DNA from: Candidatus Scalindua sp.
GTDB taxonomy: Bacteria > Planctomycetota > Brocadiia > Brocadiales > Scalinduaceae
NCBI GenBank assembly: GCA_021776915.1
Contig: JAIQZU010000081.1
Location: 1-64,000 of the forward strand
Direction of reading: 5' to 3'
Length of the DNA: 64,000 nucleotides
Position numbers and translations under genes: made by a program. The notes under the pieces were generated by a model. The model had not been told where the DNA came from and did not search any database. It worked only from the letters and a program-made list of their open reading frames with translations. Below are positions 1-64,000 of this stretch, one piece after another. The stretch's first letter is position 1; each line of letters begins with the position of its first letter.

Positions 1-1
1 T

Positions 2-571
2 GCTCAATTAGGCCAGATGATGGAATCTGTTGTGTTTAACAAAAAAGGCGAATCAAATTCATTCAAAAAGGATTGGGCACTTACTGGTACAAACGGGAGA
101 AAAAGAAACATAATAAAGTCCTTTTATCCGGTGCGGGGAGAACTCGAGGAGTTTAACGCTAAACTGCAAAAAAAGTATCTTCAGATTAAGGACGAAGAGG
201 TGCGTTACGAAGAAACAAATACTGAAGATGCAGACATTATTCTGGTTGCCTACGGTACAAGTGCCAGGATATGTAAGGAATTTTTAAATAAAAACCAACC
301 TTTAAATGTAAAAGTAGGCTTAATAAGGCCCATTACCTTATGGCCATTTCCTTCCGGCATTATACAAAAAGTTTCAGAAAGAGTACAATCTATACTTACG
401 GTAGAAATGAGTGCAGGCCAGATGGTGGAAGACGTAAGATTAAGTGTTTCCGGCCGGTGTCCGGTGCATTTTTACGGAAGAACCGGTGGGGGTATACCGA
501 CGCCCAAAGAAATCCTTAAGAAAATTTCAGAAATAGTTTCTGTTAAAGAAAAAGTAACCTGCACAACATAA
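2..571 (+). CDS. korA: 2-oxoacid:ferredoxin oxidoreductase, alpha subunit (C-terminal part)
   Basis: This is the C-terminal 189 residues of a gene that begins before the window; the frame is open from base 2. The alpha subunit of 2-oxoacid (2-oxoglutarate or branched-chain) ferredoxin oxidoreductases takes part in the TPP-dependent oxidative decarboxylation of a 2-oxoacid to the acyl-CoA, with ferredoxin as acceptor. Recognisable stretches are the LGQMME motif at the left edge, a domain II-like segment (VAYGTSARICKE) and GLIRPITLWPFP, which is typical of the family. Beta and gamma genes follow on the same strand, so this is the KorA-KorB-KorC order. The substrate cannot be decided from this fragment; 2-oxoglutarate or 3-methyl-2-oxobutanoate are the likely choices. 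Confidence 0.85.
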   Translation, partial: AQLGQMMESVVFNKKGESNSFKKDWALTGTNGRKRNIIKSFYPVRGELEEFNAKLQKKYLQIKDEEVRYEETNTEDADIILVAYGTSARICKEFLNKNQPLNVKVGLIRPITLWPFPSGIIQKVSERVQSILTVEMSAGQMVEDVRLSVSGRCPVHFYGRTGGGIPTPKEILKKISEIVSVKEKVTCTT

Positions 572-628
572 TAAAAAACATCCATATATAAATTTAACCA
601 ATTATAAACTGGAAGTATTCTATACAAT

Positions 629-1375
629 ATGGAAGCAACATACAAGGCGCCAAAGACATTAATTGATACTCCAACTCATTATTGCCCCGGATGTGGGCAT
701 GGTATTGTCCACAGATTAATTGCAGAGATAATAGATGAAATGGATATCAGGGGGAAGACCATCGGGTTAGCCCCTGTAGGGTGTTCTGTCCTGGCATATA
801 ACTATCTTGATATAGATATGTGTGAAGCGGCTCATGGCCGTCCACCCTCGGTTGCGACAGGTATTAAGCGGGTTCATCCGGATAAAGTTGTTTTCTCTTA
901 CCAGGGAGATGGAGATCTGGCTGCAATTGGTACGGCAGAAATAATTCATACTGCCAATCGAGGTGAAAACATCACTGTAATATTTGTAAATAATGCAGTT
1001 TACGGTATGACAAACGGACAGATGGCTCCAACTACTTTGATCAATCAAAAGACATTAACAACACCTCACGGGCGTAGTGAAAAAAACGATGGATATCCTC
1101 TGCCTGTTTGCGAACTCCTATCCGTAATAGAAGGAAGCCGATTTATCGCCAGAACCTCTATAACTTCACCAAAAAATATAATTAAAACAAAACAACTATT
1201 AGAAAAGGGATTTAAGACCCAAATACAGGAGAAAGGATTTTCTTTGATAGAAATTCTTTCTCCATGTCCGGTGTATTGGCGTATGAGTTCTGTTGAATCT
1301 TTAAAATTCATAGATGAAAAAATGGTCAAAACCTTTCCTCTAGGTATTTTCAAGGATTGGGAAAGTCAGAATTAG
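629..1375 (+). CDS. korB: 2-oxoacid:ferredoxin oxidoreductase, beta subunit (TPP-binding)
   Basis: This 248-residue protein has the length of the separate beta subunit of 2-oxoacid:ferredoxin oxidoreductases. It begins with the family signature YCPGCGHGIVHR, in which the CxxC belongs to the Fe-S or TPP-proximal region. The TPP/Mg motif is visible as GDGDLAAIG followed about 25 residues later by NNAVYGMTNGQM. It forms the catalytic core with the alpha subunit, reducing ferredoxin in the cytoplasm during decarboxylation of a 2-oxoacid. The gene lies 57 bases after alpha and ends within 15 bases of the gamma start, so the three are one operon. Substrate specificity cannot be read from the sequence. 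Confidence 0.9.
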   Translation: MEATYKAPKTLIDTPTHYCPGCGHGIVHRLIAEIIDEMDIRGKTIGLAPVGCSVLAYNYLDIDMCEAAHGRPPSVATGIKRVHPDKVVFSYQGDGDLAAIGTAEIIHTANRGENITVIFVNNAVYGMTNGQMAPTTLINQKTLTTPHGRSEKNDGYPLPVCELLSVIEGSRFIARTSITSPKNIIKTKQLLEKGFKTQIQEKGFSLIEILSPCPVYWRMSSVESLKFIDEKMVKTFPLGIFKDWESQN

Positions 1376-1389
1376 AAAGGTTCGTTGGG

Positions 1390-1938
1390 ATGTCAGAAAA
1401 AGTTATTTTAGCCGGTTTGGGTGGACAGGGGATGATGCTTCTTGGCAGATTGATAGCACAAGCCCTTATGATCGAGGGGAAAAATGTAACTTTCTTCCCC
1501 TCCTATGGTACAGAAGTACGGGGAGGCACCGCTTATTATCACTTAACTGTTTCAGAAGAAGAAATCTTCTCCCCTGTAATAGAAGAAGCAGATGCACTTA
1601 TTATGATGAACCTGCCCTCTTATATGAAGTTTAAGGATTTTCTCAAACCGGATAGCATGCTCTTTTTAAACTCGTCCATGATTGATAAAATAGAGAACGA
1701 AATGAACGTAGACGTTTTTAGAATCCCTGCTACAAAGATCGCAAATGACATCGGAAACGTCGTAGCATCAAACATGGTTATGCTGGGAGCATACAATGAA
1801 GTGAAAAACCTCGTTTCTATTCCACTCTTTCTCTCATGCCTCAAAAACGTCTTAAAAGGAAGAAAAGAACCCTTTTACGAAGTTAATAAATTGGCTATAG
1901 AACGAGGAGCTGAATTCGTAAGAAATATTAAATGTTGA
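1390..1938 (+). CDS. korC: 2-oxoacid:ferredoxin oxidoreductase, gamma subunit
   Basis: About 182 residues. The protein opens with EKVILAGLGGQGMMLLGRL, the standard start of the gamma subunit, followed by the conserved FFPSYGTEVRGGTA segment. The gamma subunit binds and positions the CoA-linked part of the reaction in the oxidoreductase complex. I chose the ATG at 1390 because it sits just before the conserved start and has a GAAAGG about nine bases upstream; an upstream TTG at 1357 would add eleven residues overlapping the beta gene. It is the last gene of the operon and is convergent with clpC, only 23 bases away, with no obvious terminator hairpin between. Confidence 0.9.
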   Translation: MSEKVILAGLGGQGMMLLGRLIAQALMIEGKNVTFFPSYGTEVRGGTAYYHLTVSEEEIFSPVIEEADALIMMNLPSYMKFKDFLKPDSMLFLNSSMIDKIENEMNVDVFRIPATKIANDIGNVVASNMVMLGAYNEVKNLVSIPLFLSCLKNVLKGRKEPFYEVNKLAIERGAEFVRNIKC

Positions 1939-1961
1939 CCTATCTTAACATTTAATACCTT

Positions 1962-4421
1962 TCACGTAGAAACCTTTTCAAAGGTTATTTCATTATCTTT
2001 AAGGATCGCCTTGATTTTGTCACCCGATTGAAACTGCCTGTTTACTATACTTAACGATAACTTATTTTCTATTTCACGTTCGATTGCTCTCTTGAGCGGA
2101 CGGGCTCCATACTTCGGGTCAAAACCTTCGGCAACAAGTTTCTCCCTGACCTCAGTTCCTATTTCAAGAACTAACCCCTCTTCCTCCAATCGTTTTATCA
2201 GCCTCTTCAGAAGTATCTCTAATATACGTGAAATATGCTCTTTCGTTAGAGAATGAAAGACGATCATGTCATCCAGCCGATTTAGGAATTCAGGCTTAAA
2301 GTACTTCTTGACCTCTGATAAAACCATCTCCTTAGCTTCTTCATGGCTGATAATGCCGGGACTCGATTTGAATCCTATCTCATGTTTTTCTGCAAGCTTT
2401 TCACTTCCTATATTTGATGTCCCAATTATAATAGAATTTCTGAAGTTTATAACGTGACCCTGTGCATCGGTTAATCTTCCTTCGTCAAGCACCTGTAGGA
2501 GCATGTTAAAAACATCCGGATGTGCCTTCTCTATCTCATCAAGTAGTACCACAGCATAAGGCATACGTTTTATCTTTTCTGTAAGCTGTCCACCTTCCCC
2601 ATAACCCACATAACCTGGAGGCGCCCCTATAAGCTTTGCAACTTCATGGCGTTCCATATATTCTGACATATCCAGTCTGACAATACGCGTTTCGTCATCA
2701 AAGAGAAACTCCGCAAGAGTCTTTGCCAGTTCCGTCTTCCCTACACCAGTCGGGCCAAGGAAGAGAAATGCCCCTATTGGTCTAGAGCATTCTCTCAGGC
2801 CGGCCCTGTTTCTCCTGATAGCGTCAGCCATTGCCTTTACGGCGGCCTCCTGCGCCACAATACGCTCGTGTATCTTTTCTTCCATATGTGCCAGTTTCTC
2901 TGCCTCAGCCTCAAGCATCCTTGATGCCGGTATACCAGTCCAATTCGATACGATACTGGCTATATCCTCAGGTGTTACTGAGTTGTCTTTTTCCTTTAAT
3001 TCTTTTTGCCACTTTTCTTTTTCTCTGGCAAGGCGTTCTTCTATTATCTGTAATTCTGCATGATGTTTCGTTGTTTCCTCAAAATCCTGTCTTTCAAAAG
3101 CCTCCATCTTCAGCGCAGTATGTGCCCTCTTTTCATTTTCTAATCTTTTAATATCAGGAGGTGTATAATGCATTTCAAGATGTTTTTTTGATCCTGCTTC
3201 ATCCAGAAGGTCTATCGCCTTATCAGGCTGAGCTCTGTCAGTGATGTAACGGTCAGAAAGACGTGCCGCAGCATCTAATGATTCAGGAGTATAATCTATA
3301 TTATGGTGTTTTTCGTAATAGGGTTTGAGTCCCTCAAGGATACATTTTGTCTCATCGATCCCCGGTTCGCTTATTGATACCGTCTGAAATCGCCGTGCAA
3401 GTGCTCTATCCGGCTCTATATGTTTGCGATAATCATCATAAGTGGTAGCGCCAATCATTTGCAGCTGACCTCTTGCCAGCGCTGGCTTTAATATGTCAGG
3501 CGCTCCCATACCACCTGCGCCGCCACCGCCACCAACACCAACTACAGTATGTAATTCATCTATAAAGAGTATAATTCGACCTCCAGCATCTATTATCGAA
3601 TCCCTGATGGATTTAAGTCTGCCCTCAAACTCTCCCCTCACACCTGCCCCCGCAATAAGGGCTGCCATATCAAGCGAAAGTATTTTTTTTGACAGTAATG
3701 ATTGTGGAACATCTGCTGCAATAATTTGTTGTGCAAGGCCCTCCACAATCTCGGTCTTTCCTACTCCGGCCTCACCTATCAAAACAGGGTTATTCTTTTT
3801 ACGTCGCGATAGTATTTGTATTACCCTTTCTATCTCTTTTTCTCTTCCTATAACAGGATCCAGTTCTCCCTTCCTGGCAAGCTCTAACAGATCTACTGTA
3901 TATTCCTTTAAGACATCCAGCTTGCTTTCGTCATCCTGATTTACAACCTTACTCTCACCTCTTATTTCCTTAACGGCAGTTCTGACTCTTTCTAATTCAA
4001 GCCCGGCGCCAGTAAGAATCCCGGCAGTCTTTCCCGCCTGTGGATTGAATAGAACAATAAACAGTATTTCTGTACTGATGAACTTGTCGCCAATCCTGTT
4101 TGATTCCTGCAGTGCTATCTCAAAGACCTTCTCAACCTCACTCGATATTACAAGTTGCATACCTCCTGTTGATGGAAAGTTAGATGCCTGAGTGTCTATG
4201 GAGGCAAAGATTCCATCCAACAGACGTTCCTTAATCCCTTCCGTATCCATCTTAAGCTGGTCTATAATTGTCAAAACGGAAGATTCATCCTGTACTAATA
4301 GCCCAAGGAGTATAATTTCTGAAGAAAAGACATTACGCTTCATATTTACAAGTTCCATAGTCCCGATGTTAATCGCTTCTAATACCTTTTTTGTACAATA
4401 TCTTATATATTTCTGCAGCAT
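1962..4421 (-). CDS. clpC: ClpC-type AAA+ unfoldase (Clp ATPase)
   Basis: This 819-residue protein is a two-ring Hsp100 ATPase that unfolds substrates for the ClpP protease. The N domain (about residues 1-150) is the double Clp-N repeat. The first AAA+ module has Walker A GEAGVGKTE at about 215-223 and Walker B ILFIDELHT; the second has GPTGVGKTE and VLLDEIEKAHPD. The middle domain is short, about 60 residues of coiled coil, as in ClpC rather than ClpB. The second module contains an EIGFKS segment, matching the IGF loop that docks onto ClpP, which supports a proteolytic partner rather than a disaggregase role. No clpP or mcsAB genes are nearby. The N-terminal segment diverges from typical ClpC, so the exact subfamily is less certain than the overall call. 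Confidence 0.88.
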   Translation of the reverse strand: MLQKYIRYCTKKVLEAINIGTMELVNMKRNVFSSEIILLGLLVQDESSVLTIIDQLKMDTEGIKERLLDGIFASIDTQASNFPSTGGMQLVISSEVEKVFEIALQESNRIGDKFISTEILFIVLFNPQAGKTAGILTGAGLELERVRTAVKEIRGESKVVNQDDESKLDVLKEYTVDLLELARKGELDPVIGREKEIERVIQILSRRKKNNPVLIGEAGVGKTEIVEGLAQQIIAADVPQSLLSKKILSLDMAALIAGAGVRGEFEGRLKSIRDSIIDAGGRIILFIDELHTVVGVGGGGGAGGMGAPDILKPALARGQLQMIGATTYDDYRKHIEPDRALARRFQTVSISEPGIDETKCILEGLKPYYEKHHNIDYTPESLDAAARLSDRYITDRAQPDKAIDLLDEAGSKKHLEMHYTPPDIKRLENEKRAHTALKMEAFERQDFEETTKHHAELQIIEERLAREKEKWQKELKEKDNSVTPEDIASIVSNWTGIPASRMLEAEAEKLAHMEEKIHERIVAQEAAVKAMADAIRRNRAGLRECSRPIGAFLFLGPTGVGKTELAKTLAEFLFDDETRIVRLDMSEYMERHEVAKLIGAPPGYVGYGEGGQLTEKIKRMPYAVVLLDEIEKAHPDVFNMLLQVLDEGRLTDAQGHVINFRNSIIIGTSNIGSEKLAEKHEIGFKSSPGIISHEEAKEMVLSEVKKYFKPEFLNRLDDMIVFHSLTKEHISRILEILLKRLIKRLEEEGLVLEIGTEVREKLVAEGFDPKYGARPLKRAIEREIENKLSLSIVNRQFQSGDKIKAILKDNEITFEKVST

Positions 4422-4603
4422 TTACTATCTCCACATCGTCAAGTCTTGTCGAATTGTATTTTATATCTTTTAAAATATTTTACACACAACTGTTGTTTAA
4501 ATCAATATTACAATATATTGTGCTCTCTTTTTGGAGGGAGAATACTGCACCCTATTAACCAATCAGGTTAGTAATCATGGCGCATTATACTTAAACAAAA
4601 TAC

Positions 4604-4631
4604 TTGCATAATATACTCTCGAATTTATAAT
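4604..4631 (+). promoter_or_regulatory. Sigma-70-like promoter for the caspase/DUF1566 gene
   Basis: TTGCAT at 4604-4609 and a perfect TATAAT at 4626-4631 are separated by 16 bases. The start codon of the caspase-like gene is about 80 bases downstream. The call is by eye only; the surrounding region is AT-rich, so chance matches are possible. Confidence 0.4.
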
Positions 4632-4709
4632 ATATATCTGAGTAAACAGTCCTGCCAAAATTCCTAATATCATTTTTCAATGTATTCAGAAAAGGGTATT
4701 TTCAGAAGA

Positions 4710-6230
4710 ATGGAAATTAAAAAGCTCGTATTCTTACTTACGTTTATTTTGATATTTCCAATAATAATTCCAAACCTGCACGCCAAAGAACAGCAAAAAA
4801 AAGCATCCGTACCACTTTCTCCAACAGGTCATGAAGCCAGGGGTAACCAATGGCTCTTCGTAATTGGAATCAATGCATACACTGAGTGGCCTCTCTTGAG
4901 TACAGCAGTAAATGACGCCAGAGCATTTAAAGACGTGCTCCTGAGACGATATTTTTTTGATGAACACCATCTGATAGAGCTTTATGACAAAAAAGCTACC
5001 AGGAAGAACATTCTTGGCAAACTGAGACTTCTGGCCAGAAAGGCTGGCCCTGATGATTCAATCGTAATCTTTTATGCAGGACATGGAAGCCTTGATTCTG
5101 TTACGAAGGAGAGTTGCTGGATTCCCGTTGAAGGCGGCATTGAAGATACGTCTGCATGGGTTACAAACCATGACATTAGAAGTTATTTAAAGATAGATGC
5201 TATTGCAGCCAAACATATCTTGCTCATATCAGACGCATGCTTCTCAGGTGATTTCTTCAAAGGTCTTAGCGGTGAACTGCCGGAGGCTACTGATAAGGTT
5301 ATTAAATTGGCATTTCAAATGGCATCGCGGCAGGCAATGACATCCGGCGGCCTTGAACCGGTGCATGATAAGGGCCTTAGTAGTGAGAATAGTATCTTTG
5401 CCCATTTTCTGGTAAAGGCACTGGAAGAAAATAGTAAGCCATTCCTGATACCCTCTGATTTTTTTCCCGGTATAAAGGACGCAGTGGTGGAACATGCCGA
5501 GCAGCTTCCGATCTTTGGGCCTTTAAGAGGCATGGGGGAACTGGAGGGAGGAGAGATGGTCTTCTTCCTGAAGCAGTATGGCGATGTTGATGAAAAGGTT
5601 AAAGGCCGGCAGTTTGCATCTGAGCATCTCGAAAAACCTGAGAAACAGGAAAAGATGGCCGAAGAGAAGAAAATGACAGAGATAGAGAGTTTTAAGGATT
5701 ACCCAAAGATAAACCTGCGTTCAATATACAGGAAAATGTCTGTGCGTCACGCACAAGCAATGCCTCATATCGCAATACATGAAAAAACTGACTGGGGGTT
5801 TTATGGCTTTGGTACAATCCCTCACGACTATAAGCTGAAGTCTATAAATGGCGGCAAGGTGGTTATCGATCATACCACGGAATTAATGTGGCACCAGTCT
5901 GGTTCTGGGAGTAATTTAAATTATAAAGAAGCAACGAAATTGTTGGATGAACTGAATAAAGAAGGTTACGCCGGATATCATGACTGGCGTTTGCCTACTT
6001 TAGAAGAGGCCGTATCATTGCTGGAGCCGGAAAAGCAGAATGACTTGTACATAAACGAGGTTTTTGATAAAGAACAAAGCTCTATATGGACTGGTGATCA
6101 GTACACTCCTGTGATCGCATGGCGTGTTGACTTTGATAGCGGCAGTGTGAGCTGGGGTAACTATGGCAACTTTGGCGGCAACTATATCCGTCCGGTACGC
6201 CGCGTTCAGGGAAATGAAAAGTCCAGATAA
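4710..6230 (+). CDS. Secreted caspase-like (C14) protein with C-terminal DUF1566/Lcl domain
   Basis: About 506 residues. An N-terminal signal peptide (hydrophobic residues about 6-22, then NLHAKEQ) sends it out of the cytoplasm. Residues about 45-260 form a caspase-like fold: FYAGHGS with the catalytic His near 125 and ISDACFSGDF with the catalytic Cys near 177, both intact. A charged linker follows (Glu/Lys-rich, about 300-330). The last 120 residues are a DUF1566 (Lcl C-terminal) domain with GGKVVIDHTTELMWHQSG, HDWRLPTLEEA and a terminal YIRPVRR. An ATG at 4680 is also in frame, but the one at 4710 starts cleanly at the signal peptide. Bacterial metacaspase-like proteins with such C-terminal sensor domains are known, but their substrates are not. 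A frameshifted relative of the DUF1566 part lies at 13.5-14.1 kb. Confidence 0.85.
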   Translation: MEIKKLVFLLTFILIFPIIIPNLHAKEQQKKASVPLSPTGHEARGNQWLFVIGINAYTEWPLLSTAVNDARAFKDVLLRRYFFDEHHLIELYDKKATRKNILGKLRLLARKAGPDDSIVIFYAGHGSLDSVTKESCWIPVEGGIEDTSAWVTNHDIRSYLKIDAIAAKHILLISDACFSGDFFKGLSGELPEATDKVIKLAFQMASRQAMTSGGLEPVHDKGLSSENSIFAHFLVKALEENSKPFLIPSDFFPGIKDAVVEHAEQLPIFGPLRGMGELEGGEMVFFLKQYGDVDEKVKGRQFASEHLEKPEKQEKMAEEKKMTEIESFKDYPKINLRSIYRKMSVRHAQAMPHIAIHEKTDWGFYGFGTIPHDYKLKSINGGKVVIDHTTELMWHQSGSGSNLNYKEATKLLDELNKEGYAGYHDWRLPTLEEAVSLLEPEKQNDLYINEVFDKEQSSIWTGDQYTPVIAWRVDFDSGSVSWGNYGNFGGNYIRPVRRVQGNEKSR

Positions 6231-6269
6231 TTTAGGTTTCGTATTAAGTTTAATTATTTGAATTATTTT

Positions 6270-6845
6270 TTATTTCTCCGCACAGTAAACGAATGCCGGT
6301 GGAATGTTCAGCCATACGGTGCGTGTTTTAGTTACTTTCTTGAATTTTGTGGACAGTTTCTTCTTAAATCTCATACCGGCTGGCAGAAGTAAACCCTGCA
6401 GATAGGCGAAGGTCAGAAACTTTCCTCCCGGCCTTAGAACATCAATAATCGTGTCGAGTAACTCATTTTGTAATTCCTCACTAAATGCAGCCCAGGGAAG
6501 ACCGCATATTATACAATCACACTCATTGACGCCAAGTTCGTCAAGGTACTTTTTCGCATTTGATGCGGAATCATGGTAAACAACAGCTTCCGGACATCTT
6601 TTTCTGGTAGCCTTAACAAAATCAGGATTGATCTCTAACGCAAAAAACCTGGTTTCATCAGATATCTTTTGAAGGATTTTCTCTGTAAAAATACCCGTCC
6701 CCGTTCCAAATTCTATTACGGCAGATACGTTATGTAAATCGGCGCTGTCCGTAATTAAATCCGCAAGACCATTGGAACTGGGCGCAACTGCTCCCGTCTT
6801 CGTTGTATGAAAAATAAACTGTTTCAGGAATTGGACTAAATGCAC
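6270..6845 (-). CDS. SAM-dependent methyltransferase, phospholipid N-methyltransferase-like
   Basis: This 191-residue class I methyltransferase has the SAM-binding motif EFGTGTGIFTEKIL preceded by TGAVAPSSNGLADLI, an arrangement shared by PmtA-type phospholipid N-methyltransferases and rRNA adenine dimethylase relatives. Later motifs are FALEINPDF (acidic loop after beta-2) and CIICGLPWAAF in the motif IV position, followed by DVLRPGGKFLTFAY. The overall length and the N-terminal KTGAVAPSS make a small lipid or small-molecule methyltransferase more likely than an RNA enzyme. It is monocistronic and convergent with the caspase-like gene. The substrate remains uncertain. Confidence 0.7.
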   Translation of the reverse strand: MHLVQFLKQFIFHTTKTGAVAPSSNGLADLITDSADLHNVSAVIEFGTGTGIFTEKILQKISDETRFFALEINPDFVKATRKRCPEAVVYHDSASNAKKYLDELGVNECDCIICGLPWAAFSEELQNELLDTIIDVLRPGGKFLTFAYLQGLLLPAGMRFKKKLSTKFKKVTKTRTVWLNIPPAFVYCAEK

Positions 6846-6906
6846 ACGATGCTTCCTTTAGATAAACAACCTGAGAAGGTTTTGCTTTTTAGTACAAAAA
6901 TTAGGA

Positions 6907-6993
6907 GACCAACCTCTCTTTCGAGAGAATTCCAGAATTGGAATCCTCTCGAAAAGTCCTCGGCGTCTTTTGTCCGGGGAAGAGAGGTTGGTC
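6907..6993. repeat. Palindromic repeat family A with nested hairpin module B
   Basis: The outer arms (GACCAACCTCTC...GAGAGGTTGGTC) and the central CTCGAGA-type and GGAATCC-type pairs match the other copies of this family. The right arm is split by a hairpin module (about 6955-6981, GTCCTCGG...CCGGGG) absent from the copies at 16786 and 28381. Confidence 0.85.
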
Positions 6994-7402
6994 ATGTTTA
7001 TGTAACGAATGATAGCTATATTATAAAGATGTTTTATTTTTTAACTTTAGGCATTTTAGGCACTTTTAACTTGAAACTCTTAGATATTATTATAACCCCA
7101 GGTTGTTTACATAGTTAATAAAAAAAGAAATTTTTATATTTGTATGTCACGCAAAAGTAGCTGGACCGGAAACGGCATCATGCCTCAGATAGAAAGCGTT
7201 GCGTATGAGTGTGCAATGGCTGGTCAGACAAATTTTCTGAAACTCTTGCCGAAGAAACAGTACTCATAGGAAAAGGACTAATACACTTTTTATTTTTTCG
7301 GACCTGGTGAGTAGTACAACGAACGTGAACTTGAACGAGCGGGGAACTAAATAACATTTTCCCTTGACTTCAATAATCATTAAAAGTGCGTCATTAAAAG
7401 TG
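6994..7402. other. Intergenic region, no supported gene
   Basis: About 400 bases without a convincing gene. A 41-codon open frame at 7144-7269 (starts MSRKSSWTGNG) has no recognisable family and no clear ribosome-binding site. Two copies of CATTAAAAGTG lie close together at about 7378-7400, just before the promoter of the next gene. Confidence 0.5.
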
Positions 7403-7430
7403 TTGACTCACCAACGTTGTGAAGTATAGT
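7403..7430 (+). promoter_or_regulatory. Sigma-70-like promoter for the lipoprotein gene
   Basis: TTGACT at 7403-7408 and TATAGT at 7425-7430 are separated by 16 bases. The GTG start of the downstream gene is only about 20 bases further on, preceded by a GAAGGGAG ribosome-binding site. The two CATTAAAAGTG copies just upstream may be regulatory. Confidence 0.5.
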
Positions 7431-7451
7431 TGATAGTGAAGGGAGACAATA

Positions 7452-7862
7452 GTGAAGAAAATCATTATTATACTCATACTACTATTAACAGGTTGCCATT
7501 CATTTAAGCCGGTATCACAAATGGATAATTACAGCCTGTACCAGGAATATTTAGATATGCAGTATGAGCTGTCAGAAAAGGAGCAGGAATATGAAAATCT
7601 TATTTCTTCATATCTTTCTCTCGACCCTTCTTATAAACCACCAATTAAAGGATACAAGGTAACAGGCGAAAGATCTGACATCAGGAGTTCTGGTTTTACC
7701 AAATACGAATTAGCACCGGTATATAATCATTCAAATGCACCGGCTTTGGACAATATTGGAGCTGGGGCTGAAAGAAAAAAGGCAGAAAAGGATATTCAAA
7801 GACTAAAGGACAGGATAAGTGAAATGGAATTTGAACTGTCAAGGCGCGGGCTTATGCCATAA
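7452..7862 (+). CDS. Small coiled-coil lipoprotein of unknown function
   Basis: 136 residues starting at GTG behind a good GGGAG site. The first 15 residues form a lipoprotein signal ending in the lipobox LLTGC, so the mature protein is anchored through Cys15. The rest is hydrophilic with two heptad-like helices: residues about 25-52 (Glu-rich, ELSEKEQEYENL) and a C-terminal stretch (EKDIQRLKDRISEMEFELSR), separated by a Pro/Gly-rich segment. I do not recognise the family. It stands alone with its own promoter, at the edge of an accessory island. Confidence 0.7.
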   Translation: MKKIIIILILLLTGCHSFKPVSQMDNYSLYQEYLDMQYELSEKEQEYENLISSYLSLDPSYKPPIKGYKVTGERSDIRSSGFTKYELAPVYNHSNAPALDNIGAGAERKKAEKDIQRLKDRISEMEFELSRRGLMP

Positions 7863-8342
7863 GGTATAATGTTATTTAAGACAAATGAGTTCAATTTTGC
7901 CAACCCAGGCAATTTAGTTGTATAAGAATATAATGGAAGGGGTTTCGAGTCTAACCCTGCTCAGTAATTATCACTTTATAACTGTCCTATGTTCTTCTCT
8001 GCAGCCTGTGGCTTCCTGCCCCCGTCCGACGAATTCATCCTGGCGGGAGACGATTCATGTGACAGGTGTGGCTTTGTGTGGAATCTGTCGTTCGCCGTCG
8101 TAAGATATATTTACACTTTGACACGTACAGTGAGCAATATTATACTGAGTCTAACAATTTCTAGCATTTACCATGAAAGGTTAGATTATATTGGATACTG
8201 TCAAAACTTTATCAAATGGACAGATTCACTTGAATTACAGTATGGTAAAGTATAGAAATTATTCAAAACCAAGTCGAAGCATAAATACAAACGGCTTGTT
8301 TTAGTTTACAAACATTTTCAACAAGACCAGGGAGATAAGATC
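7863..8342. other. Intergenic region, no supported gene
   Basis: Short open frames here (for example 7989-8255) show no domain, no ribosome-binding site and no coding-like composition. Nothing else is recognised apart from the ribosome-binding site of hicB near 8331. Confidence 0.5.
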
Positions 8343-8525
8343 ATGAAAAAGTTTGAGTATACTGCTGTTGTATGGAAAGAAGAGGAAGGTTACGTGTCTA
8401 AATGTTCTGAGTTAGGAGTTGCAAGTTGCGGAGTAACAGTGGAAGGAGCCGTCAGTAATTTAAAGGAGGCAGTGGAACTCTACCTTGAAAATGCTAAAGA
8501 ACTTGGAATTATAGAGGATATATAA
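8343..8525 (+). CDS. hicB: HicB-family antitoxin
   Basis: 60 residues. The sequence follows the short HicB pattern: FEYTAVVWKEEEGYVSKCSELGV, then ASCGVTVEGAVSNLKEAVELYLE, which is the partial RNase H-like antitoxin fold. HicB neutralises the HicA mRNA interferase by direct binding. A GGGAG lies about eight bases before the ATG. It is followed by a hicA-like frame after an AAGGAGG that overlaps the hicB stop codon, so the two were built as one transcript. There is no separate DNA-binding domain, as in many short HicB proteins. Confidence 0.85.
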   Translation: MKKFEYTAVVWKEEEGYVSKCSELGVASCGVTVEGAVSNLKEAVELYLENAKELGIIEDI

Positions 8526-8578
8526 GGAGGTATTACGGCTAAATTGAAATTTACAACCAATATAGAGGTTGCCATTTA

Positions 8579-8815
8579 ATACCCAAACTCCCAATTCTTT
8601 CCTCTAAAGAAATAATTAAGATTTTACGGAAAGCTGGTTTTGAGTATGCACCAAAAAGAGGAAAGGGAAGCCACACTGCATTATTCAAAAAAGTGAAAAA
8701 CAAGACACAACTTGTAATCGTTCCTTATAAAAAGCAGATACCAAAAGGAACGTTACTTTCGATTTTAGAACAAGCTGGTATATCGAAAGACGAATTATTG
8801 CAATTCCTAAAATAA
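8579..8815 (+). pseudogene. hicA: HicA-family toxin lacking a canonical start codon
   Basis: The frame reads as a full HicA: PKLPILSSKEIIKILRKAGF, then RGKGSHTALFKK containing the catalytic His, then LVIVPYKKQIPKGTLLSILEQAGI and a normal end, about 78 residues. The expected initiator Met position is ATA at 8579, and no ATG, GTG or TTG occurs in this frame between the upstream stop and the conserved domain. The strong AAGGAGG at 8524-8530 instead points to an ACG GCT AAA TTG at 8535 in another frame, which stops after 14 codons. The simplest reading is that the start was lost through a point change plus a small insertion, leaving an unexpressed or poorly expressed toxin beside an intact antitoxin. 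Initiation at ATA or ATT cannot be excluded. Confidence 0.6.
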
Positions 8816-9152
8816 TGTATTTATCCATCTGTATCTATATTCTCACCTGTCACATTTCTCCGTTTCCCCCATTCTTACCTCTATCCTCTGCGTCCAAATT
8901 TCTTTTTTTTAACTTCAGTAATTCTCCGTGTCTTTCCGTAGTTAAATATTTCTTTTGCCTTTTGCCTTTAACCACAGTTTCCCTTTGCGCTCTCAGCGAC
9001 TTTGCGGTGAATTTGTTTTTTTCGTGATTTTTCGTGTCTTTCGTGGTTAAATCTATCACTTTTACCACATTTTAAATATCTTCAAAAAGATAGTTTTGCT
9101 TGTTTATACGAGTAAGGTTTTCATAGAATAAGTTTCTTTTATAGGGGTATAA
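8816..9152. other. Intergenic region made of degenerate repeat sequence
   Basis: About 340 bases with no gene. It contains phrases such as CTCTGCGTCC, TCTCAGCGACTTTGCGGTGAA and TTTCGTGTCTTTCGTGGTTAAA, which resemble those at 24290-24390 and 23490-23510. This looks like a degenerate dispersed repeat rather than coding sequence. Confidence 0.5.
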
Positions 9153-10064
9153 ATGCCGCCACGTAAGAAAAAAGGTGAAAAAAAGAACATTCTGATTGTT
9201 AAAGAAGAATCATCTGAGTATAGAACTAAGTTACAAATTGATTGTAATAGAACATGTGACTGTGGGCCTACACATATAAATTGCTTAACAGCTAAGGAAT
9301 GGTTGAAATCTCAACTCGGTGTTTGGAAATTTACTTATGAGAAGAGAGATGTTAGAGATAAGAAAGTTCACCCTGCGACTTTCCCAATTTCTCTGTCAAA
9401 GAAAGTGATGGAGCTTTTTACCCACAAAGGTGAGTTAGTTGTAGACCCTTTTGTTGGAAGTGGAACTACTTTAGTTACTGCAAACGATCTTGATCGCAAT
9501 GCTATTGGTTTTGATCTTTGTAGGCCATATATTGAACTATGTAAATCAAGGCTTCAACAAGGAAGTCTTTTTAATAGTTCTCAGCAAATTGCTGTTGAAG
9601 ACAATTCAAGAAATATTTCAAAATATATCAAAAAGGAATCAATTTCACTCTTATGGACTTCCCCTCCTTATGCAAATTTGCTGAATAGAAAAAGAACAAA
9701 CAAATCAAGGCGCGACAGAAAAAATGATCAACTCGGAAAAGTAGAGCAATATTCTCAAGACCCAAATGATTTAGGCACAATGGCACTAGAGGAATATTCT
9801 AAAGCCATGGGTGATATTTATGAGGATCTACTTCCTTTGCTGAAACCAAAAGCTCATTGTGTAATAAATATCCCAGATATGTGGTGGGAAAACCAAAGAA
9901 TTACACTTCATGTCTCGTTGATTGATGAATTACGAAAGCGTGGATACGAATTGAGGAATGTAATTATTTGGGATAGAACAAATATAGTAAATAGAATCGA
10001 TATTTTTGGATGGCCTAGTAATTATATAACTATGGGTTATTTCCTTAAAATATGTTTGAATTAA
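9153..10064 (+). CDS. Site-specific DNA methyltransferase (N4-cytosine or N6-adenine)
   Basis: 303 residues. The SAM-binding motif DPFVGSGTT (residues 98-106) precedes the catalytic motif TSPPY (169-173), so the order is motif I then motif IV, with the presumed target-recognition part last. Ser in the catalytic motif favours N4-cytosine methylation, by analogy with SPPY enzymes. An N-terminal CxC...C cluster (CNRTCDCG...INC) could bind metal. The end (WPSNYITMGYFLKICLN) resembles the usual NYIT segment but stops abruptly, so a slight C-terminal truncation or late frameshift is possible. It is followed by a zinc-ribbon protein and a PD-(D/E)XK protein, which suggests a small restriction-modification or defence set. 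Confidence 0.8.
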   Translation: MPPRKKKGEKKNILIVKEESSEYRTKLQIDCNRTCDCGPTHINCLTAKEWLKSQLGVWKFTYEKRDVRDKKVHPATFPISLSKKVMELFTHKGELVVDPFVGSGTTLVTANDLDRNAIGFDLCRPYIELCKSRLQQGSLFNSSQQIAVEDNSRNISKYIKKESISLLWTSPPYANLLNRKRTNKSRRDRKNDQLGKVEQYSQDPNDLGTMALEEYSKAMGDIYEDLLPLLKPKAHCVINIPDMWWENQRITLHVSLIDELRKRGYELRNVIIWDRTNIVNRIDIFGWPSNYITMGYFLKICLN

Positions 10065-10119
10065 AAGTTGGTTGTACTTACTTAATTTCTGGGCGTAAAT
10101 CCTTTAAAACTTTTCAATT

Positions 10120-10323
10120 ATGAAAAAAAATATCGAAAAAGAAGAAACTGCGTATGAAGTCTGTAATCATTGTGGAAAAAACGTTGCGTCTACTTCAGGT
10201 CTTTTTGTTAATAGAGTTCCGGACTTCAATGATTTTTTTACTAGGATCGATAACGAACTTAAATATCCTTTAGGCGACTTTGTCTGTAGAATTTGCGATG
10301 CAAAAAACAGTGACAACCAGTAA
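10120..10323 (+). CDS. Small zinc-ribbon-like protein
   Basis: 67 residues with two knuckles, CNHC (about 17-20) and CRIC (about 56-59), spaced as in a small zinc ribbon. The protein begins with a charged stretch and ends CDAKNSDNQ. It lies between a DNA methyltransferase and a PD-(D/E)XK nuclease-like gene; its stop codon is one base before the chosen ATG of the next gene, so the two are translationally coupled. I do not recognise the family. A role as a DNA-binding or specificity partner of the neighbours is inference from context only. Confidence 0.6.
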   Translation: MKKNIEKEETAYEVCNHCGKNVASTSGLFVNRVPDFNDFFTRIDNELKYPLGDFVCRICDAKNSDNQ

Positions 10324-10324
10324 A

Positions 10325-11347
10325 ATGAACTCTATTTCTGAGAAAACCATCGAAGATATTCTAACCGCAGACAAGTCAATATTAGCAGAGATTTTAGGTA
10401 CATCTTCTGTTGACCTTAGTTTAATAGCGCGTCAGAAAACAGTCCCCTCTGGTAAACTGGATTTACTTTATTTATCCAATGATGAATTGTTACTAATTGA
10501 ACTAAAAGTAGTTGACTTTTATGATGAAGTAATAAATCAAATAAACGGTTATCATTTTGATTTGCAGGAATTACAGAAGCAAAATAAACTAATTCACTCT
10601 GATATAAAGAAAATAGTACTGGTACCAAAAGCAAAACCTATTTATTCTCAAATTTGTGAAAGAGAAAACATAAGAATTATTACCTTTAATCCTGAAGATG
10701 TCCTTTCAAAGTTTTATGAACACTTTAAAGAATTATCTCATTTTTTGACAATTCAGGCCGGCGATTATGGTGTGGTGCGGTTGGGGTTACTGAATACTAC
10801 TTTGAAGTTATTAGGAGACGGTTTATGTCTTGAAGATATTAGCAAGAAACAAAATAAATCTGCCAAAACAATTAAAAATAGAATTTCCGTAGCTTCATTA
10901 TTAAACCTTGTAGTTAAATTCAAAAATGAGTATTTTTTGACCGACTTAGGAAATCAATTTAATGAGATGAGGGAAAACACTAATGACAGATTAAGCCAGG
11001 CACAAATGGAGTTATTGGCAAATTTTATAAAAGAAAATCCATTTTATTCATCGATTACCTTCACCATCTTTTCATTAATTGAAACAGTCTTTGTTTTATC
11101 TAAAAATACCTATCCTGTCCCAAAAGATGCGGTTAAGGATTATTTTGTGAAATCAGTAGGGAAAACCTCCACTTGGAAAACAGAGAGAGCGAGAGAAACG
11201 GCAACATATATCTTTTCTAATTATGCTTGTGAATTGGAATATTTAGTGAAAATAAACAATCAATTTTACATATCGCCAAAGGGGATACAAGCAATATTAC
11301 TATTACAGCTTAACCGTTCAATAAAATTAATTGAAAGCAGAAAATAA
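10325..11347 (+). CDS. PD-(D/E)XK nuclease-like protein with winged-helix region
   Basis: 340 residues from the ATG at 10325, which directly follows the stop of the zinc-ribbon gene; alternative starts at 10280 and 10298 would overlap it. The N-terminal part contains a nuclease-like core: GKLDLLYLSNDELLLIELKV, giving Asp46, Glu59 and Lys61 as D...ExK residues. A middle region (about 140-210) reads as a winged helix: LEDISKKQNKSAKTIKNRI, followed by a strand-rich FKNEYFLTDLGNQF wing. The C-terminal 100 residues are unassigned. With the adjacent methyltransferase it could be the restriction half of an R-M system; a defence nuclease of another kind is equally compatible. Confidence 0.65.
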   Translation: MNSISEKTIEDILTADKSILAEILGTSSVDLSLIARQKTVPSGKLDLLYLSNDELLLIELKVVDFYDEVINQINGYHFDLQELQKQNKLIHSDIKKIVLVPKAKPIYSQICERENIRIITFNPEDVLSKFYEHFKELSHFLTIQAGDYGVVRLGLLNTTLKLLGDGLCLEDISKKQNKSAKTIKNRISVASLLNLVVKFKNEYFLTDLGNQFNEMRENTNDRLSQAQMELLANFIKENPFYSSITFTIFSLIETVFVLSKNTYPVPKDAVKDYFVKSVGKTSTWKTERARETATYIFSNYACELEYLVKINNQFYISPKGIQAILLLQLNRSIKLIESRK

Positions 11348-11353
11348 AACTAG

Positions 11354-11976
11354 GCTGGATAAAAAACAATCGTCTTGGAAATGTTAGAGGGATTGGTAAT
11401 ACGTTAGAAGATTTATTGGATATTGAAGAAAATAATTTACCGATTCCAAATGCTGCAGAATGAAAACTTAAATCACAGCGAGCATGCCTTACTGAAATGT
11501 TACGTGTACTAAAAAATGACGGTGCTATTTTCTACAATCACAAATGGCGTGTTCAAGGAGGATTGCTACAAGACAGGCAAGATATTATTTCAGGTTTTCC
11601 GGTTAGGCAAATCATCATTTGGAGACGCAAAGGCGGAATTAACTTTAATCCAGGTTATTTCCTGCCCACATACGAGGTTATCTATATCATCGCCAAGCCA
11701 AAATTCAAGCTTGCACCAAAGGCTAATGCATACGGAGATATTTGGGAGTTCACGCAGGATATGAACAACCCACATCCCGCCCCCTTCCCACAAGAGTTAA
11801 TTGAAAGAATTATTAGTAGTACCAAAGCCGAGGTTATTCTAGACCCATTTATGGGTAGCGGTACTACCGCCACTGTCGCCAAGAAACTAAACCGTCACTA
11901 TATCGGTATTGATGCTGCACCTGAGTATTGTAAGATGGCTGAAAAACGATTGAACGGCGAGGATTGGCAAGCTTGA
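11354..11976 (+). pseudogene. Relic fusion of a MvaI/BcnI-like endonuclease fragment and a truncated DNA methyltransferase
   Basis: One frame, interrupted by TGA at 11461, reads first as a piece of a MvaI/BcnI-type restriction enzyme: GWIKNNRLGNVRGIGNTLED, then LLDIEENNLPIPN, and after the stop KLKSQRA, where the family expects E-x-K. It runs directly into a methyltransferase C-terminal part: EMLRVLKNDGAIFYNH, then AYGDIWEF and DPFMGSGTTATVAKKLNRHYIGID. In this class the SAM motif comes last, and the N-terminal catalytic DPPY/NPPY half is absent. The whole is therefore a deletion product joining the remains of two genes from another R-M system. An ATG at 11497 could still make a 159-residue methyltransferase fragment, but it would lack the catalytic motif. 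Confidence 0.7.
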
Positions 11977-12231
11977 AAAACGATAAAGAGGTAAGAAGGA
12001 AACCGTCTAGCTAAGCTTGAATCAAAGGGAAGAAATGAGGGCCAAGCCTAACCTATTGACAAATGATTCAATCCACTCCTAATATAAATCCTTGATTTAA
12101 CAGAAGGCAATATGCTAATTTCGAGGGGCGTTCTACTTATTTCTATGAATAAATAATCCTGTATTGTGTCCCGGTTATTAAAGAGGACAGAACAAATTAT
12201 GGTTTTTCTGCAGACTAAGCTATCTAAATTT

Positions 12232-12849
12232 CTAAGTATACTGTTTCCGTATTTTATCTTTATCTAAACGCTTCTCAATAACCTGTGTTGAAACCTCAAA
12301 TTTCTTCGCGAGTTTTGCTGCTATTAGATCCCAGGCAAAATCCCAGTTTTCTTTGAATGAGATTTCCTTCTCACGAATAGATTTGACATAAGATAAGGTA
12401 AGTTTCTCCAGATGTTCATGGGGAACTAGAACTAGACCTCCAAACGCATACGCCTGGTATTCTAACCAGCTATGGTTTTTTTCAGAAATTGAGTTTATGA
12501 AATTCTTCCATTCTTTTAGATTCTGGAAATTTGCTTTTTGATAGATTTCCTTGTGAAGCATGATGTGACCAACTTCGTGGGCTAAAGTAAATCTATATCG
12601 GCCCGGACGGCTCGTGTAAACGAATTCATCCACATAGATACTTGTTAGATCGCTCGAAGTAAAGCCGTCCACCTCAAAACTCTGGTGTAAGCCGGGTAAT
12701 GGAATGATGTCTTTTTCCATCTGAAATTCAATGATTTCTTCAATTGGAACAGGTATTTCTCTATTTGGATGATATTGCTTTAAGAAGTTATCTGCAATGT
12801 TCCTAATATCCTCGTGGGAGATAATGGGGATTTCTATACCGTTTTCCAC
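12232..12849 (-). CDS. ImmA/IrrE-family metallopeptidase
   Basis: 205 residues with the zinc-protease signature LAHEVGHIMLH (HExxH at about 91-95). ImmA/IrrE peptidases cleave a partner XRE-type repressor, switching on genes for mobile elements, stress or toxin-antitoxin functions. The gene lies two bases after the stop of the XRE regulator at 12852-13226, so both are co-expressed from the operator-bearing promoter at 13.25 kb. The C-terminal third is basic and helical. No further gene follows in this direction, so what the pair controls besides itself is not visible here. Confidence 0.85.
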   Translation of the reverse strand: MENGIEIPIISHEDIRNIADNFLKQYHPNREIPVPIEEIIEFQMEKDIIPLPGLHQSFEVDGFTSSDLTSIYVDEFVYTSRPGRYRFTLAHEVGHIMLHKEIYQKANFQNLKEWKNFINSISEKNHSWLEYQAYAFGGLVLVPHEHLEKLTLSYVKSIREKEISFKENWDFAWDLIAAKLAKKFEVSTQVIEKRLDKDKIRKQYT

Positions 12850-12851
12850 AA

Positions 12852-13226
12852 TTAAGCTCCCCGAAGTTTCTTAATTAATTCTTCTAGTTTTTCGTTTGGA
12901 ACCTTTTGGCCACGCAGAGTTCGAAAAAGAATTGGCAACTTGTCCTCGATCTTCCTTCCTGACATTAGATCATCAGGGATTCTTCCAGTTTCCGCAGCTG
13001 CTAAATCAAAAAATGTGTACCATTCGTCAGAACCCTTCTTAATTCTTAGAAGTTTAGCATATTCTTCAAGTTTTTCTCTGCTTTGTGGAGGTGGTAAAAT
13101 CCCCCGTTCCAACTTACTAATATTACCTGGATCCAACTCGCTTTCAAAACAAAACTGTCGCAAGGTCTTCTTTAGAGCAATCCTGCGTTCCTTAAAAAAA
13201 TTACCAAATCTACTGGCATTGGACAT
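12852..13226 (-). CDS. XRE-family transcriptional regulator paired with ImmA peptidase
   Basis: 124 residues. The N-terminal HTH is typical of XRE/Cro regulators: FFKERRIALKKTLRQFCFES, then ELDPGNISKLERGILPPP. The C-terminal part (about 70-124) is specific to a subset that pairs with metallopeptidases. A strong GGAGGTGAT precedes the ATG. The promoter region contains a perfect palindrome that overlaps the -10 element (13251-13273), consistent with autorepression relieved when the neighbouring ImmA-like peptidase cleaves the repressor. That mechanism is inferred from the family. Confidence 0.85.
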   Translation of the reverse strand: MSNASRFGNFFKERRIALKKTLRQFCFESELDPGNISKLERGILPPPQSREKLEEYAKLLRIKKGSDEWYTFFDLAAAETGRIPDDLMSGRKIEDKLPILFRTLRGQKVPNEKLEELIKKLRGA

Positions 13227-13250
13227 ATATCACCTCCATTTCCTTTCATA

Positions 13251-13273
13251 ATGTTGTATTTATTATACAACAT
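13251..13273 (-). promoter_or_regulatory. Operator palindrome overlapping the XRE/ImmA promoter
   Basis: ATGTTGTA at 13251-13258 and TACAACAT at 13266-13273 form a perfect 8-bp inverted repeat with a 7-bp spacer. Read on the minus strand, TTGTGT, 16 bases and TATAAT form a promoter whose -10 lies inside the palindrome. The XRE start codon is about 25 bases downstream. Binding of the XRE protein here would block its own promoter. Confidence 0.65.
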
Positions 13274-13420
13274 AGTAATATAAACACAACACATATTCCA
13301 TATTTTTTTAATAGAGCGTCAGTTTCGGTGTCTGATCAAAAAAATACTTGCCTGATTTCTTTCTGAGTTTATAATCGGTAGCTTAATATATTTTTAACAC
13401 AAAAATAGCCAGAAAATAGT

Positions 13421-13469
13421 CGAGGCATCTTGCCTCGGAATTACAAATGGTCAGGCAGGATGCCTGACC
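13421..13469. repeat. Two short hairpins
   Basis: CGAGGCA-TCT-TGCCTCG at 13421-13437 and GGTCAGGCA-GGA-TGCCTGACC at 13449-13469 are perfect stems. They sit in the otherwise featureless 13.28-13.49 kb gap and may be repeat remnants. Confidence 0.6.
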
Positions 13470-13492
13470 TATATTATTAATTTTCATCACTC

Positions 13493-14144
13493 GTGGTGCC
13501 ACTTAGGCATGAAGGTTTTATATGGTATTTTAATCTTTTTAGATTTGAGGTTTTAAATACGAGAAAATTCTTGTTGTTAAATATCCTGATTACGTCATTT
13601 GTGTTTCTTCCAGCCGCGGTTATTCAGTCGGCAAATGGAGAAGTAAGGCTGCGGACTACGTATAAAAGCCTGTACAAGGCAGACCATGAAGGTTTACAGA
13701 ATTTGCTAATTGGAAAATTTGGTAACAACCAGAAAGACGGCAGGATAATAGACCACAATTATAAATCGGAAACTATAGATGGTGATAAAGTAGTGATAGA
13801 TAATTTTACCGGCCTGATGTGGCACCAGTCCGGCTCTACAGGTTTTGTGATTACCAGGCAGAAGTCAGAAGAACGGATATGCCGGATTTCGCAACTGGAG
13901 ATTGCCGACTCTGGAAGAAGCCGCTTCTTTGCTGAAACCAGGCAAGGAGGGTAGCATCCTGTACATAGACCCAATCTTTGACAGTACCCAGAAGTATCTC
14001 TGGACAGGTGATATTTATAAAAAAGATGACCGGTGGTTTGTTGACCTTGACCAGGGTAATTTTACCTGGAGCAGTAAGTATCTTTACGGCTTCAACAGAA
14101 ACCTGAGAGCCAACTTCGTCCGTCCTGTTAGCTCCGCCAATTAA
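13493..14144 (+). pseudogene. Frameshifted secreted DUF1566/Lcl-domain protein
   Basis: The first frame (to 13954) gives a signal-peptide-like segment (NTRKFLLLNILITSFVFLP), a linker and the DUF1566 beginning GDKVVIDNFTGLMWHQSGS. It then loses frame near 13848. The conserved NWRLPTLEEAASLLKP and the ending NFVRPVSSAN occur in another frame (about 13880-14144), and a short DYQAE fragment lies in the third frame between them. By comparison with the intact domain of the caspase-like gene, where the same parts are joined by about 20 residues, at least two frameshifts or a small deletion have broken it. The initiator codon is unclear. Confidence 0.75.
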
Positions 14145-14158
14145 TACCGACAGTCGTA

Positions 14159-14908
14159 TCAATGCATTGTCTTGCCGCCGTCGACTGTCAAACAGTTGCC
14201 GGTCACAAAGTCAGACCAGTCAGAGGCATAAAAGAGGACGGCTTTAGCGATGTCTATGGGCAGGGCGATACGCTTAAGCGGTGTCTCTGCGGCTATCATC
14301 CTCTGCACACGAGGGGGAGCGTGAGGCGTTCTCTTTGCTAATGTAAATCCCGCGTTTATTAAGTTTACGGTTATTCCAAAACTACCTATATCTATTGCAA
14401 GGCTCCTTGTAAACCCCACCAATGCTGACTGAGCCGTTATGTAACTGCCATATCCTTTTACCGGATCATTAACTATATTATCCATTATGTTTATGATCCT
14501 TCCCCACTTATTCTTTTCCATCTCACCAATAACCGCTTGAGAGCAATTGTACGCCCCTTTTATTATTCCGTTCAGGTCTTCCTCGTATTCATTCCATTTA
14601 GTTTCTTCAAAGGATTTTCTCTTTATAGCACTATGTGCATTGTTCACCAGGATGTCTATACTGCCAAATTTCTTGACAGTTTCCTTAACCATTTTATTCA
14701 CACTTGCCTTTGAGGTCACATCAGCCTGCCATGCCATGGCCTTCCCGCCGCTGTTTCCTATCCTCTTCAAAACTGATTCGGCATTCTTCTTGCTTTTTAA
14801 ATAGTTAACAGTTACCGATGCGCCTTCAGATGCCAGAAGTTCAGCAATTGCACTCCCTCTGTCGCTGCTTGCTCCCGTTACGATTGCAACTTTACCTTTT
14901 AGTTTCAA
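14159..14908 (-). CDS. SDR-family protein with altered catalytic and cofactor residues
   Basis: About 249 residues from a TTG at 14908 that has AGAGG eight bases upstream and starts directly at LKGKVAIVTGASS. The fold is a classical short-chain dehydrogenase: an N-terminal Rossmann strand, DILVNNAH, GRIINIMDN, SYITAQSALVGFTRSLA and a C-terminal TGNCLTVDGG. Several key residues differ from the norm: the glycine motif reads TGASSDRG, the active-site YxxxK reads YITAQ (Gln for Lys), and the Ser of the NISS segment is absent. It resembles 3-oxoacyl-ACP reductase or enoyl reductase relatives in length, but activity is doubtful. The stretch upstream of the start carries a copy of hairpin module B. 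Confidence 0.7.
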   Translation of the reverse strand: MKLKGKVAIVTGASSDRGSAIAELLASEGASVTVNYLKSKKNAESVLKRIGNSGGKAMAWQADVTSKASVNKMVKETVKKFGSIDILVNNAHSAIKRKSFEETKWNEYEEDLNGIIKGAYNCSQAVIGEMEKNKWGRIINIMDNIVNDPVKGYGSYITAQSALVGFTRSLAIDIGSFGITVNLINAGFTLAKRTPHAPPRVQRMIAAETPLKRIALPIDIAKAVLFYASDWSDFVTGNCLTVDGGKTMH

Positions 14909-14946
14909 AGTAATAACCTCTTTTTTTAAAAAAAAATAGACACTAA

Positions 14947-14975
14947 TTCCCCCCCGGACAAACAGCGCCGAGGGC
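14947..14975 (-). repeat. Hairpin module B
   Basis: A minus-strand copy of the CCTCGG...CCGGGG module, here directly 5' of the SDR gene and within its mRNA leader. Confidence 0.65.
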
Positions 14976-15130
14976 GAGTAAAAGGCACACATTTACACTA
15001 ATGAACTTTGATTTAATTCTTACCTCATATGATAATATATTAACTTATTAACAGTACTTTGCTTTTAAATAAGGACTTTTTTTGATAGAAGTTAAATTTA
15101 ATTTTTGAATAAAATAACAAACTGATGTCT

Positions 15131-15310
15131 AAAGGAGTCGATCCCAAGGGTAAAGCTAGTTTTACCTCGCACTACGAGTGCCTAATTTAGTCAGCCCCCT
15201 TGGGATTGATTATCGGAAGAATCAATTAGAAAGCCGTCCTGCGAGGACCGATATGAGGACATTGCCGATAATACTCCAGACCTCTTTAGAATTTAACCTG
15301 TAATATCAAA
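15131..15310 (+). ncRNA. Candidate bridge RNA of the IS110 element
   Basis: The non-coding part upstream of the transposase folds by eye into two large stem-loops. Stem 1 pairs GATCCCAAGGG (about 15140-15150) with CCCTTGGGATT (about 15197-15207) and encloses smaller hairpins (GCACT-ACG-AGTGC). Stem 2 pairs ATTATCGG (15209-15216) with CCGATAAT (15265-15272) and encloses GTCC-TGCGA-GGAC (15236-15248). IS110 elements are known to encode a bridge RNA in this position, with separate target- and donor-binding loops. The ends are approximate and no transcription evidence exists. Confidence 0.55.
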
Positions 15311-15323
15311 GAAAGGAGCTTTT

Positions 15324-16547
15324 ATGAACTCACTATTCGTCGGCATCGATTGGGCTAGTCAACATCATGACATCTGTATAATGCACGATGATGGCTCTGC
15401 TTTTAAAGAATTTCGCATCAGCAATGACTCTGATGGTTTTGCCCATTTAGATGCACAACTTAAACCTTTTTTAAAAGAACAAATACTTATTTGCATTGAA
15501 ACTAACCACGGCCTTTTATTTGAACATCTACTACAATTTAATTATCGACTTTTCCCTATCAACCCCGGGGCTTTGGTTGACTACCGCAAAACAGATAACT
15601 TAGCCAAAAACAAAAATGACAAACTCGATGCCAGGCTTCTTGCTGACTACATCAGAAAAGACAGACATCGCCTTAGGGAGCATAAGGTGAACTCCGAATC
15701 TACTCAAATCATAAAACTCTTAACCGAAGATCGCCAGCGTCTTCTCAAAGAAAAAATCCGCATGGAACTCCAATTAATCGATACTCTTAAACTCTACTTC
15801 CCTGCTGCACTAAAGCTCTTTTCTGACATCACTAATAAAATATCGTTAGCCTTTCTTTCTCAATATCCAACTCCTGAAAAAGCAAACAAGCTGACATTAA
15901 AGAGATTTCAATCTTTTCTTAAAAAATATAAATACACTAAACCTCAACGCGCGGAGGAAATATTCTCTGTTTTACAACAAGATTATCCCATCGCTCCTGA
16001 AATTTTTGTCCAGGCTAAAGAACGTTTTGTCAAAGCCATAATTCCTCAAATCCTTGTTGTCATTCAACAGCTTGACGACTATGATCGTGAAATAAAAAAA
16101 CATTACGATCTTCACCCTGACAAATACATATTCAACACTCTCCCAGGTGTCGGAAAAGACATCGGCCCACGCTTACTATCCTGCTTCGGTGACCGTAGAG
16201 ATCGCTTTGCTCACTTTAATGATGTCCAATGCATGGCAGGAACTGCTCCGGTTACAAGGAAAAGTGGTCGTTCCTGCCATGTCTTTTTTCGTTTTGCTTG
16301 CAATAAAATATTTCGTAATGTTGTTGACCAAATGGCCTTCGCCAGTTTGCAACGTTCACTTTGGGCTAAAAATTACTATGATCAATTAAGAAAGAAAGGG
16401 AACTCCCATCGTTCCGCACATAGGTCTCTGGCAAATAAATGGATTAAGATTATCCATCAATTGTGGGTAACTCGTACTACTTATGATGAAAATTATCATT
16501 TAGCTCAAATTGCGAAGAGAGCTTTAGCTAAAAAAATAGCTATTTAA
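15324..16547 (+). CDS. IS110-family transposase (DEDD)
   Basis: 407 residues behind a GAAAGGAGC site. The N-terminal RuvC-like domain carries the DEDD residues: GIDWA (Asp8), CIETNH (Glu), and KNDKLDARLLADY (Asp pair). The C-terminal Transposase_20 part begins NTLPGVGKDIGPRLLSCFGD and includes GTAPVTRKSGRS with the expected Ser. These enzymes recombine donor and target DNA guided by a bridge RNA. The frame is intact from start to stop, and the element has both ends, so it may still be active. Confidence 0.93.
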   Translation: MNSLFVGIDWASQHHDICIMHDDGSAFKEFRISNDSDGFAHLDAQLKPFLKEQILICIETNHGLLFEHLLQFNYRLFPINPGALVDYRKTDNLAKNKNDKLDARLLADYIRKDRHRLREHKVNSESTQIIKLLTEDRQRLLKEKIRMELQLIDTLKLYFPAALKLFSDITNKISLAFLSQYPTPEKANKLTLKRFQSFLKKYKYTKPQRAEEIFSVLQQDYPIAPEIFVQAKERFVKAIIPQILVVIQQLDDYDREIKKHYDLHPDKYIFNTLPGVGKDIGPRLLSCFGDRRDRFAHFNDVQCMAGTAPVTRKSGRSCHVFFRFACNKIFRNVVDQMAFASLQRSLWAKNYYDQLRKKGNSHRSAHRSLANKWIKIIHQLWVTRTTYDENYHLAQIAKRALAKKIAI

Positions 16548-16604
16548 TTAGTTCTCAAAAATTAAATTTAACTTCTGTCAAAAAAAAGATTGTCACAGAA
16601 AGAC

Positions 16605-16729
16605 TAAATTGAGCGAATTTATATTACATGCCGTTGTAGCCGCTGGCTTTAGCCTGAGTTTTTCACCACTTGATGGGTTTACGTAAGTTACGCAACCTCA
16701 AGGTTGCGGCTACGAAATCGCTCAATATA
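16605..16729. repeat. Repeat family C, 125-bp inverted-repeat element (copy 1)
   Basis: The ends TAAATTGAGCGA and TCGCTCAATATA are inverted repeats. The interior includes GTAGCCGC...GCGGCTAC pairing and the phrase CACCACTTGATGGGTT. A second copy of the same length lies in the opposite orientation at 57098-57222. It begins only about 20 bases after the IS110 element. Confidence 0.85.
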
Positions 16730-16785
16730 GGTCTTAATAACAAGTAAATTTAATGTCCTTCTCGCAAACTTTCTTCGTAAACATG

Positions 16786-16843
16786 CCCAACCTCTCTTTC
16801 GAGAGGATTCCAGAATTGGAATCCTCTCGAAAGAGAGGTTGGG
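16786..16843. repeat. Palindromic repeat family A (perfect copy)
   Basis: A 58-bp perfect palindrome: two 27-base arms around the loop GAAT. It lies immediately downstream of the metallo-beta-lactamase-fold gene and may also act as a transcription terminator for it. Confidence 0.9.
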
Positions 16844-16857
16844 TTTTGATGAAAAAC

Positions 16858-17700
16858 CTACAAAGATACTTTTTCTTTCACCGCATACCCATTCTCTGTC
16901 TTTTCTACCTTAACGGCTTCTGTTACCGGGTCGTGTTCAAAGAACAGGATCCAATCGCCATTACAGGATCTTGTCAGCAGTTTCTCTTTTTCTTCTATTG
17001 TAGTTAATGGATCAATATCATAGCTCGGTATATATGGTACCCTGATGTGAGACGTAAAAGGTATTAAATCACTACAGTAAACAAGTGTGTCTATACCATC
17101 TGATATTTTTACGAGTTGCAGTCCTATAGTATGGCCGTCTGAGATGATAACGTCAATGTTTGGTAATATATTGGCGTATCCATCCACAAGTCGAAGCTTT
17201 CCTTCATCTTCTAAAGACTTAAAGTCTTCCCTGATAAAACTGCCTTTGTCTTTTTTACTCGGCTCCAGAGCCCACTCGTGATGTTTTTTCTGGACATAAT
17301 GTACTGCATTTGGAAACGTAAGCTTATGCTTGTTACCTTCTTTATAAGTGGCGCCTCCAACATGATCCAGATGCAGGTGTGTCAAGACCACGTCAGTTAT
17401 GTCCTTTGTTTCCAGATTGTATTTTTCCAGGGATGAAGCAATGTTATATTTGCTCTGATCGATCTTATAGATTTCCTTATATTTTTCAGGAAATTTAGTA
17501 CCGATGCCGGTGTCAACAAGGATTTTGCGTTTATCATCCATGATCAGTAATGACCTGAGAGCCATATCTATCCTGTTTTTATCATCCGAAGGATTAAGCT
17601 TGGCCCATAATGGTTTTGGCACAATACCAAACATCGCGCCGCCATCAAGGGCAAACCTCCCGGTCTCAATCGAATGTAGCTCATATTGTCCGATCTGCAT
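16858..17700 (-). CDS. Metallo-beta-lactamase-fold hydrolase
   Basis: 280 residues. The metal-binding signature THLHLDHVGG (HxHxDH at about 108-113) follows the strand ILVDTGIG, and later metal ligands are plausible at ISDGHTIGLQ and YCSDLIPF. The overall sequence resembles the quorum-quenching lactonase/N-acyl homoserine lactone-type MBL subgroup, with the family's N-terminal GGAMFGIVPKPLW segment. Hydrolysis of a lactone or similar ester is likely but not shown. AAAGGAAC precedes the ATG. It is divergent from aconitase, with about 140 bases between. Confidence 0.85.
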   Translation of the reverse strand: MQIGQYELHSIETGRFALDGGAMFGIVPKPLWAKLNPSDDKNRIDMALRSLLIMDDKRKILVDTGIGTKFPEKYKEIYKIDQSKYNIASSLEKYNLETKDITDVVLTHLHLDHVGGATYKEGNKHKLTFPNAVHYVQKKHHEWALEPSKKDKGSFIREDFKSLEDEGKLRLVDGYANILPNIDVIISDGHTIGLQLVKISDGIDTLVYCSDLIPFTSHIRVPYIPSYDIDPLTTIEEKEKLLTRSCNGDWILFFEHDPVTEAVKVEKTENGYAVKEKVSL

Positions 17701-17843
17701 AAATCAGTTCCTTTCAACCGCTCCACAAAAACCTCTCCAGACAATAACAAAATGGTGTTATTGTCAATGTGTCTATGCTATCATACTATCGCTGTTGCTA
17801 TAATATATAGAGTAGAATTAAGCATTACAAGGAGGAAAATATT

Positions 17844-20102
17844 ATGACTGAGATATGCAAAAAACTATATAAAGATTTAGAAGAAAAACACCGGAGAGCA
17901 AGAGAGGGATTAGGAAGGGGTTTGACCCTTACGGAGAAGACTCTTTATTCTCATATGAAACCGGAGGACATAAAACCATATACCCGCAGGGAATCCAACG
18001 TAGACCTTTATCCGGACAGGGTTGCAATGCAGGATGCAACCGCTCAAATGGCGATCCTGCAATTTATGTCTTCAGGTGTTCAGAGTGTACTGGTACCTAC
18101 TACTGTCCATTGTGACCACCTGATACTGGCGCATAAGGGCGTGGAAGATGATTTACCGATATCAAAGATAACCAACAAGGAAGTTTTTGACTTTTTATCA
18201 TCCTCCGCAAAAAAGTACGGTATGGGTTTCTGGAATCCGGGAGCAGGGATTATACATCAGGTAGTTTTAGAGAATTACGCCTTTCCCGGCGGCCTGCTTA
18301 TCGGCACAGACTCACACACTCCCAATGGAGGAGGCCTGGGTATGCTGGCAATTGGCGTGGGCGGCGCCGATGCAGTAGACGTTATGGTGGGGTTGCCGTT
18401 CGGCCTGAAGTGGCCGGGTATTATCGGTATAAAATTAACCGGAAAATTATCCGGCTGGGCATCTTCCAAGGACGTCATCTTAAGGGTAATGAAAGAGCTT
18501 ACGGTTAAAGGGGGAACAGGCTCTGTCGTTGAGTATTTTGGAGATGGAGCGGATTCTATTTCATGCACGGGTAAAGCAACCATTTGTAATATGGGTGCGG
18601 AACACGGAGCAACAACTTCAACATTTCCTTTTGATTCCCGGATGTCGGATTATCTGAGAACAACAGACAGATCAGACATAGCCGCTTTGGCAGAGGAATA
18701 CGCAGGATATCTCAGGGCAGATGATGAGGTATATGCATACCCTGAAAAATATTATGATACGATTATAGAAATCAATTTATCAGAACTTGAACCACTGGTC
18801 TGTGGCCCTCATACTCCCGATAAGGTACGCTCTATTTCGGATTTCCATGACGAGGTCGACAGGGAAGATTATCCTGATAACATCAAATTTGCCCTCATCG
18901 GTTCCTGTACGAACTCTTCTTATGAAGACATGGGTAGGGCGGCCGCAGTGGCAAAGGATGCTGTTGCCAAAGGCTTGAAGCTGGCAATCCCATTACTGGT
19001 GACTCCGGGATCAAACCTGATAGAAGATACCATCAAACGTGACGGCCAGATGAAGGCCCTGACTGATGCGGGTGCAACCGTACTGGCCAATGCCTGCGGG
19101 CCATGCATTGGCCAGTGGAAACGAACCGATATAAAAAAGGGTGAAAGAAATACTATCATTACCTCATACAATAGAAATTTTCGTGCCCGTAACGATGGTA
19201 ACGCAGAGACACTTTCATTTATTGGCTCTCCTGAAATTGTTACGGCGCTTGCCTTTTCCGGTCATCTCTCCTTCAACCCATTGAAAGACAAATTGAAAAC
19301 GCCGTCCGGACAGGATGTAACACTGGCAGAACCATACGCTGAAGAACTGCCCTCTGCCGGATTTGCCGGCCATAGCAAGGGCTATGTACCACCCCCGGAA
19401 GACAGGTCGGGAGTAGAAGTTGTTATCAATCCTGAATCAGAACGCCTTCAGGCATTGACTCCGTTTGCTCCATGGGATGGTAATGATTATGTCGACATTC
19501 CTTTGTTGCTGAAAGCTTCAGGAAAATGTACAACCGATCATATCTCCCCGGCTGGTCACTGGCTGAAGTACAGGGGACATCTGGACAGAATATCTGATAA
19601 TACTTTTTCTGGCGCTGTAAACGCATTTGATGGTTCGGCAGGTACAGGAAAAAACCTGTTTACCGGTGAAAGCGGCGTCAGGTTCTCTGATATTGCCCGT
19701 GATTATAAGAAACGCAATGTTTCATGGGTAGTTGTGGGTGATGAAAACTACGGAGAGGGATCTTCCCGTGAACATGCCGCCATGTCTCCGAGATACCTTG
19801 GAGCTGTGACCGTTATCGTCCGTTCATTCGCCAGAATACACGAAACTAATTTAAAGAAGCAGGGAATTCTTCCGATGACATTCGCCAATCCATCTGACTA
19901 TGAAAAGTTTTGCGAGGATGATAAGATTTCGATTACTGGTTTGGACAAATTAGCTCCGGGTAGAAATATTAACGTGACTATCAAACACAATAACGGCACA
20001 GAAGATGAGATAGAAACAATGCACACAATGTCCGAACAACAGATAGAATGGTTTCGTGCGGGCTCCGCCTTAAATAAGATTGCCAGAGATTTGCGCACGT
20101 GA
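17844..20102 (+). CDS. acnA: Aconitate hydratase
   Basis: 752 residues, the length of the mitochondrial-type aconitase. It interconverts citrate and isocitrate in the TCA cycle using a [4Fe-4S] cluster. Ligand cysteines are visible in LIGSCTNSSYEDM and ANACGPCIGQW. Other signatures are IGTDSHTPNGGGLGMLAIGVGG and the C-terminal swivel domain with GDENYGEGSSREHAAMSPRYLG. A textbook AAGGAGG lies before the ATG. It is the only TCA gene in the window; the 2-oxoacid oxidoreductase at the left edge may act further down the same pathway if its substrate is 2-oxoglutarate. Confidence 0.95.
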   Translation: MTEICKKLYKDLEEKHRRAREGLGRGLTLTEKTLYSHMKPEDIKPYTRRESNVDLYPDRVAMQDATAQMAILQFMSSGVQSVLVPTTVHCDHLILAHKGVEDDLPISKITNKEVFDFLSSSAKKYGMGFWNPGAGIIHQVVLENYAFPGGLLIGTDSHTPNGGGLGMLAIGVGGADAVDVMVGLPFGLKWPGIIGIKLTGKLSGWASSKDVILRVMKELTVKGGTGSVVEYFGDGADSISCTGKATICNMGAEHGATTSTFPFDSRMSDYLRTTDRSDIAALAEEYAGYLRADDEVYAYPEKYYDTIIEINLSELEPLVCGPHTPDKVRSISDFHDEVDREDYPDNIKFALIGSCTNSSYEDMGRAAAVAKDAVAKGLKLAIPLLVTPGSNLIEDTIKRDGQMKALTDAGATVLANACGPCIGQWKRTDIKKGERNTIITSYNRNFRARNDGNAETLSFIGSPEIVTALAFSGHLSFNPLKDKLKTPSGQDVTLAEPYAEELPSAGFAGHSKGYVPPPEDRSGVEVVINPESERLQALTPFAPWDGNDYVDIPLLLKASGKCTTDHISPAGHWLKYRGHLDRISDNTFSGAVNAFDGSAGTGKNLFTGESGVRFSDIARDYKKRNVSWVVVGDENYGEGSSREHAAMSPRYLGAVTVIVRSFARIHETNLKKQGILPMTFANPSDYEKFCEDDKISITGLDKLAPGRNINVTIKHNNGTEDEIETMHTMSEQQIEWFRAGSALNKIARDLRT

Positions 20103-20103
20103 C

Positions 20104-20181
20104 AAACCTTGCTTTCGCAAGGAATCCAGTGCTGGAATCCTCTCGAAAAGTCCTCGGCGTCTTTTGTCCGGGGAAGAGAGG
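20104..20181. repeat. Palindromic repeat family A with nested module B
   Basis: Begins at the aconitase stop codon and runs into the next gene. The left arm has drifted (CCTTGCTTTCGCAAGG), and module B (about 20150-20176) splits the right arm exactly as in the 6907 copy. Confidence 0.8.
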
Positions 20182-21263
20182 AAATAGATACCGACTATTT
20201 TATATACAAAACAGTGCAAACACTTTTATCAAAAAAGTTTATTTTCCCTTTAATACTTGTCGTTGTTGTCTTAGCGTCAGGCACTGCGGGCTACACTTTT
20301 ATTGAGGGGTGGAACCTATTTGATTCTCTGTACATGACGGTTATCACCCTTTCTACTGTAGGGTTTCAAGAAATAGTACCGCTTTCAGAAAAGGGAAAGG
20401 CATTTACGATTGGCCTAATATTTCTTGGCCTGGGCGTAGTTGCATATGCAGTAAATAATGGTGTCAGGGCTATATTTGAAGGTGAAATTCAGGAAGTATT
20501 CGGGAGGAGAAAATTGAAAAAGGCATTAGATTCGTTAGAAGATCATTATATTGTCTGTGGCTATGGCCGCATGGGTAAGGTCATCTGCAATGAATTAAAG
20601 GCAAAGGGTATTCCTTTTGTTGTCGTGGAAAAAGAATCTCAGGAACTCGATGTGGATGACAATGTCATAATTATATACGGAGATGCTACAAGAGATGAAC
20701 TCCTTTTGAAGGTGGGCATAGAGAGAGCGAAAGGTCTGATATCGGTCCTTGATTCAGACGCCCAGAATCTTTACGTTGTACTCAGCGCAAGGGGGTTAAA
20801 TCAGAATCTCTTTATAATAGCAAGGGCAAACGAAGAAGGCGCAGATTATAAGCTGAAAAGAGCAGGTGCGAACAAAGTAGTCTCTCCATATCATATTGGA
20901 GGTCTCAGGATAGCCCATACCATTCTTAAACCTACCGTTGTAGACTTCCTGGAGCTAACGGCAAAAACCGGCAACATGGAAATCCAGATAGAGGAAGTTA
21001 TAGTGGAATCAGGCTCAACATTGGCGAATAAAACCATCAAAGACGCAGATATTATAGAGAGGAATGGGGTTCTAATAGTAGCCCTTAAAAAGAAGAATGG
21101 AAAGATACTGTTCAACCCTCCCGACGATAATTTAATAGGGGTGGGAGACAAGCTGGCGGTGATAGGGGAACCCGAGCACTTTAATGAATTGGAACAGATG
21201 GCCAGGGGAAAAAGAGGAAAAGTTTCAGGCCTGTCAGATGAGCCTCATACCAGTCCTTCCTGA
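20109..21263 (+). CDS. Potassium channel with RCK (TrkA-N/TrkA-C) domains
   Basis: One pore module followed by a cytoplasmic RCK regulator, up to 384 residues. A membrane helix (FIFPLILVVVVLASGTAGY) leads to the pore with filter TLSTVGFQEIVP (TVGF) and a second helix. The Rossmann-type TrkA-N domain starts HYIVCGYGRMGKVIC, and a TrkA-C domain follows (EEVIVESGSTLANKTI). The start is uncertain: the first 25 codons of the longest frame, from a TTG at 20109, are translated repeat DNA. The first in-frame GTG at 20214 lies just before the first helix but has no ribosome-binding site, while GAGAGGAA within the repeat sits before an ATA. Gating by NAD(H), nucleotide or Ca2+ is typical of the family. 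Confidence 0.85.
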   Translation: MLSQGIQCWNPLEKSSASFVRGREEIDTDYFIYKTVQTLLSKKFIFPLILVVVVLASGTAGYTFIEGWNLFDSLYMTVITLSTVGFQEIVPLSEKGKAFTIGLIFLGLGVVAYAVNNGVRAIFEGEIQEVFGRRKLKKALDSLEDHYIVCGYGRMGKVICNELKAKGIPFVVVEKESQELDVDDNVIIIYGDATRDELLLKVGIERAKGLISVLDSDAQNLYVVLSARGLNQNLFIIARANEEGADYKLKRAGANKVVSPYHIGGLRIAHTILKPTVVDFLELTAKTGNMEIQIEEVIVESGSTLANKTIKDADIIERNGVLIVALKKKNGKILFNPPDDNLIGVGDKLAVIGEPEHFNELEQMARGKRGKVSGLSDEPHTSPS

Positions 21264-21296
21264 CATTTCTCAATTTCAACGTAGGTGGAATTATAT

Positions 21297-21329
21297 CTCG
21301 TTTCCACGCTCTGCGTGGCAACGAGAGGG
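21297..21329. repeat. Hairpin repeat with CGCTCTGCGTGG loop
   Basis: CTCGTTTCCAC and GTGGCAACGAG pair around GCTCTGC. The same loop phrase occurs in the hairpin at 58398-58433. It lies in the convergent gap and could help terminate the channel gene. Confidence 0.65.
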
Positions 21330-21391
21330 CGGAACGGTTTTCGTAACGTGTGACTCGCAACATTTAACTATCTGTATCAATCCATGTCCTT

Positions 21392-23353
21392 CTACAGCTT
21401 TTCAATTTCAATATATGTGGAATTATAAGTTGCGTTTCCGCCAAAGTCCTGAACAACATCCGGAATCAGGGTATTTGCACCCTTACCATCACATAGCTTC
21501 GGCCAGAGCCCTCCATATGCCAGTATAACTCCCTGCTTTATATCTTTAGTGATATGAGCTTTCATGTTTAATGTATCCTGATCGTTTTTTAATCTAACCC
21601 AATCTCCTTCTTTTATATCTTTCTCTTTTGCGTCTTCTTCGTTAATCAGGACGATTGGTTCTATCTCTTCCTTCCATACGTTGTGAAACTGAGAACGTGT
21701 AATTCGTTTATGATTAACCGTTAAGAACTGAAAAGGATATTCGCTTTTATCCTCTTCATAATAACCGGGTAGTGGTGGAATATTAGCTTTTTCAGCCAGA
21801 CTGGAATACATTTCAATCTTACCGGAAGGAGTGAGGTATTCATCCTGCGGTCTGGGTTTCATCTTACAGAAACCATCCTGTTCCAGGTCTTTCAGCGTAA
21901 AGCCTACTGCCTTGCTTCTGCTGAGAAATTCTTCGGCAACTTCACGCTCCGGAGGAAACAATTCTCCGGAGTTCAGGCCAAGGGCTTCAGATAATTCCCT
22001 GAAGACCTGATAGTTGGGTTTTGCTTCGTAGAGAGGCTCAATTGCCTTCTGGTTTATAGACATATGATTGTGATAATAACATACATGGATATCAAATGAT
22101 TCCAGGAAACTCGGGGCAGGCAGAACGATGTCAGCGTAACTGCAGGTATCATTTAAAAAGAGGTCATGCACAACAGTAAAAAGATCTTCACTCTCCATAC
22201 CCTTTTTCACAAGCTGCTGATTGGGTAGATTGACCAGTGGGTTGGTATTGAAAACGAAAAGGAATTTTACCTCTCCGGTTTCCAGTATGCGTCCGATCTG
22301 TGCCATGTTGTGTATCTTTTGATTTTCCGTGGGAGCTTGATTTACAAGATGTTTGCCTTGAAGAAATCCAAGGTCTATCTCTCTGTCAGTATTGCTGTAA
22401 TGTACCCTAAATCCGCCCACCAGAGGTGGAAGGAGGGCAATAGTCCTGACGGCCTCGCCGCCGTAAAGATGTTTCTGAATACCAAAACCCAGGTGTATGA
22501 AATTTGGTCTTATTCGATACAGGTCTTCGGCCAATTCCCTGATATCTTCAACGGATAAGTTTGTTATCCTTGAAACCCTTTCAATGTCAAAATCCTTTGC
22601 CACCTCCCTGAACTGTTCAAAACCGTGTGTATGTTTCTCTACATGTTCTTTATCGTATAAATCATTTGTTATCAGATAATTTGCAATACCAAGCGCAAGG
22701 ACGCCGTCGGTGTTTGGCTTTATGGCAAGGTGCTTGCCAAGCCGACCGGTCTTCAATGGGTCAATGACGTAGAACTTTGCTCCGTCACGTACTGCTTCCT
22801 TAACCATGTTGTACCCGTGCAGGTTGCTCCATGGCCCGTTCAGTCCCCAGAAAATGATGAGTTTGGCAGAAGGGATCTCTTCCGGATCAATCCCCCAGAA
22901 GCCCCCGTATACATACTGCAGGGCGGTTCGCCCGGCATTTGAACACACTGTGGGCAAGCAGTTGCTGGTTCCCAGGGTAGTGAATATTCGCTGTGATAAG
23001 TGCTTGTTCAGAAGCCCCATGTGCCCATAATAGTGAAATGGCAGGATTGCGCCCGCTCCATGTTTTGCCTGTACATCCTCCATCTGGTGGGCAATCTCTT
23101 TATAAGCCTCTTCCCACGTAATCTCCCGGAAATTGTCCGTTCCTTTCTTTCCCACCCTCTTCAGAGGGCGTTTCAGCCGTTCGGGTGAATATACAAACTT
23201 TAATCCATTCTGTATCTTCCAGCAGAGAAATCCCTGCGTTATCGGATGCTTTGGATTGCCCCGGAGTTTGATAGCCTTTCCGTTCTCAACCGTTGTGATC
23301 ATAGCACATGTGTCGTAACAGTCCCTGGGGCATGTGTTGAAAAACTCTTCCAT
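21392..23353 (-). CDS. Molybdopterin (bis-MGD) oxidoreductase with N-terminal [4Fe-4S] cluster
   Basis: 653 residues. The N-terminus has the four cysteines of the [4Fe-4S] domain: TCPRDCYDTC (Cys8, 12, 16) and GFLCWK (Cys44). The molybdopterin domain includes the conserved YSPERLKRPLKRVG and ITWEEAYKEIA, and the C-terminal dinucleotide-binding domain begins EYPFQFLTVNHKRITRSQFH. There is no Tat signal, so it is cytoplasmic. Length and pattern place it in the broad DMSO-reductase family, near acetylene hydratase-like or formate dehydrogenase-like enzymes; it stands alone without electron-transfer subunits. The substrate cannot be named. Confidence 0.85.
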   Translation of the reverse strand: MEEFFNTCPRDCYDTCAMITTVENGKAIKLRGNPKHPITQGFLCWKIQNGLKFVYSPERLKRPLKRVGKKGTDNFREITWEEAYKEIAHQMEDVQAKHGAGAILPFHYYGHMGLLNKHLSQRIFTTLGTSNCLPTVCSNAGRTALQYVYGGFWGIDPEEIPSAKLIIFWGLNGPWSNLHGYNMVKEAVRDGAKFYVIDPLKTGRLGKHLAIKPNTDGVLALGIANYLITNDLYDKEHVEKHTHGFEQFREVAKDFDIERVSRITNLSVEDIRELAEDLYRIRPNFIHLGFGIQKHLYGGEAVRTIALLPPLVGGFRVHYSNTDREIDLGFLQGKHLVNQAPTENQKIHNMAQIGRILETGEVKFLFVFNTNPLVNLPNQQLVKKGMESEDLFTVVHDLFLNDTCSYADIVLPAPSFLESFDIHVCYYHNHMSINQKAIEPLYEAKPNYQVFRELSEALGLNSGELFPPEREVAEEFLSRSKAVGFTLKDLEQDGFCKMKPRPQDEYLTPSGKIEMYSSLAEKANIPPLPGYYEEDKSEYPFQFLTVNHKRITRSQFHNVWKEEIEPIVLINEEDAKEKDIKEGDWVRLKNDQDTLNMKAHITKDIKQGVILAYGGLWPKLCDGKGANTLIPDVVQDFGGNATYNSTYIEIEKL

Positions 23354-23455
23354 TGATCAATTATCTTTAATGTAAACAGTGAAATTAAAAACTATTTTAG
23401 CATATTCGGTGAAGTATGAGAAAAATATTTTAGATGGGAAGTAAAGACAGGATTC

Positions 23456-23490
23456 AGCGCTCCCCGGACAAAAAGCGCCGAGGACAAGAA
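23456..23490 (-). repeat. Hairpin module B inside a degenerate GCGCAGAG repeat
   Basis: A minus-strand copy of the module (TCCCCGGAC...GCCGAGGAC) sits within sequence resembling the 8.8-9.1 kb degenerate repeat (CTTTGCG, CTCTGCGCC on the minus strand). Confidence 0.7.
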
Positions 23491-23555
23491 GGCGCAGAGT
23501 ACGCAAAGAAAAGAAGGGTTTTAGCTGCAGTTATCGCATTTTGCTGTAGGCATAA

Positions 23556-24197
23556 TTATGTTTTATCTTCTTGATCGCTACTGATGCCTTCAGATTGTTT
23601 AAAAAAATCACTAATTACAGCTTTTGTTAATTCATCTTTTTCGGCTGGTTCTATTTCGAATGGGAAGCATTTTGTAACTATTTTATGTAGTTTCACAATA
23701 GCATCTTTTGCATCTTCTACTACATCTATCGTAATTGGCTTATTCGGATGTATATATTTATGCCTATATTCATTTAATTTTTTCAAAAGTCTAGATGTTT
23801 TTTCATTTATTAATTTAAAACCAAGAGCTAGCTTTATTCTTTTTGGTTGGGATTCTGTACTGAATACTATTTCTTTTTCCTCTTCCGTTAATTCATGCTT
23901 ATTCGCTTTTATTTCTGTTTCCATAATAAGGTCAATTAACAACCGTTCTGCACATATACAAGATAAAGATATGGTTGCAAGAGGATAACCATTGAAAAAA
24001 CTCCATCTGGCTTCGTCAAAATATTTATCATACTCTCCTCTTATGGTAAATATGTCATCAAGAGAAGCTATTCTGTCAATAATTCCATCTAGTCTTCTTT
24101 CATAGGCACTGGCTAGTTGATCTTTTAACTTATCTCTGTGTTTCGGATTTTTAGCTATTTGATGGAACGCACTCATCCCAAACTTTTTTTCCTTCAT
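23556..24197 (-). CDS. HEPN-like helical protein
   Basis: 213 residues, almost wholly helical. The sequence EYRHKYIHP near residue 143-151 gives an R-x4-H motif (Arg145, His150), the signature of HEPN domains, several of which are RNases in toxin-antitoxin and defence systems. Upstream helices carry SLSCICAERLLIDLIMETE. No nucleotidyltransferase antitoxin partner is beside it, so it is not a typical HEPN-MNT pair. The C-terminus is acidic. Its function is unknown; the HEPN call rests on one motif and the helical pattern. Confidence 0.55.
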   Translation of the reverse strand: MKEKKFGMSAFHQIAKNPKHRDKLKDQLASAYERRLDGIIDRIASLDDIFTIRGEYDKYFDEARWSFFNGYPLATISLSCICAERLLIDLIMETEIKANKHELTEEEKEIVFSTESQPKRIKLALGFKLINEKTSRLLKKLNEYRHKYIHPNKPITIDVVEDAKDAIVKLHKIVTKCFPFEIEPAEKDELTKAVISDFFKQSEGISSDQEDKT

Positions 24198-24289
24198 TTT
24201 ATCCTACAACCCCTTCTCTTCTTTTCTTGCTTCTCAGCTTTATATCTATATAAATCCCTGATTATCCTGTAATCCCGTCCGAAATATTC

Positions 24290-24376
24290 TTTTCTCTGCG
24301 TTCTCCGCGCCATGTCCTCGGCATCTTTTGTCCAGGGATCTGCGGTGAATTCTGTCTTTACCCGTGTTAATCTGTG
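24290..24376. repeat. Degenerate dispersed repeat with nested module B
   Basis: CTCTGCGTTCTCCGCG and CTGCGGTGAATTCTG resemble the 8.8-9.1 kb sequence, and a plus-strand module B copy (about 24313-24339, CCTCGG...CCAGGG) sits between the two halves. The following GTGTTAATCTGTGCTAATCC is a near tandem repeat. It borders the 3' end of the next gene. Confidence 0.6.
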
Positions 24377-24808
24377 CTAATCCGTGTCCAGAGAAATAGT
24401 ATCTATGTCTTTTTTTGAAACGCCTTTCCAGAGTCCAAACATTTTGTCAGGTTCTACATCCTTAACCTCAGTTATCAGTTGTATCTTTATGTGGTCCGGT
24501 CTTGGCGGTCTCCAGAGCATTGCCATATAATCGCCCACACTTCCAACATTTTCTGAGGATGCCTTGACGATCTTCTCTTTCGGAAACCCATAGGCTACGA
24601 GGGAGTTCTCGGCCTTTTCCCGCAAGTCTGCCCTTCCGTGAAGGAAGAGGTATACGTTTTTCTGCGGATCTATTTCAGTATTATTCTGTTCTAACATAGC
24701 CGCAATAAAGACTGCAATAACAGCCGTAACAATGATCCCAATAACCGTAAGACCCCCGGGTTTTATCTTCTCTATATCCCGGAGAATATGTCCCTTCTTA
24801 TCTGTCAT
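24377..24808 (-). CDS. Membrane-anchored protein of unknown function
   Basis: About 143 residues from the ATG at 24808, chosen because GGAGG lies seven bases upstream; the frame is open a further 35 codons but without a site. Residues 1-17 are charged and cytoplasmic, then one membrane helix (GLTVIGIIVTAVIAVFIAAM). The remainder is a soluble domain, presumably outside the membrane, with VYLFLHGRADLREKAENSLV and IKIQLITEVKDVEPD. I do not recognise the family. The last few codons and the stop come from the adjoining repeat. Confidence 0.6.
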   Translation of the reverse strand: MTDKKGHILRDIEKIKPGGLTVIGIIVTAVIAVFIAAMLEQNNTEIDPQKNVYLFLHGRADLREKAENSLVAYGFPKEKIVKASSENVGSVGDYMAMLWRPPRPDHIKIQLITEVKDVEPDKMFGLWKGVSKKDIDTISLDTD

Positions 24809-24989
24809 GGTTGTGCCTCCATTTATATTGGCACTCTGGGGGAGGGTAAAATCTATCTCCCATATGTGGATTGCTTTATTTATAAAAACAGCCATGCCCG
24901 CCATTTTATACACATCACAAAATAGTTTTCGGAGAAAACCAAATCGGTTTTAGTATATCTGGCGGGCCTGCTATTGGCACAAACTAACA

Positions 24990-25484
24990 TCACTTTTCGG
25001 TTTTATTGGTTTCTTCGCTTTTTCCCATGAATACCTCTTTTATATTGGCTTCGAGTGCGGCTCTTCGTCCATTATCTTCCCCGGCCGCCTTATGCTCTTC
25101 AATCATGGCGTCAACCAGAAGATCGGCCACTTTGTCCAGTTTTGCCCCTGATCTTTTCTCGAGATTCGCCTTAATCTTTTCTTTAAGCAATTCCTTTTTT
25201 GCACAGCGTGCAAGCTTCAACAATTCAGAAATACAGTTGCTTCCACCCTTATTACATATACTTTTCTCTTTGCAGTATGAAGAATCACTGCCTTTGCCCG
25301 GAGGGCATTGCTTTGATTTGGATGGACAAGCATCACTGCCTTTGTCCGAGGCGCACTGTTTTGTTTTGGATGTACAAGAGTCACATGCATAAAGAGGTGA
25401 AGTTGTTCCCGCAATATTCAGCACCAAACAGAAAATACTTACTACCGCAACAAACATAACTATCGACTTAAACTTACCTGCCAT
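24990..25484 (-). CDS. Secreted cysteine-rich protein with metal-sensor-like helical tail
   Basis: 164 residues with a signal peptide (about 7-33, ending SPLYA). The mature N-terminal third has CDSC plus a twice-repeated pattern of Cys, Lys and Gly-Ser-Asp (KGSDACPSKSKQCPPGKGSD), with about ten cysteines in 60 residues. The rest is a charged helical bundle (residues about 85-160) with LLVDAMIEEHKAAGE, reminiscent of periplasmic metal-resistance sensor proteins. A metal-binding role is plausible from composition but not established. It has GGAGA seven bases before the ATG. The neighbours give no operon context. Confidence 0.65.
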   Translation of the reverse strand: MAGKFKSIVMFVAVVSIFCLVLNIAGTTSPLYACDSCTSKTKQCASDKGSDACPSKSKQCPPGKGSDSSYCKEKSICNKGGSNCISELLKLARCAKKELLKEKIKANLEKRSGAKLDKVADLLVDAMIEEHKAAGEDNGRRAALEANIKEVFMGKSEETNKTEK

Positions 25485-25565
25485 TTTTTATCTCCATTCT
25501 AAATTATCAAAAAAATAATATGGTAAATAGTATAACATATTTTCCAACAAAAAGTTTCATAATAA

Positions 25566-28367
25566 CTAAACATCTATCATAATCGGTTCTTTAAAATCTT
25601 TTATCTCTTTTTTGCACAGGTCTAATGTATTAGGATGACAGGTGAACATTATGATCTGATTTTCCCCGGATATCTCATTGAGTAATCTGATTGTTGTCTT
25701 TGCCCTCTGGGGGTCAAAGTTTACCAGAATATCGTCTACTATAAGCGGCAGTGTACCCACCCTGCCGGCGTACTCCTTAATAAAGGCCAATCTCATTGAG
25801 AGATAGAGTTGCTCGGCAGTCCCCCTGCTGAGTGCGTTTACGCTTTTCTGCTGTCCCTCCGGTGTTTCGACTACAAGTTTGTTGCCTTCCGCTTTTTTGA
25901 TTACGTGAATGTATCGTCCATTAGTAATCTTATCAAAATATCGTCCCGCATGTTTAAGGACAGACGGCTGCCTCTCCCTCTCATATACTGTCATGGCTTT
26001 ATTTAATAATTTATGACACAGGGCATTTACAGACCACTCCGAAAGGGCTTCCTGTAATCGTGCTTTGAGGTTTTCCTCTTCGAGTCTTAACCCCCCCAAT
26101 CTTTCATTCTTCTCCAGTTCTGATATTTGATTTTCCTTTGCCCCGATATTCTGTGTTATCCCGGATAGTTGACCCTCCAGTTGTGCAATCTCGCTCTCCA
26201 GTTCCTCGATAGAACCGTCAGTCGTCATTGGGTCAGATTCAGAGGTTACTTCTTCCTTAAACTTTTCAATCTCCGGTGCGCTGCCAATCAGCCTTGCCAG
26301 TTGTATTTCGAGGGTATTTTTCCGCTCCAGCAGGCTATCTCTTTTTTGAACTACATTTGAATACTTCCTGAACTCCTCGGCGTTCCCGGCCCCGCCTTCA
26401 ACTATCAGGGCTTGAATACTGTTTTCTAAATCGCTTATTATATCCTGAATAGTTTTTTCTCTGGTTTCGAGTTCTTTTGTTTTTTCTTCAAGGTGTTCTT
26501 TCTTTTCCTTAAACTCTTTCTGTTTTCTTAATGTATTATCTAATCTATGGATTGACTGAGAAATGTTATCAAGTGATGTTGCTTCCAGGTTACATAGACT
26601 TAAGGCGTCATTTACACGGTCAAGGTATGAACGCGCCCTTTTTTCAACATGCTGCAGTTTTTTTTCTGACTCTTCTTTTTTTCTTATAAGTTCCTTAACT
26701 TTTCTAACCGATTCAATCAGATCGAAAATTCCGTTTCTGTCGAGATCTGTACTAAACCCGTTATCCCGAAGCCAGCCTTGCCATTTCCTGTATGCCTGCC
26801 GGTATTCATCCTTTGCATCGGAGTGTGCTTTTTCTGCTTCTTCGATAGACTGTTTCCTTGTTTCCATGATATCTGACAGCTGCTTTTTTGATTCATCTAA
26901 TGCATCGCTTGCTGATTTATAATAGACGTAATAGAGGGCGGCAATTGCCATAATCCCTATAGATGTGAACAAAATCCCTGAAACCGGCTTATATGTTATC
27001 CAGCAGAATGCTCCTAATAGTATTGCTATTGGTATTCCAAAGATCAGTAAAAATTTTAATTGTTTTACCGGTCTGGTTCTTTCCAGATTACGGGAGAATG
27101 CCTGAAATTCTCTTGAAGACTCTTCTTTGTTCTTTTTCTCCTGCTCAAGGGTGTTCTCCGTCTTCTCAACATTAACCTTAGTATTTGCAATGTCCTCAGT
27201 TAAAATCCTTATATTTTCTGAAGCCTCCTTCCCGACATCAACTGTTTTTACACGGTCTTCGTTCCAATCGCTGCCGATATCAGTAGTTGCGTTTGATACC
27301 TCCGTTTTGAGTGAGGCTGTGTTCGATTTGATTTCATCTTTCCTCTTTATGTTTTCTGCTTCTGCGGAGCGGTCTTCAGCCAGAGATGTAATTATTGCTT
27401 CAGCTTCTAAAACTTTATTATCAATGCATATTGAGTCTTTTTGTGTATTCAGGTTGCTAATATGATTTTTACATTCCTGCAGTTCTTCTCTCCTCTCGGT
27501 TAGTTTTTCTTCAAGCGTGTTCAATCTTCCTGCACCATCTGAAGGAAATTCTTTAATTACAAAGGGCAAAGATGATGTCTGTTTTTCTATCTCGTTCAGT
27601 TCGTTAACATTCTCTCTGCCTGCTTTCAGCTTTGACGCTTTCTCTTTTTCTCTCCTTTTATTATCAATGACATGGGACAGCCTTGTCCGCTCCTGTCTCA
27701 AGGTTTCAATCTCTGCAATTGCTGATTTATATCTTTCCAGGTCTTTTTTTATATCGGATATTTCAGACCTGACCCTTTCGAGTTCTTTTGTTATCCTGGG
27801 AACAATTTGAGCTGTCCCGCCATGTTTATATATTTTATTTTTCTCCTCCTCAACTGTCTTCAATATATCCGGCAGAATAACATCTCCAACTCCAGTGCCT
27901 GCTGAATAGATATGTGCATTTATCTCGTCGTTTTCCAGTAACTCCAACTGCTGCAGTTCTGTCAGGCTGAATGCGAATACGGTCTTGTATATATTTTCAC
28001 TGACACCATGAAGAAGGTTCTGCAGGGCTTTCCTCGCACCTTCACCGGACAATTCAGATCCGCTTCCGTTAAGGATATTTATCTCACCCGTCAGTGTTCG
28101 GCCTGGTTTAAGGGATACAGAAAGATTCTTTTTATCTGTTGTTTCCAGTTCCAGTCTTCCACCATGGAGTCCCCCTGCCAGAGGTTCATAACGGTCAGAG
28201 GCATTCTTCTTTCCAGGAAAGCCAAAGAATATTGTCCTGAGGAAGGACATCATTGTGGTCTTACCTGCTTCGTTTGGACCGAAGAAAAGATTAAACCCTG
28301 GTTCAAAAACAAAGTCCAGGTTGTGAAACTTTCCGTATCCATCTATGTATGCTTTTATAAATCGCAT
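25566..28367 (-). CDS. YhaN-like AAA ATPase of the SMC/Rad50 type
   Basis: 933 residues. The N-terminal Walker A is GPNEAGKTTM (about 30-39) and the C-terminal half holds the ABC signature NALSRGTAEQLYLSMRL and Walker B PLIVDDILVNFD. Between them are two long coiled coils (about 200-420 and 490-760). In the middle, near residue 430-490, are two adjacent hydrophobic stretches (FLLIFGIPIAILLGAFCWIT and a second ending YYVYY), a membrane hairpin as in Bacillus YhaN. Relatives usually act with an Mre11/SbcD-like nuclease (YhaO); none is beside this gene. A role in DNA-end processing or repair at the membrane is inferred. Confidence 0.8.
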   Translation of the reverse strand: MRFIKAYIDGYGKFHNLDFVFEPGFNLFFGPNEAGKTTMMSFLRTIFFGFPGKKNASDRYEPLAGGLHGGRLELETTDKKNLSVSLKPGRTLTGEINILNGSGSELSGEGARKALQNLLHGVSENIYKTVFAFSLTELQQLELLENDEINAHIYSAGTGVGDVILPDILKTVEEEKNKIYKHGGTAQIVPRITKELERVRSEISDIKKDLERYKSAIAEIETLRQERTRLSHVIDNKRREKEKASKLKAGRENVNELNEIEKQTSSLPFVIKEFPSDGAGRLNTLEEKLTERREELQECKNHISNLNTQKDSICIDNKVLEAEAIITSLAEDRSAEAENIKRKDEIKSNTASLKTEVSNATTDIGSDWNEDRVKTVDVGKEASENIRILTEDIANTKVNVEKTENTLEQEKKNKEESSREFQAFSRNLERTRPVKQLKFLLIFGIPIAILLGAFCWITYKPVSGILFTSIGIMAIAALYYVYYKSASDALDESKKQLSDIMETRKQSIEEAEKAHSDAKDEYRQAYRKWQGWLRDNGFSTDLDRNGIFDLIESVRKVKELIRKKEESEKKLQHVEKRARSYLDRVNDALSLCNLEATSLDNISQSIHRLDNTLRKQKEFKEKKEHLEEKTKELETREKTIQDIISDLENSIQALIVEGGAGNAEEFRKYSNVVQKRDSLLERKNTLEIQLARLIGSAPEIEKFKEEVTSESDPMTTDGSIEELESEIAQLEGQLSGITQNIGAKENQISELEKNERLGGLRLEEENLKARLQEALSEWSVNALCHKLLNKAMTVYERERQPSVLKHAGRYFDKITNGRYIHVIKKAEGNKLVVETPEGQQKSVNALSRGTAEQLYLSMRLAFIKEYAGRVGTLPLIVDDILVNFDPQRAKTTIRLLNEISGENQIIMFTCHPNTLDLCKKEIKDFKEPIMIDV

Positions 28368-28380
28368 TTATATCCCTATT

Positions 28381-28432
28381 GACCTCTCTTTCGAGAGGAT
28401 TCCAATTCTGGAATCCTCTCGAAAGAGAGGTC
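28381..28432. repeat. Palindromic repeat family A
   Basis: A perfect 52-bp palindrome (24-base arms, loop ATTC) located in the 5' leader of the YhaN-like gene, 14 bases before its start codon. Confidence 0.9.
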
Positions 28433-28503
28433 TGCTTCCTAACCTTTGTACAAAAAGGGAATGAGAAAAATTTTTCTGAATTCTAAAACAATGGACTTTG
28501 GTG

Positions 28504-28767
28504 TTAATCTACTCTCTCAACTTCAAACACCAGTAATACATCCGGGTCCGGGCAGGCAAATAATCCTTTATTATTATCTTCACCCCACGGCAGAGAGCCT
28601 CCATATCTTAGAATATCAACTACCGGAAACAGGACGTGCATTGCCATAGGACATATCTTACCTCGCTCCGTATCAAAATCATAAGAATCTCCAATATTAT
28701 GTCCCCTATGACAATTCTTCTCTCCTTTTCTTTCCTTTACAGTTATTTTTATCTTTGGTCTGGCCAT
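28504..28767 (-). CDS. TIGR04076-family small protein
   Basis: About 87 residues. The pattern KITVKERKGEKNCHRGHNIGD, then GKICPMAMHVLFPVVDILRYGG, LPWGEDN and FACPDPDVLLVFEVER matches the TIGR04076 family, with its conserved CxxGHxxGD and CPD residues. The function of the family is unknown; the conserved Cys and His suggest metal or redox chemistry. The ATG at 28767 is chosen; GAGGTAG lies about ten bases upstream, and a TTG two codons earlier is also possible. It stands alone, in line with the YhaN-like gene. Confidence 0.8.
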   Translation of the reverse strand: MARPKIKITVKERKGEKNCHRGHNIGDSYDFDTERGKICPMAMHVLFPVVDILRYGGSLPWGEDNNKGLFACPDPDVLLVFEVERVD

Positions 28768-29907
28768 TTTCAAAATCTACCTCATTTATTCCAGTCAAAA
28801 TTATAACTTTGGTAACTCTCTAGCTTACCCATACACTTTAGAATCACTTTTCCCATAATCTAATGCAGTTGTCAATACTTTATTGAAGCCGTATGAACAA
28901 GATAAAGTTACATAAGTCCTGCAATATAGTTAGTTATACCCAGGCATATAATCATGAAAGAAGGCAGTAAATGTTTGTCATTAAGAACATAAAAGAGAGG
29001 CTGATATTTGCTACTTATCGCAATCAGGCATTTTGTCAATATTCAGCCGCTTAATAACTGCAAAACCCACTTGATAACAATTTATACTAAGCCATATAGT
29101 GTGTAATTATAAATACTTACAAATTATAATTTATGCTGCGGCAATCAAAAGTTTTAAGCCTGTCCTGCAATGAAAGCCTATGCCTGGCTGGCGCATATTT
29201 GACAATTTATTTTTCTGATCCTTATCTCTTAATTAGAGAAAAACTAAAAACTATATTTACCTGTTTTAAAATAATAGCAAACACAAAATCGTGAACTGTT
29301 TGCACAAGCCCTTATAATCATAAGTATTACGAATAAGCCATGGATTCTTATATTGAATTTTAGCCTTAACTTTTACTAAATTATTGTTTTTTTTAAATAT
29401 ACATAAATATTTTGGCCCTGATATTGCGCAATTGGGACTATGCTTAAGACTGGGTTATAAGTATTGTGCAATTTGATAAAGAATTCCAATCCAAGGCGAT
29501 CGGCAAGACTTTAAATATGTTTTTGGTCTTGACTACGACTATAGAAAGTACATTGAGTACTCCGTTTTAGTCACGACCTTGTAGTAATCGAAAATCATTC
29601 TAAAGTCTATTTTTCCCCACCAGGAGCCTGATAAGGACATGCCGATATGCCTTGGATTGATAATTTAACTGAATTTTTATTATTCTTTAATCTAAAAAAG
29701 TTCTTGGAATTCTTCCGAAATGAAGCTAACCTTACTTTCGTCCGCCCGGTCGTTGCTGTCTGGCAGACGCGGAATCCAATTTTCATGTTCCATCTGTTTG
29801 TGTAAATTGCAGGTAGAGAGAGTTTTTTTTGGAGCATAAAGGCGAAATATCTTTAATTTAAACTTTGGAAATAAGATTTTAAAATTTTTTGGGGTGGAGG
29901 TAAGAAA
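28768..29907. other. Long intergenic region (about 1.1 kb) without a supported gene
   Basis: No frame here looks coding on either strand. The part near 29710-29765 can be read as NEANLTFVRPVVAVW, which resembles the last residues of a DUF1566 domain, so a relic is possible. The remainder is AT-rich with many poly-A/T runs. The final 60 bases hold the leader of the porin gene, with GGGGTGGAGGT before its ATG. Confidence 0.5.
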
Positions 29908-31467
29908 ATGAATAAATGGAAATTATGTTTGTGGTTGCAGATGTTTGCCGTATTGGCAATCAGCAGCGTCTCTTTTGCGCAAGAATTTGATAGAGATGCG
30001 CTTAAGGCTGAACTCAGAGAGGAATTGAAGGCCGAACTCAAAAAAGAGTTGCTTAGCGAGATTAAAAAGGAGATGAAGGCGGAACTATTAAGTGAGACAA
30101 AGGCTAATGTACAAGAAGCTACACTTGGTTTGAAGGATGTGATGAAGTCTGATTTTAAAGCTGAATTAAGGGCCGAAATCATGGAAGAAACCAGGGGAGA
30201 CATTTCGTCTGAAATAGCAAAAGTTTTAGGCGATACTCCAATCCTTGGTGGTATGTTTAAAGGTGTAACGGTAGGCGGTTTTATTGATACCAATTTTATG
30301 TATAACCTCAGAAACCATGGTGAAGGCTCTCCTAGTGGCTCAGGAGGGGCAGGTGTTGCTAACAATGAGAACGCAACTGCTAATGTAAACTTTATAGGTG
30401 AAAATGATGATAATACATTTGTTCTTGAAAACTTTGCACTCTTTCTGGACAAGAAAGTTACTGATGAAGACCCCATAGGCTGGCAATTCCACACGTATAT
30501 GGGTGAAAAAGCAAAGAGAATTACTTTCCTTGGTGAAGGAGGAGGCCTCACAAATCCTACTGGAGCGCCCACAAATGGGACAGATGACACAGCAAGAAAT
30601 GATATATTTACCATTGCAACTGCAAATATTTCCTGGAATGCACCAGTACTTGGGAAACATGTTAATATTACAATGGGTAAGATGTATACGTGGATCGGCT
30701 ATGAACTGGTAGAGAATATTGGCAATCCGAACTATTCTCACGGAACGGTTTACAACAATGCAATACCCTTCACTCACATGGGTGTCAGCGCTGATGTGTC
30801 TGAATTCCTTCCAAGTAAAAAATTTGGTTTAACCCTTTACTATGTTAACGGATGGGATTCATTTATTGATAATAACGAGGCAAAATCATATGGCGCTTAC
30901 CTTAAGTATAAACCGAATAATGATTTCTTCATCTCCCTGGGAGGCATAATTGGTAATGAAGGTTGGAATGTCCGCTCAGGAGCGGCTATGGGCAGCCAAA
31001 GTAATGTAAGCACTAACAACGGTGGAAACACCATGATGTATGACATTGTTGCCACATACTCATTACCGCAGGTAGACAAACTGAGTTTAGGTTTTAACTG
31101 GGATCATGGTTATGTTGAAGATTTTGTTGGACATGATGCTACTGGAGACGGTCTCATAAACGGTACAAGCGGCGCTCACTGGTGGGCGGCGGTAGGATAC
31201 GTCATGTACGACTTCACCGATGCACAGCAGGGAGCTTTCAGGTACGAGTATTTTGATGACACTGATGGCGCAAAGGCCTTTGGCTATTCAATGTCAACGT
31301 TTACCTATACACAAAACATGAAGGTGAGAGAGCATCTCCTGATCAGACCGGAAATCAGGCATAATAAGTACAATGTGGGCGAAGGTCGTGCGATAGCCCA
31401 TGGAGACAAAGGTAATACTATGGACAGCGAAACTATCCTTGGCATAGGTGCAGAATATATATTCTGA
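29908..31467 (+). CDS. Outer-membrane beta-barrel porin with N-terminal coiled coil
   Basis: 519 residues. A signal peptide (about 1-24, ending SVSFA) is followed by a strongly heptad, Lys/Glu/Leu-rich coiled coil (about 30-85, repeated KAEL and KKEL units). From about residue 110 it becomes a barrel: VTVGGFIDTNFMYNL, many alternating aromatic strands, and the terminal AEYIF ending in Phe as outer-membrane proteins do. The barrel resembles the putative beta-barrel porin-2 (OmpL-like) group. The coiled coil may trimerise the protein or reach to the cell wall. It has a strong site and a long upstream non-coding region, consistent with an abundant, regulated protein. Confidence 0.85.
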   Translation: MNKWKLCLWLQMFAVLAISSVSFAQEFDRDALKAELREELKAELKKELLSEIKKEMKAELLSETKANVQEATLGLKDVMKSDFKAELRAEIMEETRGDISSEIAKVLGDTPILGGMFKGVTVGGFIDTNFMYNLRNHGEGSPSGSGGAGVANNENATANVNFIGENDDNTFVLENFALFLDKKVTDEDPIGWQFHTYMGEKAKRITFLGEGGGLTNPTGAPTNGTDDTARNDIFTIATANISWNAPVLGKHVNITMGKMYTWIGYELVENIGNPNYSHGTVYNNAIPFTHMGVSADVSEFLPSKKFGLTLYYVNGWDSFIDNNEAKSYGAYLKYKPNNDFFISLGGIIGNEGWNVRSGAAMGSQSNVSTNNGGNTMMYDIVATYSLPQVDKLSLGFNWDHGYVEDFVGHDATGDGLINGTSGAHWWAAVGYVMYDFTDAQQGAFRYEYFDDTDGAKAFGYSMSTFTYTQNMKVREHLLIRPEIRHNKYNVGEGRAIAHGDKGNTMDSETILGIGAEYIF

Positions 31468-31486
31468 TGTGTAAATAAGTAGTTAC

Positions 31487-31508
31487 CCCTCGGCAAATTT
31501 GCCGGGGG
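31487..31508 (+). terminator. Terminator-like hairpin after the porin
   Basis: CCCTCGGCAAA and TTTGCCGGGGG form an 11-bp stem with almost no loop, 20 bases after the stop codon, followed by a T-containing tail. Confidence 0.6.
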
Positions 31509-31578
31509 ATTAGGTTTGTTATATGATTGTATGCTGCGCAAAACTGAGCTTAACTCTGCAAATTAGAATTTGTGTAGA

Positions 31579-31620
31579 AGCCCGGGTCAAAACAATTCCT
31601 CCCCCGTTTTGGCCTGGGCT
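31579..31620. terminator. Second hairpin between porin and rtcB
   Basis: AGCCCGGGTCAAAAC and GTTTTGGCCTGGGCT form a 15-bp stem with a few mismatches. It lies in the convergent gap and may terminate rtcB from the other side. Confidence 0.5.
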
Positions 31621-31658
31621 ATTGTGTTTATGGATTCCCCCTTTGAAGGGGGATAATA

Positions 31659-33116
31659 TTACCCCTTTATATTGCCGATAGGTTTGAGTTTTACAACCTT
31701 TTTTGATATGCCTAATGTGTCCATAATTTCAACGACTTCTGATATGTCTTTATATGCAATGCCGGCTTCTTCTGCCAGGCCGGACATTGAGGCGGCCTTA
31801 ACAAGTATACCATCTTTCGCCATAGTCCTTATGAGTTGATCGCCCCTTACCATCTTTTTGGCGGCGCTTCTTGACATGGTTCTGCCTGCGCCATGCATTG
31901 TAGAGCCAAATGTTTCTTCCATTGCTTTTTCAGTACCTGCCAGCAGAAAGGAACCTGTTTGCATTGAACCGCCAACAATAACAGGCTGCCCTACCTCTCG
32001 GTAAATTTCCGGAAGCTCCCTCCTGCCCGGACCAAATGATCTCGTCGAGCCTTTTCTATGAACCAGGACTTCTTTCTCTTTGCCGTCTATCTTATATCTT
32101 TCTACCCTCGCTATATTGTGCGCCACATCATACACTATCTCTATACCGAGTTTCTCAGCATTGGTATCAAATACCTTTGAGAAACTCTCCCTGATCCTGT
32201 GAGTAATTATCTGCCGATTTGCAAAGGCGCTGTTGGCGGCGCAAAGCATGGCCTTGTAATAGTCTGAACCTTCCGGTGATTTAAAGGGTGCACAGGCAAG
32301 CTCCCTGTCCCTGACAGTCATGCCATATTTCTTCATTGCTTTATCGAACACCCTCAGGTAATCCGTAGCAACTTGATGACCAAAACCTCTTGAGCCGCAA
32401 TGCACCATAATGACTATCAGATCTTTCTCCTTAATACCAAAAACCTTTGCAATCTTCTCATCAAAAATATTTTCTGTTGTAACCAATTGGATTTCTAAAT
32501 AGTGATTTCCGGAACCGAGAGTGCCTAACTGATTTATGCCTCTCGATATGGCCTTTTCACTCACCTTTGATGGATCGGCGCCGGGTATATGCCCACCTTC
32601 CTCTATCCTTTGAAGGTCTTGAGGCCAGCCATATCCATTCTCAACGCACCATTCAGCCCCTCTTCTCATTATATCATTAAGTTGTGATACTGAAGCCTTA
32701 ATGACCCCTTTTGAACCTACCCCTGCCGGGACGGCCCGAAAGAGTTTATTAATGAGTTCCGGTAGCCGAGGTTTGACCTCATTTATCTTCAAATCTGTAG
32801 CGATTAATCTCATGCCGCAGTTTATGTCAAACCCGATTCCTCCGGGAGAGATGATACCGTTTTCAGTATCGAAGGCGGCTACACCGCCAATAGGGAATCC
32901 GTACCCCCAATGACCGTCGGGCATACAGAGTGCATATTTCTGGATACCGGGCAGGCATGCAACATTTGTAATCTGCTCAAAAACACCTTTGTCCATATTT
33001 TCAAGTAACACACCGCTTGCATATATTCGTGCCGGTACCCGCATACCCTCCTTCTCAGATTTCGGGATCTCCCATACCCAGTCAGAAACTTTATTTATCT
33101 TCATGTCTGTATTCAT
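31659..33116 (-). CDS. rtcB: RtcB-type RNA-splicing ligase
   Basis: 485 residues from the ATG at 33116. RtcB joins RNA 2',3'-cyclic phosphate (or 3'-phosphate) and 5'-OH ends using GTP and Mn2+. Signatures are present: GGIGFDINCGMRL with the metal-binding Cys, LGSGNHYLEIQ, VHCGSRGFGHQ and HGAGRTMSR with the guanylylated His. An ATG at 33146 would add ten residues that come from the adjoining repeat, so I prefer the internal ATG that begins MNTDMKINKVSDWVWEI. Archease lies upstream on the same strand, and the pair probably repairs damaged or cleaved RNA. Confidence 0.93.
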   Translation of the reverse strand: MNTDMKINKVSDWVWEIPKSEKEGMRVPARIYASGVLLENMDKGVFEQITNVACLPGIQKYALCMPDGHWGYGFPIGGVAAFDTENGIISPGGIGFDINCGMRLIATDLKINEVKPRLPELINKLFRAVPAGVGSKGVIKASVSQLNDIMRRGAEWCVENGYGWPQDLQRIEEGGHIPGADPSKVSEKAISRGINQLGTLGSGNHYLEIQLVTTENIFDEKIAKVFGIKEKDLIVIMVHCGSRGFGHQVATDYLRVFDKAMKKYGMTVRDRELACAPFKSPEGSDYYKAMLCAANSAFANRQIITHRIRESFSKVFDTNAEKLGIEIVYDVAHNIARVERYKIDGKEKEVLVHRKGSTRSFGPGRRELPEIYREVGQPVIVGGSMQTGSFLLAGTEKAMEETFGSTMHGAGRTMSRSAAKKMVRGDQLIRTMAKDGILVKAASMSGLAEEAGIAYKDISEVVEIMDTLGISKKVVKLKPIGNIKG

Positions 33117-33139
33117 TTTATTACCCATAATCAAGTTAG

Positions 33140-33250
33140 GTCGCATCGCGACAAAAGACTATCCTTCGACTCCGCTCACCCGCCTGCCAATCAGTTCGGG
33201 CAGGGGATGACGTCACACTTCTGAACGGAGTCGAAGTGTTATCGTCATTC
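33140..33250. repeat. Repeat family D with nested hairpin (copy 1)
   Basis: The stem TTCGACTCCGCTCA (33165-33178) pairs with TGAACGGAGTCGAA (33222-33235). The loop holds TGACGTCA, as in the other copies, but here an extra hairpin (CCTGCC...GGGCAGG, about 33182-33204) is inserted. It separates archease from rtcB. Confidence 0.85.
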
Positions 33251-33319
33251 ATTGTCCAGCTATTAGTTAATTCAGGAATTCTTCAATTCCTGAATCCCTC
33301 AATTCTTCAATTCCTCCTC

Positions 33320-33754
33320 TCATATGTCTAAAATAAATCTGGCTATCCATTTTCTGTCCTTTTCATACACCTCGAACAGGTGAAAGGTTATTGCCTTTAC
33401 ATCACATCTGAGTTCGTGTCTGGATTGATTAATCTCTTCACCGTAGATTTCAGCATCAAGACAATAATCCTTATCCTTCTTTATCTTTATTTCAAATTTA
33501 CAAAATACCATTACTTCTGAATCTTTCAGGTATATTATTTCGGCAAGCCAGTCAAAAAACAATCCATCTATTTCAGAATTCTCCAGGTGCATAATCTTCT
33601 TTATCTCAGGTTGTACACCACCGGTATCAACCATAACTTCAAAGGTTGCCCTTGCAGCTGCGGAAAACAGTTCCTCAGGAGTGTCTCCACGGGATTCTAT
33701 CGCTACGTCGGCAGTCGCTATATCATCAAGAAAAACAAACTCTTCCATTTCCAA
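33320..33754 (-). CDS. Archease
   Basis: 144 residues. Archease stimulates RtcB, promoting its guanylylation and turnover. The sequence follows the family: EEFVFLDDIATADVAIESRG, GDTPEELFSAAARATFEVM, LFFDWLAEIIYL, and the C-terminal RHELRCDVKAITFHLFEV with conserved acidic and His residues. It is immediately upstream of rtcB, separated only by a repeat element, so both are probably co-transcribed. The assignment is strengthened by this linkage. Confidence 0.92.
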   Translation of the reverse strand: MEMEEFVFLDDIATADVAIESRGDTPEELFSAAARATFEVMVDTGGVQPEIKKIMHLENSEIDGLFFDWLAEIIYLKDSEVMVFCKFEIKIKKDKDYCLDAEIYGEEINQSRHELRCDVKAITFHLFEVYEKDRKWIARFILDI

Positions 33755-33919
33755 ATTATATCAAACCACATAATGTTTTGTAATTGACATTTTTGTGAGT
33801 TGGCGGTTATAATTCGGGTTATTGGCGTTTATTAGTTGATAAATAATTTTAAATTTACGCTTAAATTTTTTGTAATATATACAAATAACGCCATCCATTT
33901 CCCATACCGGGTGATATTC

Positions 33920-35224
33920 TTGGAAGAAGATAATCTATATACACTGTTAATTTACCTGCCTCAAATTCTGTTTATGCTGTTCCTGCTCTGTTTCTCCGCT
34001 TTTTTTTCAGCTACAGAAACCGCCTTTTTTTCATTAACCAGAGAAGAGATTAGCCGGTTTGGCAAAAGCGACTGCAAATCAAAAAAATTGGTATATACAC
34101 TCCTGCAAACACCTAAGAACTTATTAACAACCATTCTACTTGGAAATATGCTGACGAACATCGGTTTCTTTTGTATCTCCTATGGTATCGCCCGGAAAAT
34201 AGCTGTTGCCGGTTCCAATGGAAGTGTCTGGACGGCGGGGATGGTGTGTGTTTTCAGTTTGCTTGCGATTATTATTATGGGAGAAGTAATACCAAAAAAT
34301 ATAGCGGTAAAAATTCCAGATCAATATTCCAGGTGGGCGGCAATGCCTATTTATATTTTCGATAGAATCTTTTTGCCATTTCGTATACCCCTTGCTTCAT
34401 TTATTAATGTAATAAGCAAAATCTTTGGAAAGAGTGAAGACGAGGAGAAGTGTGTAACTATTGATGAATTGAAGATGCTTGTAGAGTTTAGCGAAAAACA
34501 GGGTATCGTCGATAGAGAGGAGCGTTCGATGATACATGGTATTCTGGATTTTAAAAGAGTACAGGTAAAGGAGATAATGCTTCCAAGGGTGGATATGAAT
34601 TTGTACGATATCGCCGACCCGGTAGAGGGGCTTATTGAACTTGCACGTGAAACAAAACATACCAAGTTTCCCATTTATGAAGAAACGACAGATACCATTT
34701 TAGGCATAATACATGCAAAGGATGTCTTTCTTGATCCGAATGTAGAATTAAGGAGTATCTTGAAACCAATTCAATTTGTTCCTGAAACGAAGAGTATTGA
34801 AGGATTGCTACGGCAATTCAGGCGCGAAGGTCGCCAGATAGCCATTGTTGTTGATGAGTATGGTGGTACCGCAGGACTGATTACACTTGAGGATATTATA
34901 GAGGAAATTGTTGGTGAAATTCAGGATGAACATGAAAAGCCCATAGAAACACCAGAAAAGATTGATGAAAATAAATACTTGATTCCCGGTAACTTGAGTA
35001 TTCGCGATTGGTCCGATACTTTTGGCGTAGAGATAGAACCAATGGGAGTTGATACTGTCGGCGGATTTGTCATTACTCTGCTCGAACATATTCCCAAAAA
35101 AGGGGATTCTGTGATATATGAGGATTTTGTTTTTACAATCGAGGGCGTCAGGAAGAGGCGCATTACTTCAATATTGCAGGAAATGAAAGCAAAAGAAGAG
35201 GCGGACGAGGATAAAGATGACTGA
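33920..35224 (+). CDS. CNNM/HlyC-family membrane protein (DUF21, CBS pair, CorC domain)
   Basis: About 434 residues from a TTG at 33920; in-frame codons further upstream (GTG 33911, TTG 33836) are alternatives. Residues about 10-190 are the DUF21 membrane domain with four helices (AFFSATETAFFSLTREEI, VFSLLAIIIMGEVIPKNIAVK). A CBS pair follows (IMLPRVDMNLYDI, VVDEYGGTAGLITLEDIIEEIVGEIQDE), and then the CorC/HlyC C-terminal domain. Relatives export Mg2+ or Na+/Co2+ or confer metal resistance. It overlaps the next gene by eight bases, giving a tandem pair of related proteins. Confidence 0.85.
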   Translation: MEEDNLYTLLIYLPQILFMLFLLCFSAFFSATETAFFSLTREEISRFGKSDCKSKKLVYTLLQTPKNLLTTILLGNMLTNIGFFCISYGIARKIAVAGSNGSVWTAGMVCVFSLLAIIIMGEVIPKNIAVKIPDQYSRWAAMPIYIFDRIFLPFRIPLASFINVISKIFGKSEDEEKCVTIDELKMLVEFSEKQGIVDREERSMIHGILDFKRVQVKEIMLPRVDMNLYDIADPVEGLIELARETKHTKFPIYEETTDTILGIIHAKDVFLDPNVELRSILKPIQFVPETKSIEGLLRQFRREGRQIAIVVDEYGGTAGLITLEDIIEEIVGEIQDEHEKPIETPEKIDENKYLIPGNLSIRDWSDTFGVEIEPMGVDTVGGFVITLLEHIPKKGDSVIYEDFVFTIEGVRKRRITSILQEMKAKEEADEDKDD

Positions 35225-36185
35225 ATATTATTTGTTAGTACTATTTATTTTATTCTCTTCTTATTTTTCAGGGATTGAAATAGCTGTTTACTGTATCAAC
35301 CGTGTCAGATTACAGTATAAGGTAGACAGGGAAATAAGAAGCGCAAAAATTATCAAGAGATTATTAGAAGATCCACAATCTCTGATATGCACAATATTAA
35401 TCGGCAATAATATTATGAATTACCTGGCCGCTGCAACGTTTACAAATATCATGTCAAAAAATATGTCTCAAGCTAATCCGGAACTGGTCGCAACCTTGGT
35501 CATGGCTCCAATTATGCTGGTTTTTGCAGAGGTTATGCCGAAGAATATTTGCCAGAGAAGGGCAGACACATTTCTTTACACCGCATCGTCAAGTGTCAAA
35601 TTCTTTTCACAACTATTCCTTCCTTTAGTGTACGTTTTGAAAGGTGCGAATAAAATTCCACAACTATTTCTAAAAAATGTGAGTAAAAGGACAACGATTT
35701 TTACACCGTACAGGTTGGGATTTTTCATAAGGGAAGGGGTTGAAGAAGGAATCATTTCCGGCTATCAGGATATGATGGCAAGAAATATTATGAAGCTTGG
35801 AAGTATCCCGATAATGAAAATAATGATACCGCTTAAAAAGACAACCCTGGTCTCACACGATGCAAGTGCCGAACAAATAAGGGTTATCGCAAAAAATGTA
35901 AGGTTTTCAAGGATTCCTGTTTTTAAAGGTTTGAAAAGTAATATCATTGGTGTAATAAACTTATTCGATTTTTTGAGTGTTGGTACGGAAAAGTCAACAG
36001 TAAGCGACTTCTTAAAAGATACCGAATGCCTTAACGCGGAAACACTTATAGACGATGCACTGGTAAGAATGCAAAAGACAAAACAGCGAATAGCGATTGT
36101 TATCAATAAAGATAATGAATCAATAGGGATAGTAACGATAAAAGATCTCGTGGAAGAGATTGTTGGAGAGCTAATGGCATGGTAA
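35217..36185 (+). CDS. CNNM-family membrane protein without CorC domain
   Basis: 322 residues, overlapping the previous gene by eight bases. It repeats the DUF21 plus CBS plan (YYLLVLFILFSSYFSGIEIAVYCINR, LVFAEVMPKNICQRR, KIMIPLKKT, IAIVINKDNESIGIVTIKDLVEEIVGEL) and stops after the CBS pair. The second protein is clearly diverged from the first, so this is an old duplication. Two-gene CNNM pairs may form heterodimers; that is inference here. The last helix of the membrane domain and the CBS region are intact. Confidence 0.85.
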   Translation: MTEYYLLVLFILFSSYFSGIEIAVYCINRVRLQYKVDREIRSAKIIKRLLEDPQSLICTILIGNNIMNYLAAATFTNIMSKNMSQANPELVATLVMAPIMLVFAEVMPKNICQRRADTFLYTASSSVKFFSQLFLPLVYVLKGANKIPQLFLKNVSKRTTIFTPYRLGFFIREGVEEGIISGYQDMMARNIMKLGSIPIMKIMIPLKKTTLVSHDASAEQIRVIAKNVRFSRIPVFKGLKSNIIGVINLFDFLSVGTEKSTVSDFLKDTECLNAETLIDDALVRMQKTKQRIAIVINKDNESIGIVTIKDLVEEIVGELMAW

Positions 36186-36244
36186 AGATAAGTATTACAA
36201 AGAAATAAATTGACAAATCTTTTTTTTAACAATATAACTTGAGC

Positions 36245-36269
36245 TTGTTGCAAAGTTAGTCAAGAATAG
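36245..36269. promoter_or_regulatory. Left arm of perfect 25-bp inverted repeat around the Rrf2 gene
   Basis: This 25-base sequence (starts TTGTTGCAAAGTTAG, ends CAAGAATAG) is the exact reverse complement of 36821-36845. It lies about 90 bases upstream of the Rrf2 gene; the matching arm lies upstream of the SLC13 gene. Such placement suggests operators for a common regulator, or the ends of a small mobile unit. Confidence 0.6.
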
Positions 36270-36358
36270 GTATTTTTATAAAATAACGCATTGGTAGGGG
36301 TTTAAAATTTTAAACCCTACTTGATTGTTATTAACATATTATATCCGTATAACTTATA

Positions 36359-36811
36359 ATGAAACTGTCCAGTAAAACAGAATACGCAATACTTGCGCTC
36401 TTAGAGTTGGGACAAAGACATGACAAAGGATTAGTTTTAAGTAGAGAGATAGCAAGTAGCAGGGATATTCCTGAATCATTTGTTGAGAGAATACTGTTAA
36501 CGCTGAAAAACGGCGGTGTGATAGTCAGTGTTAGAGGGGCAAATGGCGGACATTGTCTCGCCAGAGACCCTGGCGAAATAAGTGTCAGGGAGATAATAGA
36601 GTTATTTGAGGGGTCCCTGGCGCCAATTGACTGCGTAAATGAGAGAATATCATCTCTCTCTGCATGCTGCTCAATTGAGTCCTCATGCGTGTTAAAGGAT
36701 TTATGGCAGAAAATGTACGATGCAATGTTAGCAAGTATAGAAAATATAATGATTAAGGACCTTGTAACACAGGAAAGGTCTCAAAAAGAAGGTACAATGT
36801 ACCACATATAA
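36359..36811 (+). CDS. Rrf2-family transcriptional regulator
   Basis: 150 residues. The N-terminal winged helix is typical (MKLSSKTEYAILALLELG, IPESFVERILLTLKNGGVI, SVRGANGGHCLARDP). A cysteine cluster follows: Cys92, 103, 104 and 110 (DCVNER, ACCSIESSC), as in Rrf2 proteins that bind a [2Fe-2S] cluster or sense thiols and cysteine metabolites. It is followed by a sulfate-type transporter and AprA/AprB-like enzymes, so control of sulfur uptake, similar to CymR, is a reasonable inference. The gene is bracketed by a perfect 25-bp inverted repeat. Confidence 0.88.
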   Translation: MKLSSKTEYAILALLELGQRHDKGLVLSREIASSRDIPESFVERILLTLKNGGVIVSVRGANGGHCLARDPGEISVREIIELFEGSLAPIDCVNERISSLSACCSIESSCVLKDLWQKMYDAMLASIENIMIKDLVTQERSQKEGTMYHI

Positions 36812-36820
36812 ATTTTTCAT

Positions 36821-36845
36821 CTATTCTTGACTAACTTTGCAACAA
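36821..36845. promoter_or_regulatory. Right arm of perfect 25-bp inverted repeat
   Basis: Exact reverse complement of 36245-36269. It begins ten bases after the Rrf2 stop codon and ends just before the GTG start of the SLC13 transporter, so it could be an operator for that gene or part of a terminator stem. Confidence 0.6.
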
Positions 36846-36849
36846 AGTA

Positions 36850-38277
36850 GTGTATTTAAAATTGTGGGGAAGAAAATTGGATTCATCCTATCTGACAAAA
36901 AACTATAGATATATCATTCTATTAATTGCCATATTTTTGTTTGGCTTGATAGTTTATATTCCTACACCAGAAGGGCTTACTGATGAGGGGAAAAAGGCTT
37001 TGGCTATATTTATACTCTGTGTTATTTTCTGGATTAGCCAAGTGATACCATTGATGATAACAAGCCTTCTTGCCATCATACTTTTCCCATTAATGGGAGT
37101 ATTACCGGCAAGCAAAACTTACTCTCTTTTCGGCAATCAGGCTGTGTTCTTTATTCTGGGGGCTTTTATTTTAGCATCTTCGGTTACAAGGACAGGTTTA
37201 AGTAATCGAATAGCATTGATATTCTTGAAATGGTTTGGACAATCGCCGAAGATATTGCTTCTGGGTGTTATTACGTTGTCTGCATTTTTTTCATTCTGGA
37301 TGTCAGAACATGCTGTGGCCGCCATGATGTTTCCAATTGTTGTAGCTATTTCTGCGAGCCTGGAGCTAAAACCGACAGAAAGCAATTATGGTAAGGCACT
37401 GTTTTTAGGGATGGCGTGGGGATGTGTTATAGGAGGAGTGGCGACGTTCCTTGGCGGCGCAAGAGCACCTTTGGCAGTTGGTATACTTCAGGATGCTACA
37501 GGTGAATCTATTGACTTCATTAAATGGGCCCTGGCAGCTTTGCCAACGGTTATAGCAATGCTGGCCGTCACGTATTTGTTGTTAATTCTCCTCTTTCCTG
37601 CAGAAATAAAAGATGTAAAAAGAGCACGAACACTTTTAATTAATAGAACTGCATGCATAGGGAGAATGAAACGGGATGAATGGTCTATAGGGATTCTGAT
37701 GATTTTAACGATATTTTCGTGGATTTGCTTCGGAGAGAGATTTGGTTTGGCTAATATTGCATTGGCAGCGGTTGTTATTGCCTTTGTTTTCAAGCTGGTG
37801 CGATGGAAGGAAGTGGAGGAAGATGTAAACTGGGGCCTGATACTTATGTACGGGGGTGCAATATGCCTTGGTTTTGCTATGGGAAAGACAGGCGCAACCC
37901 ATTGGTTGGTAGATATAACCATTTCAGGATCAATCCAATCACCATTTATTTTAATCATGATGATATCGCTTATTGCGATTTTTTTGACCGAGGCCGTAAG
38001 CAATACTGCAGTTGTTGCGCTCTTGATGCCAATAACGATAGGACTTGCAATAGATTTTTCGATAAATCCCGTAATTACTACATTAGCCGTAGCTGTTCCA
38101 TCAGGTCTGGCCTTTATTCTGCCCATGAGTACTCCGGCAGTCGCTATTGCGTACTCATCAGGTTTCATTAAACCGGGCGATGCGTTTAAGGGAGGGATCA
38201 TACTTAATATTACGGCATGGATTTTATTCAATATTTTTGCTTATTTTTACTGGCCGATCCTGGGTCTTGGATTGTGA
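36850..38277 (+). CDS. SLC13/DASS-family anion transporter
   Basis: 475 residues with about 11-12 membrane helices. The two family re-entrant signatures are visible: FFSFWMSEHAVAAMMFPIV near residue 150-170 and LTEAVSNTAVVALLMP near 380-395, then VPSGLAFILPMSTPAVAIAYSSG. These proteins import sulfate or dicarboxylates, usually with Na+. The N-terminal start is a GTG without a clear site; TTG codons a little further in are alternatives. Its position between an Rrf2 regulator and AprA/B-like genes favours sulfate as substrate, but succinate-type uptake is not excluded. Confidence 0.85.
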   Translation: MYLKLWGRKLDSSYLTKNYRYIILLIAIFLFGLIVYIPTPEGLTDEGKKALAIFILCVIFWISQVIPLMITSLLAIILFPLMGVLPASKTYSLFGNQAVFFILGAFILASSVTRTGLSNRIALIFLKWFGQSPKILLLGVITLSAFFSFWMSEHAVAAMMFPIVVAISASLELKPTESNYGKALFLGMAWGCVIGGVATFLGGARAPLAVGILQDATGESIDFIKWALAALPTVIAMLAVTYLLLILLFPAEIKDVKRARTLLINRTACIGRMKRDEWSIGILMILTIFSWICFGERFGLANIALAAVVIAFVFKLVRWKEVEEDVNWGLILMYGGAICLGFAMGKTGATHWLVDITISGSIQSPFILIMMISLIAIFLTEAVSNTAVVALLMPITIGLAIDFSINPVITTLAVAVPSGLAFILPMSTPAVAIAYSSGFIKPGDAFKGGIILNITAWILFNIFAYFYWPILGLGL

Positions 38278-38307
38278 TTTATTTAATTAGGCCTTCGGCA
38301 ACTTTGT

Positions 38308-38434
38308 AAAAAGTGCCTAAAGTGAACTAAAGTTTCGGAAGCGCTTTCAGCGCGTATTATTTTATTAAAACTAATAGTGCCAAAGGCACAAACATTAACT
38401 TTAGCTCACTTCAAACATTAGACACTTTTAACTT
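38308..38434. repeat. Inverted-repeat element between the SLC13 and UspA genes
   Basis: The ends AAGTGCCTAA-AGTGAACTAAAG and CTTTAGCTCACTTC...TTAGACACTT pair imperfectly across about 125 bases. Inside are the hairpins GCGCTTTCAGCGC and GTGCC-AAA-GGCAC. Related phrases occur near 7050. Confidence 0.6.
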
Positions 38435-38453
38435 TTTGTGAGATTTGTGAATA

Positions 38454-38918
38454 ATGGACAAGATACTACTGATACTTTCAACTACAAGGAAATCTGATAA
38501 ATGCGTCAAGGAGGCAGTTGACATTGCAAGTAAAGAAAATGCCATGCTGATAATACTTTTTGTCGTTGATTATGAAGTACCACAGAAAATATTTGACAGT
38601 CTGACTGAGGAGGGATGGATTGGGGGGAAAACGACCGAGAATTTTTTTAATGCAGTTTTGGATGAATACACCGTTCAGGGGAAAGACAAGATTCTGGAGA
38701 TCGAAGAGGTGGCCAGGAAGATGGGTATTGATTACAAATCGATTGTCAAAAGAGGTACGTTTTTAGATGTGGCGCTATCTGTAGTCGAAAAAGAAGAGGT
38801 AAGCCTGATTATAGTTACAAGGCGGAAAAGGTCTAGTTTATCAAGATTCTTTTTCGGATCAGCAGTGGCAGAACTTAAAGAAAAGGTAACGTGTAAAGTC
38901 AGGATTATAGACGAATAA
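38454..38918 (+). CDS. Universal stress protein (UspA)-like
   Basis: 154 residues of the UspA fold: an N-terminal strand KILLILSTTRKSDKCVKEAVDIA, a middle helix region (KILEIEEVARKMGI), and IIVTRRKRSSLSRFFFGSAVAELKEKVTCKVRII at the end, where the family usually has G-x2-G-x9-G(S/T). Here the first glycines are changed to RRKRSSLSRFF-FGS, so ATP binding is uncertain. It ends at the first base of the AprA-like start codon and is clearly in the same operon. Its role with the sulfur enzymes is unknown. Confidence 0.75.
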   Translation: MDKILLILSTTRKSDKCVKEAVDIASKENAMLIILFVVDYEVPQKIFDSLTEEGWIGGKTTENFFNAVLDEYTVQGKDKILEIEEVARKMGIDYKSIVKRGTFLDVALSVVEKEEVSLIIVTRRKRSSLSRFFFGSAVAELKEKVTCKVRIIDE

Positions 38919-40624
38919 TGAAAGAAATCTCTACTGTAAAACTGGATACTGATATTTTGATTATTGGGGGAGGCGCTGCCGGTTGTATGGCGGCAATTGA
39001 AACGAAGAAACTTGATCAAAGTATTAAATGTATAGTTATGGAAAAAGCACACATTGAAAGAAGTGGTTGTCTTGCAATGGGACTCAATGCGATAAATGCC
39101 TATCTAAATGCTGACCAGACACCTGAGTCATATGTTGAGTACGTAAAAGATGAGTTTTTCGGCGTAATCAGAGAAGACCTGGTATACTCAATTGCAAAAG
39201 GCCTTAATGAGTCGGTCAAACAGGTCGAGGCGCTGGGCCTTCCAATTGAAAAAGATCAAAATGGTAGTTATGTGAGCAGGGGAAAGAGGAGTATAAGGAT
39301 TTATGGTGAGAGGCTGAAGCCGATTCTTGCCGCGGCCGTGTATCGTGCGGACGTAAAAGTTTTAAACAGGGTTGTCGCAACAAATTTTATTTTTGATGGC
39401 GAGAGGGTAAGAGGGGCATATGGATTTGGTAACAGGGACGGCAAGTTTTATGTTATTCATGCCAAAGCGGTAATAGTAACCACTGGCGGCGCTACGAGGC
39501 TTTATAAGCCAATAAAAACAGGCGACGCACGTAACACGACCTGGTATTGCCCATGGAATGTTGGCACGGGCTATGCAATGGGCATTCGTATTGGCGCCGA
39601 GATGACGAGTTTTGAAAACCGGTTTATCCCTCTTAGGGTTAAGGGAGTAAATGCCCCAACAGGCACAATAGGCCAGGGTTCAGATATAAGGCAAATGAAT
39701 GCTCATGGTGAAGAATACCTGGAGGAACGATATAAACATCTTGGAGGAAAGAGATGTTTATCACTCCATCGCTTATTGGCAACTTTACAAGAAGAGAGAG
39801 AAGGCAGAGGCCCATGCTACTTTGATACCAAAGACCTGAGTATTGAGGAAGAAAAGAAACTCAAGGAAGTTTATTTAAACATGAATCCTGCTATTGTTCT
39901 TTTATGGGCAAATGACGGATATAATCCGAGGAAACGGCCTGTGAAAATTGGAGGTATGGAGCCGGTCGTAATCGGAGGACATTGCCAGGCGGGTTATTGG
40001 ATTGACGGCGAGAGGAGGACAACCATAAGCGGCCTGTTTGCCGCCGGTGATGTAGCAGGCGGCGCTCCCAAGAAATATGTAAGCGGCGCCTGGGTTGAAG
40101 GAAAGATAGCGGCAAAGGCAGCTGTTGAAGAAGTTAAGGAAGTTGAGTTGCTGCATATTAATGGTGAAAAAATAAATAAAGAGAAAGAAAGAATACTGAG
40201 CTGCATGAATGGCAGGAAAGGAATATCTCCTGAAGAACTGGAAAGGAATCTTCAGGAGATAATGGACGAATATGCCGGTGGGGCAACGTCACATTACGAA
40301 TTGACAGAATCTAAACTGATTATTGCCAGGAAAAAACTTAAAGAATTAAAGGACGAGTTGCAACTCCTCAGCGCCGGGGATAAACATGAATTTGTTTCGT
40401 GCATGGAGCTAATCGACAGGTTTGATGTTGCAAAGGTTTTGATAGAACATCTTATCTATAGAAAGGAGACGCGCTGGCCGGTCTTTCAGACTCGCACAGA
40501 TTATCCTGAAAAAGACGATACAAACTGGCTGGGATTTGTTAATTCCGTTTATGATCCTGTAGAAGACAGAGTGAGAATTATCAAAAGGGCATTGAAAAAA
40601 GAAAATGAGTATCTTCATAGATAA
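38918..40624 (+). CDS. AprA-like FAD-dependent reductase (adenylylsulfate reductase alpha-like)
   Basis: 568 residues. The FAD site is IIGGGAAGCMAAIE (about 15-28). The sequence GDARNTTWYCPWNVGTGYAMG, the PTGTIGQGSDIRQMN segment and SGLFAAGDVAGGAPKKYVSGAWVEG match the AprA/fumarate reductase superfamily, closest to the AprA-like proteins some anaerobes use with a small ferredoxin partner. It overlaps the AprB-like gene by 20 bases. With the upstream transporter it could reduce adenylylsulfate to sulfite and AMP for assimilation. No ATP sulfurylase is in the window, so the substrate is inference. Confidence 0.78.
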   Translation: MKEISTVKLDTDILIIGGGAAGCMAAIETKKLDQSIKCIVMEKAHIERSGCLAMGLNAINAYLNADQTPESYVEYVKDEFFGVIREDLVYSIAKGLNESVKQVEALGLPIEKDQNGSYVSRGKRSIRIYGERLKPILAAAVYRADVKVLNRVVATNFIFDGERVRGAYGFGNRDGKFYVIHAKAVIVTTGGATRLYKPIKTGDARNTTWYCPWNVGTGYAMGIRIGAEMTSFENRFIPLRVKGVNAPTGTIGQGSDIRQMNAHGEEYLEERYKHLGGKRCLSLHRLLATLQEEREGRGPCYFDTKDLSIEEEKKLKEVYLNMNPAIVLLWANDGYNPRKRPVKIGGMEPVVIGGHCQAGYWIDGERRTTISGLFAAGDVAGGAPKKYVSGAWVEGKIAAKAAVEEVKEVELLHINGEKINKEKERILSCMNGRKGISPEELERNLQEIMDEYAGGATSHYELTESKLIIARKKLKELKDELQLLSAGDKHEFVSCMELIDRFDVAKVLIEHLIYRKETRWPVFQTRTDYPEKDDTNWLGFVNSVYDPVEDRVRIIKRALKKENEYLHR

Positions 40625-40937
40625 AAACGTGTGTAATGGATGTGGGCAGATGAAAGAAACACTTTGTGAGAGGATCTGCCCAGGTGATTTATTGTTCCGT
40701 AATGCGGAACACAAGGCTGAGATCAGGTCCCAGTCAGATTGCTGGACATGCGGAGCATGTGTGAAGGCATGCCCGGTTCAGGCGATAGATTTAAAATTGC
40801 CATCACAAATACTAAAAAGTAACGTTTCTCTCAGGGCGCAGTGTAAAAAACAGTATACCGTCTGGGAAATCAGAAACGAAAACGGCACTAAAGAGGAGTT
40901 TATAATTCCTGCGACTACAGGAAACGGAGTAGAGTAA
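40605..40937 (+). CDS. AprB-like two-[4Fe-4S] ferredoxin subunit
   Basis: 110 residues. Two cluster motifs are intact: Cys10, 13, 21, 25 (CNGCGQ...CERICP) and Cys46, 49, 52, 56 (CWTCGACVKACP). This spacing matches the beta subunit of adenylylsulfate reductase, which passes electrons to the FAD of the alpha subunit. The tail after the second motif is about 50 residues and strand-rich, shorter than the long tail of dissimilatory AprB. It overlaps the AprA-like gene and ends the operon. Confidence 0.8.
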   Translation: MSIFIDKNVCNGCGQMKETLCERICPGDLLFRNAEHKAEIRSQSDCWTCGACVKACPVQAIDLKLPSQILKSNVSLRAQCKKQYTVWEIRNENGTKEEFIIPATTGNGVE

Positions 40938-41024
40938 AGTGAGGACAAAAAACATTCTACCCCTGTCAATTCGCAGGTGAACATAAATACGCAAATCACA
41001 AAATAGACAGTGCAGATATTTAAC

Positions 41025-41142
41025 TTATACTCATCTCAAAATGTTTTTTGTAAAAATCCAAAAACAATTTTGAGATGAGTATAACTGCAACCAAGATTTG
41101 GTTTTTTGAAAAGCCAAAAACCAAACCGGTTTTAGTATATTA
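41025..41142. repeat. Repeat family E (copy 1)
   Basis: Two adjoining palindromes: TATACTCATCTCAAAAT with ATTTTGAGATGAGTATA (about 41026-41083), and TTTGGTTTTTTG with CCAAAAACCAAA (to 41127), ending CCGGTTTTAGTATATT. A second copy is inverted at 44717-44887, and a partial one lies at about 24940-24958. Confidence 0.8.
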
Positions 41143-41275
41143 ACCACCTGCAAATCAGGTAAATTAAAGTTACTCCTACAGCAGTAATAGTTATCGCCCT
41201 CAAGAATTTCCAGATAGCCGTAGCCCATTCATTGGAGTCTGAAGCTCCCTTTGTAGTCACTTTCGTTCCTTCCAT
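41132..41275 (-). CDS. Small single-helix membrane protein (47 residues)
   Basis: Starts MEGTKVTTKGASDSNEW, then a membrane helix (about residues 21-43, FLRAITITAVGVTLIYLI), ending RWLIY. The gene lies 17 bases after the S41 protease stop on the same strand, so it may be part of that transcript. The stop codon comes from the edge of repeat E. There is no clear ribosome-binding site. Function unknown. Confidence 0.45.
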   Translation of the reverse strand: MEGTKVTTKGASDSNEWATAIWKFLRAITITAVGVTLIYLICRWLIY

Positions 41276-41292
41276 TTTGTATTATACACTTG

Positions 41293-44200
41293 TTATGATT
41301 TGTCTTTTTCCGAGGAAACTGTTTTTATAACTTCCGGGGAAGGGATTTTTGTGACGACAAATGATTCTGTTGTTAGCAAATCCTGATCGTCTCTGGTGAC
41401 TATGGAGATAATATTTGGACCATCTTCCAGTGGAATATCGCTGGCAAAAGAGAGGTGTGATTTATCTGTTTCAGACGCCTCTCTATTAGACCGATAAAAT
41501 ACCTTATCATCATTTACAAGGATGTAGACATATTTTATTTTATTGTCATCTCTGGCGGTACCGGAGAGAGATATATACTCCTGTCTGAATGTTTCATGCG
41601 GGTCTTGTGTGTCAAGTTCTATTTGTGGAGGAACGTTTTGTAAAAAGAGTTCCAACACCGCTTGTTGACTAGATTCAGCAAGCGTGCTGATTTCTACATT
41701 GCCGGAAGGTATCCATCCGAATCTGCCTTCCGGCATTCGCACGCGACACCACGTCCACGTCTGCGTTTCTTTATCAGCTATAAGAATAGTTCCATTACTT
41801 GCATAGGCTATAATGGGAGTTGAGAGAGATTTTCCGTTGTAAATAGGAACATAATTATCAGTTACTTTAAGAACCTTGTCTGTTAATTGTATTTTCCCGC
41901 CATTATTATTCTGGTCTACATTAAATTCCAATTTACCGGAAATACGGGTGCCAAAAGTGGTATCTGCAATAGTTATATCAACAGAAAAACTGTCCGCTTC
42001 CAGAGTATCTCTTACCGAAAGTTTTAACTTAAAGGATTTTGATTCTCCAGGCAGTAATTCTCCTAATTCCATTTTGCCTTTTTCTATAAAGACTTCTTTA
42101 TGGTTCAAATCTCTCAGGGCAATAATATTTTTTTCTGATGTGCCCTTGCCGATATTTTTAACAAAGAGTACAAGGTCTACGACTTCCCCTTTTTGTACTA
42201 TTCCATCTCCGTTTCCTGTCAGCCCCTCACCCTCATCAATTATCTGATATGAATATGAAAAAGCAGGCTTGGGTTGAGCGTCAATTGATATTGCAATTTT
42301 TATGTCTTCAGGATCATGTTCGTTAAATTCAGAAAATTTAACGAGAAGCTCGTCTTTTCTGCTTAGAGAGTTTTGCGGAATTTTGATTGTTTTAGAAGAT
42401 GTTTTTGTCATACCGGGTTCTATCCTGCCAAAAACAAACTCGTGCCTGTCCAGGAGAAGGTTCTTGGATTCTGTTATACCTCTCAATTGGTATAAAGTGC
42501 CTTCGCTATTATTGGTGACGCTGATTTCTATTTTTAGCTCTTCCGATGCTTTAAGTTTTCCATTAGACGGAACAAGATGAAGTTTTGTGGTAACCGATGG
42601 GAGAGCGATTGTTTCCCCAGTAGACCAGTCAATGTCCAGAGTATTTAAAGCATCTGAAATTTTCACTTCTTCATCATTTTTGAAATCTTCGAATATTGGT
42701 TTTAACTGGCTCAGGAGATCGTCGTTATTATCGTAAGAAGGGGTATTAAGGATAATTTTTTTAGCGAATTGCACATGTGTATCTTTCTCCAGGTCCGGTA
42801 TTTTATAGTAATTTTCTTCTTTTTCTTTTTGTTCTTCTTTTTCGCTATCAGTATCAGCAAAGGATAGATATTTAATCTCTTCATAAGGTAATGTTGCTTC
42901 TGAATGTTCATCTAAGTGTTTTTTTAAATCTTTTTCTCTGAAGTGCTTGCTTTCATTGAATAAGATAATTTCATCTGCTGATACTTGTGATTGTGCAAGT
43001 AAGATATCAGGAGTAATACCCACAGACTGTATATCAGTAAAGTTTGGAGTCAGGTACTTTCCTACCGTAAGTTTTAGCGCCGCTCCATTCGTCAGGTCGA
43101 CCAGCTGCTGTATAGAACCCTTCCCGAAACTGGTATCACCGATAAGAATAGCCCGATTATTATCTTTCAGGGCGCCTGCAACTATTTCTGCACCAGAGGC
43201 GCTTCCCGCATCAATAATTACAACTAGCGGGCTTTTTGCAAGATCTTTAGAAGACTTTTTAGCCTTTTGGATTTTTTGTTTACCCATCGGTTCTACCGTT
43301 ACTACAATCATTCCTGAAGAAAGAAACTTGTCTGCAACGCCTATTGCCTGACCTAACAAACCTCCGGAGTTATTTCGAAGATCTAAAATGATCCCTTTTA
43401 ATGTTCCGCTTTCTGCTGTGAGTTCCGCAATTCTTTCTTCTAAAGATTGTGATGTATCCTCCTGGAAATTTCTTATCTTTATGTATCCTATGTTACCGTC
43501 AACTAATTTTGAGTCCACGGTGGGTATTGCAATAATTTCCCTTATCAGTGTGACTGTTTTGTTGGTTTGTGATTTTTTGATTTCCACTATCAGAATAACA
43601 GAGGTAGAAGGGTCGCCTCTGAGTTTGCTGACAGCCTCTTGTAACGACATGTTTATGGTTGAATCTTCGTCAATTGCAATAATCTTATCTCCTGATTTAA
43701 GGCCCGCTCTGAATGCAGGGGTTCCTTCAATAGGGGAAATCACGGTTAGTATTCCATCTCTCAGACCAACTACCATACCGAGCCCGCCAAATTTGCCTGT
43801 AGTTCCTATTTTAAACTCTGTAAAATCTTTAGGCGGGAAGACAACGGAATGTGGATCTAATTGTGCAAGCATACCGTTAATTGCCGCGTATTCAATATCT
43901 TCAGCTTTGATTTCGTGATATTTGTTTTCGTTTACAAAATGCAGAACATCGTTTAAGGTATTGTATAATTCACCCAATTGCCGCATTCGTGAAATGTCGA
44001 TTGTTTTAGAAGTTTTATCAACCAGAATTTCTATTTCTTCTGATTCGTCATTTACGTTAACCTGCACTTCAGGAATTATCCTTTCGAGCCAGGAAAGTGA
44101 TTCTTTCAGCATCTCTTTCGGCTTTATTCTGTCAGGTTCAACGTAAAATCTATTTAAATACGAACAAACAATACCAACCAGACGAAACTTGTGTTCTTCC

Positions 44201-44328
44201 TTTTCCTGATTAATCTCTTCATTAAAATGTTTGTTAAGTGAACTGCCATGCGATATGGCGAAGAAGATAACTATCAGGGGTACGAAAAGAAAGATTATGA
44301 GTTTATAAAGATGTTTTCTCTTATGCAT
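41293..44328 (-). CDS. S41 C-terminal processing peptidase with extended extracytoplasmic tail
   Basis: 1011 residues, much longer than a standard CtpA (about 400-450). An N-terminal membrane anchor (about 9-28) is followed by a helical region, a PDZ domain (about 175-260, FGGLGMVVGLRDGILTVISP), and the protease core: LDLRNNSGGLL, DAGSASGAEIVAGAL (Ser near 376-378) and GDTSFGKGSIQQL (Lys403). The Ser-Lys dyad is intact. Residues about 430-1011 form an added tail with several Ig-like or CARDB-like beta domains (LRDLNHKEVFIEKGKME, GELLPGESKSFKLKL) and an SH3-like piece (GRFGWIPSGNVEIS). A cell-surface or periplasmic protease acting on envelope proteins is likely. Confidence 0.85.
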   Translation of the reverse strand: MHKRKHLYKLIIFLFVPLIVIFFAISHGSSLNKHFNEEINQEKEEHKFRLVGIVCSYLNRFYVEPDRIKPKEMLKESLSWLERIIPEVQVNVNDESEEIEILVDKTSKTIDISRMRQLGELYNTLNDVLHFVNENKYHEIKAEDIEYAAINGMLAQLDPHSVVFPPKDFTEFKIGTTGKFGGLGMVVGLRDGILTVISPIEGTPAFRAGLKSGDKIIAIDEDSTINMSLQEAVSKLRGDPSTSVILIVEIKKSQTNKTVTLIREIIAIPTVDSKLVDGNIGYIKIRNFQEDTSQSLEERIAELTAESGTLKGIILDLRNNSGGLLGQAIGVADKFLSSGMIVVTVEPMGKQKIQKAKKSSKDLAKSPLVVIIDAGSASGAEIVAGALKDNNRAILIGDTSFGKGSIQQLVDLTNGAALKLTVGKYLTPNFTDIQSVGITPDILLAQSQVSADEIILFNESKHFREKDLKKHLDEHSEATLPYEEIKYLSFADTDSEKEEQKEKEENYYKIPDLEKDTHVQFAKKIILNTPSYDNNDDLLSQLKPIFEDFKNDEEVKISDALNTLDIDWSTGETIALPSVTTKLHLVPSNGKLKASEELKIEISVTNNSEGTLYQLRGITESKNLLLDRHEFVFGRIEPGMTKTSSKTIKIPQNSLSRKDELLVKFSEFNEHDPEDIKIAISIDAQPKPAFSYSYQIIDEGEGLTGNGDGIVQKGEVVDLVLFVKNIGKGTSEKNIIALRDLNHKEVFIEKGKMELGELLPGESKSFKLKLSVRDTLEADSFSVDITIADTTFGTRISGKLEFNVDQNNNGGKIQLTDKVLKVTDNYVPIYNGKSLSTPIIAYASNGTILIADKETQTWTWCRVRMPEGRFGWIPSGNVEISTLAESSQQAVLELFLQNVPPQIELDTQDPHETFRQEYISLSGTARDDNKIKYVYILVNDDKVFYRSNREASETDKSHLSFASDIPLEDGPNIISIVTRDDQDLLTTESFVVTKIPSPEVIKTVSSEKDKS

Positions 44329-44517
44329 TTTTAAAATTTACCTCGTTAAAACGTTCCTGGAAAGTGTTTGTTCAATTCTTTCCTTGTGCTTTTCTGTAAA
44401 CATAATATAAGCATGACTATTTGTTAAGTCAAGGATAAGTTGGATTCGGTGAAAGTAGATTCAAAAATTTATTGACATAATAATTCTTAATGCTAAACTT
44501 GATTCGCTCGAAAATAA

Positions 44518-44594
44518 GGGCGATTAGCTCAGTTGGCTAGAGCGCTTGCCTTACAAGCAAGATGTCATAGGTTCGAGTCCTATATCGCCCACCA
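44518..44594 (+). tRNA. tRNA-Val (TAC anticodon)
   Basis: The acceptor arm GGGCGAT pairs with ATCGCCC, followed by A and an encoded CCA. The anticodon stem CTTGC/GCAAG encloses TAC, and GTTCGAGTC forms the T loop. Confidence 0.95.
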
Positions 44595-44639
44595 TCATAT
44601 AAGAAATAAAAGATTTAAGATTGTTTTCAGGAAAGTAGT

Positions 44640-44716
44640 GGGGCCGTAGCTCAACTGGTTAGAGTACCAGACTGTCGATCTGGATGTTGCGGGTTCGAGT
44701 CCCGTCGGCCTCGCCA
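44640..44716 (+). tRNA. tRNA-Asp (GTC anticodon)
   Basis: The acceptor arm GGGGCCG pairs with CGGCCTC (one G-T pair), followed by G and an encoded CCA. The anticodon stem CCAGA/TCTGG encloses CTGTCGA, anticodon GTC. Repeat E begins directly at the 3' end. Confidence 0.95.
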
Positions 44717-44887
44717 TTATACTAAAACCGGTTTGGTTTTTGGCTTTTCAAAAAACCAAATCCTGGTTGCAGTTTTCCCCGGACTGGAAAACGCCGAGGA
44801 CTTTCCCCGGACAAAAGGCGCCGAGGACTTTACTCGGGCAAAGTTGTTTCTGGATTTTTCCGAAAACAACTTTGAGATGAGTATATT
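44717..44887. repeat. Repeat family E (copy 2) with two tandem module B copies
   Basis: Inverted relative to 41025-41142. Its middle carries two adjoining minus-strand copies of hairpin module B (about 44777-44804 and 44804-44830), absent from copy 1. It starts immediately after the CCA of tRNA-Asp. Confidence 0.75.
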
Positions 44888-45019
44888 AGATTTTTTATAC
44901 ATCGTGGTTTCATGAAATCGTTTATTGAGGCGACCACCGCGTTTGCTAGTGTGCTTTGGTAAAAACCTGTTAATTGATTATAGCGCCGGTTTAAACAGCA
45001 AATGTCTGGTGTGAATAAT

Positions 45020-45093
45020 GCGCCCATAGCTCAATTGGATAGAGTATCGGTCTACGAAACCGGGGGTTGCACGTTCGAATCGTGCTGGGCGCG
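45020..45093 (+). tRNA. tRNA-Arg (ACG anticodon)
   Basis: The acceptor arm GCGCCCA pairs with TGGGCGC, discriminator G, no encoded CCA. The anticodon loop CTACGAA gives ACG, whose first base is normally edited to inosine by TadA, encoded 34 bases downstream. Confidence 0.95.
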
Positions 45094-45127
45094 TATCCAT
45101 CCTTTTGAGTTCTGAGTTGCAAAGCCT

Positions 45128-45598
45128 ATGATAACTGAATTCCGTTCGCATGAATATTATATGCGACTGGCAATTGCTGAGGCAGAAAAAGCCTTCAAAA
45201 TTGATGAAGTCCCTGTTGGGGCCATAATTGTTTACAAAAACAGCATTATTGCAAAGGCGCATAATCAGAGGGAGATGTTATCAGATCCCACAGCTCATGC
45301 TGAAATGATCGCGATCACACAGGCTTCTGCATTCCTTCAAAATTGGAGGTTAAGCAATACCACTGTTTATGTAACCCTGGAGCCATGCGCTATGTGTGCA
45401 GGGGCCTTGGTTCAGGCCAGGGCAAAAAATCTGGTATACGGAGCAAAGGACGAAAAATACGGCGCCTGTGAATCTACAGTAAACCTGGTTAATGATCCCC
45501 GTTTTAATCACCGTTTGAATGTCGTCACTGGGGTTTTAGAGAATGAATGCAGTTTGCTCTTGAAACAGTTTTTTCTGGAAAAATGTCGGGACGATTGA
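45128..45598 (+). CDS. tadA: tRNA(Arg) adenosine-34 deaminase TadA
   Basis: 156 residues. TadA converts adenosine to inosine at the wobble position of tRNA-Arg(ACG). The zinc-deaminase motif is intact: TAHAEM (His57, Glu59 catalytic) and LEPCAMCAGA (Cys87, Cys90). It follows the gene for its own substrate tRNA-Arg by 34 bases with no promoter seen between, so both may lie on one transcript. Length matches the family. Confidence 0.93.
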   Translation: MITEFRSHEYYMRLAIAEAEKAFKIDEVPVGAIIVYKNSIIAKAHNQREMLSDPTAHAEMIAITQASAFLQNWRLSNTTVYVTLEPCAMCAGALVQARAKNLVYGAKDEKYGACESTVNLVNDPRFNHRLNVVTGVLENECSLLLKQFFLEKCRDD

Positions 45599-45631
45599 TC
45601 CAACGGCGGAAACAGCAGGCCATATAAGTAT

Positions 45632-45718
45632 GGAGGGATGGCTGAGCGGTTGAAAGCGCTGGTCTCGAAAACCAGTTGGGGAGAAATCTTCACGCGAGTT
45701 CGAATCTCGCTCCCTCCG
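45632..45718 (+). tRNA. tRNA-Ser (CGA anticodon)
   Basis: The acceptor arm GGAGGGA pairs with TCCCTCC; the long variable arm of serine tRNAs is present; the anticodon loop CTCGAAA gives CGA. No CCA is encoded. Confidence 0.93.
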
Positions 45719-45797
45719 TTTTGATATAGAAACCCGGAAAACAATATCTACCCAGGTTGGGCCAGGGGCTTGAACCTCCCTCTCTCAGTCTCGGATT

Positions 45798-45887
45798 GGA
45801 GAGGTGTCCGAGTGGCCGAAGGAGCACGCTTGGAAAGCGTGTAGGTGGGTAACTGCCTCGCGGGTTCGAATCCCGCCCTCTCCGCCA
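45798..45887 (+). tRNA. tRNA-Ser (GGA anticodon)
   Basis: The acceptor arm GGAGAGG pairs with CCTCTCC, with discriminator G and an encoded CCA. The stem CACGC/GCGTG encloses TTGGAAA, anticodon GGA, and a long variable arm is present. Confidence 0.93.
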
Positions 45888-45930
45888 TAAATAAAGAATG
45901 TTTGTACAAAAAAGCTTTACCTGGATTTTG

Positions 45931-46198
45931 GCCGTGCTAGACGGGGAGCTAGCGGTTCCTTGTTACCTGCAAACCGCTTACGCAGGGTCGATCGCTTTTT
46001 GGAGGTTTTTCTGACTTTTGGCGCTTTCTAAGTAAGTGGTGTTGAAGGCTGGGTCTCATGCAATAAGGCTATGTGAATCTGGTCAGATGCGGAAGCAAGC
46101 AGCCATAAGCATTGGTGCTTATGTGCCGTGGGGCTGCCTGGTCGGAGCTAACTGCCTGGAAAGTCCAACGGAAAGAGAATCGAAAAAAAGTGCACGGC
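45931..46198 (+). ncRNA. ffs: Signal recognition particle RNA, long (Bacillus-type) form
   Basis: The 5' part GCCGTGCTAGACGGGGAG and following GCGGTTCCTTG match the Alu domain of the long bacterial SRP RNA. AAGTAAGTGGTGTTGAAGG follows in the expected place, then the Ffh-binding hairpin with its GGAA tetraloop (GGTCAGATGCGGAAGCAAGC) and ATGTGCCGTGGGGCTGCCTGG. GCCGTGC at the 5' end pairs with GCACGGC at about 46192-46198. The ends are approximate. Its place between tRNA-Ser and dnaX is the same as in Bacillus. Confidence 0.88.
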
Positions 46199-46223
46199 TA
46201 CTTTTTGCTAATTTAAGTAAGAC

Positions 46224-47906
46224 ATGTCATATATTGTTCTATCGAGAAGGTATCGGCCAAAATCATTTAACGAGATTGTCGGGCAAAAGCATATAGTTAC
46301 TACATTGGTAAACGCCCTTCAGTCTGACCGTGTAGCTCATGCGTATTTGTTTGCCGGCCCAAGAGGAGTTGGCAAGACGTCTATGGCAAGGATATTATCA
46401 AAGGCCCTTAATTGTCAAAAGGGAACGACCGGCAACCCTTGCGGTAAATGCTCAACATGTAACAGTATTACAAATGGGAATGATATTGACGTCCTGGAAA
46501 TAGACGGGGCTTCCAACCGCGGCATAGATGAGGTAAGGAATATCAGACAGAATGTGGGGTATGCTCCGGCGGTTTCAAGATATAAAATTTACATTATTGA
46601 CGAGGTGCATATGTTAACGAGGGAAGCGTTCAATGCAATTCTAAAAACACTTGAAGAGCCGCCTGAACATGTAAAATTTATCTTTGCCACAACCTCGCCA
46701 AGCCGTGTTCCTGACACCGTTCAGTCGCGCTGTCAGCGGTTTGATTTTAAAAATATTTCTGTGCCTGACATAAGCGACAGGCTTGCCCAGATTTGCAAAA
46801 CAGAGAAAATTTCAGCTGAGGAAGAAGTCTTTCAATCCATCGCAAAATATGCCCGGGGAGGATTAAGAGATTCGGAATCTATCTTAGATCAGCTCGCTTC
46901 ATTTTGTCATGAGAAGATAACGTTAAAAGATGTTTACGATATTTTTGGGGTTGTCAGTGAAGAGAAAATCTCAAGTTTGATTAATAGTTTTATTGAAAAA
47001 AACCCTGAGTTATCTGTAGAAATATTTCATGAAATTATGGAAAGCGGAAGGGATATAGAGGGCTTTATTGATCAACTACTTCTTTATATCCGTGATTTAC
47101 TCCTTGTTTCAGTATGCAAAAAGGAGCAGGGCACAATAGAAACCGTATCAAGCGACATTAATCTATTACAGATACAATCTTCATCACTTTCCCCTGATAC
47201 ATTAATGTACATGTTTCAGATAATTTCCGAAGCTAAAAGCAAAACAAGGGATTTACTTCAACAGAGGATTTTTCTGGAAGTTTTGTTTATAAAACTTGCG
47301 ACTATGGAAGAATTGAAACCGCTTAGTACAGTTTTAGACAAAATAGAAGGAATGAAAAAAATGTTTGAGGGTAACGTAGAGGATGTGGGCAAAATAGTAC
47401 CCGCTTATAACGAAGGTGTTACGGCGCCGGCAAAAACAGAGATAAAAGAAAAACCTACCGGCGGCTTTGCAGAGACAAATATAAAAGCAAGCGGTGATGC
47501 GGACTTTATTAATACCTGGGACAAGGTAATGATTGAGGTTCAAGCTGAAAAAAAGACCACCTGGGCCCTGTTAAGCGGCGCCAGGGTTTTAAATATTGAT
47601 GATAATGAAGCGGTTGTAGAATTCCCGGGAAATTGCCTTATTCATAAAGAAAGGCTTGAAAAACCCGAGGAAAAACGGATAATTGAAGGTTGCTTGGAAA
47701 AAGTAACCGGAAAGAAGATTCAGGTAAAATTTACAATATCGAAGAATGGCCATAAAATAACTAATATTAAAGGCAGCAAGCAAGGTCTTGTACAAGAAAG
47801 CAAACACAAGGGATTGGAAGACGATGTAAAAAACGAACCTATGGTAAAGAAAACTATAGAGTTTTTTGATGGCTCAATTGTTAATGTAAGAGGAGGAAAA
47901 GGATGA
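46224..47906 (+). CDS. dnaX: DNA polymerase III tau/gamma subunit
   Basis: 560 residues. The clamp-loader ATPase subunit of the replisome. It starts SYIVLSRRYRPKSFNEIVGQ, has Walker A GPRGVGKTS (about 45-53) and the zinc cysteines (Cys64, 73, 76, 79: NPCGKCSTC), then IIDEVHMLTREAFNAILKTLEEPP. The C-terminal third is variable, as usual for tau. The stop codon overlaps the start of the ybaB gene, and recR follows; the dnaX-ybaB-recR order is a widely conserved operon. Confidence 0.95.
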   Translation: MSYIVLSRRYRPKSFNEIVGQKHIVTTLVNALQSDRVAHAYLFAGPRGVGKTSMARILSKALNCQKGTTGNPCGKCSTCNSITNGNDIDVLEIDGASNRGIDEVRNIRQNVGYAPAVSRYKIYIIDEVHMLTREAFNAILKTLEEPPEHVKFIFATTSPSRVPDTVQSRCQRFDFKNISVPDISDRLAQICKTEKISAEEEVFQSIAKYARGGLRDSESILDQLASFCHEKITLKDVYDIFGVVSEEKISSLINSFIEKNPELSVEIFHEIMESGRDIEGFIDQLLLYIRDLLLVSVCKKEQGTIETVSSDINLLQIQSSSLSPDTLMYMFQIISEAKSKTRDLLQQRIFLEVLFIKLATMEELKPLSTVLDKIEGMKKMFEGNVEDVGKIVPAYNEGVTAPAKTEIKEKPTGGFAETNIKASGDADFINTWDKVMIEVQAEKKTTWALLSGARVLNIDDNEAVVEFPGNCLIHKERLEKPEEKRIIEGCLEKVTGKKIQVKFTISKNGHKITNIKGSKQGLVQESKHKGLEDDVKNEPMVKKTIEFFDGSIVNVRGGKG

Positions 47907-48247
47907 AGGGAATGGGTAACCTGGGAAGTATGATGAAGCAAATGCAAAAACAGGCAGTCGACATGCAGAAGAAGATGGGAGAGGTTCAGGAAAGCCTTAA
48001 AGAACGTGTTATAGAAACAAGCTCTGGCGGCGGGATGGTAACCGTACATGTAAATGGAAAACAGGAGCTTCTATCTGTAAAAATTGATAGGGAAGTTGTT
48101 GACCCTGATGACGTACAGATGCTGGAAGATCTTATACTAGCGGCAGTATCTCAAGGAATGAAGAAATCTCAAGAAATGCATCAAGAGGAAATGAATAAGC
48201 TGACCGGAGGCATGAACATACCGGGTTTATCAGGTTTACTTCAATAA
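47903..48247 (+). CDS. YbaB/EbfC nucleoid-associated protein
   Basis: 114 residues. The sequence MGNLGSMMKQMQKQAVDMQKK, the ETSSGGGMVTVHVNGKQELLSVKI core and the Pro/Leu-rich end match the YbaB/EbfC family. These dimeric DNA-binding proteins act as nucleoid proteins and are usually encoded with dnaX and recR. It overlaps dnaX by four bases (ATGA) and ends nine bases before recR. Confidence 0.92.
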   Translation: MKGMGNLGSMMKQMQKQAVDMQKKMGEVQESLKERVIETSSGGGMVTVHVNGKQELLSVKIDREVVDPDDVQMLEDLILAAVSQGMKKSQEMHQEEMNKLTGGMNIPGLSGLLQ

Positions 48248-48256
48248 GACACAAGA

Positions 48257-48865
48257 ATGAAATCATATCCTGAATCCATGTTGAACCTTATGAGCGAGCT
48301 GGGCAGAATGCCTGGAATCGGACAGAAAAGTGCAGAGAGGCTGGCGCATTATGTTCTCAGGTTGCCTCATGATGAGGCAATGCAATTAGCCACAGCGATA
48401 CGAAACGTAAAACAGAATGTCAATTATTGTTCTATCTGTTGTAATATAGGAGAGACAGATCCCTGCCATATCTGTGGAGACCATAGGCGCGACCATAAAA
48501 AGGTATGCGTTGTTGAACAACCAAAAGATCTTTTTACAATTGAAAAAGCAGGTTTCTACGAAGGGGTTTATCATGTTTTGTCTGGACATATAGATCCTTT
48601 GGAGAACGTTGATCCGGAGGATATTAATATAGATAAATTGGTGGACAGGGCCAGGAATAACGGTATTCAGGAAGTAATAATTGCCACTAATCCAAATTTG
48701 GAAGGCGATGTTACCGCTATGTACATTCTTGAGCAATTGGAACCTTTAGGAGTTAAAGTTACTCAATTGGCACGAGGTATGCCATCTGGAAGTTATTTAG
48801 AATACGCAAATTCTGCAGTTATTGCTGATGCGATTCACGGCAGAAAATCAATACAGAAAGATTAA
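48257..48865 (+). CDS. recR: Recombination protein RecR
   Basis: 202 residues. The helix-hairpin-helix GRMPGIGQKSAERLAHYVL is followed by the four-cysteine zinc motif (YCSICCNIGETDPCHIC) and a Toprim domain with VVEQPKDLFTIEKAGFY, VLSGHIDPLENV and TNPNLEGDVTAMYI. RecR acts with RecFO to load RecA on gapped DNA. Length is normal and the start is the only one in place after ybaB. Confidence 0.95.
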   Translation: MKSYPESMLNLMSELGRMPGIGQKSAERLAHYVLRLPHDEAMQLATAIRNVKQNVNYCSICCNIGETDPCHICGDHRRDHKKVCVVEQPKDLFTIEKAGFYEGVYHVLSGHIDPLENVDPEDINIDKLVDRARNNGIQEVIIATNPNLEGDVTAMYILEQLEPLGVKVTQLARGMPSGSYLEYANSAVIADAIHGRKSIQKD

Positions 48866-48885
48866 ATTTTTTTGGAATTATAGTT

Positions 48886-50352
48886 ATGAGAGTAGGCACA
48901 ATACTATCACCTCAACTTCGACAACAAATGAAATTGGCGCCTCAGGTGATCCAATCCATAGAGATACTTCAGCTTCCCATGTTGGCTTTAGTTGAACATG
49001 TACAGCAAGAGCTAATAGATAATCCCGTATTGGAAGAAGTTGCTGATGAAGATGAGAAAAATGAGCCGAAAACAGAAGAACAGAAAACATTCGACGAAGA
49101 GATTGCAGAAGGCAAGAACAATGAAGAACAAAAAGAAGATGAAGAATTTAAAAAGCTCGGGGAAATGGCGGACGATTGGGGAGACTTTTATTCTCAAACG
49201 TCTGTAAAAAGGGGTGACGCTGTAGATGAAAGAGACCGTAAGCAGGAAGCACTGGAAAACACTGCTGCTAAATCAATATCAATTCAAGACTATCTCCTTG
49301 GGCAGTTATCGATTATGGAGGTAGAAGATTCTCTTGCAGGGATATGTGAAAATATAATTTACAGCATTAATGATAACGGATACCTTGCTCACCCTTTGGA
49401 AGAAGTTGTTGAATCCATGGAAACCCCTGTAAGCATGGAAGAGGCAGACAAAGCCCTGGAAATTGTACAAAATATGGAGCCTCTTGGCGTAGGAGCAAGG
49501 AACTTGAAAGAATGTCTTATTCTGCAGTTAGACAAAAGAGACCCTGATTATAATATTGCGAAAGAACTAATTTCAAACCATCTTGAAGAAGTTGAAATGA
49601 AGAAGTACAAGCTTATAGCCAAAAAGATGGGGGGCAACCTGGAATTGGTTAAAAAAACAATAGATTTCATTAAAACGCTGAATCCCAAACCAGGCTCCCT
49701 TTTTAGCAGTGAACAGATACCATATGTAACACCAGAGGTCAGAGTGGATTGTGTAGACGGAAAATATGAGGTCACTCTCATAGGAGACCACAATCTCCCG
49801 CGCATTTACATAAGCCCGTTTTATAAAGATGTGCTTAACGGAAAAGGCTATGACTTGGATACGAGACGTTATATTCGGAAAAAGATCGAATCTGCCAGAT
49901 GGCTTATAGATGCTATTGAACAAAGAAAAGGCACGTTGTACAAGGTCGCAGCCAAGATAGTAGAAATGCAGAAGGATTTTTTTGAAGAAGGACTCCTTTC
50001 CCTTCGGACATTAAAGATGCAGGATGTTGCAGATGCGGTAGGAATTCATGTTTCAACCGTAAGCCGCGCTATCGCTCATAAGTATATGCAGTCTCCCAAA
50101 GGAGTTTTCGAGATAAAGTTTTTCTTTACGGGAGGGTTTATGAATGCGGATGGAAACATGGAAACATGGGAAGCGACGAGACAAAAACTGGCTAAAATAG
50201 TAAATGAAGAAGATAAATCAAACCCGTTAAGTGACGAGGAGATTGCTGCCAAATTAAGAGAAATGGGGAGCGATATAGCGCGAAGAACGGTAACTAAATA
50301 TCGAAGAAGTATGAAAATTCATTCATCAAGAAAAAGAAAAGAAGAAGATTGA
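48886..50352 (+). CDS. rpoN: RNA polymerase sigma-54 factor
   Basis: 488 residues. Region I is Gln/Leu-rich (LSPQLRQQMKLAPQVIQSIE, LQLPMLALVEHVQQEL), region II is acidic, and the core-binding domain follows. The DNA-binding part has MQDVADAVGIHVSTVSRAI and the RpoN box ARRTVTKYRRSMKI near the end. Sigma-54 directs transcription from -24/-12 promoters with AAA+ activators. It lies 20 bases after recR and may share its transcript. No convincing -24/-12 promoter was found elsewhere in the window. Confidence 0.95.
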   Translation: MRVGTILSPQLRQQMKLAPQVIQSIEILQLPMLALVEHVQQELIDNPVLEEVADEDEKNEPKTEEQKTFDEEIAEGKNNEEQKEDEEFKKLGEMADDWGDFYSQTSVKRGDAVDERDRKQEALENTAAKSISIQDYLLGQLSIMEVEDSLAGICENIIYSINDNGYLAHPLEEVVESMETPVSMEEADKALEIVQNMEPLGVGARNLKECLILQLDKRDPDYNIAKELISNHLEEVEMKKYKLIAKKMGGNLELVKKTIDFIKTLNPKPGSLFSSEQIPYVTPEVRVDCVDGKYEVTLIGDHNLPRIYISPFYKDVLNGKGYDLDTRRYIRKKIESARWLIDAIEQRKGTLYKVAAKIVEMQKDFFEEGLLSLRTLKMQDVADAVGIHVSTVSRAIAHKYMQSPKGVFEIKFFFTGGFMNADGNMETWEATRQKLAKIVNEEDKSNPLSDEEIAAKLREMGSDIARRTVTKYRRSMKIHSSRKRKEED

Positions 50353-50416
50353 AAATTCATCAATTATGTGTCTCTGGGAAACATTGAAATTATTTGAAAT
50401 CATAAAAAGATATATT

Positions 50417-50575
50417 ATGTTACTTGTATTTGTTGTGTGTGTTTCGGGATGTTATACATTTAACAAAAGCCATAACGCCTCACATAACCGTGCATTAAAA
50501 AAAGATATGGAATTATTACACAAAGATACTGATTCTTTTCTTGGCACAACAAAACCATCAATGCTCAGCGAATGA
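50417..50575 (+). CDS. Very small lipoprotein
   Basis: About 52 residues from the ATG at 50417; an ATG at 50366 gives 69. The signal ends in the lipobox VSGC (CVSGCYTF). The mature part is polar and includes RALKKDMELLHKDTDSFLG and ends PSMLSE. Function unknown. It follows rpoN by 60-odd bases; repeat A begins at its stop codon and may terminate it. Confidence 0.55.
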   Translation: MLLVFVVCVSGCYTFNKSHNASHNRALKKDMELLHKDTDSFLGTTKPSMLSE

Positions 50576-50579
50576 AAAA

Positions 50580-50628
50580 CCTCCCTTTCGGGAGGAATTC
50601 AAAACTGGATTCCTCCCGAAAGGGAGGG
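50580..50628. repeat. Palindromic repeat family A (variant)
   Basis: CCTCCCTTTCGGGAGGAATTC pairs with GATTCCTCCCGAAAGGGAGG. The stem has compensated changes relative to the CTCTCTTTCGAGAGG copies, indicating that pairing is conserved. Confidence 0.8.
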
Positions 50629-50700
50629 AATATATTCTATACAATCAAGTTAGGTCTTCGGCGAAATTTTTATGTCTTCATTCTTTCTGATTACAAGTGT

Positions 50701-50763
50701 CGGGTAAGAAACCCGACCTACGCGTAATAATTTAATGTTTTTGTAGGGCGGGTTTCTTACCCG
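50701..50763. repeat. Inverted repeat of the GGGTAAGAAACCCG type
   Basis: CGGGTAAGAAACCCGA and GGGTTTCTTACCCG are separated by about 33 bases. Confidence 0.65.
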
Positions 50764-50770
50764 CCGACTT

Positions 50771-50897
50771 TGAAATTCCTATACACCAAGTTAAGTCGCT
50801 ATCGCGACAAAAGACTATCCTTCGACTCCGCTCAGGATGACGTCACACTGAGCGGAGTCGAAGTGTTATCAACATTGAAATTCCTATGCACTAAATT
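50771..50897. repeat. Repeat family D (copy 2), flanked by direct repeats
   Basis: The stem TTCGACTCCGCTCA (50821-50834) pairs perfectly with 50849-50862 around a loop that contains TGACGTCA. The whole is flanked by near-identical TGAAATTCCTAT...CAC phrases at about 50771 and 50875. Confidence 0.85.
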
Positions 50898-51049
50898 AAC
50901 AGAACCCTTTCAAAATAAAATTTCATCTTCCACACAATTTTTGAAATATTTCTACATTATACGCAAACCAAGGTAAATCCTCGATTAAGGCTCTTAACAA
51001 TATGAAGCCCGCTTAGCTTTAACACAGTTATTTTCATGGAGATCATTCA

Positions 51050-52636
51050 ATGTCACGCAATTTCAATCTAATAATCAAAAACGGCACCGTAGTTGATGGG
51101 ACAGGTGGCGCCAGGAGGGTTGCAGATGTTGGCATTCAAGATGACAAAATCACTTATATCGGCAGTATTGATAACCTGTCTGATTGCCACATTATAGATG
51201 CAGCAGGCTGCGTGGTTACACCGGGATTTATCGATATCCATTCACATAGTGACTTTTTCTGGATGATTAGCCCGAAGAGTGAAAGCAAAATCCATGATGG
51301 TGTTACCACGGAAATTTGTGGAAATTGTGGCATATCTGCATTCCCGCTGAAGGGCCGGTTACTTGAAAATAAACGAAAAGGCTTTCACAAATTCGGACTG
51401 GATATAAACTGGGCTACTGCTGAGGATTTCTTTAAAAGGGCGAGTGAAGTGACAAGTTCTATTAACAGGGGATTCCTGGTTGGACATGGCAACGTTCGCG
51501 CCTGTGTGCTGGGATATGAAAACCGTGAGCCGGATAAGAATGAACTTGCTGAAATGGAAAAAGAATTACGGGATGCTATGGAGTCAGGCGCTTTTGGTAT
51601 GTCGAGCGGATTGATCTATCCTCCGGGATGCTATGCAAAGACCGTTGAATTAATAGAATTATGCAAAATAGTCAAAGAGTACAATGGTATATATACAACA
51701 CACATTAGAGATGAAGGAGATGAAATAGAAGCCGCCTTAAACGAAGCTATAAATATTTCTAAAGAGAGTGGAGTAAATACTCAAGTCTCCCACATTAAGA
51801 CATGGGGGGAGAAAAACTGGAGAAAAATAGATAAAATAAAAAAGCTGCTTGACGATGCAAGGTCTAATGGCATAGACATCACATGTGATCGGTATCCCTA
51901 TATTGCAGCAGCAACAGACCTGGATGTAATCTTGCCAGATTGGGTATACGAAGGGGGAACGGTAGAAGAGAAAAAAAGATTGAGTGATCCTCTTCTCAGG
52001 GAACGCATTATCAAAGAAATGGAGCTCGAAGGCCTAAACCATGAGTTTTGGGGAACTATAATGATTTCATCTGTGTTTAATAAGGAGAATAGAAGCTATG
52101 AGGGAAAAACGATCGCAGCAATTGCTGAGGCATTAAGAGTACAACCTTTAAAATTTGTTCTAGATCTTTTATATGAAGAAGATTGCAGGGTAAGCGTTAT
52201 ATTCTTTAGTATGTCAGAGGAAAACCTTGCCAAAATACTTAATTGGGACTTTGTAATGGTAGGCTCTGACAGTTCGCTTCGCTCTCTAAAAGGAGTTTTA
52301 AACTACGGAAAACCGCATCCAAGGAGTTACGGTACATTTTCAAGAGTAATAAGAAAGTATGTGAATGAAACTCCCCTTTTTTCTCTAGAGAAGGCTATAT
52401 ATAAAATGACCGGATTCCCTGCTCAAAAGCTGGGTCTTAAGGATAGAGGGATCTTAAAAGAAGGGTTTTCTGCTGATATAACTGTTTTTGACAAGGAAAC
52501 AATTACAGAAAAAGCAACATTTACAAACCCGCATAATTACTCTAAAGGAATCAAACACGTTTTAGTAAATGGAAAACTAACTATTAAAGACGGTAAGCAT
52601 GAGGGCGTTGTAAATGGTAAGATTCTAAAAAAGTAA
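51050..52636 (+). CDS. D-aminoacylase / N-acyl-D-amino-acid deacylase-like amidohydrolase
   Basis: 528 residues. The N-terminal sequence FNLIIKNGTVVDGTGGARRVADVGI and PGFIDIHSHSDFFW (HxH near 64-66) place it in the amidohydrolase superfamily. Further matches are EICGNCGISAFP, FGMSSGLIYPPG, TTHIRDEGD, HIKTWG and VGSDSSLRSLKG, characteristic of the D-aminoacylase group, which hydrolyses N-acyl-D-amino acids. The exact substrate is unknown; dihydroorotase-like or D-glutamate deacylase relatives are alternatives. It has GGAG nine bases before the ATG and stands alone. Confidence 0.85.
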   Translation: MSRNFNLIIKNGTVVDGTGGARRVADVGIQDDKITYIGSIDNLSDCHIIDAAGCVVTPGFIDIHSHSDFFWMISPKSESKIHDGVTTEICGNCGISAFPLKGRLLENKRKGFHKFGLDINWATAEDFFKRASEVTSSINRGFLVGHGNVRACVLGYENREPDKNELAEMEKELRDAMESGAFGMSSGLIYPPGCYAKTVELIELCKIVKEYNGIYTTHIRDEGDEIEAALNEAINISKESGVNTQVSHIKTWGEKNWRKIDKIKKLLDDARSNGIDITCDRYPYIAAATDLDVILPDWVYEGGTVEEKKRLSDPLLRERIIKEMELEGLNHEFWGTIMISSVFNKENRSYEGKTIAAIAEALRVQPLKFVLDLLYEEDCRVSVIFFSMSEENLAKILNWDFVMVGSDSSLRSLKGVLNYGKPHPRSYGTFSRVIRKYVNETPLFSLEKAIYKMTGFPAQKLGLKDRGILKEGFSADITVFDKETITEKATFTNPHNYSKGIKHVLVNGKLTIKDGKHEGVVNGKILKK

Positions 52637-52782
52637 TTTTATACCGGGAGACACTTTTCTATAAACGAATAAGTAACGATTATCATATTGATATTGACAC
52701 CAGATTATATTACTATTAAGAAAATTTAAAGAGCTAATTATTATACATTTAATCGGGTTCTTATACCAAAAAGGAGGCCTTT

Positions 52783-54276
52783 GTGTACAGAAATAGAAGG
52801 AGTATTAGAAAGCATTTTTTGACACTGATGATTATGATATCTGCTTTATCATTAATCCCGGGATACGTGGGTCCAGCGGGTAGTGCTAAAGCGGCGACAG
52901 GCCCTAGAGAATTAGAACATTCTCTAATGCTTGTTTCCGAGGAAGTCAAATTGTCAGTTGTGTCTATCACTACTGTAAAGGTATTCAAACATCCTCCAAC
53001 TGGAGGCGGAGGATATCATGGAGATCAGTATGGCCGCGGTCGTGGTGATAGACGCGGCGGGCAGGGAAATCCGTTTGATGATTTTTTTGACAAGTTTATG
53101 CCAAAAGCTCCGCCAAAGGGAGAGTACAAGACACAAAGCCTTGGTTCCGGTGTAATAGTCAGGATCGATGATGGAACAGGATACATCCTGACCAACAATC
53201 ATGTTGTTGCGGACATGGACGAGCTGAAGGTTAAACTCAGTGACAAGAGAGAATTTGACGCGGAAATTGTGGGAACAGACGAACAGACCGATTTGGCGGT
53301 AATAAAGATTGAGGGAGAGAATCTGGTAGCCGCAAAAATGGGGGATTCTGATATTTTGAAACAGGGACAGTGGGCGATTGCTATAGGCAATCCTTTTGGC
53401 CTCAATCATACCGTCTCAGTTGGTGTGGTAAGCGCGATTGGCAGGTCTGGAGTAGGGATAGCAAATTATGAAAATTTCATTCAGACCGACGCAGCGATTA
53501 ATCCGGGCAATAGCGGAGGCCCGTTATTAAACATTGATGGAGAGATTATAGGCGTCAATACGGCGATCTTCACCCGTTCTGGCGGTTATCAGGGAATTGG
53601 ATTTGCCATACCGGTAAACATGGCAAAGGCGGTACTTAGAGACCTGATTAATACAGGAAAGGTTACACGAGGCTGGTTGGGTGTTGCTATCCAGGATATG
53701 AATGCATCACTTGCAGAACAATTTGGCGTAGAGGTTACCGAAGGGGTATTGATAAGTGATGTGCAGGATGATTCCCCGGCCAGAGACGCAGGCTTCGAAA
53801 GAGGCGATATATTAACTGAGTATGATAATAACGCAATGAGCGACGTTAATCAATTGCGTCATGTTGTCGCTCAAACCGAGGTCGGCAAAGAAGTCAAAGT
53901 GAAAGTATTGAGAAAGGGTAATGAAACGGTTTTAACAGTGAAAATAGGCGAGCAGCCGTCAGATCTGTTTGCTTCAGGGAAGTCGTCTACCGGAGCAGAC
54001 ATGGGTATGACAGTGCAGAATTTAACGGAAGAATTGGCTAAAAGTTTTGGTTTTGAAGGTGAGAATGGTGTAGTAGTTTCTGCTGTAGAGCCGGGTAGTG
54101 CTGCTGCTCAAGCTGATGTGAAAGAAGGAGATTTAATAAAAGAAGTTAATCGCGAAAAGATTAATAACATAAAAGAATTCAGAGAAGTTTTGAAGAGTAC
54201 TGAAGAAGGCAAAGATACTCTATTATTACTGAGAAGAGGCATGCATACACGTTTTGTGATAATTAAGAGTAAGTAA
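52783..54276 (+). CDS. DegP/HtrA-type periplasmic serine protease
   Basis: 497 residues from a GTG with AAGGAGG upstream. A signal peptide (about 10-37) is followed by a Gly/Arg-rich linker (about 73-97). The trypsin-like domain has an intact triad: TNNHVVAD (His140), TDLAVIK (Asp170), NPGNSGGPL (Ser244). Two PDZ domains follow (about 290-385 and 400-497; RGWLGVAIQDMN, DSPARDAGFERGD). It degrades or chaperones misfolded envelope proteins. No regulator is adjacent. The gene is convergent with iscS across a shared terminator. Confidence 0.93.
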   Translation: MYRNRRSIRKHFLTLMIMISALSLIPGYVGPAGSAKAATGPRELEHSLMLVSEEVKLSVVSITTVKVFKHPPTGGGGYHGDQYGRGRGDRRGGQGNPFDDFFDKFMPKAPPKGEYKTQSLGSGVIVRIDDGTGYILTNNHVVADMDELKVKLSDKREFDAEIVGTDEQTDLAVIKIEGENLVAAKMGDSDILKQGQWAIAIGNPFGLNHTVSVGVVSAIGRSGVGIANYENFIQTDAAINPGNSGGPLLNIDGEIIGVNTAIFTRSGGYQGIGFAIPVNMAKAVLRDLINTGKVTRGWLGVAIQDMNASLAEQFGVEVTEGVLISDVQDDSPARDAGFERGDILTEYDNNAMSDVNQLRHVVAQTEVGKEVKVKVLRKGNETVLTVKIGEQPSDLFASGKSSTGADMGMTVQNLTEELAKSFGFEGENGVVVSAVEPGSAAAQADVKEGDLIKEVNREKINNIKEFREVLKSTEEGKDTLLLLRRGMHTRFVIIKSK

Positions 54277-54323
54277 AACAGCAGGTTATTCTAATGTGAC
54301 AGTAGTTACTACAAAAAAATATA

Positions 54324-54360
54324 GCCTCGTTACCAGAGTACGGTAACGGGGCTTATTTTT
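54324..54360. terminator. Bidirectional terminator between htrA and iscS
   Basis: GCCTCGTTACC and GGTAACGGGGC form an 11-bp stem around AGAGTAC. T-rich sequence follows in the plus direction and A-rich sequence (ACAAAAAAATATA) precedes it, so both convergent genes can use it. Confidence 0.8.
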
Positions 54361-55522
54361 TTGCTGAATCTTCAAAAAGAGGCGAAAGGTCTTGCAGCCT
54401 TTTAATTATTGGCGCCAGTTTTTCAAGAATGTAATCGATTTCATTATCAGTGTTGTATTTGCTTAAACTAAACCGGATTGTTCCCCTGCTTGTAGCAGGA
54501 GGAACTCCCATAGCCTGCAGGACATGAGATGGCTCTGCGGAACCTGTTGTACATGCCGAACCGGAGGAAGAAGCAATGCCGGCCATATCAAGCAGAAGCA
54601 GGACCGCTTCTCCTTCAATATATTCAAAGCTTACACAACACGTATTGGGCAGGCGGTCACTATTTTCTCCAATTATTATCACATTGGAAATCTTGTCTTT
54701 AATGCCTTTTTCCAGTTTGTCCCTGAGACGTCTGACTTTTGTCTGCTCTTCTTTTACAAATCCTTCTGCTAATTCGCTAGCCTTGCCCAATCCGATAATA
54801 TAGGGAACGTTTTCTGTCCCGCTTCTTCTATTATCTTCCTGGTGACCGCCAATAATCAAGGGGTTAATCCTTACTCCTTTTCGTATATACAACACGCCCA
54901 CCCCTTTTGGTGCGTGAAGCTTGTGCCCGGACATTGACAGAAGGTCGATATGACTGTTTTTAAGATTTACAGGGATCTTGCCGATTGCCTGTACTGCATC
55001 ACAATGAAAAAGAGCGCCTTTTTCTTTAACTATCTTACCGATCTCTTCGATGGGAAATATTACGCCTGTCTCATTATTTGCATGCATGATAGAAACAATA
55101 GCCGTAGTATCTTTTATGGAATCCCGCAACTCATCCAGGTCAAGCATTCCATCCTTATCAACGCCAAGTTCTGTTACTTCATAGCCCTGCTTTCCAAAGT
55201 ATTTACACACATTCAAAACCGCCGGGTGCTCTACCTTGGTTGTAATAACATGTCTTCTTTCTGGGTGCGCTTCCAACGAGCAGTGTATGGCATTATTGTT
55301 ACTCTCAGTTCCACAGCTTGTAAATACGATCTCAGATGTATCTGCCCCAAGAATGTTTGCTACCCTTTCTCTGGCAAGGTCCATCTTGTTTGCAACCTGT
55401 CTTCCAAAAGCATGTATACTTGACGGATTGCCGTAGTATTCCTTAAAATACGGCAGCATCTCATCCAGAACCTCATCATCAACTCTCGTTGTAGCGTTAT
55501 TATCAACGTAAACCAGCTTCAT
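54353..55522 (-). CDS. iscS: Cysteine desulfurase (NifS/IscS family)
   Basis: 389 residues. The PLP enzyme frees sulfur from cysteine for Fe-S clusters and other thiocofactors. The start VYVDNNATTRVDDEVLDEM, the PLP-Lys motif MSGHKLHAPKGVG and the active Cys loop SSGSACTTGSAEPSHVL match the IscS/NifS class. There is no IscU, IscR or NifU gene beside it. It follows the nitrilase-like gene by 16 bases, so it is the last gene of a plsC-nitrilase-iscS operon. GGAG precedes the ATG. Confidence 0.93.
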   Translation of the reverse strand: MKLVYVDNNATTRVDDEVLDEMLPYFKEYYGNPSSIHAFGRQVANKMDLARERVANILGADTSEIVFTSCGTESNNNAIHCSLEAHPERRHVITTKVEHPAVLNVCKYFGKQGYEVTELGVDKDGMLDLDELRDSIKDTTAIVSIMHANNETGVIFPIEEIGKIVKEKGALFHCDAVQAIGKIPVNLKNSHIDLLSMSGHKLHAPKGVGVLYIRKGVRINPLIIGGHQEDNRRSGTENVPYIIGLGKASELAEGFVKEEQTKVRRLRDKLEKGIKDKISNVIIIGENSDRLPNTCCVSFEYIEGEAVLLLLDMAGIASSSGSACTTGSAEPSHVLQAMGVPPATSRGTIRFSLSKYNTDNEIDYILEKLAPIIKRLQDLSPLFEDSAKK

Positions 55523-55538
55523 TTATAAAATCTCCATT

Positions 55539-56375
55539 TCAATATAAATCAGTGCGTCTATGCTCAAATAAAGGTATCTCTGCTCTTACCTCCTCCAGTA
55601 AGCTTAAATCAACCTCAGCCGTAATCACATTCTCGCTGTCTTTCGCTTTTGCCAAAACCCTTCCCCACGGGTCCACTATCATGCTTTTCCCATAGCAGGT
55701 TATATTATTCGGACTTGTACCTATCTGATTTGCGGCAACTACAAAAACCTGGTTCTCAATGGCGCGGGCAATAACCAGAGGCTCCCAGTGATATTCTCCG
55801 GTAGTCGACGTAAATGCGGAGGGGATAAAAATAATCTTTGCTCCATTTAATGCCAGAGACCTGAAAAGTTCGCAGAATCGCAAGTCGTAGCAAATACTCA
55901 GGCCGGCTTTGACGCCTCCCATATTTACGGTAACTATTCCCTGGCCTGCGGCTACGTTCTCTGATTCTTTATATCTTATCTTGCCCTGTATATCAACATC
56001 AAAAAGATGAACCTTTGCATACTTTGCCAGGATTTCTCCGCTTCTTCCAACCATTACAGATGTGTTGCAAACCTTGTTCTCTTCAATCTTTTCAAATATG
56101 CTTCCGCACACTATATAAATTCCGTGCGTTCGTGCTTTATCCGATAAAAAATTAATGGTATCGCCCGGTATCTCTTCTGCATTTTCTACCATAATCTTTG
56201 TATGGCCACAGCAGTTAAACATCTCAGGCAGAACAACAACGTCTGCGCCATCTTTAACGGCATTATCAATATACTTACCGGCCAATTTTAAGTTTCTGAT
56301 TTTATCCTCGTTTGCACAAAACTGGACGGCAGCTACTATGAATTTGCATCCTAATCCATTTTCTAATTCAGTCAT
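55539..56375 (-). CDS. Carbon-nitrogen hydrolase (nitrilase/omega-amidase-like)
   Basis: 278 residues. The nitrilase fold has its Glu-Lys-Cys triad: VVLPEMFNCCG (Glu51), YAKVHLFDVDI (Lys) and LSICYDLRFCELF (Cys). The length and motifs resemble Nit2/omega-amidase or the deaminated-glutathione amidase Nit1 group, which hydrolyse small amides, but the substrate cannot be fixed from sequence. It is in the middle of the minus-strand operon with plsC (7 bases upstream) and iscS (16 bases downstream). Confidence 0.88.
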   Translation of the reverse strand: MTELENGLGCKFIVAAVQFCANEDKIRNLKLAGKYIDNAVKDGADVVVLPEMFNCCGHTKIMVENAEEIPGDTINFLSDKARTHGIYIVCGSIFEKIEENKVCNTSVMVGRSGEILAKYAKVHLFDVDIQGKIRYKESENVAAGQGIVTVNMGGVKAGLSICYDLRFCELFRSLALNGAKIIFIPSAFTSTTGEYHWEPLVIARAIENQVFVVAANQIGTSPNNITCYGKSMIVDPWGRVLAKAKDSENVITAEVDLSLLEEVRAEIPLFEHRRTDLY

Positions 56376-56382
56376 TTAGAAT

Positions 56383-57036
56383 TTATCTTTCTCGCAATTT
56401 GCTACTGATTACCTTCGTTACCTGATCCGTTATTTTATTGAAATACTCATTCCTGGATTTAATATCCATAAATTCGTGTTTGTCAACTGAAATTGGTTTA
56501 TGGTAGTAGACGGATATTTTTACAGGCCGCGGCAGTAGCCTGTGTTTTGGCCATGCCTCATAGACGCCGACGAGTGTGACCGGAACAATCCTGGCATTTG
56601 TTTTAAGCGCTAATCTGGCAATCCCCAGCTTGAGATCTTTAACCTTCCCATTATCACTTCTCCCACCCTCCGGAAAAATTATTAATGCCTTATTTTTTAA
56701 CAATATTTCAAGTGCGTCAACATAGGCGCTCTTATCAACTTTTGTCAATTCTACCGGGAAGGCGCCAAAAAAACGTATCATGCTTTTCAGGACAGGTATA
56801 GTAAAAAGCTTTTCCCATGCCATAAATTTCACATCTCTATATACACCGGTACTCACGATCACCGGATCGTAGTAACTTATATGGTTGGACGCTATGATAA
56901 CAGGCCCGGTGGCAGGGATGTTTTCTCTGCCGTGAAATTCAATCCGATGGAAAATCTTGAAATAGACAATCGATATCCATCGCACAAGGCCAAACTTAAT
57001 ATTCGAAATAAACAATTGACACCTACCCTGCACCAC
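56383..57036 (-). CDS. plsC: 1-acyl-sn-glycerol-3-phosphate acyltransferase
   Basis: 217 residues. The acyltransferase motif ASNHISYYDP (H-x4-D at 52 and 57) is followed by FPEGGRSDNG, the glycerol-phosphate-binding motif, and VTLVGVYEAWP. It makes phosphatidic acid for membrane lipids. The N-terminal hydrophobic region (about 8-28) anchors it to the membrane. The start is uncertain by a few residues because of several in-frame alternatives. It is the first gene of the plsC-nitrilase-iscS operon. Confidence 0.9.
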   Translation of the reverse strand: MVQGRCQLFISNIKFGLVRWISIVYFKIFHRIEFHGRENIPATGPVIIASNHISYYDPVIVSTGVYRDVKFMAWEKLFTIPVLKSMIRFFGAFPVELTKVDKSAYVDALEILLKNKALIIFPEGGRSDNGKVKDLKLGIARLALKTNARIVPVTLVGVYEAWPKHRLLPRPVKISVYYHKPISVDKHEFMDIKSRNEYFNKITDQVTKVISSKLRER

Positions 57037-57097
57037 AGTAAAATTCCAGACATACAGACATATAAGACTGTAGTACTATCGATACCTTACCATTACC

Positions 57098-57222
57098 TAA
57101 ATTGAGCGATTTTGTAGCCGCAACCTTAAGGTTGCGTAACTTACGCGAACCCATCAAGTGGTGAAAAACGCAGGCTGAAGCCTGCGGCTACAATGGCATG
57201 TAATATAAAATCGCTCAATTTA
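57098..57222. repeat. Repeat family C, 125-bp inverted-repeat element (copy 2)
   Basis: Same length as the copy at 16605-16729 but in the opposite orientation. The ends TAAATTGAGCGA and TCGCTCAATTTA are perfect inverted repeats; inner hairpins GCAACCTTAAGGTTGC and GCAGGCTGAAGCCTGC are also paired. Confidence 0.9.
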
Positions 57223-57240
57223 GGCATAACTAAATGACTT

Positions 57241-57352
57241 GTAAGTTCTCAATAAGCTGAGGAAAACCTCCCCTATTTCCCCTCCTTGCGAAGGAGGGGA
57301 AATAGGGTGGTTAAAAAACTTATAAACCTTCCTCGACTTATTGAGAACTTAC
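57241..57352. repeat. 112-bp inverted-repeat element
   Basis: The ends at 57241-57263 and 57330-57352 (GTAAGTTCTCAATAAG... and ...CTTATTGAGAACTTAC) are inverted repeats. The centre is a strong hairpin at about 57270-57306 (CCCTATTTCCCCTCCTT...AAGGAGGGGAAATAGGG). Confidence 0.85.
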
Positions 57353-57424
57353 GAAGATTCCATATATTCTTGTTACAAAAATTGGAGAAAAGGGTTATTC
57401 TATTACATACCCTTAATAAATCAA

Positions 57425-57510
57425 GACTAAACCTCTCCCTGTTGCACCCTTTTGTAAAATAGGGAATTTAAAGTCCTCGGCGCTTTTTGTCCGGGTAAGA
57501 GGGAAATATT
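57425..57510. repeat. Degenerate repeat A-like arm with module B
   Basis: ACCTCTCCC...GAGGGAAAT flanks a plus-strand module B copy (about 57471-57498, CCTCGG...CCGGGT). It lies directly upstream of proC. Confidence 0.6.
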
Positions 57511-57537
57511 AACTTACTATTATTTGACGAGGAAAAA

Positions 57538-58368
57538 ATGCTTAAAGAGAAAATAGGATTTATTGGCGGTGGCAAAATGGGTGAAGCTCTGATCAAAGGA
57601 GTCCTCAGGGCAAAACTGAGTTCTGCCAATAAAATTATCGTCAGTGATGTGGATAAAAAACGCTGTCAAATACTTGAAGAAGAGACAGGGATAAAAACTA
57701 CTCAGGAAAACAAAAAAGCAGTCTCCGCTTCTGACGTCATAATCCTTGCTATCAAACCAAACGTAATGGGCGATATCCTTGAAGAATTAAAAAGCGATAT
57801 TACTCCAGAACATCTGGTTGTTTCAATAGCGGCAGGGATCCCACTGAGCTTTATAGAATCATTTCTAAACAAGGGCTGCCGGGCTGTCAGGGTTATGCCC
57901 AACACACCGTGCCTGGTGGGTGAGACTGCTGCAGGTTACGCCCTGGGGAAAAATGCTACACGTAATGACGGGGAACTGGTTGGTCAAATCCTTAATGCGG
58001 TAGGCCAATCTTTCTTACTGGAGGAGAAACACCTTGACGCCGTTACGGGATTGAGTGGAAGCGGGCCTGCGTTTATTTATATGGTTATTGAGGCGCTGGC
58101 GGACGGAGGGGTTAAGATGGGCCTGCCAAGAGACATATCAACAAAGCTTGCGGCGCAGACCGCATTTGGCGCTGCAAAAATGGTGTTGGAGTCGGGCATA
58201 CACATAGGTGAACTCAAAGACTTTGTCACCTCTCCTGGCGGTACAACTATAGAAGGGATTCATGCTCTTGAAAAGGGCGGTATCAGGGATGCCCTGATAA
58301 ATGCCGTTGAGACTGCAACTAAAAAATCAAAAAGACTGGGCAAGACATTTTCAAAACGCAGCAAATAA
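57538..58368 (+). CDS. proC: Pyrroline-5-carboxylate reductase
   Basis: 276 residues. ProC reduces pyrroline-5-carboxylate to proline with NAD(P)H. The N-terminal Rossmann motif is IGFIGGGKMGEALIKG, and the C-terminal signature is GLSGSGPAFIYMVIEALADGGVKMGLPR with the catalytic Ser/Thr, then LKDFVTSPGGTTIEGIHALE. Length and motifs are standard. GAGG lies six bases before the ATG. It is followed by a hairpin and then the RiPP locus; no functional link is implied. Confidence 0.95.
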   Translation: MLKEKIGFIGGGKMGEALIKGVLRAKLSSANKIIVSDVDKKRCQILEEETGIKTTQENKKAVSASDVIILAIKPNVMGDILEELKSDITPEHLVVSIAAGIPLSFIESFLNKGCRAVRVMPNTPCLVGETAAGYALGKNATRNDGELVGQILNAVGQSFLLEEKHLDAVTGLSGSGPAFIYMVIEALADGGVKMGLPRDISTKLAAQTAFGAAKMVLESGIHIGELKDFVTSPGGTTIEGIHALEKGGIRDALINAVETATKKSKRLGKTFSKRSK

Positions 58369-58397
58369 GGCAGGCTTGTTTTACTTGTTCGATAAGT

Positions 58398-58433
58398 TTA
58401 ACTCATTCCCATGCTCTGCGTGGGAATGAGTTA
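58398..58433. repeat. Hairpin repeat with GCTCTGCGTGGGAA
   Basis: AACTCATTCCCA and TGGGAATGAGTT pair perfectly (12 bp) around TGCTCTGCG. It can terminate proC and is related to the hairpin at 21297-21329. Confidence 0.75.
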
Positions 58434-58549
58434 AAGATAGCCAACCCATCCTGCCAAAGAAATATACTCGCTTGCCTTAATAATTCTACGATAAAAAAAG
58501 CAATTTCCTGTCAGCAATTACAATTCTAGAAAAAGGAGGTGTGCAGAAG

Positions 58550-58672
58550 ATGGAAGGTAAACAGAAGACAGAAGAGAACAAAGAGAAGAAAAAAGAGAGA
58601 TACGAAAAACCTGAACTGGAAAAAAAAGGGAGCCTTAAGGATATTACTGCGAATGGAGTTTCCGACTCATGA
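58550..58672 (+). CDS. Lasso-peptide-type RiPP leader peptide with a very short core
   Basis: A 40-residue peptide behind an excellent AAAGGAGGT (58532-58540, about ten bases before the ATG). Residues 1-16 are almost only Lys, Glu, Gln and Asn. Residues 18-33 read YEKPELEKKGSLKDIT, a perfect match to the lasso leader pattern Y-x2-P-x-L-x3-G-x5-T (Tyr18, Pro21, Leu23, Gly27, Thr33) that binds the B1/PqqD-like protein. After Thr33 only ANGVSDS remains before TGA, whereas lasso cores normally have 13 or more residues with Asp or Glu at position 7-9. The pattern plus the four downstream maturation-type genes make the family call strong. Whether the core is truncated or naturally this short is open. 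Confidence 0.75.
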   Translation: MEGKQKTEENKEKKKERYEKPELEKKGSLKDITANGVSDS

Positions 58673-58712
58673 TCTCTTGTAATGCAGGAGATGAATGAGA
58701 AAGCAGATTTAT

Positions 58713-58870
58713 CCAGCAGTGTCCGGTTAGGTTTTTGCATGTACGGCTTTTTATATCCGATCTGTCGGAAGATACGTAGGGCGAGGCTTTAGCCTTGCGC
58801 TTAATGTACGAAAGCAAACCTAAAGGATTGCCCTACGTGTTACACACAAAAACCTAACCGGTCACTGCTG
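58713..58870. mobile_element. MITE with terminal inverted repeats and 8-bp target duplication
   Basis: The ends CAGCAGTGTCCGGTTAGG (from 58714) and its near-perfect inverted match (to 58870, CCTAACCGGTCACTGCTG) pair over about 30 bases. AGATTTAT is directly repeated at 58705-58712 and 58871-58878, consistent with a target-site duplication. An inner pair (GTAGGGC...GCCCTAC) is also present. There is no coding capacity. It separates the leader-peptide gene from the PqqD-like gene. Confidence 0.8.
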
Positions 58871-58896
58871 AGATTTATTGATAATACACAGATTTT

Positions 58897-59184
58897 ATGG
58901 ACATGGCAGGGAAATATCCGGCAAAAGGCAGGGACGTTCACTATAGAGAAATTGACTTGAAGAGCGTCCTTTTAGATATTGACAGCGGAGAATATTACTC
59001 CCTGAACAGGGTAGGAACATTTATCTGGTCTCTCATCAATGGAAAAAGAGATGTGAGCCACATAGTAGACGAGGTTACCGGAAAATTCGATATTTCCATG
59101 GAACAGGCAGGGCCGGATGTAAAGGGATTGATCGAAAAGCTTATCAGTGAAGGGCTGGTTGAGGTGCATGATAAACCGGAATGA
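58897..59184 (+). CDS. PqqD-like RiPP leader-recognition protein (lasso B1 type)
   Basis: 95 residues. The PqqD fold is recognisable: VHYREIDLKSVLLDIDSGEYYSLN, then RVGTFIWSLINGKRDVSHIVDEV and DVKGLIEKLISEGLVEV. In lasso systems this B1 protein binds the YxxPxL leader and presents the precursor to the B2 protease. The start at 58897 has no clear ribosome-binding site, probably because the MITE inserted just upstream. It overlaps the B2 gene by 17 bases, the usual coupling. The presence of a leader motif upstream supports the role. Confidence 0.88.
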   Translation: MDMAGKYPAKGRDVHYREIDLKSVLLDIDSGEYYSLNRVGTFIWSLINGKRDVSHIVDEVTGKFDISMEQAGPDVKGLIEKLISEGLVEVHDKPE

Positions 59185-59686
59185 TTTAAAATATCTAAAA
59201 AGACCGCAAAATTTCCTTCTGTTTGCAAAGGTATTTTCTTTACTTATAGTCCTGCCGGTTCTGGTTAAGTTATTAAAACTGCCTACTTTGCTTAGACTCC
59301 TCGAACATGGAAAAACCAAACGAAAGGGTGATAACAGGGACGGTATAGAGATGATAACCAAATTTGCAAATTTTATCATATACGACATATTTCACAGCGC
59401 AAATCCCTGCCTGCTCAGATCACTCCTGCTTTTTAAATTTTTCAGGGAGAGCGGTATGGATTTACAGATCGCATTTGGGGTCAAGGAGGGAGAGGAAGAT
59501 TTTAAGGGGCATGCCTGGCTGATTCACCGGAAAAAGCCTTTTAATGAAAAGTCCGACCCTTCAGGAGAGTTCGATGTTATCTATGTATATCCCCAACCTG
59601 GCCGAACACGGCAGGCAGACCCCTCTTTCGAGAGGACTCCAATTCTGGAATCCTCTCGAAAGAGAGGCTGTTTATACAACGAATGA
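59168..59686 (+). CDS. Lasso-peptide B2-type transglutaminase-like leader peptidase, C-terminus altered by a repeat
   Basis: About 172 residues from the ATG at 59168, which overlaps the PqqD-like gene; an ATG at 59147 is also in frame. The N-terminal half has hydrophobic helices (residues about 16-45). The catalytic part reads NPCLLRSLLLFKFFRESGM (Cys81) and GHAWLIHRKKPF (His115), ending FDVIYVYPQ where B2 proteins normally stop. The last 30 or so codons come from repeat A (59620-59668), so the original stop has been replaced by repeat-derived sequence. B2 proteins cleave the leader after the conserved Thr-x. The active residues visible are intact. Confidence 0.8.
   Translation: MINRNDLKYLKRPQNFLLFAKVFSLLIVLPVLVKLLKLPTLLRLLEHGKTKRKGDNRDGIEMITKFANFIIYDIFHSANPCLLRSLLLFKFFRESGMDLQIAFGVKEGEEDFKGHAWLIHRKKPFNEKSDPSGEFDVIYVYPQPGRTRQADPSFERTPILESSRKRGCLYNE
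59620..59668. repeat. Palindromic repeat family A inside the B2 reading frame
   Basis: CCTCTTTCGAGAGGACTCC and GGAATCCTCTCGAAAGAGAGG form the usual palindrome (loop ATTC). It is translated as the C-terminal tail of the B2 protein. Confidence 0.85.
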
Positions 59687-59745
59687 AAGCTGAATTATAA
59701 ATTTGTTTGTTTTGTTATTAGACACTTTTCTTTAACACGCCGTAG

Positions 59746-59828
59746 GGGCGTATGGCCATACGCCCACCGATGGTTCAGGCTTGCAGCCTGAACCAAAACG
59801 TTTAGGTTCAATCAACATGATTGAACCT
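59746..59828. repeat. Three consecutive hairpins
   Basis: A perfect 20-bp palindrome at 59746-59765, GGTTCAGGC/GCCTGAACC at 59772-59794 and AGGTTCAATCA/TGATTGAACCT at 59804-59828. They lie in the 245-base gap between the B2 and kinase-like genes, which holds no gene. Confidence 0.8.
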
Positions 59829-59835
59829 GCAAGAA

Positions 59836-59935
59836 GTTAGGCCGCTATCTCGACAAAAGACTATCCTTCGACTCCGCTCAGGATGACGTCACACTGAGCG
59901 GAGTCGAAGCGTTATCAACATTGAATTTCCTATGC
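59836..59935. repeat. Repeat family D (copy 3)
   Basis: TTCGACTCCGCTCA at 59867-59880 pairs perfectly with 59895-59908, with the TGACGTCA-containing loop. Its right end (TTTCCTATGCA) supplies the ATG used by the next gene. Confidence 0.85.
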
Positions 59936-60975
59936 ATGAACATACAAAAAATAAGGAAGAAAAGATAACCGCAGATTTCTCAATCCATGGAATAGGACTG
60001 AGGTTTAATACTAACAGCCAAACCATCCTCTCCTCTTTTAAAGAATTTCTTGGATGTTTCTCCGCCACAGAACCGGGCTATTCACCTGACATAACATTCA
60101 CAATATTCGATAATCGACAGAACCTTTCTCATGACTTTTCCATCCCTGAGGGGCTGAGCCTGTTATGCGCTCCGCAGGAATTTGCCGGGGTACCCATGGG
60201 CAATACAGGACTGGAAAAACTGGATTTTTATGGAACCGGCGGTGAGTCAACTTATTACCTGGACATGGGGAATCCGGGACTCATATCTTTCGATTTAACC
60301 GGATGCAGAGTGGAGGGCTATATACAAAACAGCGATTTACTATATTCCACCAGGCTTCCCGGCGCTATTCTCATGGTTGTTCTTTCGGAAATAATAAAGA
60401 CCCTGGGATATTTCCAGCTCCATTGTTCAGCGGTAGACAGGAACGGGAAAGGGGTTTTGTTACCCGGATTCTCAGGTTCCGGCAAGACTACCACTTGCAT
60501 TGCCCTTATCAGAAATGGATACAGGTCTCTCGGAGATGACTGCCCCATGCTGCGATACAACATGAAGGGAAGTCTCGAACTGCTCGCCTTTCCGGAACGT
60601 GTAAATGTAACAGAAAAGACAATAAATTTCTTCCCGGAATTAAAAAACAGTAATCTTTTAAAGGACAATGGCAATGGAAGAAAGTGGAGTTTTAACACGG
60701 AGGATGTCTATCCGGGGTCTACAAAGATGTCCACAATTCCGAAAGTTGTCCTTTTCCCGGAGGTTCATTCAGGGCAAAAGAGCCGCCTGGAAAGTCTTTC
60801 CGGAAACGAGGCATTCAAATTACTGCTCCCCCACGGACTTATGGTATTAGATAAAGAGACGGCAAGGAAACACTTCGATATACTGGTGGATTTGATCGAG
60901 TCAGTCGAATGCTACCGGCTTTATATAGGTTCTGACTTCAGGGAACTTGACAAACTTATAGATTCAATATTATGA
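59932..60975 (+). CDS. HPr kinase-like P-loop protein of lasso-type RiPP clusters
   Basis: 347 residues. The C-terminal half is an HPr kinase/phosphorylase-type P-loop domain: LHCSAVDRNGKGVLLPGFSG, Walker A GFSGSGKTT (179-187) and RSLGDDCPML (about 198-207). The N-terminal 150 residues are a beta-rich region seen in the same protein group. Such kinases occur in many lasso clusters, and some phosphorylate the C-terminal residue of the precursor; a Ser is the last residue of the leader peptide here. The ATG is at the edge of repeat D and no good ribosome-binding site is seen. It overlaps the next gene by four bases. Confidence 0.8.
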   Translation: MHEHTKNKEEKITADFSIHGIGLRFNTNSQTILSSFKEFLGCFSATEPGYSPDITFTIFDNRQNLSHDFSIPEGLSLLCAPQEFAGVPMGNTGLEKLDFYGTGGESTYYLDMGNPGLISFDLTGCRVEGYIQNSDLLYSTRLPGAILMVVLSEIIKTLGYFQLHCSAVDRNGKGVLLPGFSGSGKTTTCIALIRNGYRSLGDDCPMLRYNMKGSLELLAFPERVNVTEKTINFFPELKNSNLLKDNGNGRKWSFNTEDVYPGSTKMSTIPKVVLFPEVHSGQKSRLESLSGNEAFKLLLPHGLMVLDKETARKHFDILVDLIESVECYRLYIGSDFRELDKLIDSIL

Positions 60976-62084
60976 TGTGGCCAGCGAAAGAGCAGCAGTT
61001 TATCCTCTCCTTTTTGAAGTTTTCTTTTGGATACGAAGACTCCCGAAACATTGTAAACCTTGCCAATGAGGATTTAGACTGGAAAAGAGTTGCAGCCATG
61101 GCGGGATATCACGGCATATCATCCATCCTCCATGATTGCCTGCAAAAGAATAGAGAAATAAAAATTCCCCACTCTGTAAAGAAGGCGCTGGAAAAGGAGT
61201 ATTTTGGAAATATAGCGGCCGGCCTTTTGTTTGAAAAAGCCCTGAAAGAGATTATTCAACATTTCGAGCACAACGGGCTTACTTTTGCCGTTCATAAAGG
61301 GTTAGGCCTCTCTACCCTTCTTTATCCCGAACCACAGCTCAGATCAAGCGGTACAGATCTGGATATTTTTATTAAAAAGGATGATTATTTACAGGTAAAG
61401 AACCTGTTGATGGAAATCGGGTGCAGACTGCAGAATATCCATTATGAATACCACGAGATGTCCTACATTGGAGAAGTAAAGTACGTCAAACAGGAGGGCA
61501 GTATAAAAGTAATCATAGATCTGCATACAGACTTTAATCCCAATCACTGGGGAAAGGTTTCAAGGTTTGATCCGGAAGGTTTTTGGGATTCTCTGTTGAA
61601 GGTAAAATATAATGACTTCTTCATCCCCTGCCTGCCTGTCGAGGCCAACCTGATCTTTCTTTCTATTCATTGCGCGGCAAATCATATATTCGACAGATTA
61701 ATAAACTTCTGTGATTTAGATCTTCTCATAAGAAAATATGGAGATAAAACTGACTGGGGAAAGCTTGCGGACTTTGCGAGAGAAAATAAATCCAGGAAAG
61801 TTTTTTATTTTCCGCTCAACTTCTGCCAAAAGCTGCTGGGAACTCCTGTTCCGCAGGAGTTTTTAGAGGCGATCCGGCCGGGGCCATTATCAATCTCCCT
61901 TGTACCTCGAAAACTGCTTTTGCTGAGGGACGGCAAACCGCCTAAGTGGCTGGAGAGGTACATGCATTTTGTCCTGCTCGATAACCCCCTTGACTTTTTA
62001 AGGAGTGTCAGGATATTTTCAAAGCGTATCCTTGAGGAGTGTTTTATAAAGAGAAAAACCGGTTCCGCTATTTCAGAAGGTTAG
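60972..62084 (+). CDS. Nucleotidyltransferase-family protein of RiPP cluster
   Basis: 370 residues. It resembles the uncharacterised nucleotidyltransferase family often found beside PqqD, B2 and HPr-kinase-like genes: FAVHKGLGLSTLLYPEPQLR, then SSGTDLDIFIKKDDYLQV with the metal-binding pair Asp129 and Asp131, and later FLSIHCAANHIFDRLINFCDL. It probably transfers a nucleotide or uses one to modify the peptide or kinase, but no activity is established. The start ATG overlaps the stop of the kinase gene. It is the last gene of the locus. Confidence 0.75.
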   Translation: MMWPAKEQQFILSFLKFSFGYEDSRNIVNLANEDLDWKRVAAMAGYHGISSILHDCLQKNREIKIPHSVKKALEKEYFGNIAAGLLFEKALKEIIQHFEHNGLTFAVHKGLGLSTLLYPEPQLRSSGTDLDIFIKKDDYLQVKNLLMEIGCRLQNIHYEYHEMSYIGEVKYVKQEGSIKVIIDLHTDFNPNHWGKVSRFDPEGFWDSLLKVKYNDFFIPCLPVEANLIFLSIHCAANHIFDRLINFCDLDLLIRKYGDKTDWGKLADFARENKSRKVFYFPLNFCQKLLGTPVPQEFLEAIRPGPLSISLVPRKLLLLRDGKPPKWLERYMHFVLLDNPLDFLRSVRIFSKRILEECFIKRKTGSAISEG

Positions 62085-62141
62085 CGTGCCTGCCCTTCCA
62101 CAAAATATCATATTAAAAAAAGAAGAGTATATATTGAAAAT

Positions 62142-62456
62142 CTATTTATAGACTGGTTCCAGTGTTCCGTTATATGGTTTTACTTTAATCTGTTTAGCGC
62201 GTTCCTCGGCTTGCGCTGCATCATATTGGAACTGCAATCCCATCCATCCGTCAGGTGTACCCCCAAACGCTTTAGACAGACGAATAGCCATGTTCCACGA
62301 CAGATCAGTCTTTTTATTAACCAACATGCTTAATGCTTGCCGGGTTACGCCTAGAATTTTGGCCCCGTCCGTAATGCTTAAATTATAGGGTTCCAAACAA
62401 TCTACCCGCACCCCTAATCCTGGATGTGGCGGGTTTTTCATGCGTGTTCTCTTCAT
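62142..62456 (-). CDS. higA: HigA-family XRE antitoxin
   Basis: 104 residues. The HigA pattern is clear: RMKNPPHPGLGVRVDCLEPY near the N-terminus and the HTH LSITDGAKILGVTRQALSMLVNKK, followed by MAIRLSKAFGGTPDGWMGLQ. HigA binds and silences HigB and represses the operon. It lies 14 bases downstream of the higB gene, the toxin-first order typical of higBA. The gene is intact. Confidence 0.92.
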   Translation of the reverse strand: MKRTRMKNPPHPGLGVRVDCLEPYNLSITDGAKILGVTRQALSMLVNKKTDLSWNMAIRLSKAFGGTPDGWMGLQFQYDAAQAEERAKQIKVKPYNGTLEPVYK

Positions 62457-62470
62457 GGTTGTTTCCTTTC

Positions 62471-62800
62471 CTAATGATAATCTTCAAAATTCACATCAAA
62501 AGCATTACCATTTTCAAACTGAAAGGCAATGCGCCAGTTCGCCCGAACGGTGACACTCCATGTCCCTCTTCGATCACCTTTTAATTCGTGCAAATTGTAC
62601 GAATGAATTTTCATTGTCTCAATTAATTTTGCTGAATTTAAACGTGCTAAAATTAAACTGATCCGTTCCAGCATGTTGCGGGGTAATCGTTGAGGATTAT
62701 CGTCCTCAAAGAATCGCTTCAATCCTCTGTGTTTAAAACTTTTGATGATTTTTTCTGAGGCATTGCAACTGTATGCATTTATATTCTCCCCCCCCCCCAA
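62471..62800 (-). CDS. higB: HigB-family toxin (RelE superfamily) with poly-G start region
   Basis: The conserved part, IIKSFKHRGLKRFFEDDNP to the end WRIAFQFENGNAFDVNFEDYH, is a complete HigB mRNA interferase of about 93 residues. The residue expected to be the initiator Met is ATC, and the only in-frame start is a TTG whose G begins a run of 11 G (62788-62798 on the plus strand as C). Starting there adds about 16 codons. Slippage in the tract would put the toxin in or out of frame. It may be unexpressed, or phase-variable; a non-canonical start is a third possibility. Confidence 0.75.
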   Translation of the reverse strand: MGGGENINAYSCNASEKIIKSFKHRGLKRFFEDDNPQRLPRNMLERISLILARLNSAKLIETMKIHSYNLHELKGDRRGTWSVTVRANWRIAFQFENGNAFDVNFEDYH

Positions 62801-62855
62801 TTCCTACTCTCTATACCTTTTTAACCGTGAATTAAAACTCCTTTTTTTAAACAAT

Positions 62856-63398
62856 TTAATATATAAACTTAACTCTAGTAGTGAAGCTATACAATTTATA
62901 CCTGCCCAACCTGGCAAGTTCTTTATAACATTGGTAGCGCATATAAGGGGCCAATCCCTTCCCCCTGAAAGACATTAAGGTATAGGCATCAAATAAATAT
63001 GCCTCATCATCCTTCAATGCAAATCTAAGAAACTTGCTACCAAACTCAACCAGGCCAAACCATGTGAAAGCTACTATCTTACCCCTGTATTTAATACCAA
63101 GACATTTTTTGCCTTCTTTTAGTCTCAGTAACAGATCTTTTTCAGAGAATGTTCGGTCAGGACCGGGAATCACTGATATCTCCTTCATATCTTCCTCTCT
63201 TAAAAAGCCGATTTCATATTCATTAAATCCTTTTTCAAAATCCGGCAGACTTTTATTAAATAATCCTTCCAAGACAAGATAGTACGGGGATATCCTGATA
63301 CCCATTTTTGTCAGGCCATCCTGGACAACCCGCATAAAAGGATTATATTTGAACTTATCCCGGATATGTTTCAAATAGTACATTTTATCTTCAGACAT
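62856..63398 (-). CDS. GNAT-like acetyltransferase, apparently C-terminally shortened
   Basis: 180 residues. The first 60 residues are an extension (MSEDKMYYLKHIRDKFK...); then FLREEDMKEISVIPGPDR and CLGIKYRGKIVAFTWFGLVEF lead to the acetyl-CoA motif MSFRGKGLAPYMRYQCYKEL. The usual last strands of the GNAT fold are missing after LYSFTTRVKFIY, so the protein is probably truncated. Its stop lies near the AT-rich border of the higB gene. It is one base after the BKACE stop codon and may be co-transcribed with it. Substrate unknown. Confidence 0.6.
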   Translation of the reverse strand: MSEDKMYYLKHIRDKFKYNPFMRVVQDGLTKMGIRISPYYLVLEGLFNKSLPDFEKGFNEYEIGFLREEDMKEISVIPGPDRTFSEKDLLLRLKEGKKCLGIKYRGKIVAFTWFGLVEFGSKFLRFALKDDEAYLFDAYTLMSFRGKGLAPYMRYQCYKELARLGRYKLYSFTTRVKFIY

Positions 63399-63399
63399 A

Positions 63400-64000
63400 T
63401 TATTGAACCCCTAAAACCTCTCTTGCTTCTTTATGGGTATAAGGTGTAAGCCCCAGAGCCCTGGCAATAGCAAGTATCCTTTCTACCTGATCACGATTTG
63501 TAGCAAGCCGCGTTCTCTCTTCGTCGTACCAGATATTATCTTCCAGTCCTACTCTGACTCCGCCACCCGCTAATAAAGACATCACGTTCATCCTGAGTTG
63601 AGAATCTCCGACACCACCAACGGACCAGATAGAACCTTCAGGTAATTCCCTTATCATAAACCCCAGACTTAGAATATCTGCCTGAGCGCAGGCGATATTT
63701 CCTAAAATAATATTAAAATAGTAAGGTGGGTGTATAAATGCTTTGCGAATTAGATATTTAGCGTAGTTGATCATGCCCAGGTCGAATATTTCCATTTCCG
63801 GTTTAATTTTTTCTCTCAACATCTTTTGAGCCAGATCCTTTATCATCTGAGGTGAATTGATGCTTACCTGCTTATTAAAGTTCAAAGAACTGAGCGTTAA
63901 ACTACCAAAATCCGGTTTCAATTCACCATCCAACTCAAGCACCTCTGAACGTTTTTCAAATTCGTGAAAGTGTCTTCCGCTGGTCGAAACACTCAGCACT
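63400..64000 (-). CDS. Beta-keto acid cleavage enzyme (BKACE, DUF849), C-terminal part
   Basis: The gene runs off the right edge; about 200 C-terminal residues are present. BKACE enzymes (for example 3-keto-5-aminohexanoate cleavage enzyme) split beta-keto acids with acetyl-CoA using Zn2+. The segments SLSSLNFNKQVSINSPQMI, EMEIFDLGMINYAKYLI, PEGSIWSVGGVGDSQLRMN and GGGVRVGLEDNIWYDEERTRLATN match the family, including the conserved Glu and Arg region. The N-terminal zinc ligands lie beyond the window. The substrate is not determined. Confidence 0.85.
   Translation of the reverse strand, partial: VLSVSTSGRHFHEFEKRSEVLELDGELKPDFGSLTLSSLNFNKQVSINSPQMIKDLAQKMLREKIKPEMEIFDLGMINYAKYLIRKAFIHPPYYFNIILGNIACAQADILSLGFMIRELPEGSIWSVGGVGDSQLRMNVMSLLAGGGVRVGLEDNIWYDEERTRLATNRDQVERILAIARALGLTPYTHKEAREVLGVQ

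Follow-up and report, generated by a model that had tools for sequence, protein, structure and literature searches.

A cyclase-less, lasso-like gene cassette in Candidatus Scalindua and its predicted very short phosphorylated peptide

Genes of the cassette and its surroundings

The window analyzed here, a stretch of 64,000 nucleotides from a contig of the anammox planctomycete Candidatus Scalindua sp., carries near its end a compact cassette in which a 40-residue precursor peptide is followed by four enzyme genes. The order precursor, PqqD, B2, HprK-like kinase and PF14907 enzyme, as given in the original prediction, was confirmed by open reading frames and profile matches. The features are as follows.

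57538-58368: upstream proC-like gene, identified from its sequence
58533-58541, + strand: Shine-Dalgarno sequence AAGGAGGTG of the precursor, read from the sequence
58550-58672, + strand: precursor peptide, 40 aa (ORF; NF033521 above cut-off)
58601-58648, + strand: leader recognition motif YEKPELEKKGSLKDIT, Tyr to Thr, read from the sequence, with the Tyr-Thr spacing of the Nitrospira relatives
58649-58669, + strand: tail ANGVSDS, predicted product ANGVSDS or NGVSDS
58661-58663, + strand: codon of the predicted phosphosite Ser38 (Thr+5), proposed from Ser conservation in Nitrospirota precursors
58714-58870, no strand assigned: MITE-like repeat, 157 bp with 30-bp inverted ends, between precursor and PqqD and outside the machinery
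58897-59184, + strand: PqqD-like discrete RRE, B1-type (PF05402, 7e-19)
59147-59686, + strand: B2-type leader peptidase, transglutaminase-like (NF033537, 43.4 bits, cut-off 33)
59932-60975, + strand: HprK-like peptide kinase (PF07475, 9.5e-6; HprK_rel_A, 1e-16)
60972-62084, + strand: PF14907 nucleotidyltransferase-like enzyme (PF14907, 9e-45)

The precursor ORF has a strong ribosome-binding site and encodes MEGKQKTEENKEKKKERYEKPELEKKGSLKDIT followed by ANGVSDS, with the stop codon TGA at 58670-58672. Across all six translated frames of the 64 kb window, the pattern Y-x2-P-x-L-x3-G-x5-T occurs a single time, in this precursor, and it occurred 0 times across 60 shuffles of the window in 3-base blocks. 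The lasso leader model NF033521 (lasso_leader_L3) matches the precursor at 20.9 bits, with a cut-off of 19. The lasso-type YxxPxL leader with its Thr is thus present together with PqqD/B1 and B2, and the Tyr-Thr spacing of 15, read from the sequences, equals both the consensus of the Linear Polyphosphorylated Peptides (LPP) and that of the Nitrospira leaders. Ile stands before the leader Thr, Ala after it and Ser at Thr+5. As predicted, ANGVSDS alone follows the leader Thr; the 6-7 residues past the leader are too few to form a ring of 7-9 residues with a tail, and Asp or Glu, the ring acid of lasso peptides, is absent from core position 7-9. A sequencing error at the stop codon was considered and rejected: the two alternative frames after the leader stop at 10 and 15 residues, short of the repeat, so a single indel yields no obvious lasso core. 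A search of the host genome with a 20-residue leader family gave no match, and no control matched either.

The PqqD, B2 and PF14907 proteins pass the curated cut-offs, and both matches of the HprK-like protein lie under them. The nearest solved structure for PqqD is TbiB1 (1.2e-6). B2, the only one in its genome, keeps Cys88 and His122, and its domain covers the model up to position 130 of 132; the tail beyond about residue 150 is repeat-derived, much of it supplied by a palindrome at 59620-59667. The HprK-like kinase keeps the Walker A motif GFSGSGKTT and Asp202-Asp203, and the PF14907 enzyme keeps its DxD. No solved relative of B2 was found by sequence profile, and its AlphaFold model (pLDDT 74.7) had no match in the PDB at E 0.001; the weak PDB matches of this model include transglutaminase-like enzymes.

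A lasso cyclase (asparagine-synthetase-like, PF00733) is found neither in the cassette nor in the contig from 55 to 74 kb, and the strong Asn_synthase matches of the genome lie on other contigs (C49, C83 and C9) without B2. The cassette encodes no SpI-like peptidase, nor any peptidase besides B2. As the original prediction also held, there is no exporter in the 3.5 kb locus: neither an exporter nor an MsbA-like transporter was found in 58.5-62.1 kb, and the closest transporter-like candidate, at 64.4 kb, encodes a polysaccharide flippase. Downstream of the cassette, a HigB-like toxin gene and its antitoxin lie on the other strand, and the contig from 64.4 to 73.5 kb holds a polysaccharide locus with the flippase, a sulfotransferase, glycosyltransferases and a deacetylase. 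The 157-bp repeat has four near-full copies in the genome (91-100% identity, this copy included) and folds as a strong hairpin (z -8.9), and repeat DNA also occupies part of the gap between B2 and HprK.

Cyclase-less relatives and the placement of the Scalindua enzymes

The B2 family was searched in the order, the phylum and Nitrospirota, with an additional scan of named genomes, and about 80 loci were fetched and annotated using profiles seeded from the window and its relatives. Cassettes were defined by scoring PqqD, HprK, PF14907 and the lasso cyclase within 6.5 kb of B2. Within this distance the cyclase was found in 20 loci, and PqqD, HprK and PF14907 without cyclase in 37. Three of the latter (L039, L138 and L143) were set aside because they group with lasso proteins in trees, the cyclase of L039 lying farther away, which left 34 cyclase-less loci including the present one. 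They occur in anammox planctomycetes, Nitrospira, other Nitrospirota and bacterium HR37. The search for cyclase-less PqqD-B2-HprK-nucleotidyltransferase cassettes with repeated short cores, which had been proposed as a check of the original prediction, thus returned 34 loci in which tails of 7-14 residues recur. A B2 was present in one of the 12 other genomes of the genus, and it groups with lasso proteins. Plasmids gave two remote kinase matches and nothing more, and a literature search of incomplete coverage found no account of cyclase-less B2 cassettes in these phyla.

Gene order differs among these loci. The lasso clusters of Nitrospirota are arranged as PqqD-B2-cyclase-precursor-HprK-PF14907, and the cassettes of anammox bacteria and one Thermodesulfovibrionia genome as precursor-HprK-(GNAT)-rSAM-PqqD-B2-PF14907. 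Several Nitrospira cassettes adjoin purF; the 476-aa ORFs beside them, taken for cyclases by our first cyclase profile, were rejected as such, since Pfam assigns them the GATase and phosphoribosyltransferase domains of PurF.

Precursors of the two kinds, fetched alike and picked with a leader motif that leaves the compared positions free, were compared (47 cyclase-less and 15 lasso; the counts are of sequences, many of them from species related to each other, and do not represent independent events). The residue before the leader Thr is Ile, Val or Met in 47/47 cyclase-less precursors, versus Leu in 13/15 lasso precursors, and the residue following it is usually Ala in the cyclase-less ones. 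An acid at core position 7-9 was found in 9/47 cyclase-less versus 15/15 lasso precursors, and a core of 12 residues or fewer in 23/47 versus 0/15. The Scalindua precursor follows the cyclase-less pattern on each compared feature. The anammox and Thermodesulfovibrionia precursors have EPKLTKHGDATKIT and then tails of 7-12 residues such as AGFFGSFTP, GNGLFGTFTP and GSFFGTF, and those of Nitrospira, often several per locus, have YVKPALVKHELLRDVT followed by AIQLSRVLDRTPV, or YVQPAVTKHELLRDIT followed by AKRSGHG... In the Nitrospiraceae SURF genomes and bacterium HR37, EPELTKHEEPLDTVT is followed by AGTIYDDLV and similar tails. The leader model NF033521, which scores the Scalindua precursor above its cut-off, does not do so for most other cyclase-less precursors.

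These comparisons also refine what had been expected of the product. Repeated cores of about 5-10 residues had been named as support for a distinct class, and tails of 7-14 residues do recur in several cyclase-less lineages, but the tails of the class are not always short and reach 39 residues. Similarly, a small peptide ending in a modified Ser had been proposed; the recurrent short tails agree with its shortness, but the conserved Ser is internal. Among Nitrospirota precursors of the PurF-adjacent kind, Ser stands at Thr+4 or Thr+5 in 41/45 (7.8 expected from composition) and at the C-terminus in 3/45. The Thr+4/+5 Ser is not upheld in the SURF and HR37 group.

When the enzymes were compared, the best score of the Scalindua kinase was 201 bits among cyclase-less kinases and 54.7 among lasso kinases, and 38 of the 39 cyclase-less kinases outscored the best lasso kinase. 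B2 likewise scored 85.5 bits against cyclase-less and 44.3 against lasso proteins; the scores of PF14907 and PqqD separated the two groups poorly. Among 396 Nitrospirota genomes, 56 have a kinase that matches the window's with an E-value of 1e-32 or lower, and no kinase of a fetched lasso locus is among these; in the 392 genomes of its own phylum no kinase match was found even at 1e-25 beyond the window itself. In the HprK tree the cyclase-less and lasso kinases are split at 98 SH-aLRT, with the Scalindua kinase in the cyclase-less part. Overall, the trees hold the two groups apart at 98-100 SH-aLRT and place the Scalindua proteins, a long branch, with the cyclase-less group; in the PF14907 tree two long branches are joined, which leaves the Scalindua enzyme unplaced. 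In AU tests of single genes and of concatenated sequences, a tree with the window basal on the lasso side is not rejected either (p 0.28-0.50). Because of the long branch and these AU tests, we claim for the cassette a likeness to the cyclase-less group rather than a proven descent from it.

Predicted product and alternative explanations

The locus is probably a cyclase-less relative of lasso clusters, and its product would be a RiPP that is very short, linear and phosphorylated. This agrees with the suggestion of a distinct class built on lasso leader machinery, and the 34 recurrent loci speak against an isolated truncated lasso cluster. From homology, the PqqD-like RRE would bind the YxxPxL leader. 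The HprK-like kinase would then phosphorylate a Ser just past the leader, and conservation points to Thr+5. B2 would cleave beside the leader Thr, freeing ANGVSDS or NGVSDS, and the PF14907 enzyme, judged by its pseudomycoidin homologue, may add a sugar or nucleotide onto the phosphate. For this locus we infer both the phosphorylation and the point of cleavage, as well as the activity of the transferase and the export. The likeliest product from the sequence would be ANGVSDS or NGVSDS with a phosphate on the Thr+5 Ser, and the C-terminal Ser is the alternative site. Counted for this explanation are the anatomy of the locus, the kept catalytic residues, the absence of a cyclase, the recurrence of cassettes with distinctive precursors, the kinase and B2 scores, the HprK tree, and the precedents of LppK (PMC13381572) and PsmK/PsmN (PMC9266682). 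Counted against it are the AU tests accepting a lasso base, the PF14907 and PqqD scores, the lack of an exporter in the cassette, the lack of a close relative for a selection test, and the repeats that part the precursor from PqqD and flank B2, so that this copy could be decaying.

Several other explanations were weighed. A lasso cluster may have decayed here, its cyclase lost from the B2-HprK gap and its precursor truncated with the involvement of mobile repeats. The order precursor-PqqD-B2-gap-HprK-PF14907 indeed resembles that of the Nitrospirota lasso clusters, repeats lie at both junctions, the AU tests accept the lasso stem, and the leader passes the lasso leader model, unlike most other cyclase-less precursors. 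However, the kinase and B2 are far closer to cyclase-less relatives, the Ile before and Ala after the leader Thr follow their pattern, the four enzymes are still intact and cyclase-less cassettes are common, and we therefore regard such decay as unlikely. Decay might instead have struck a genuine cyclase-less member, the repeat insertion leaving a degraded and non-functional copy. Although the repeat between precursor and PqqD is a strong hairpin and B2 terminates in repeat-encoded sequence, this is quite improbable, as five of five frames are open the B2 domain is nearly full-length and the catalytic residues are kept.

The third alternative concerns the role of the peptide, whose phosphate could be a handle for the adjoining polysaccharide machinery, making it a surface carrier or tag rather than a free product. 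The polysaccharide genes at 64.4-73.5 kb suit this idea, LPP and paeninodin loci are often found within capsule loci, and PsmN puts hexoses on a phosphorylated Ser (PMC9266682). A toxin-antitoxin pair and two unrelated genes nevertheless intervene, and several Nitrospira cassettes lie by purF, outside capsule loci, which leaves this role, too, with a slim chance.

Significance and comparison with known systems

For the wider group, we see an even chance that the cyclase-less B2/HprK/PF14907 cassettes form a RiPP family of their own that is common in Nitrospira and anammox bacteria. Its products would be linear and phosphorylated, many of about 6-14 residues, with a radical-SAM enzyme also modifying an FFxxF-like core in one branch, and the window would encode one of the two shortest found (6-7 residues). 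With RRE-Finder, about 4,000 of almost 8,000 matches of the discrete lasso RRE model were found to co-occur with a leader peptidase and a cyclase, and the remainder was treated as false positives, some being suggested to belong to uncharacterised RiPP classes (PMC7470986). The cyclase-less cassettes plausibly account for part of those approximately 4,000 RREs without peptidase and cyclase, and they are a concrete candidate for it with a testable phosphosite. They would also take the linear lasso relatives modified by a kinase beyond Bacillota, into anammox and Nitrospira bacteria that are central to nitrogen cycling. The dozens of such gene sets in Nitrospira and anammox relatives point to a family that has been overlooked, with peptides that are very short, straight and probably phosphorylated.

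The known systems resemble the cassette to different degrees. SynChlorMet (ScmC/ScmD) and HPr-rel-A of NCBIfam share PqqD-like and HprK-like parts, but these matches are weak, every one far under the curated cut-offs. The anammox cassettes (L043-L051, L066) have the same four enzymes, tails of 7-12 residues and no cyclase; they differ in their radical-SAM enzyme and conserved FFxxF-like core, both absent from the window. The phosphorylated lasso peptides paeninodin and pseudomycoidin share PqqD (B1), B2, an HprK-like kinase and a nucleotidyltransferase homologue with the cassette, and in pseudomycoidin the C-terminal Ser is the target of PsmK, while hexoses are attached by PsmN (PMC9266682). 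In contrast to the cassette, these systems have an asparagine-synthetase-like cyclase, a core with a ring acid and a kinase acting on the C-terminal Ser. Because no cyclase and no ring acid were found, the present locus is not a lasso cluster.

In the LPP system (Popov et al. 2026, PMC13381572), the leader is presented by the RRE, and the core, which is linear and begins with AQSNWK, receives its phosphates at Ser3 from LppK. An SpI-like enzyme makes the cut after Thr, and removing LppN made no visible difference in the heterologous host. These peptides were reported as restricted to Bacillota, with a studied core of 45 residues and an MsbA-like exporter (PMC13381572). The cassette shares with them a discrete RRE, a YxxP leader ending in Thr with the same Tyr-Thr spacing of 15, an HprK-like kinase, an NTP transferase, the absence of a macrolactam cyclase, a Ser soon past the Thr and polysaccharide genes nearby. 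It differs in encoding B2 where LPPs have SpI, in lacking an exporter gene of its own, and in a 7-residue tail instead of a long core. As SpI and the exporter were not found, the locus falls outside the LPPs as published, and we infer that it would work in an LPP-like manner, with the lasso-type B2 as its peptidase.

Cassettes carrying a radical-SAM gene

Among the loci fetched from other genomes around B2 and related matches, the gene order precursor, HprK-like kinase, radical-SAM enzyme, PqqD, B2 and PF14907 transferase was found in anammox and some Nitrospirota genomes, and no cyclase was found in any of the following eleven cassettes.

L043:4810-9882, radical-SAM-bearing cassette
L044, L045, L046, L048, L049, L050, L051, L066, L101 and L154, ten further such cassettes

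Their precursor tails, of 7-12 residues, share an FFxxF-like core (for example, AGFFGSFTP and GSFFGTF), the aromatic residues of which may be crosslinked by the radical-SAM enzyme.

Precursors in Nitrospira and planctomycete contigs

Precursors were also detected, singly or in greater number per locus, in Nitrospira, with the leader KHELLRD[IV]T and tails of AIQLSR..., xRSG... or GQSG..., and purF adjoins several of these loci. Two planctomycete contigs each encode multiple short lasso-leader precursors.

L107, L109, L110, L116, L127-L131 and L164, Nitrospira loci
L153:1808-2518, planctomycete contig
L140:3449-5621, planctomycete contig

The L153 precursors, which include 34-residue ones such as YARPRVQRREKLAKVT|EQQAPITGMPVE, are accompanied by PqqD, B2 and HprK, and the 5.3 kb contig contains no cyclase.

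Genomic setting of the window cassette

Repeats, neighbouring genes and, on another contig, a second kinase/transferase pair were located as follows.

58714-58870, MITE-like element (157 bp, 30-bp inverted ends)
59620-59667, near-perfect palindrome encoding much of the B2 C-terminal tail
59866-59909, near-perfect palindrome directly ahead of the kinase gene
62142-62800, minus strand, HigB-like toxin and probable antitoxin, directly downstream of the cassette
L055:7096-9257, second HprK-like/PF14907 pair, near the end of contig C33 of the same genome
L038:9439-18561, polysaccharide locus (64.4-73.6 kb of C80, the window's own contig), beyond the window end

The genome contains the MITE-like element four times at near-full length (91-100% identity), the window's copy included, along with several incomplete copies. 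In the stretch fetched as L055, neither PqqD nor B2 lies beside the second pair, and the polysaccharide locus encodes a flippase, a sulfotransferase, glycosyltransferases and a deacetylase.
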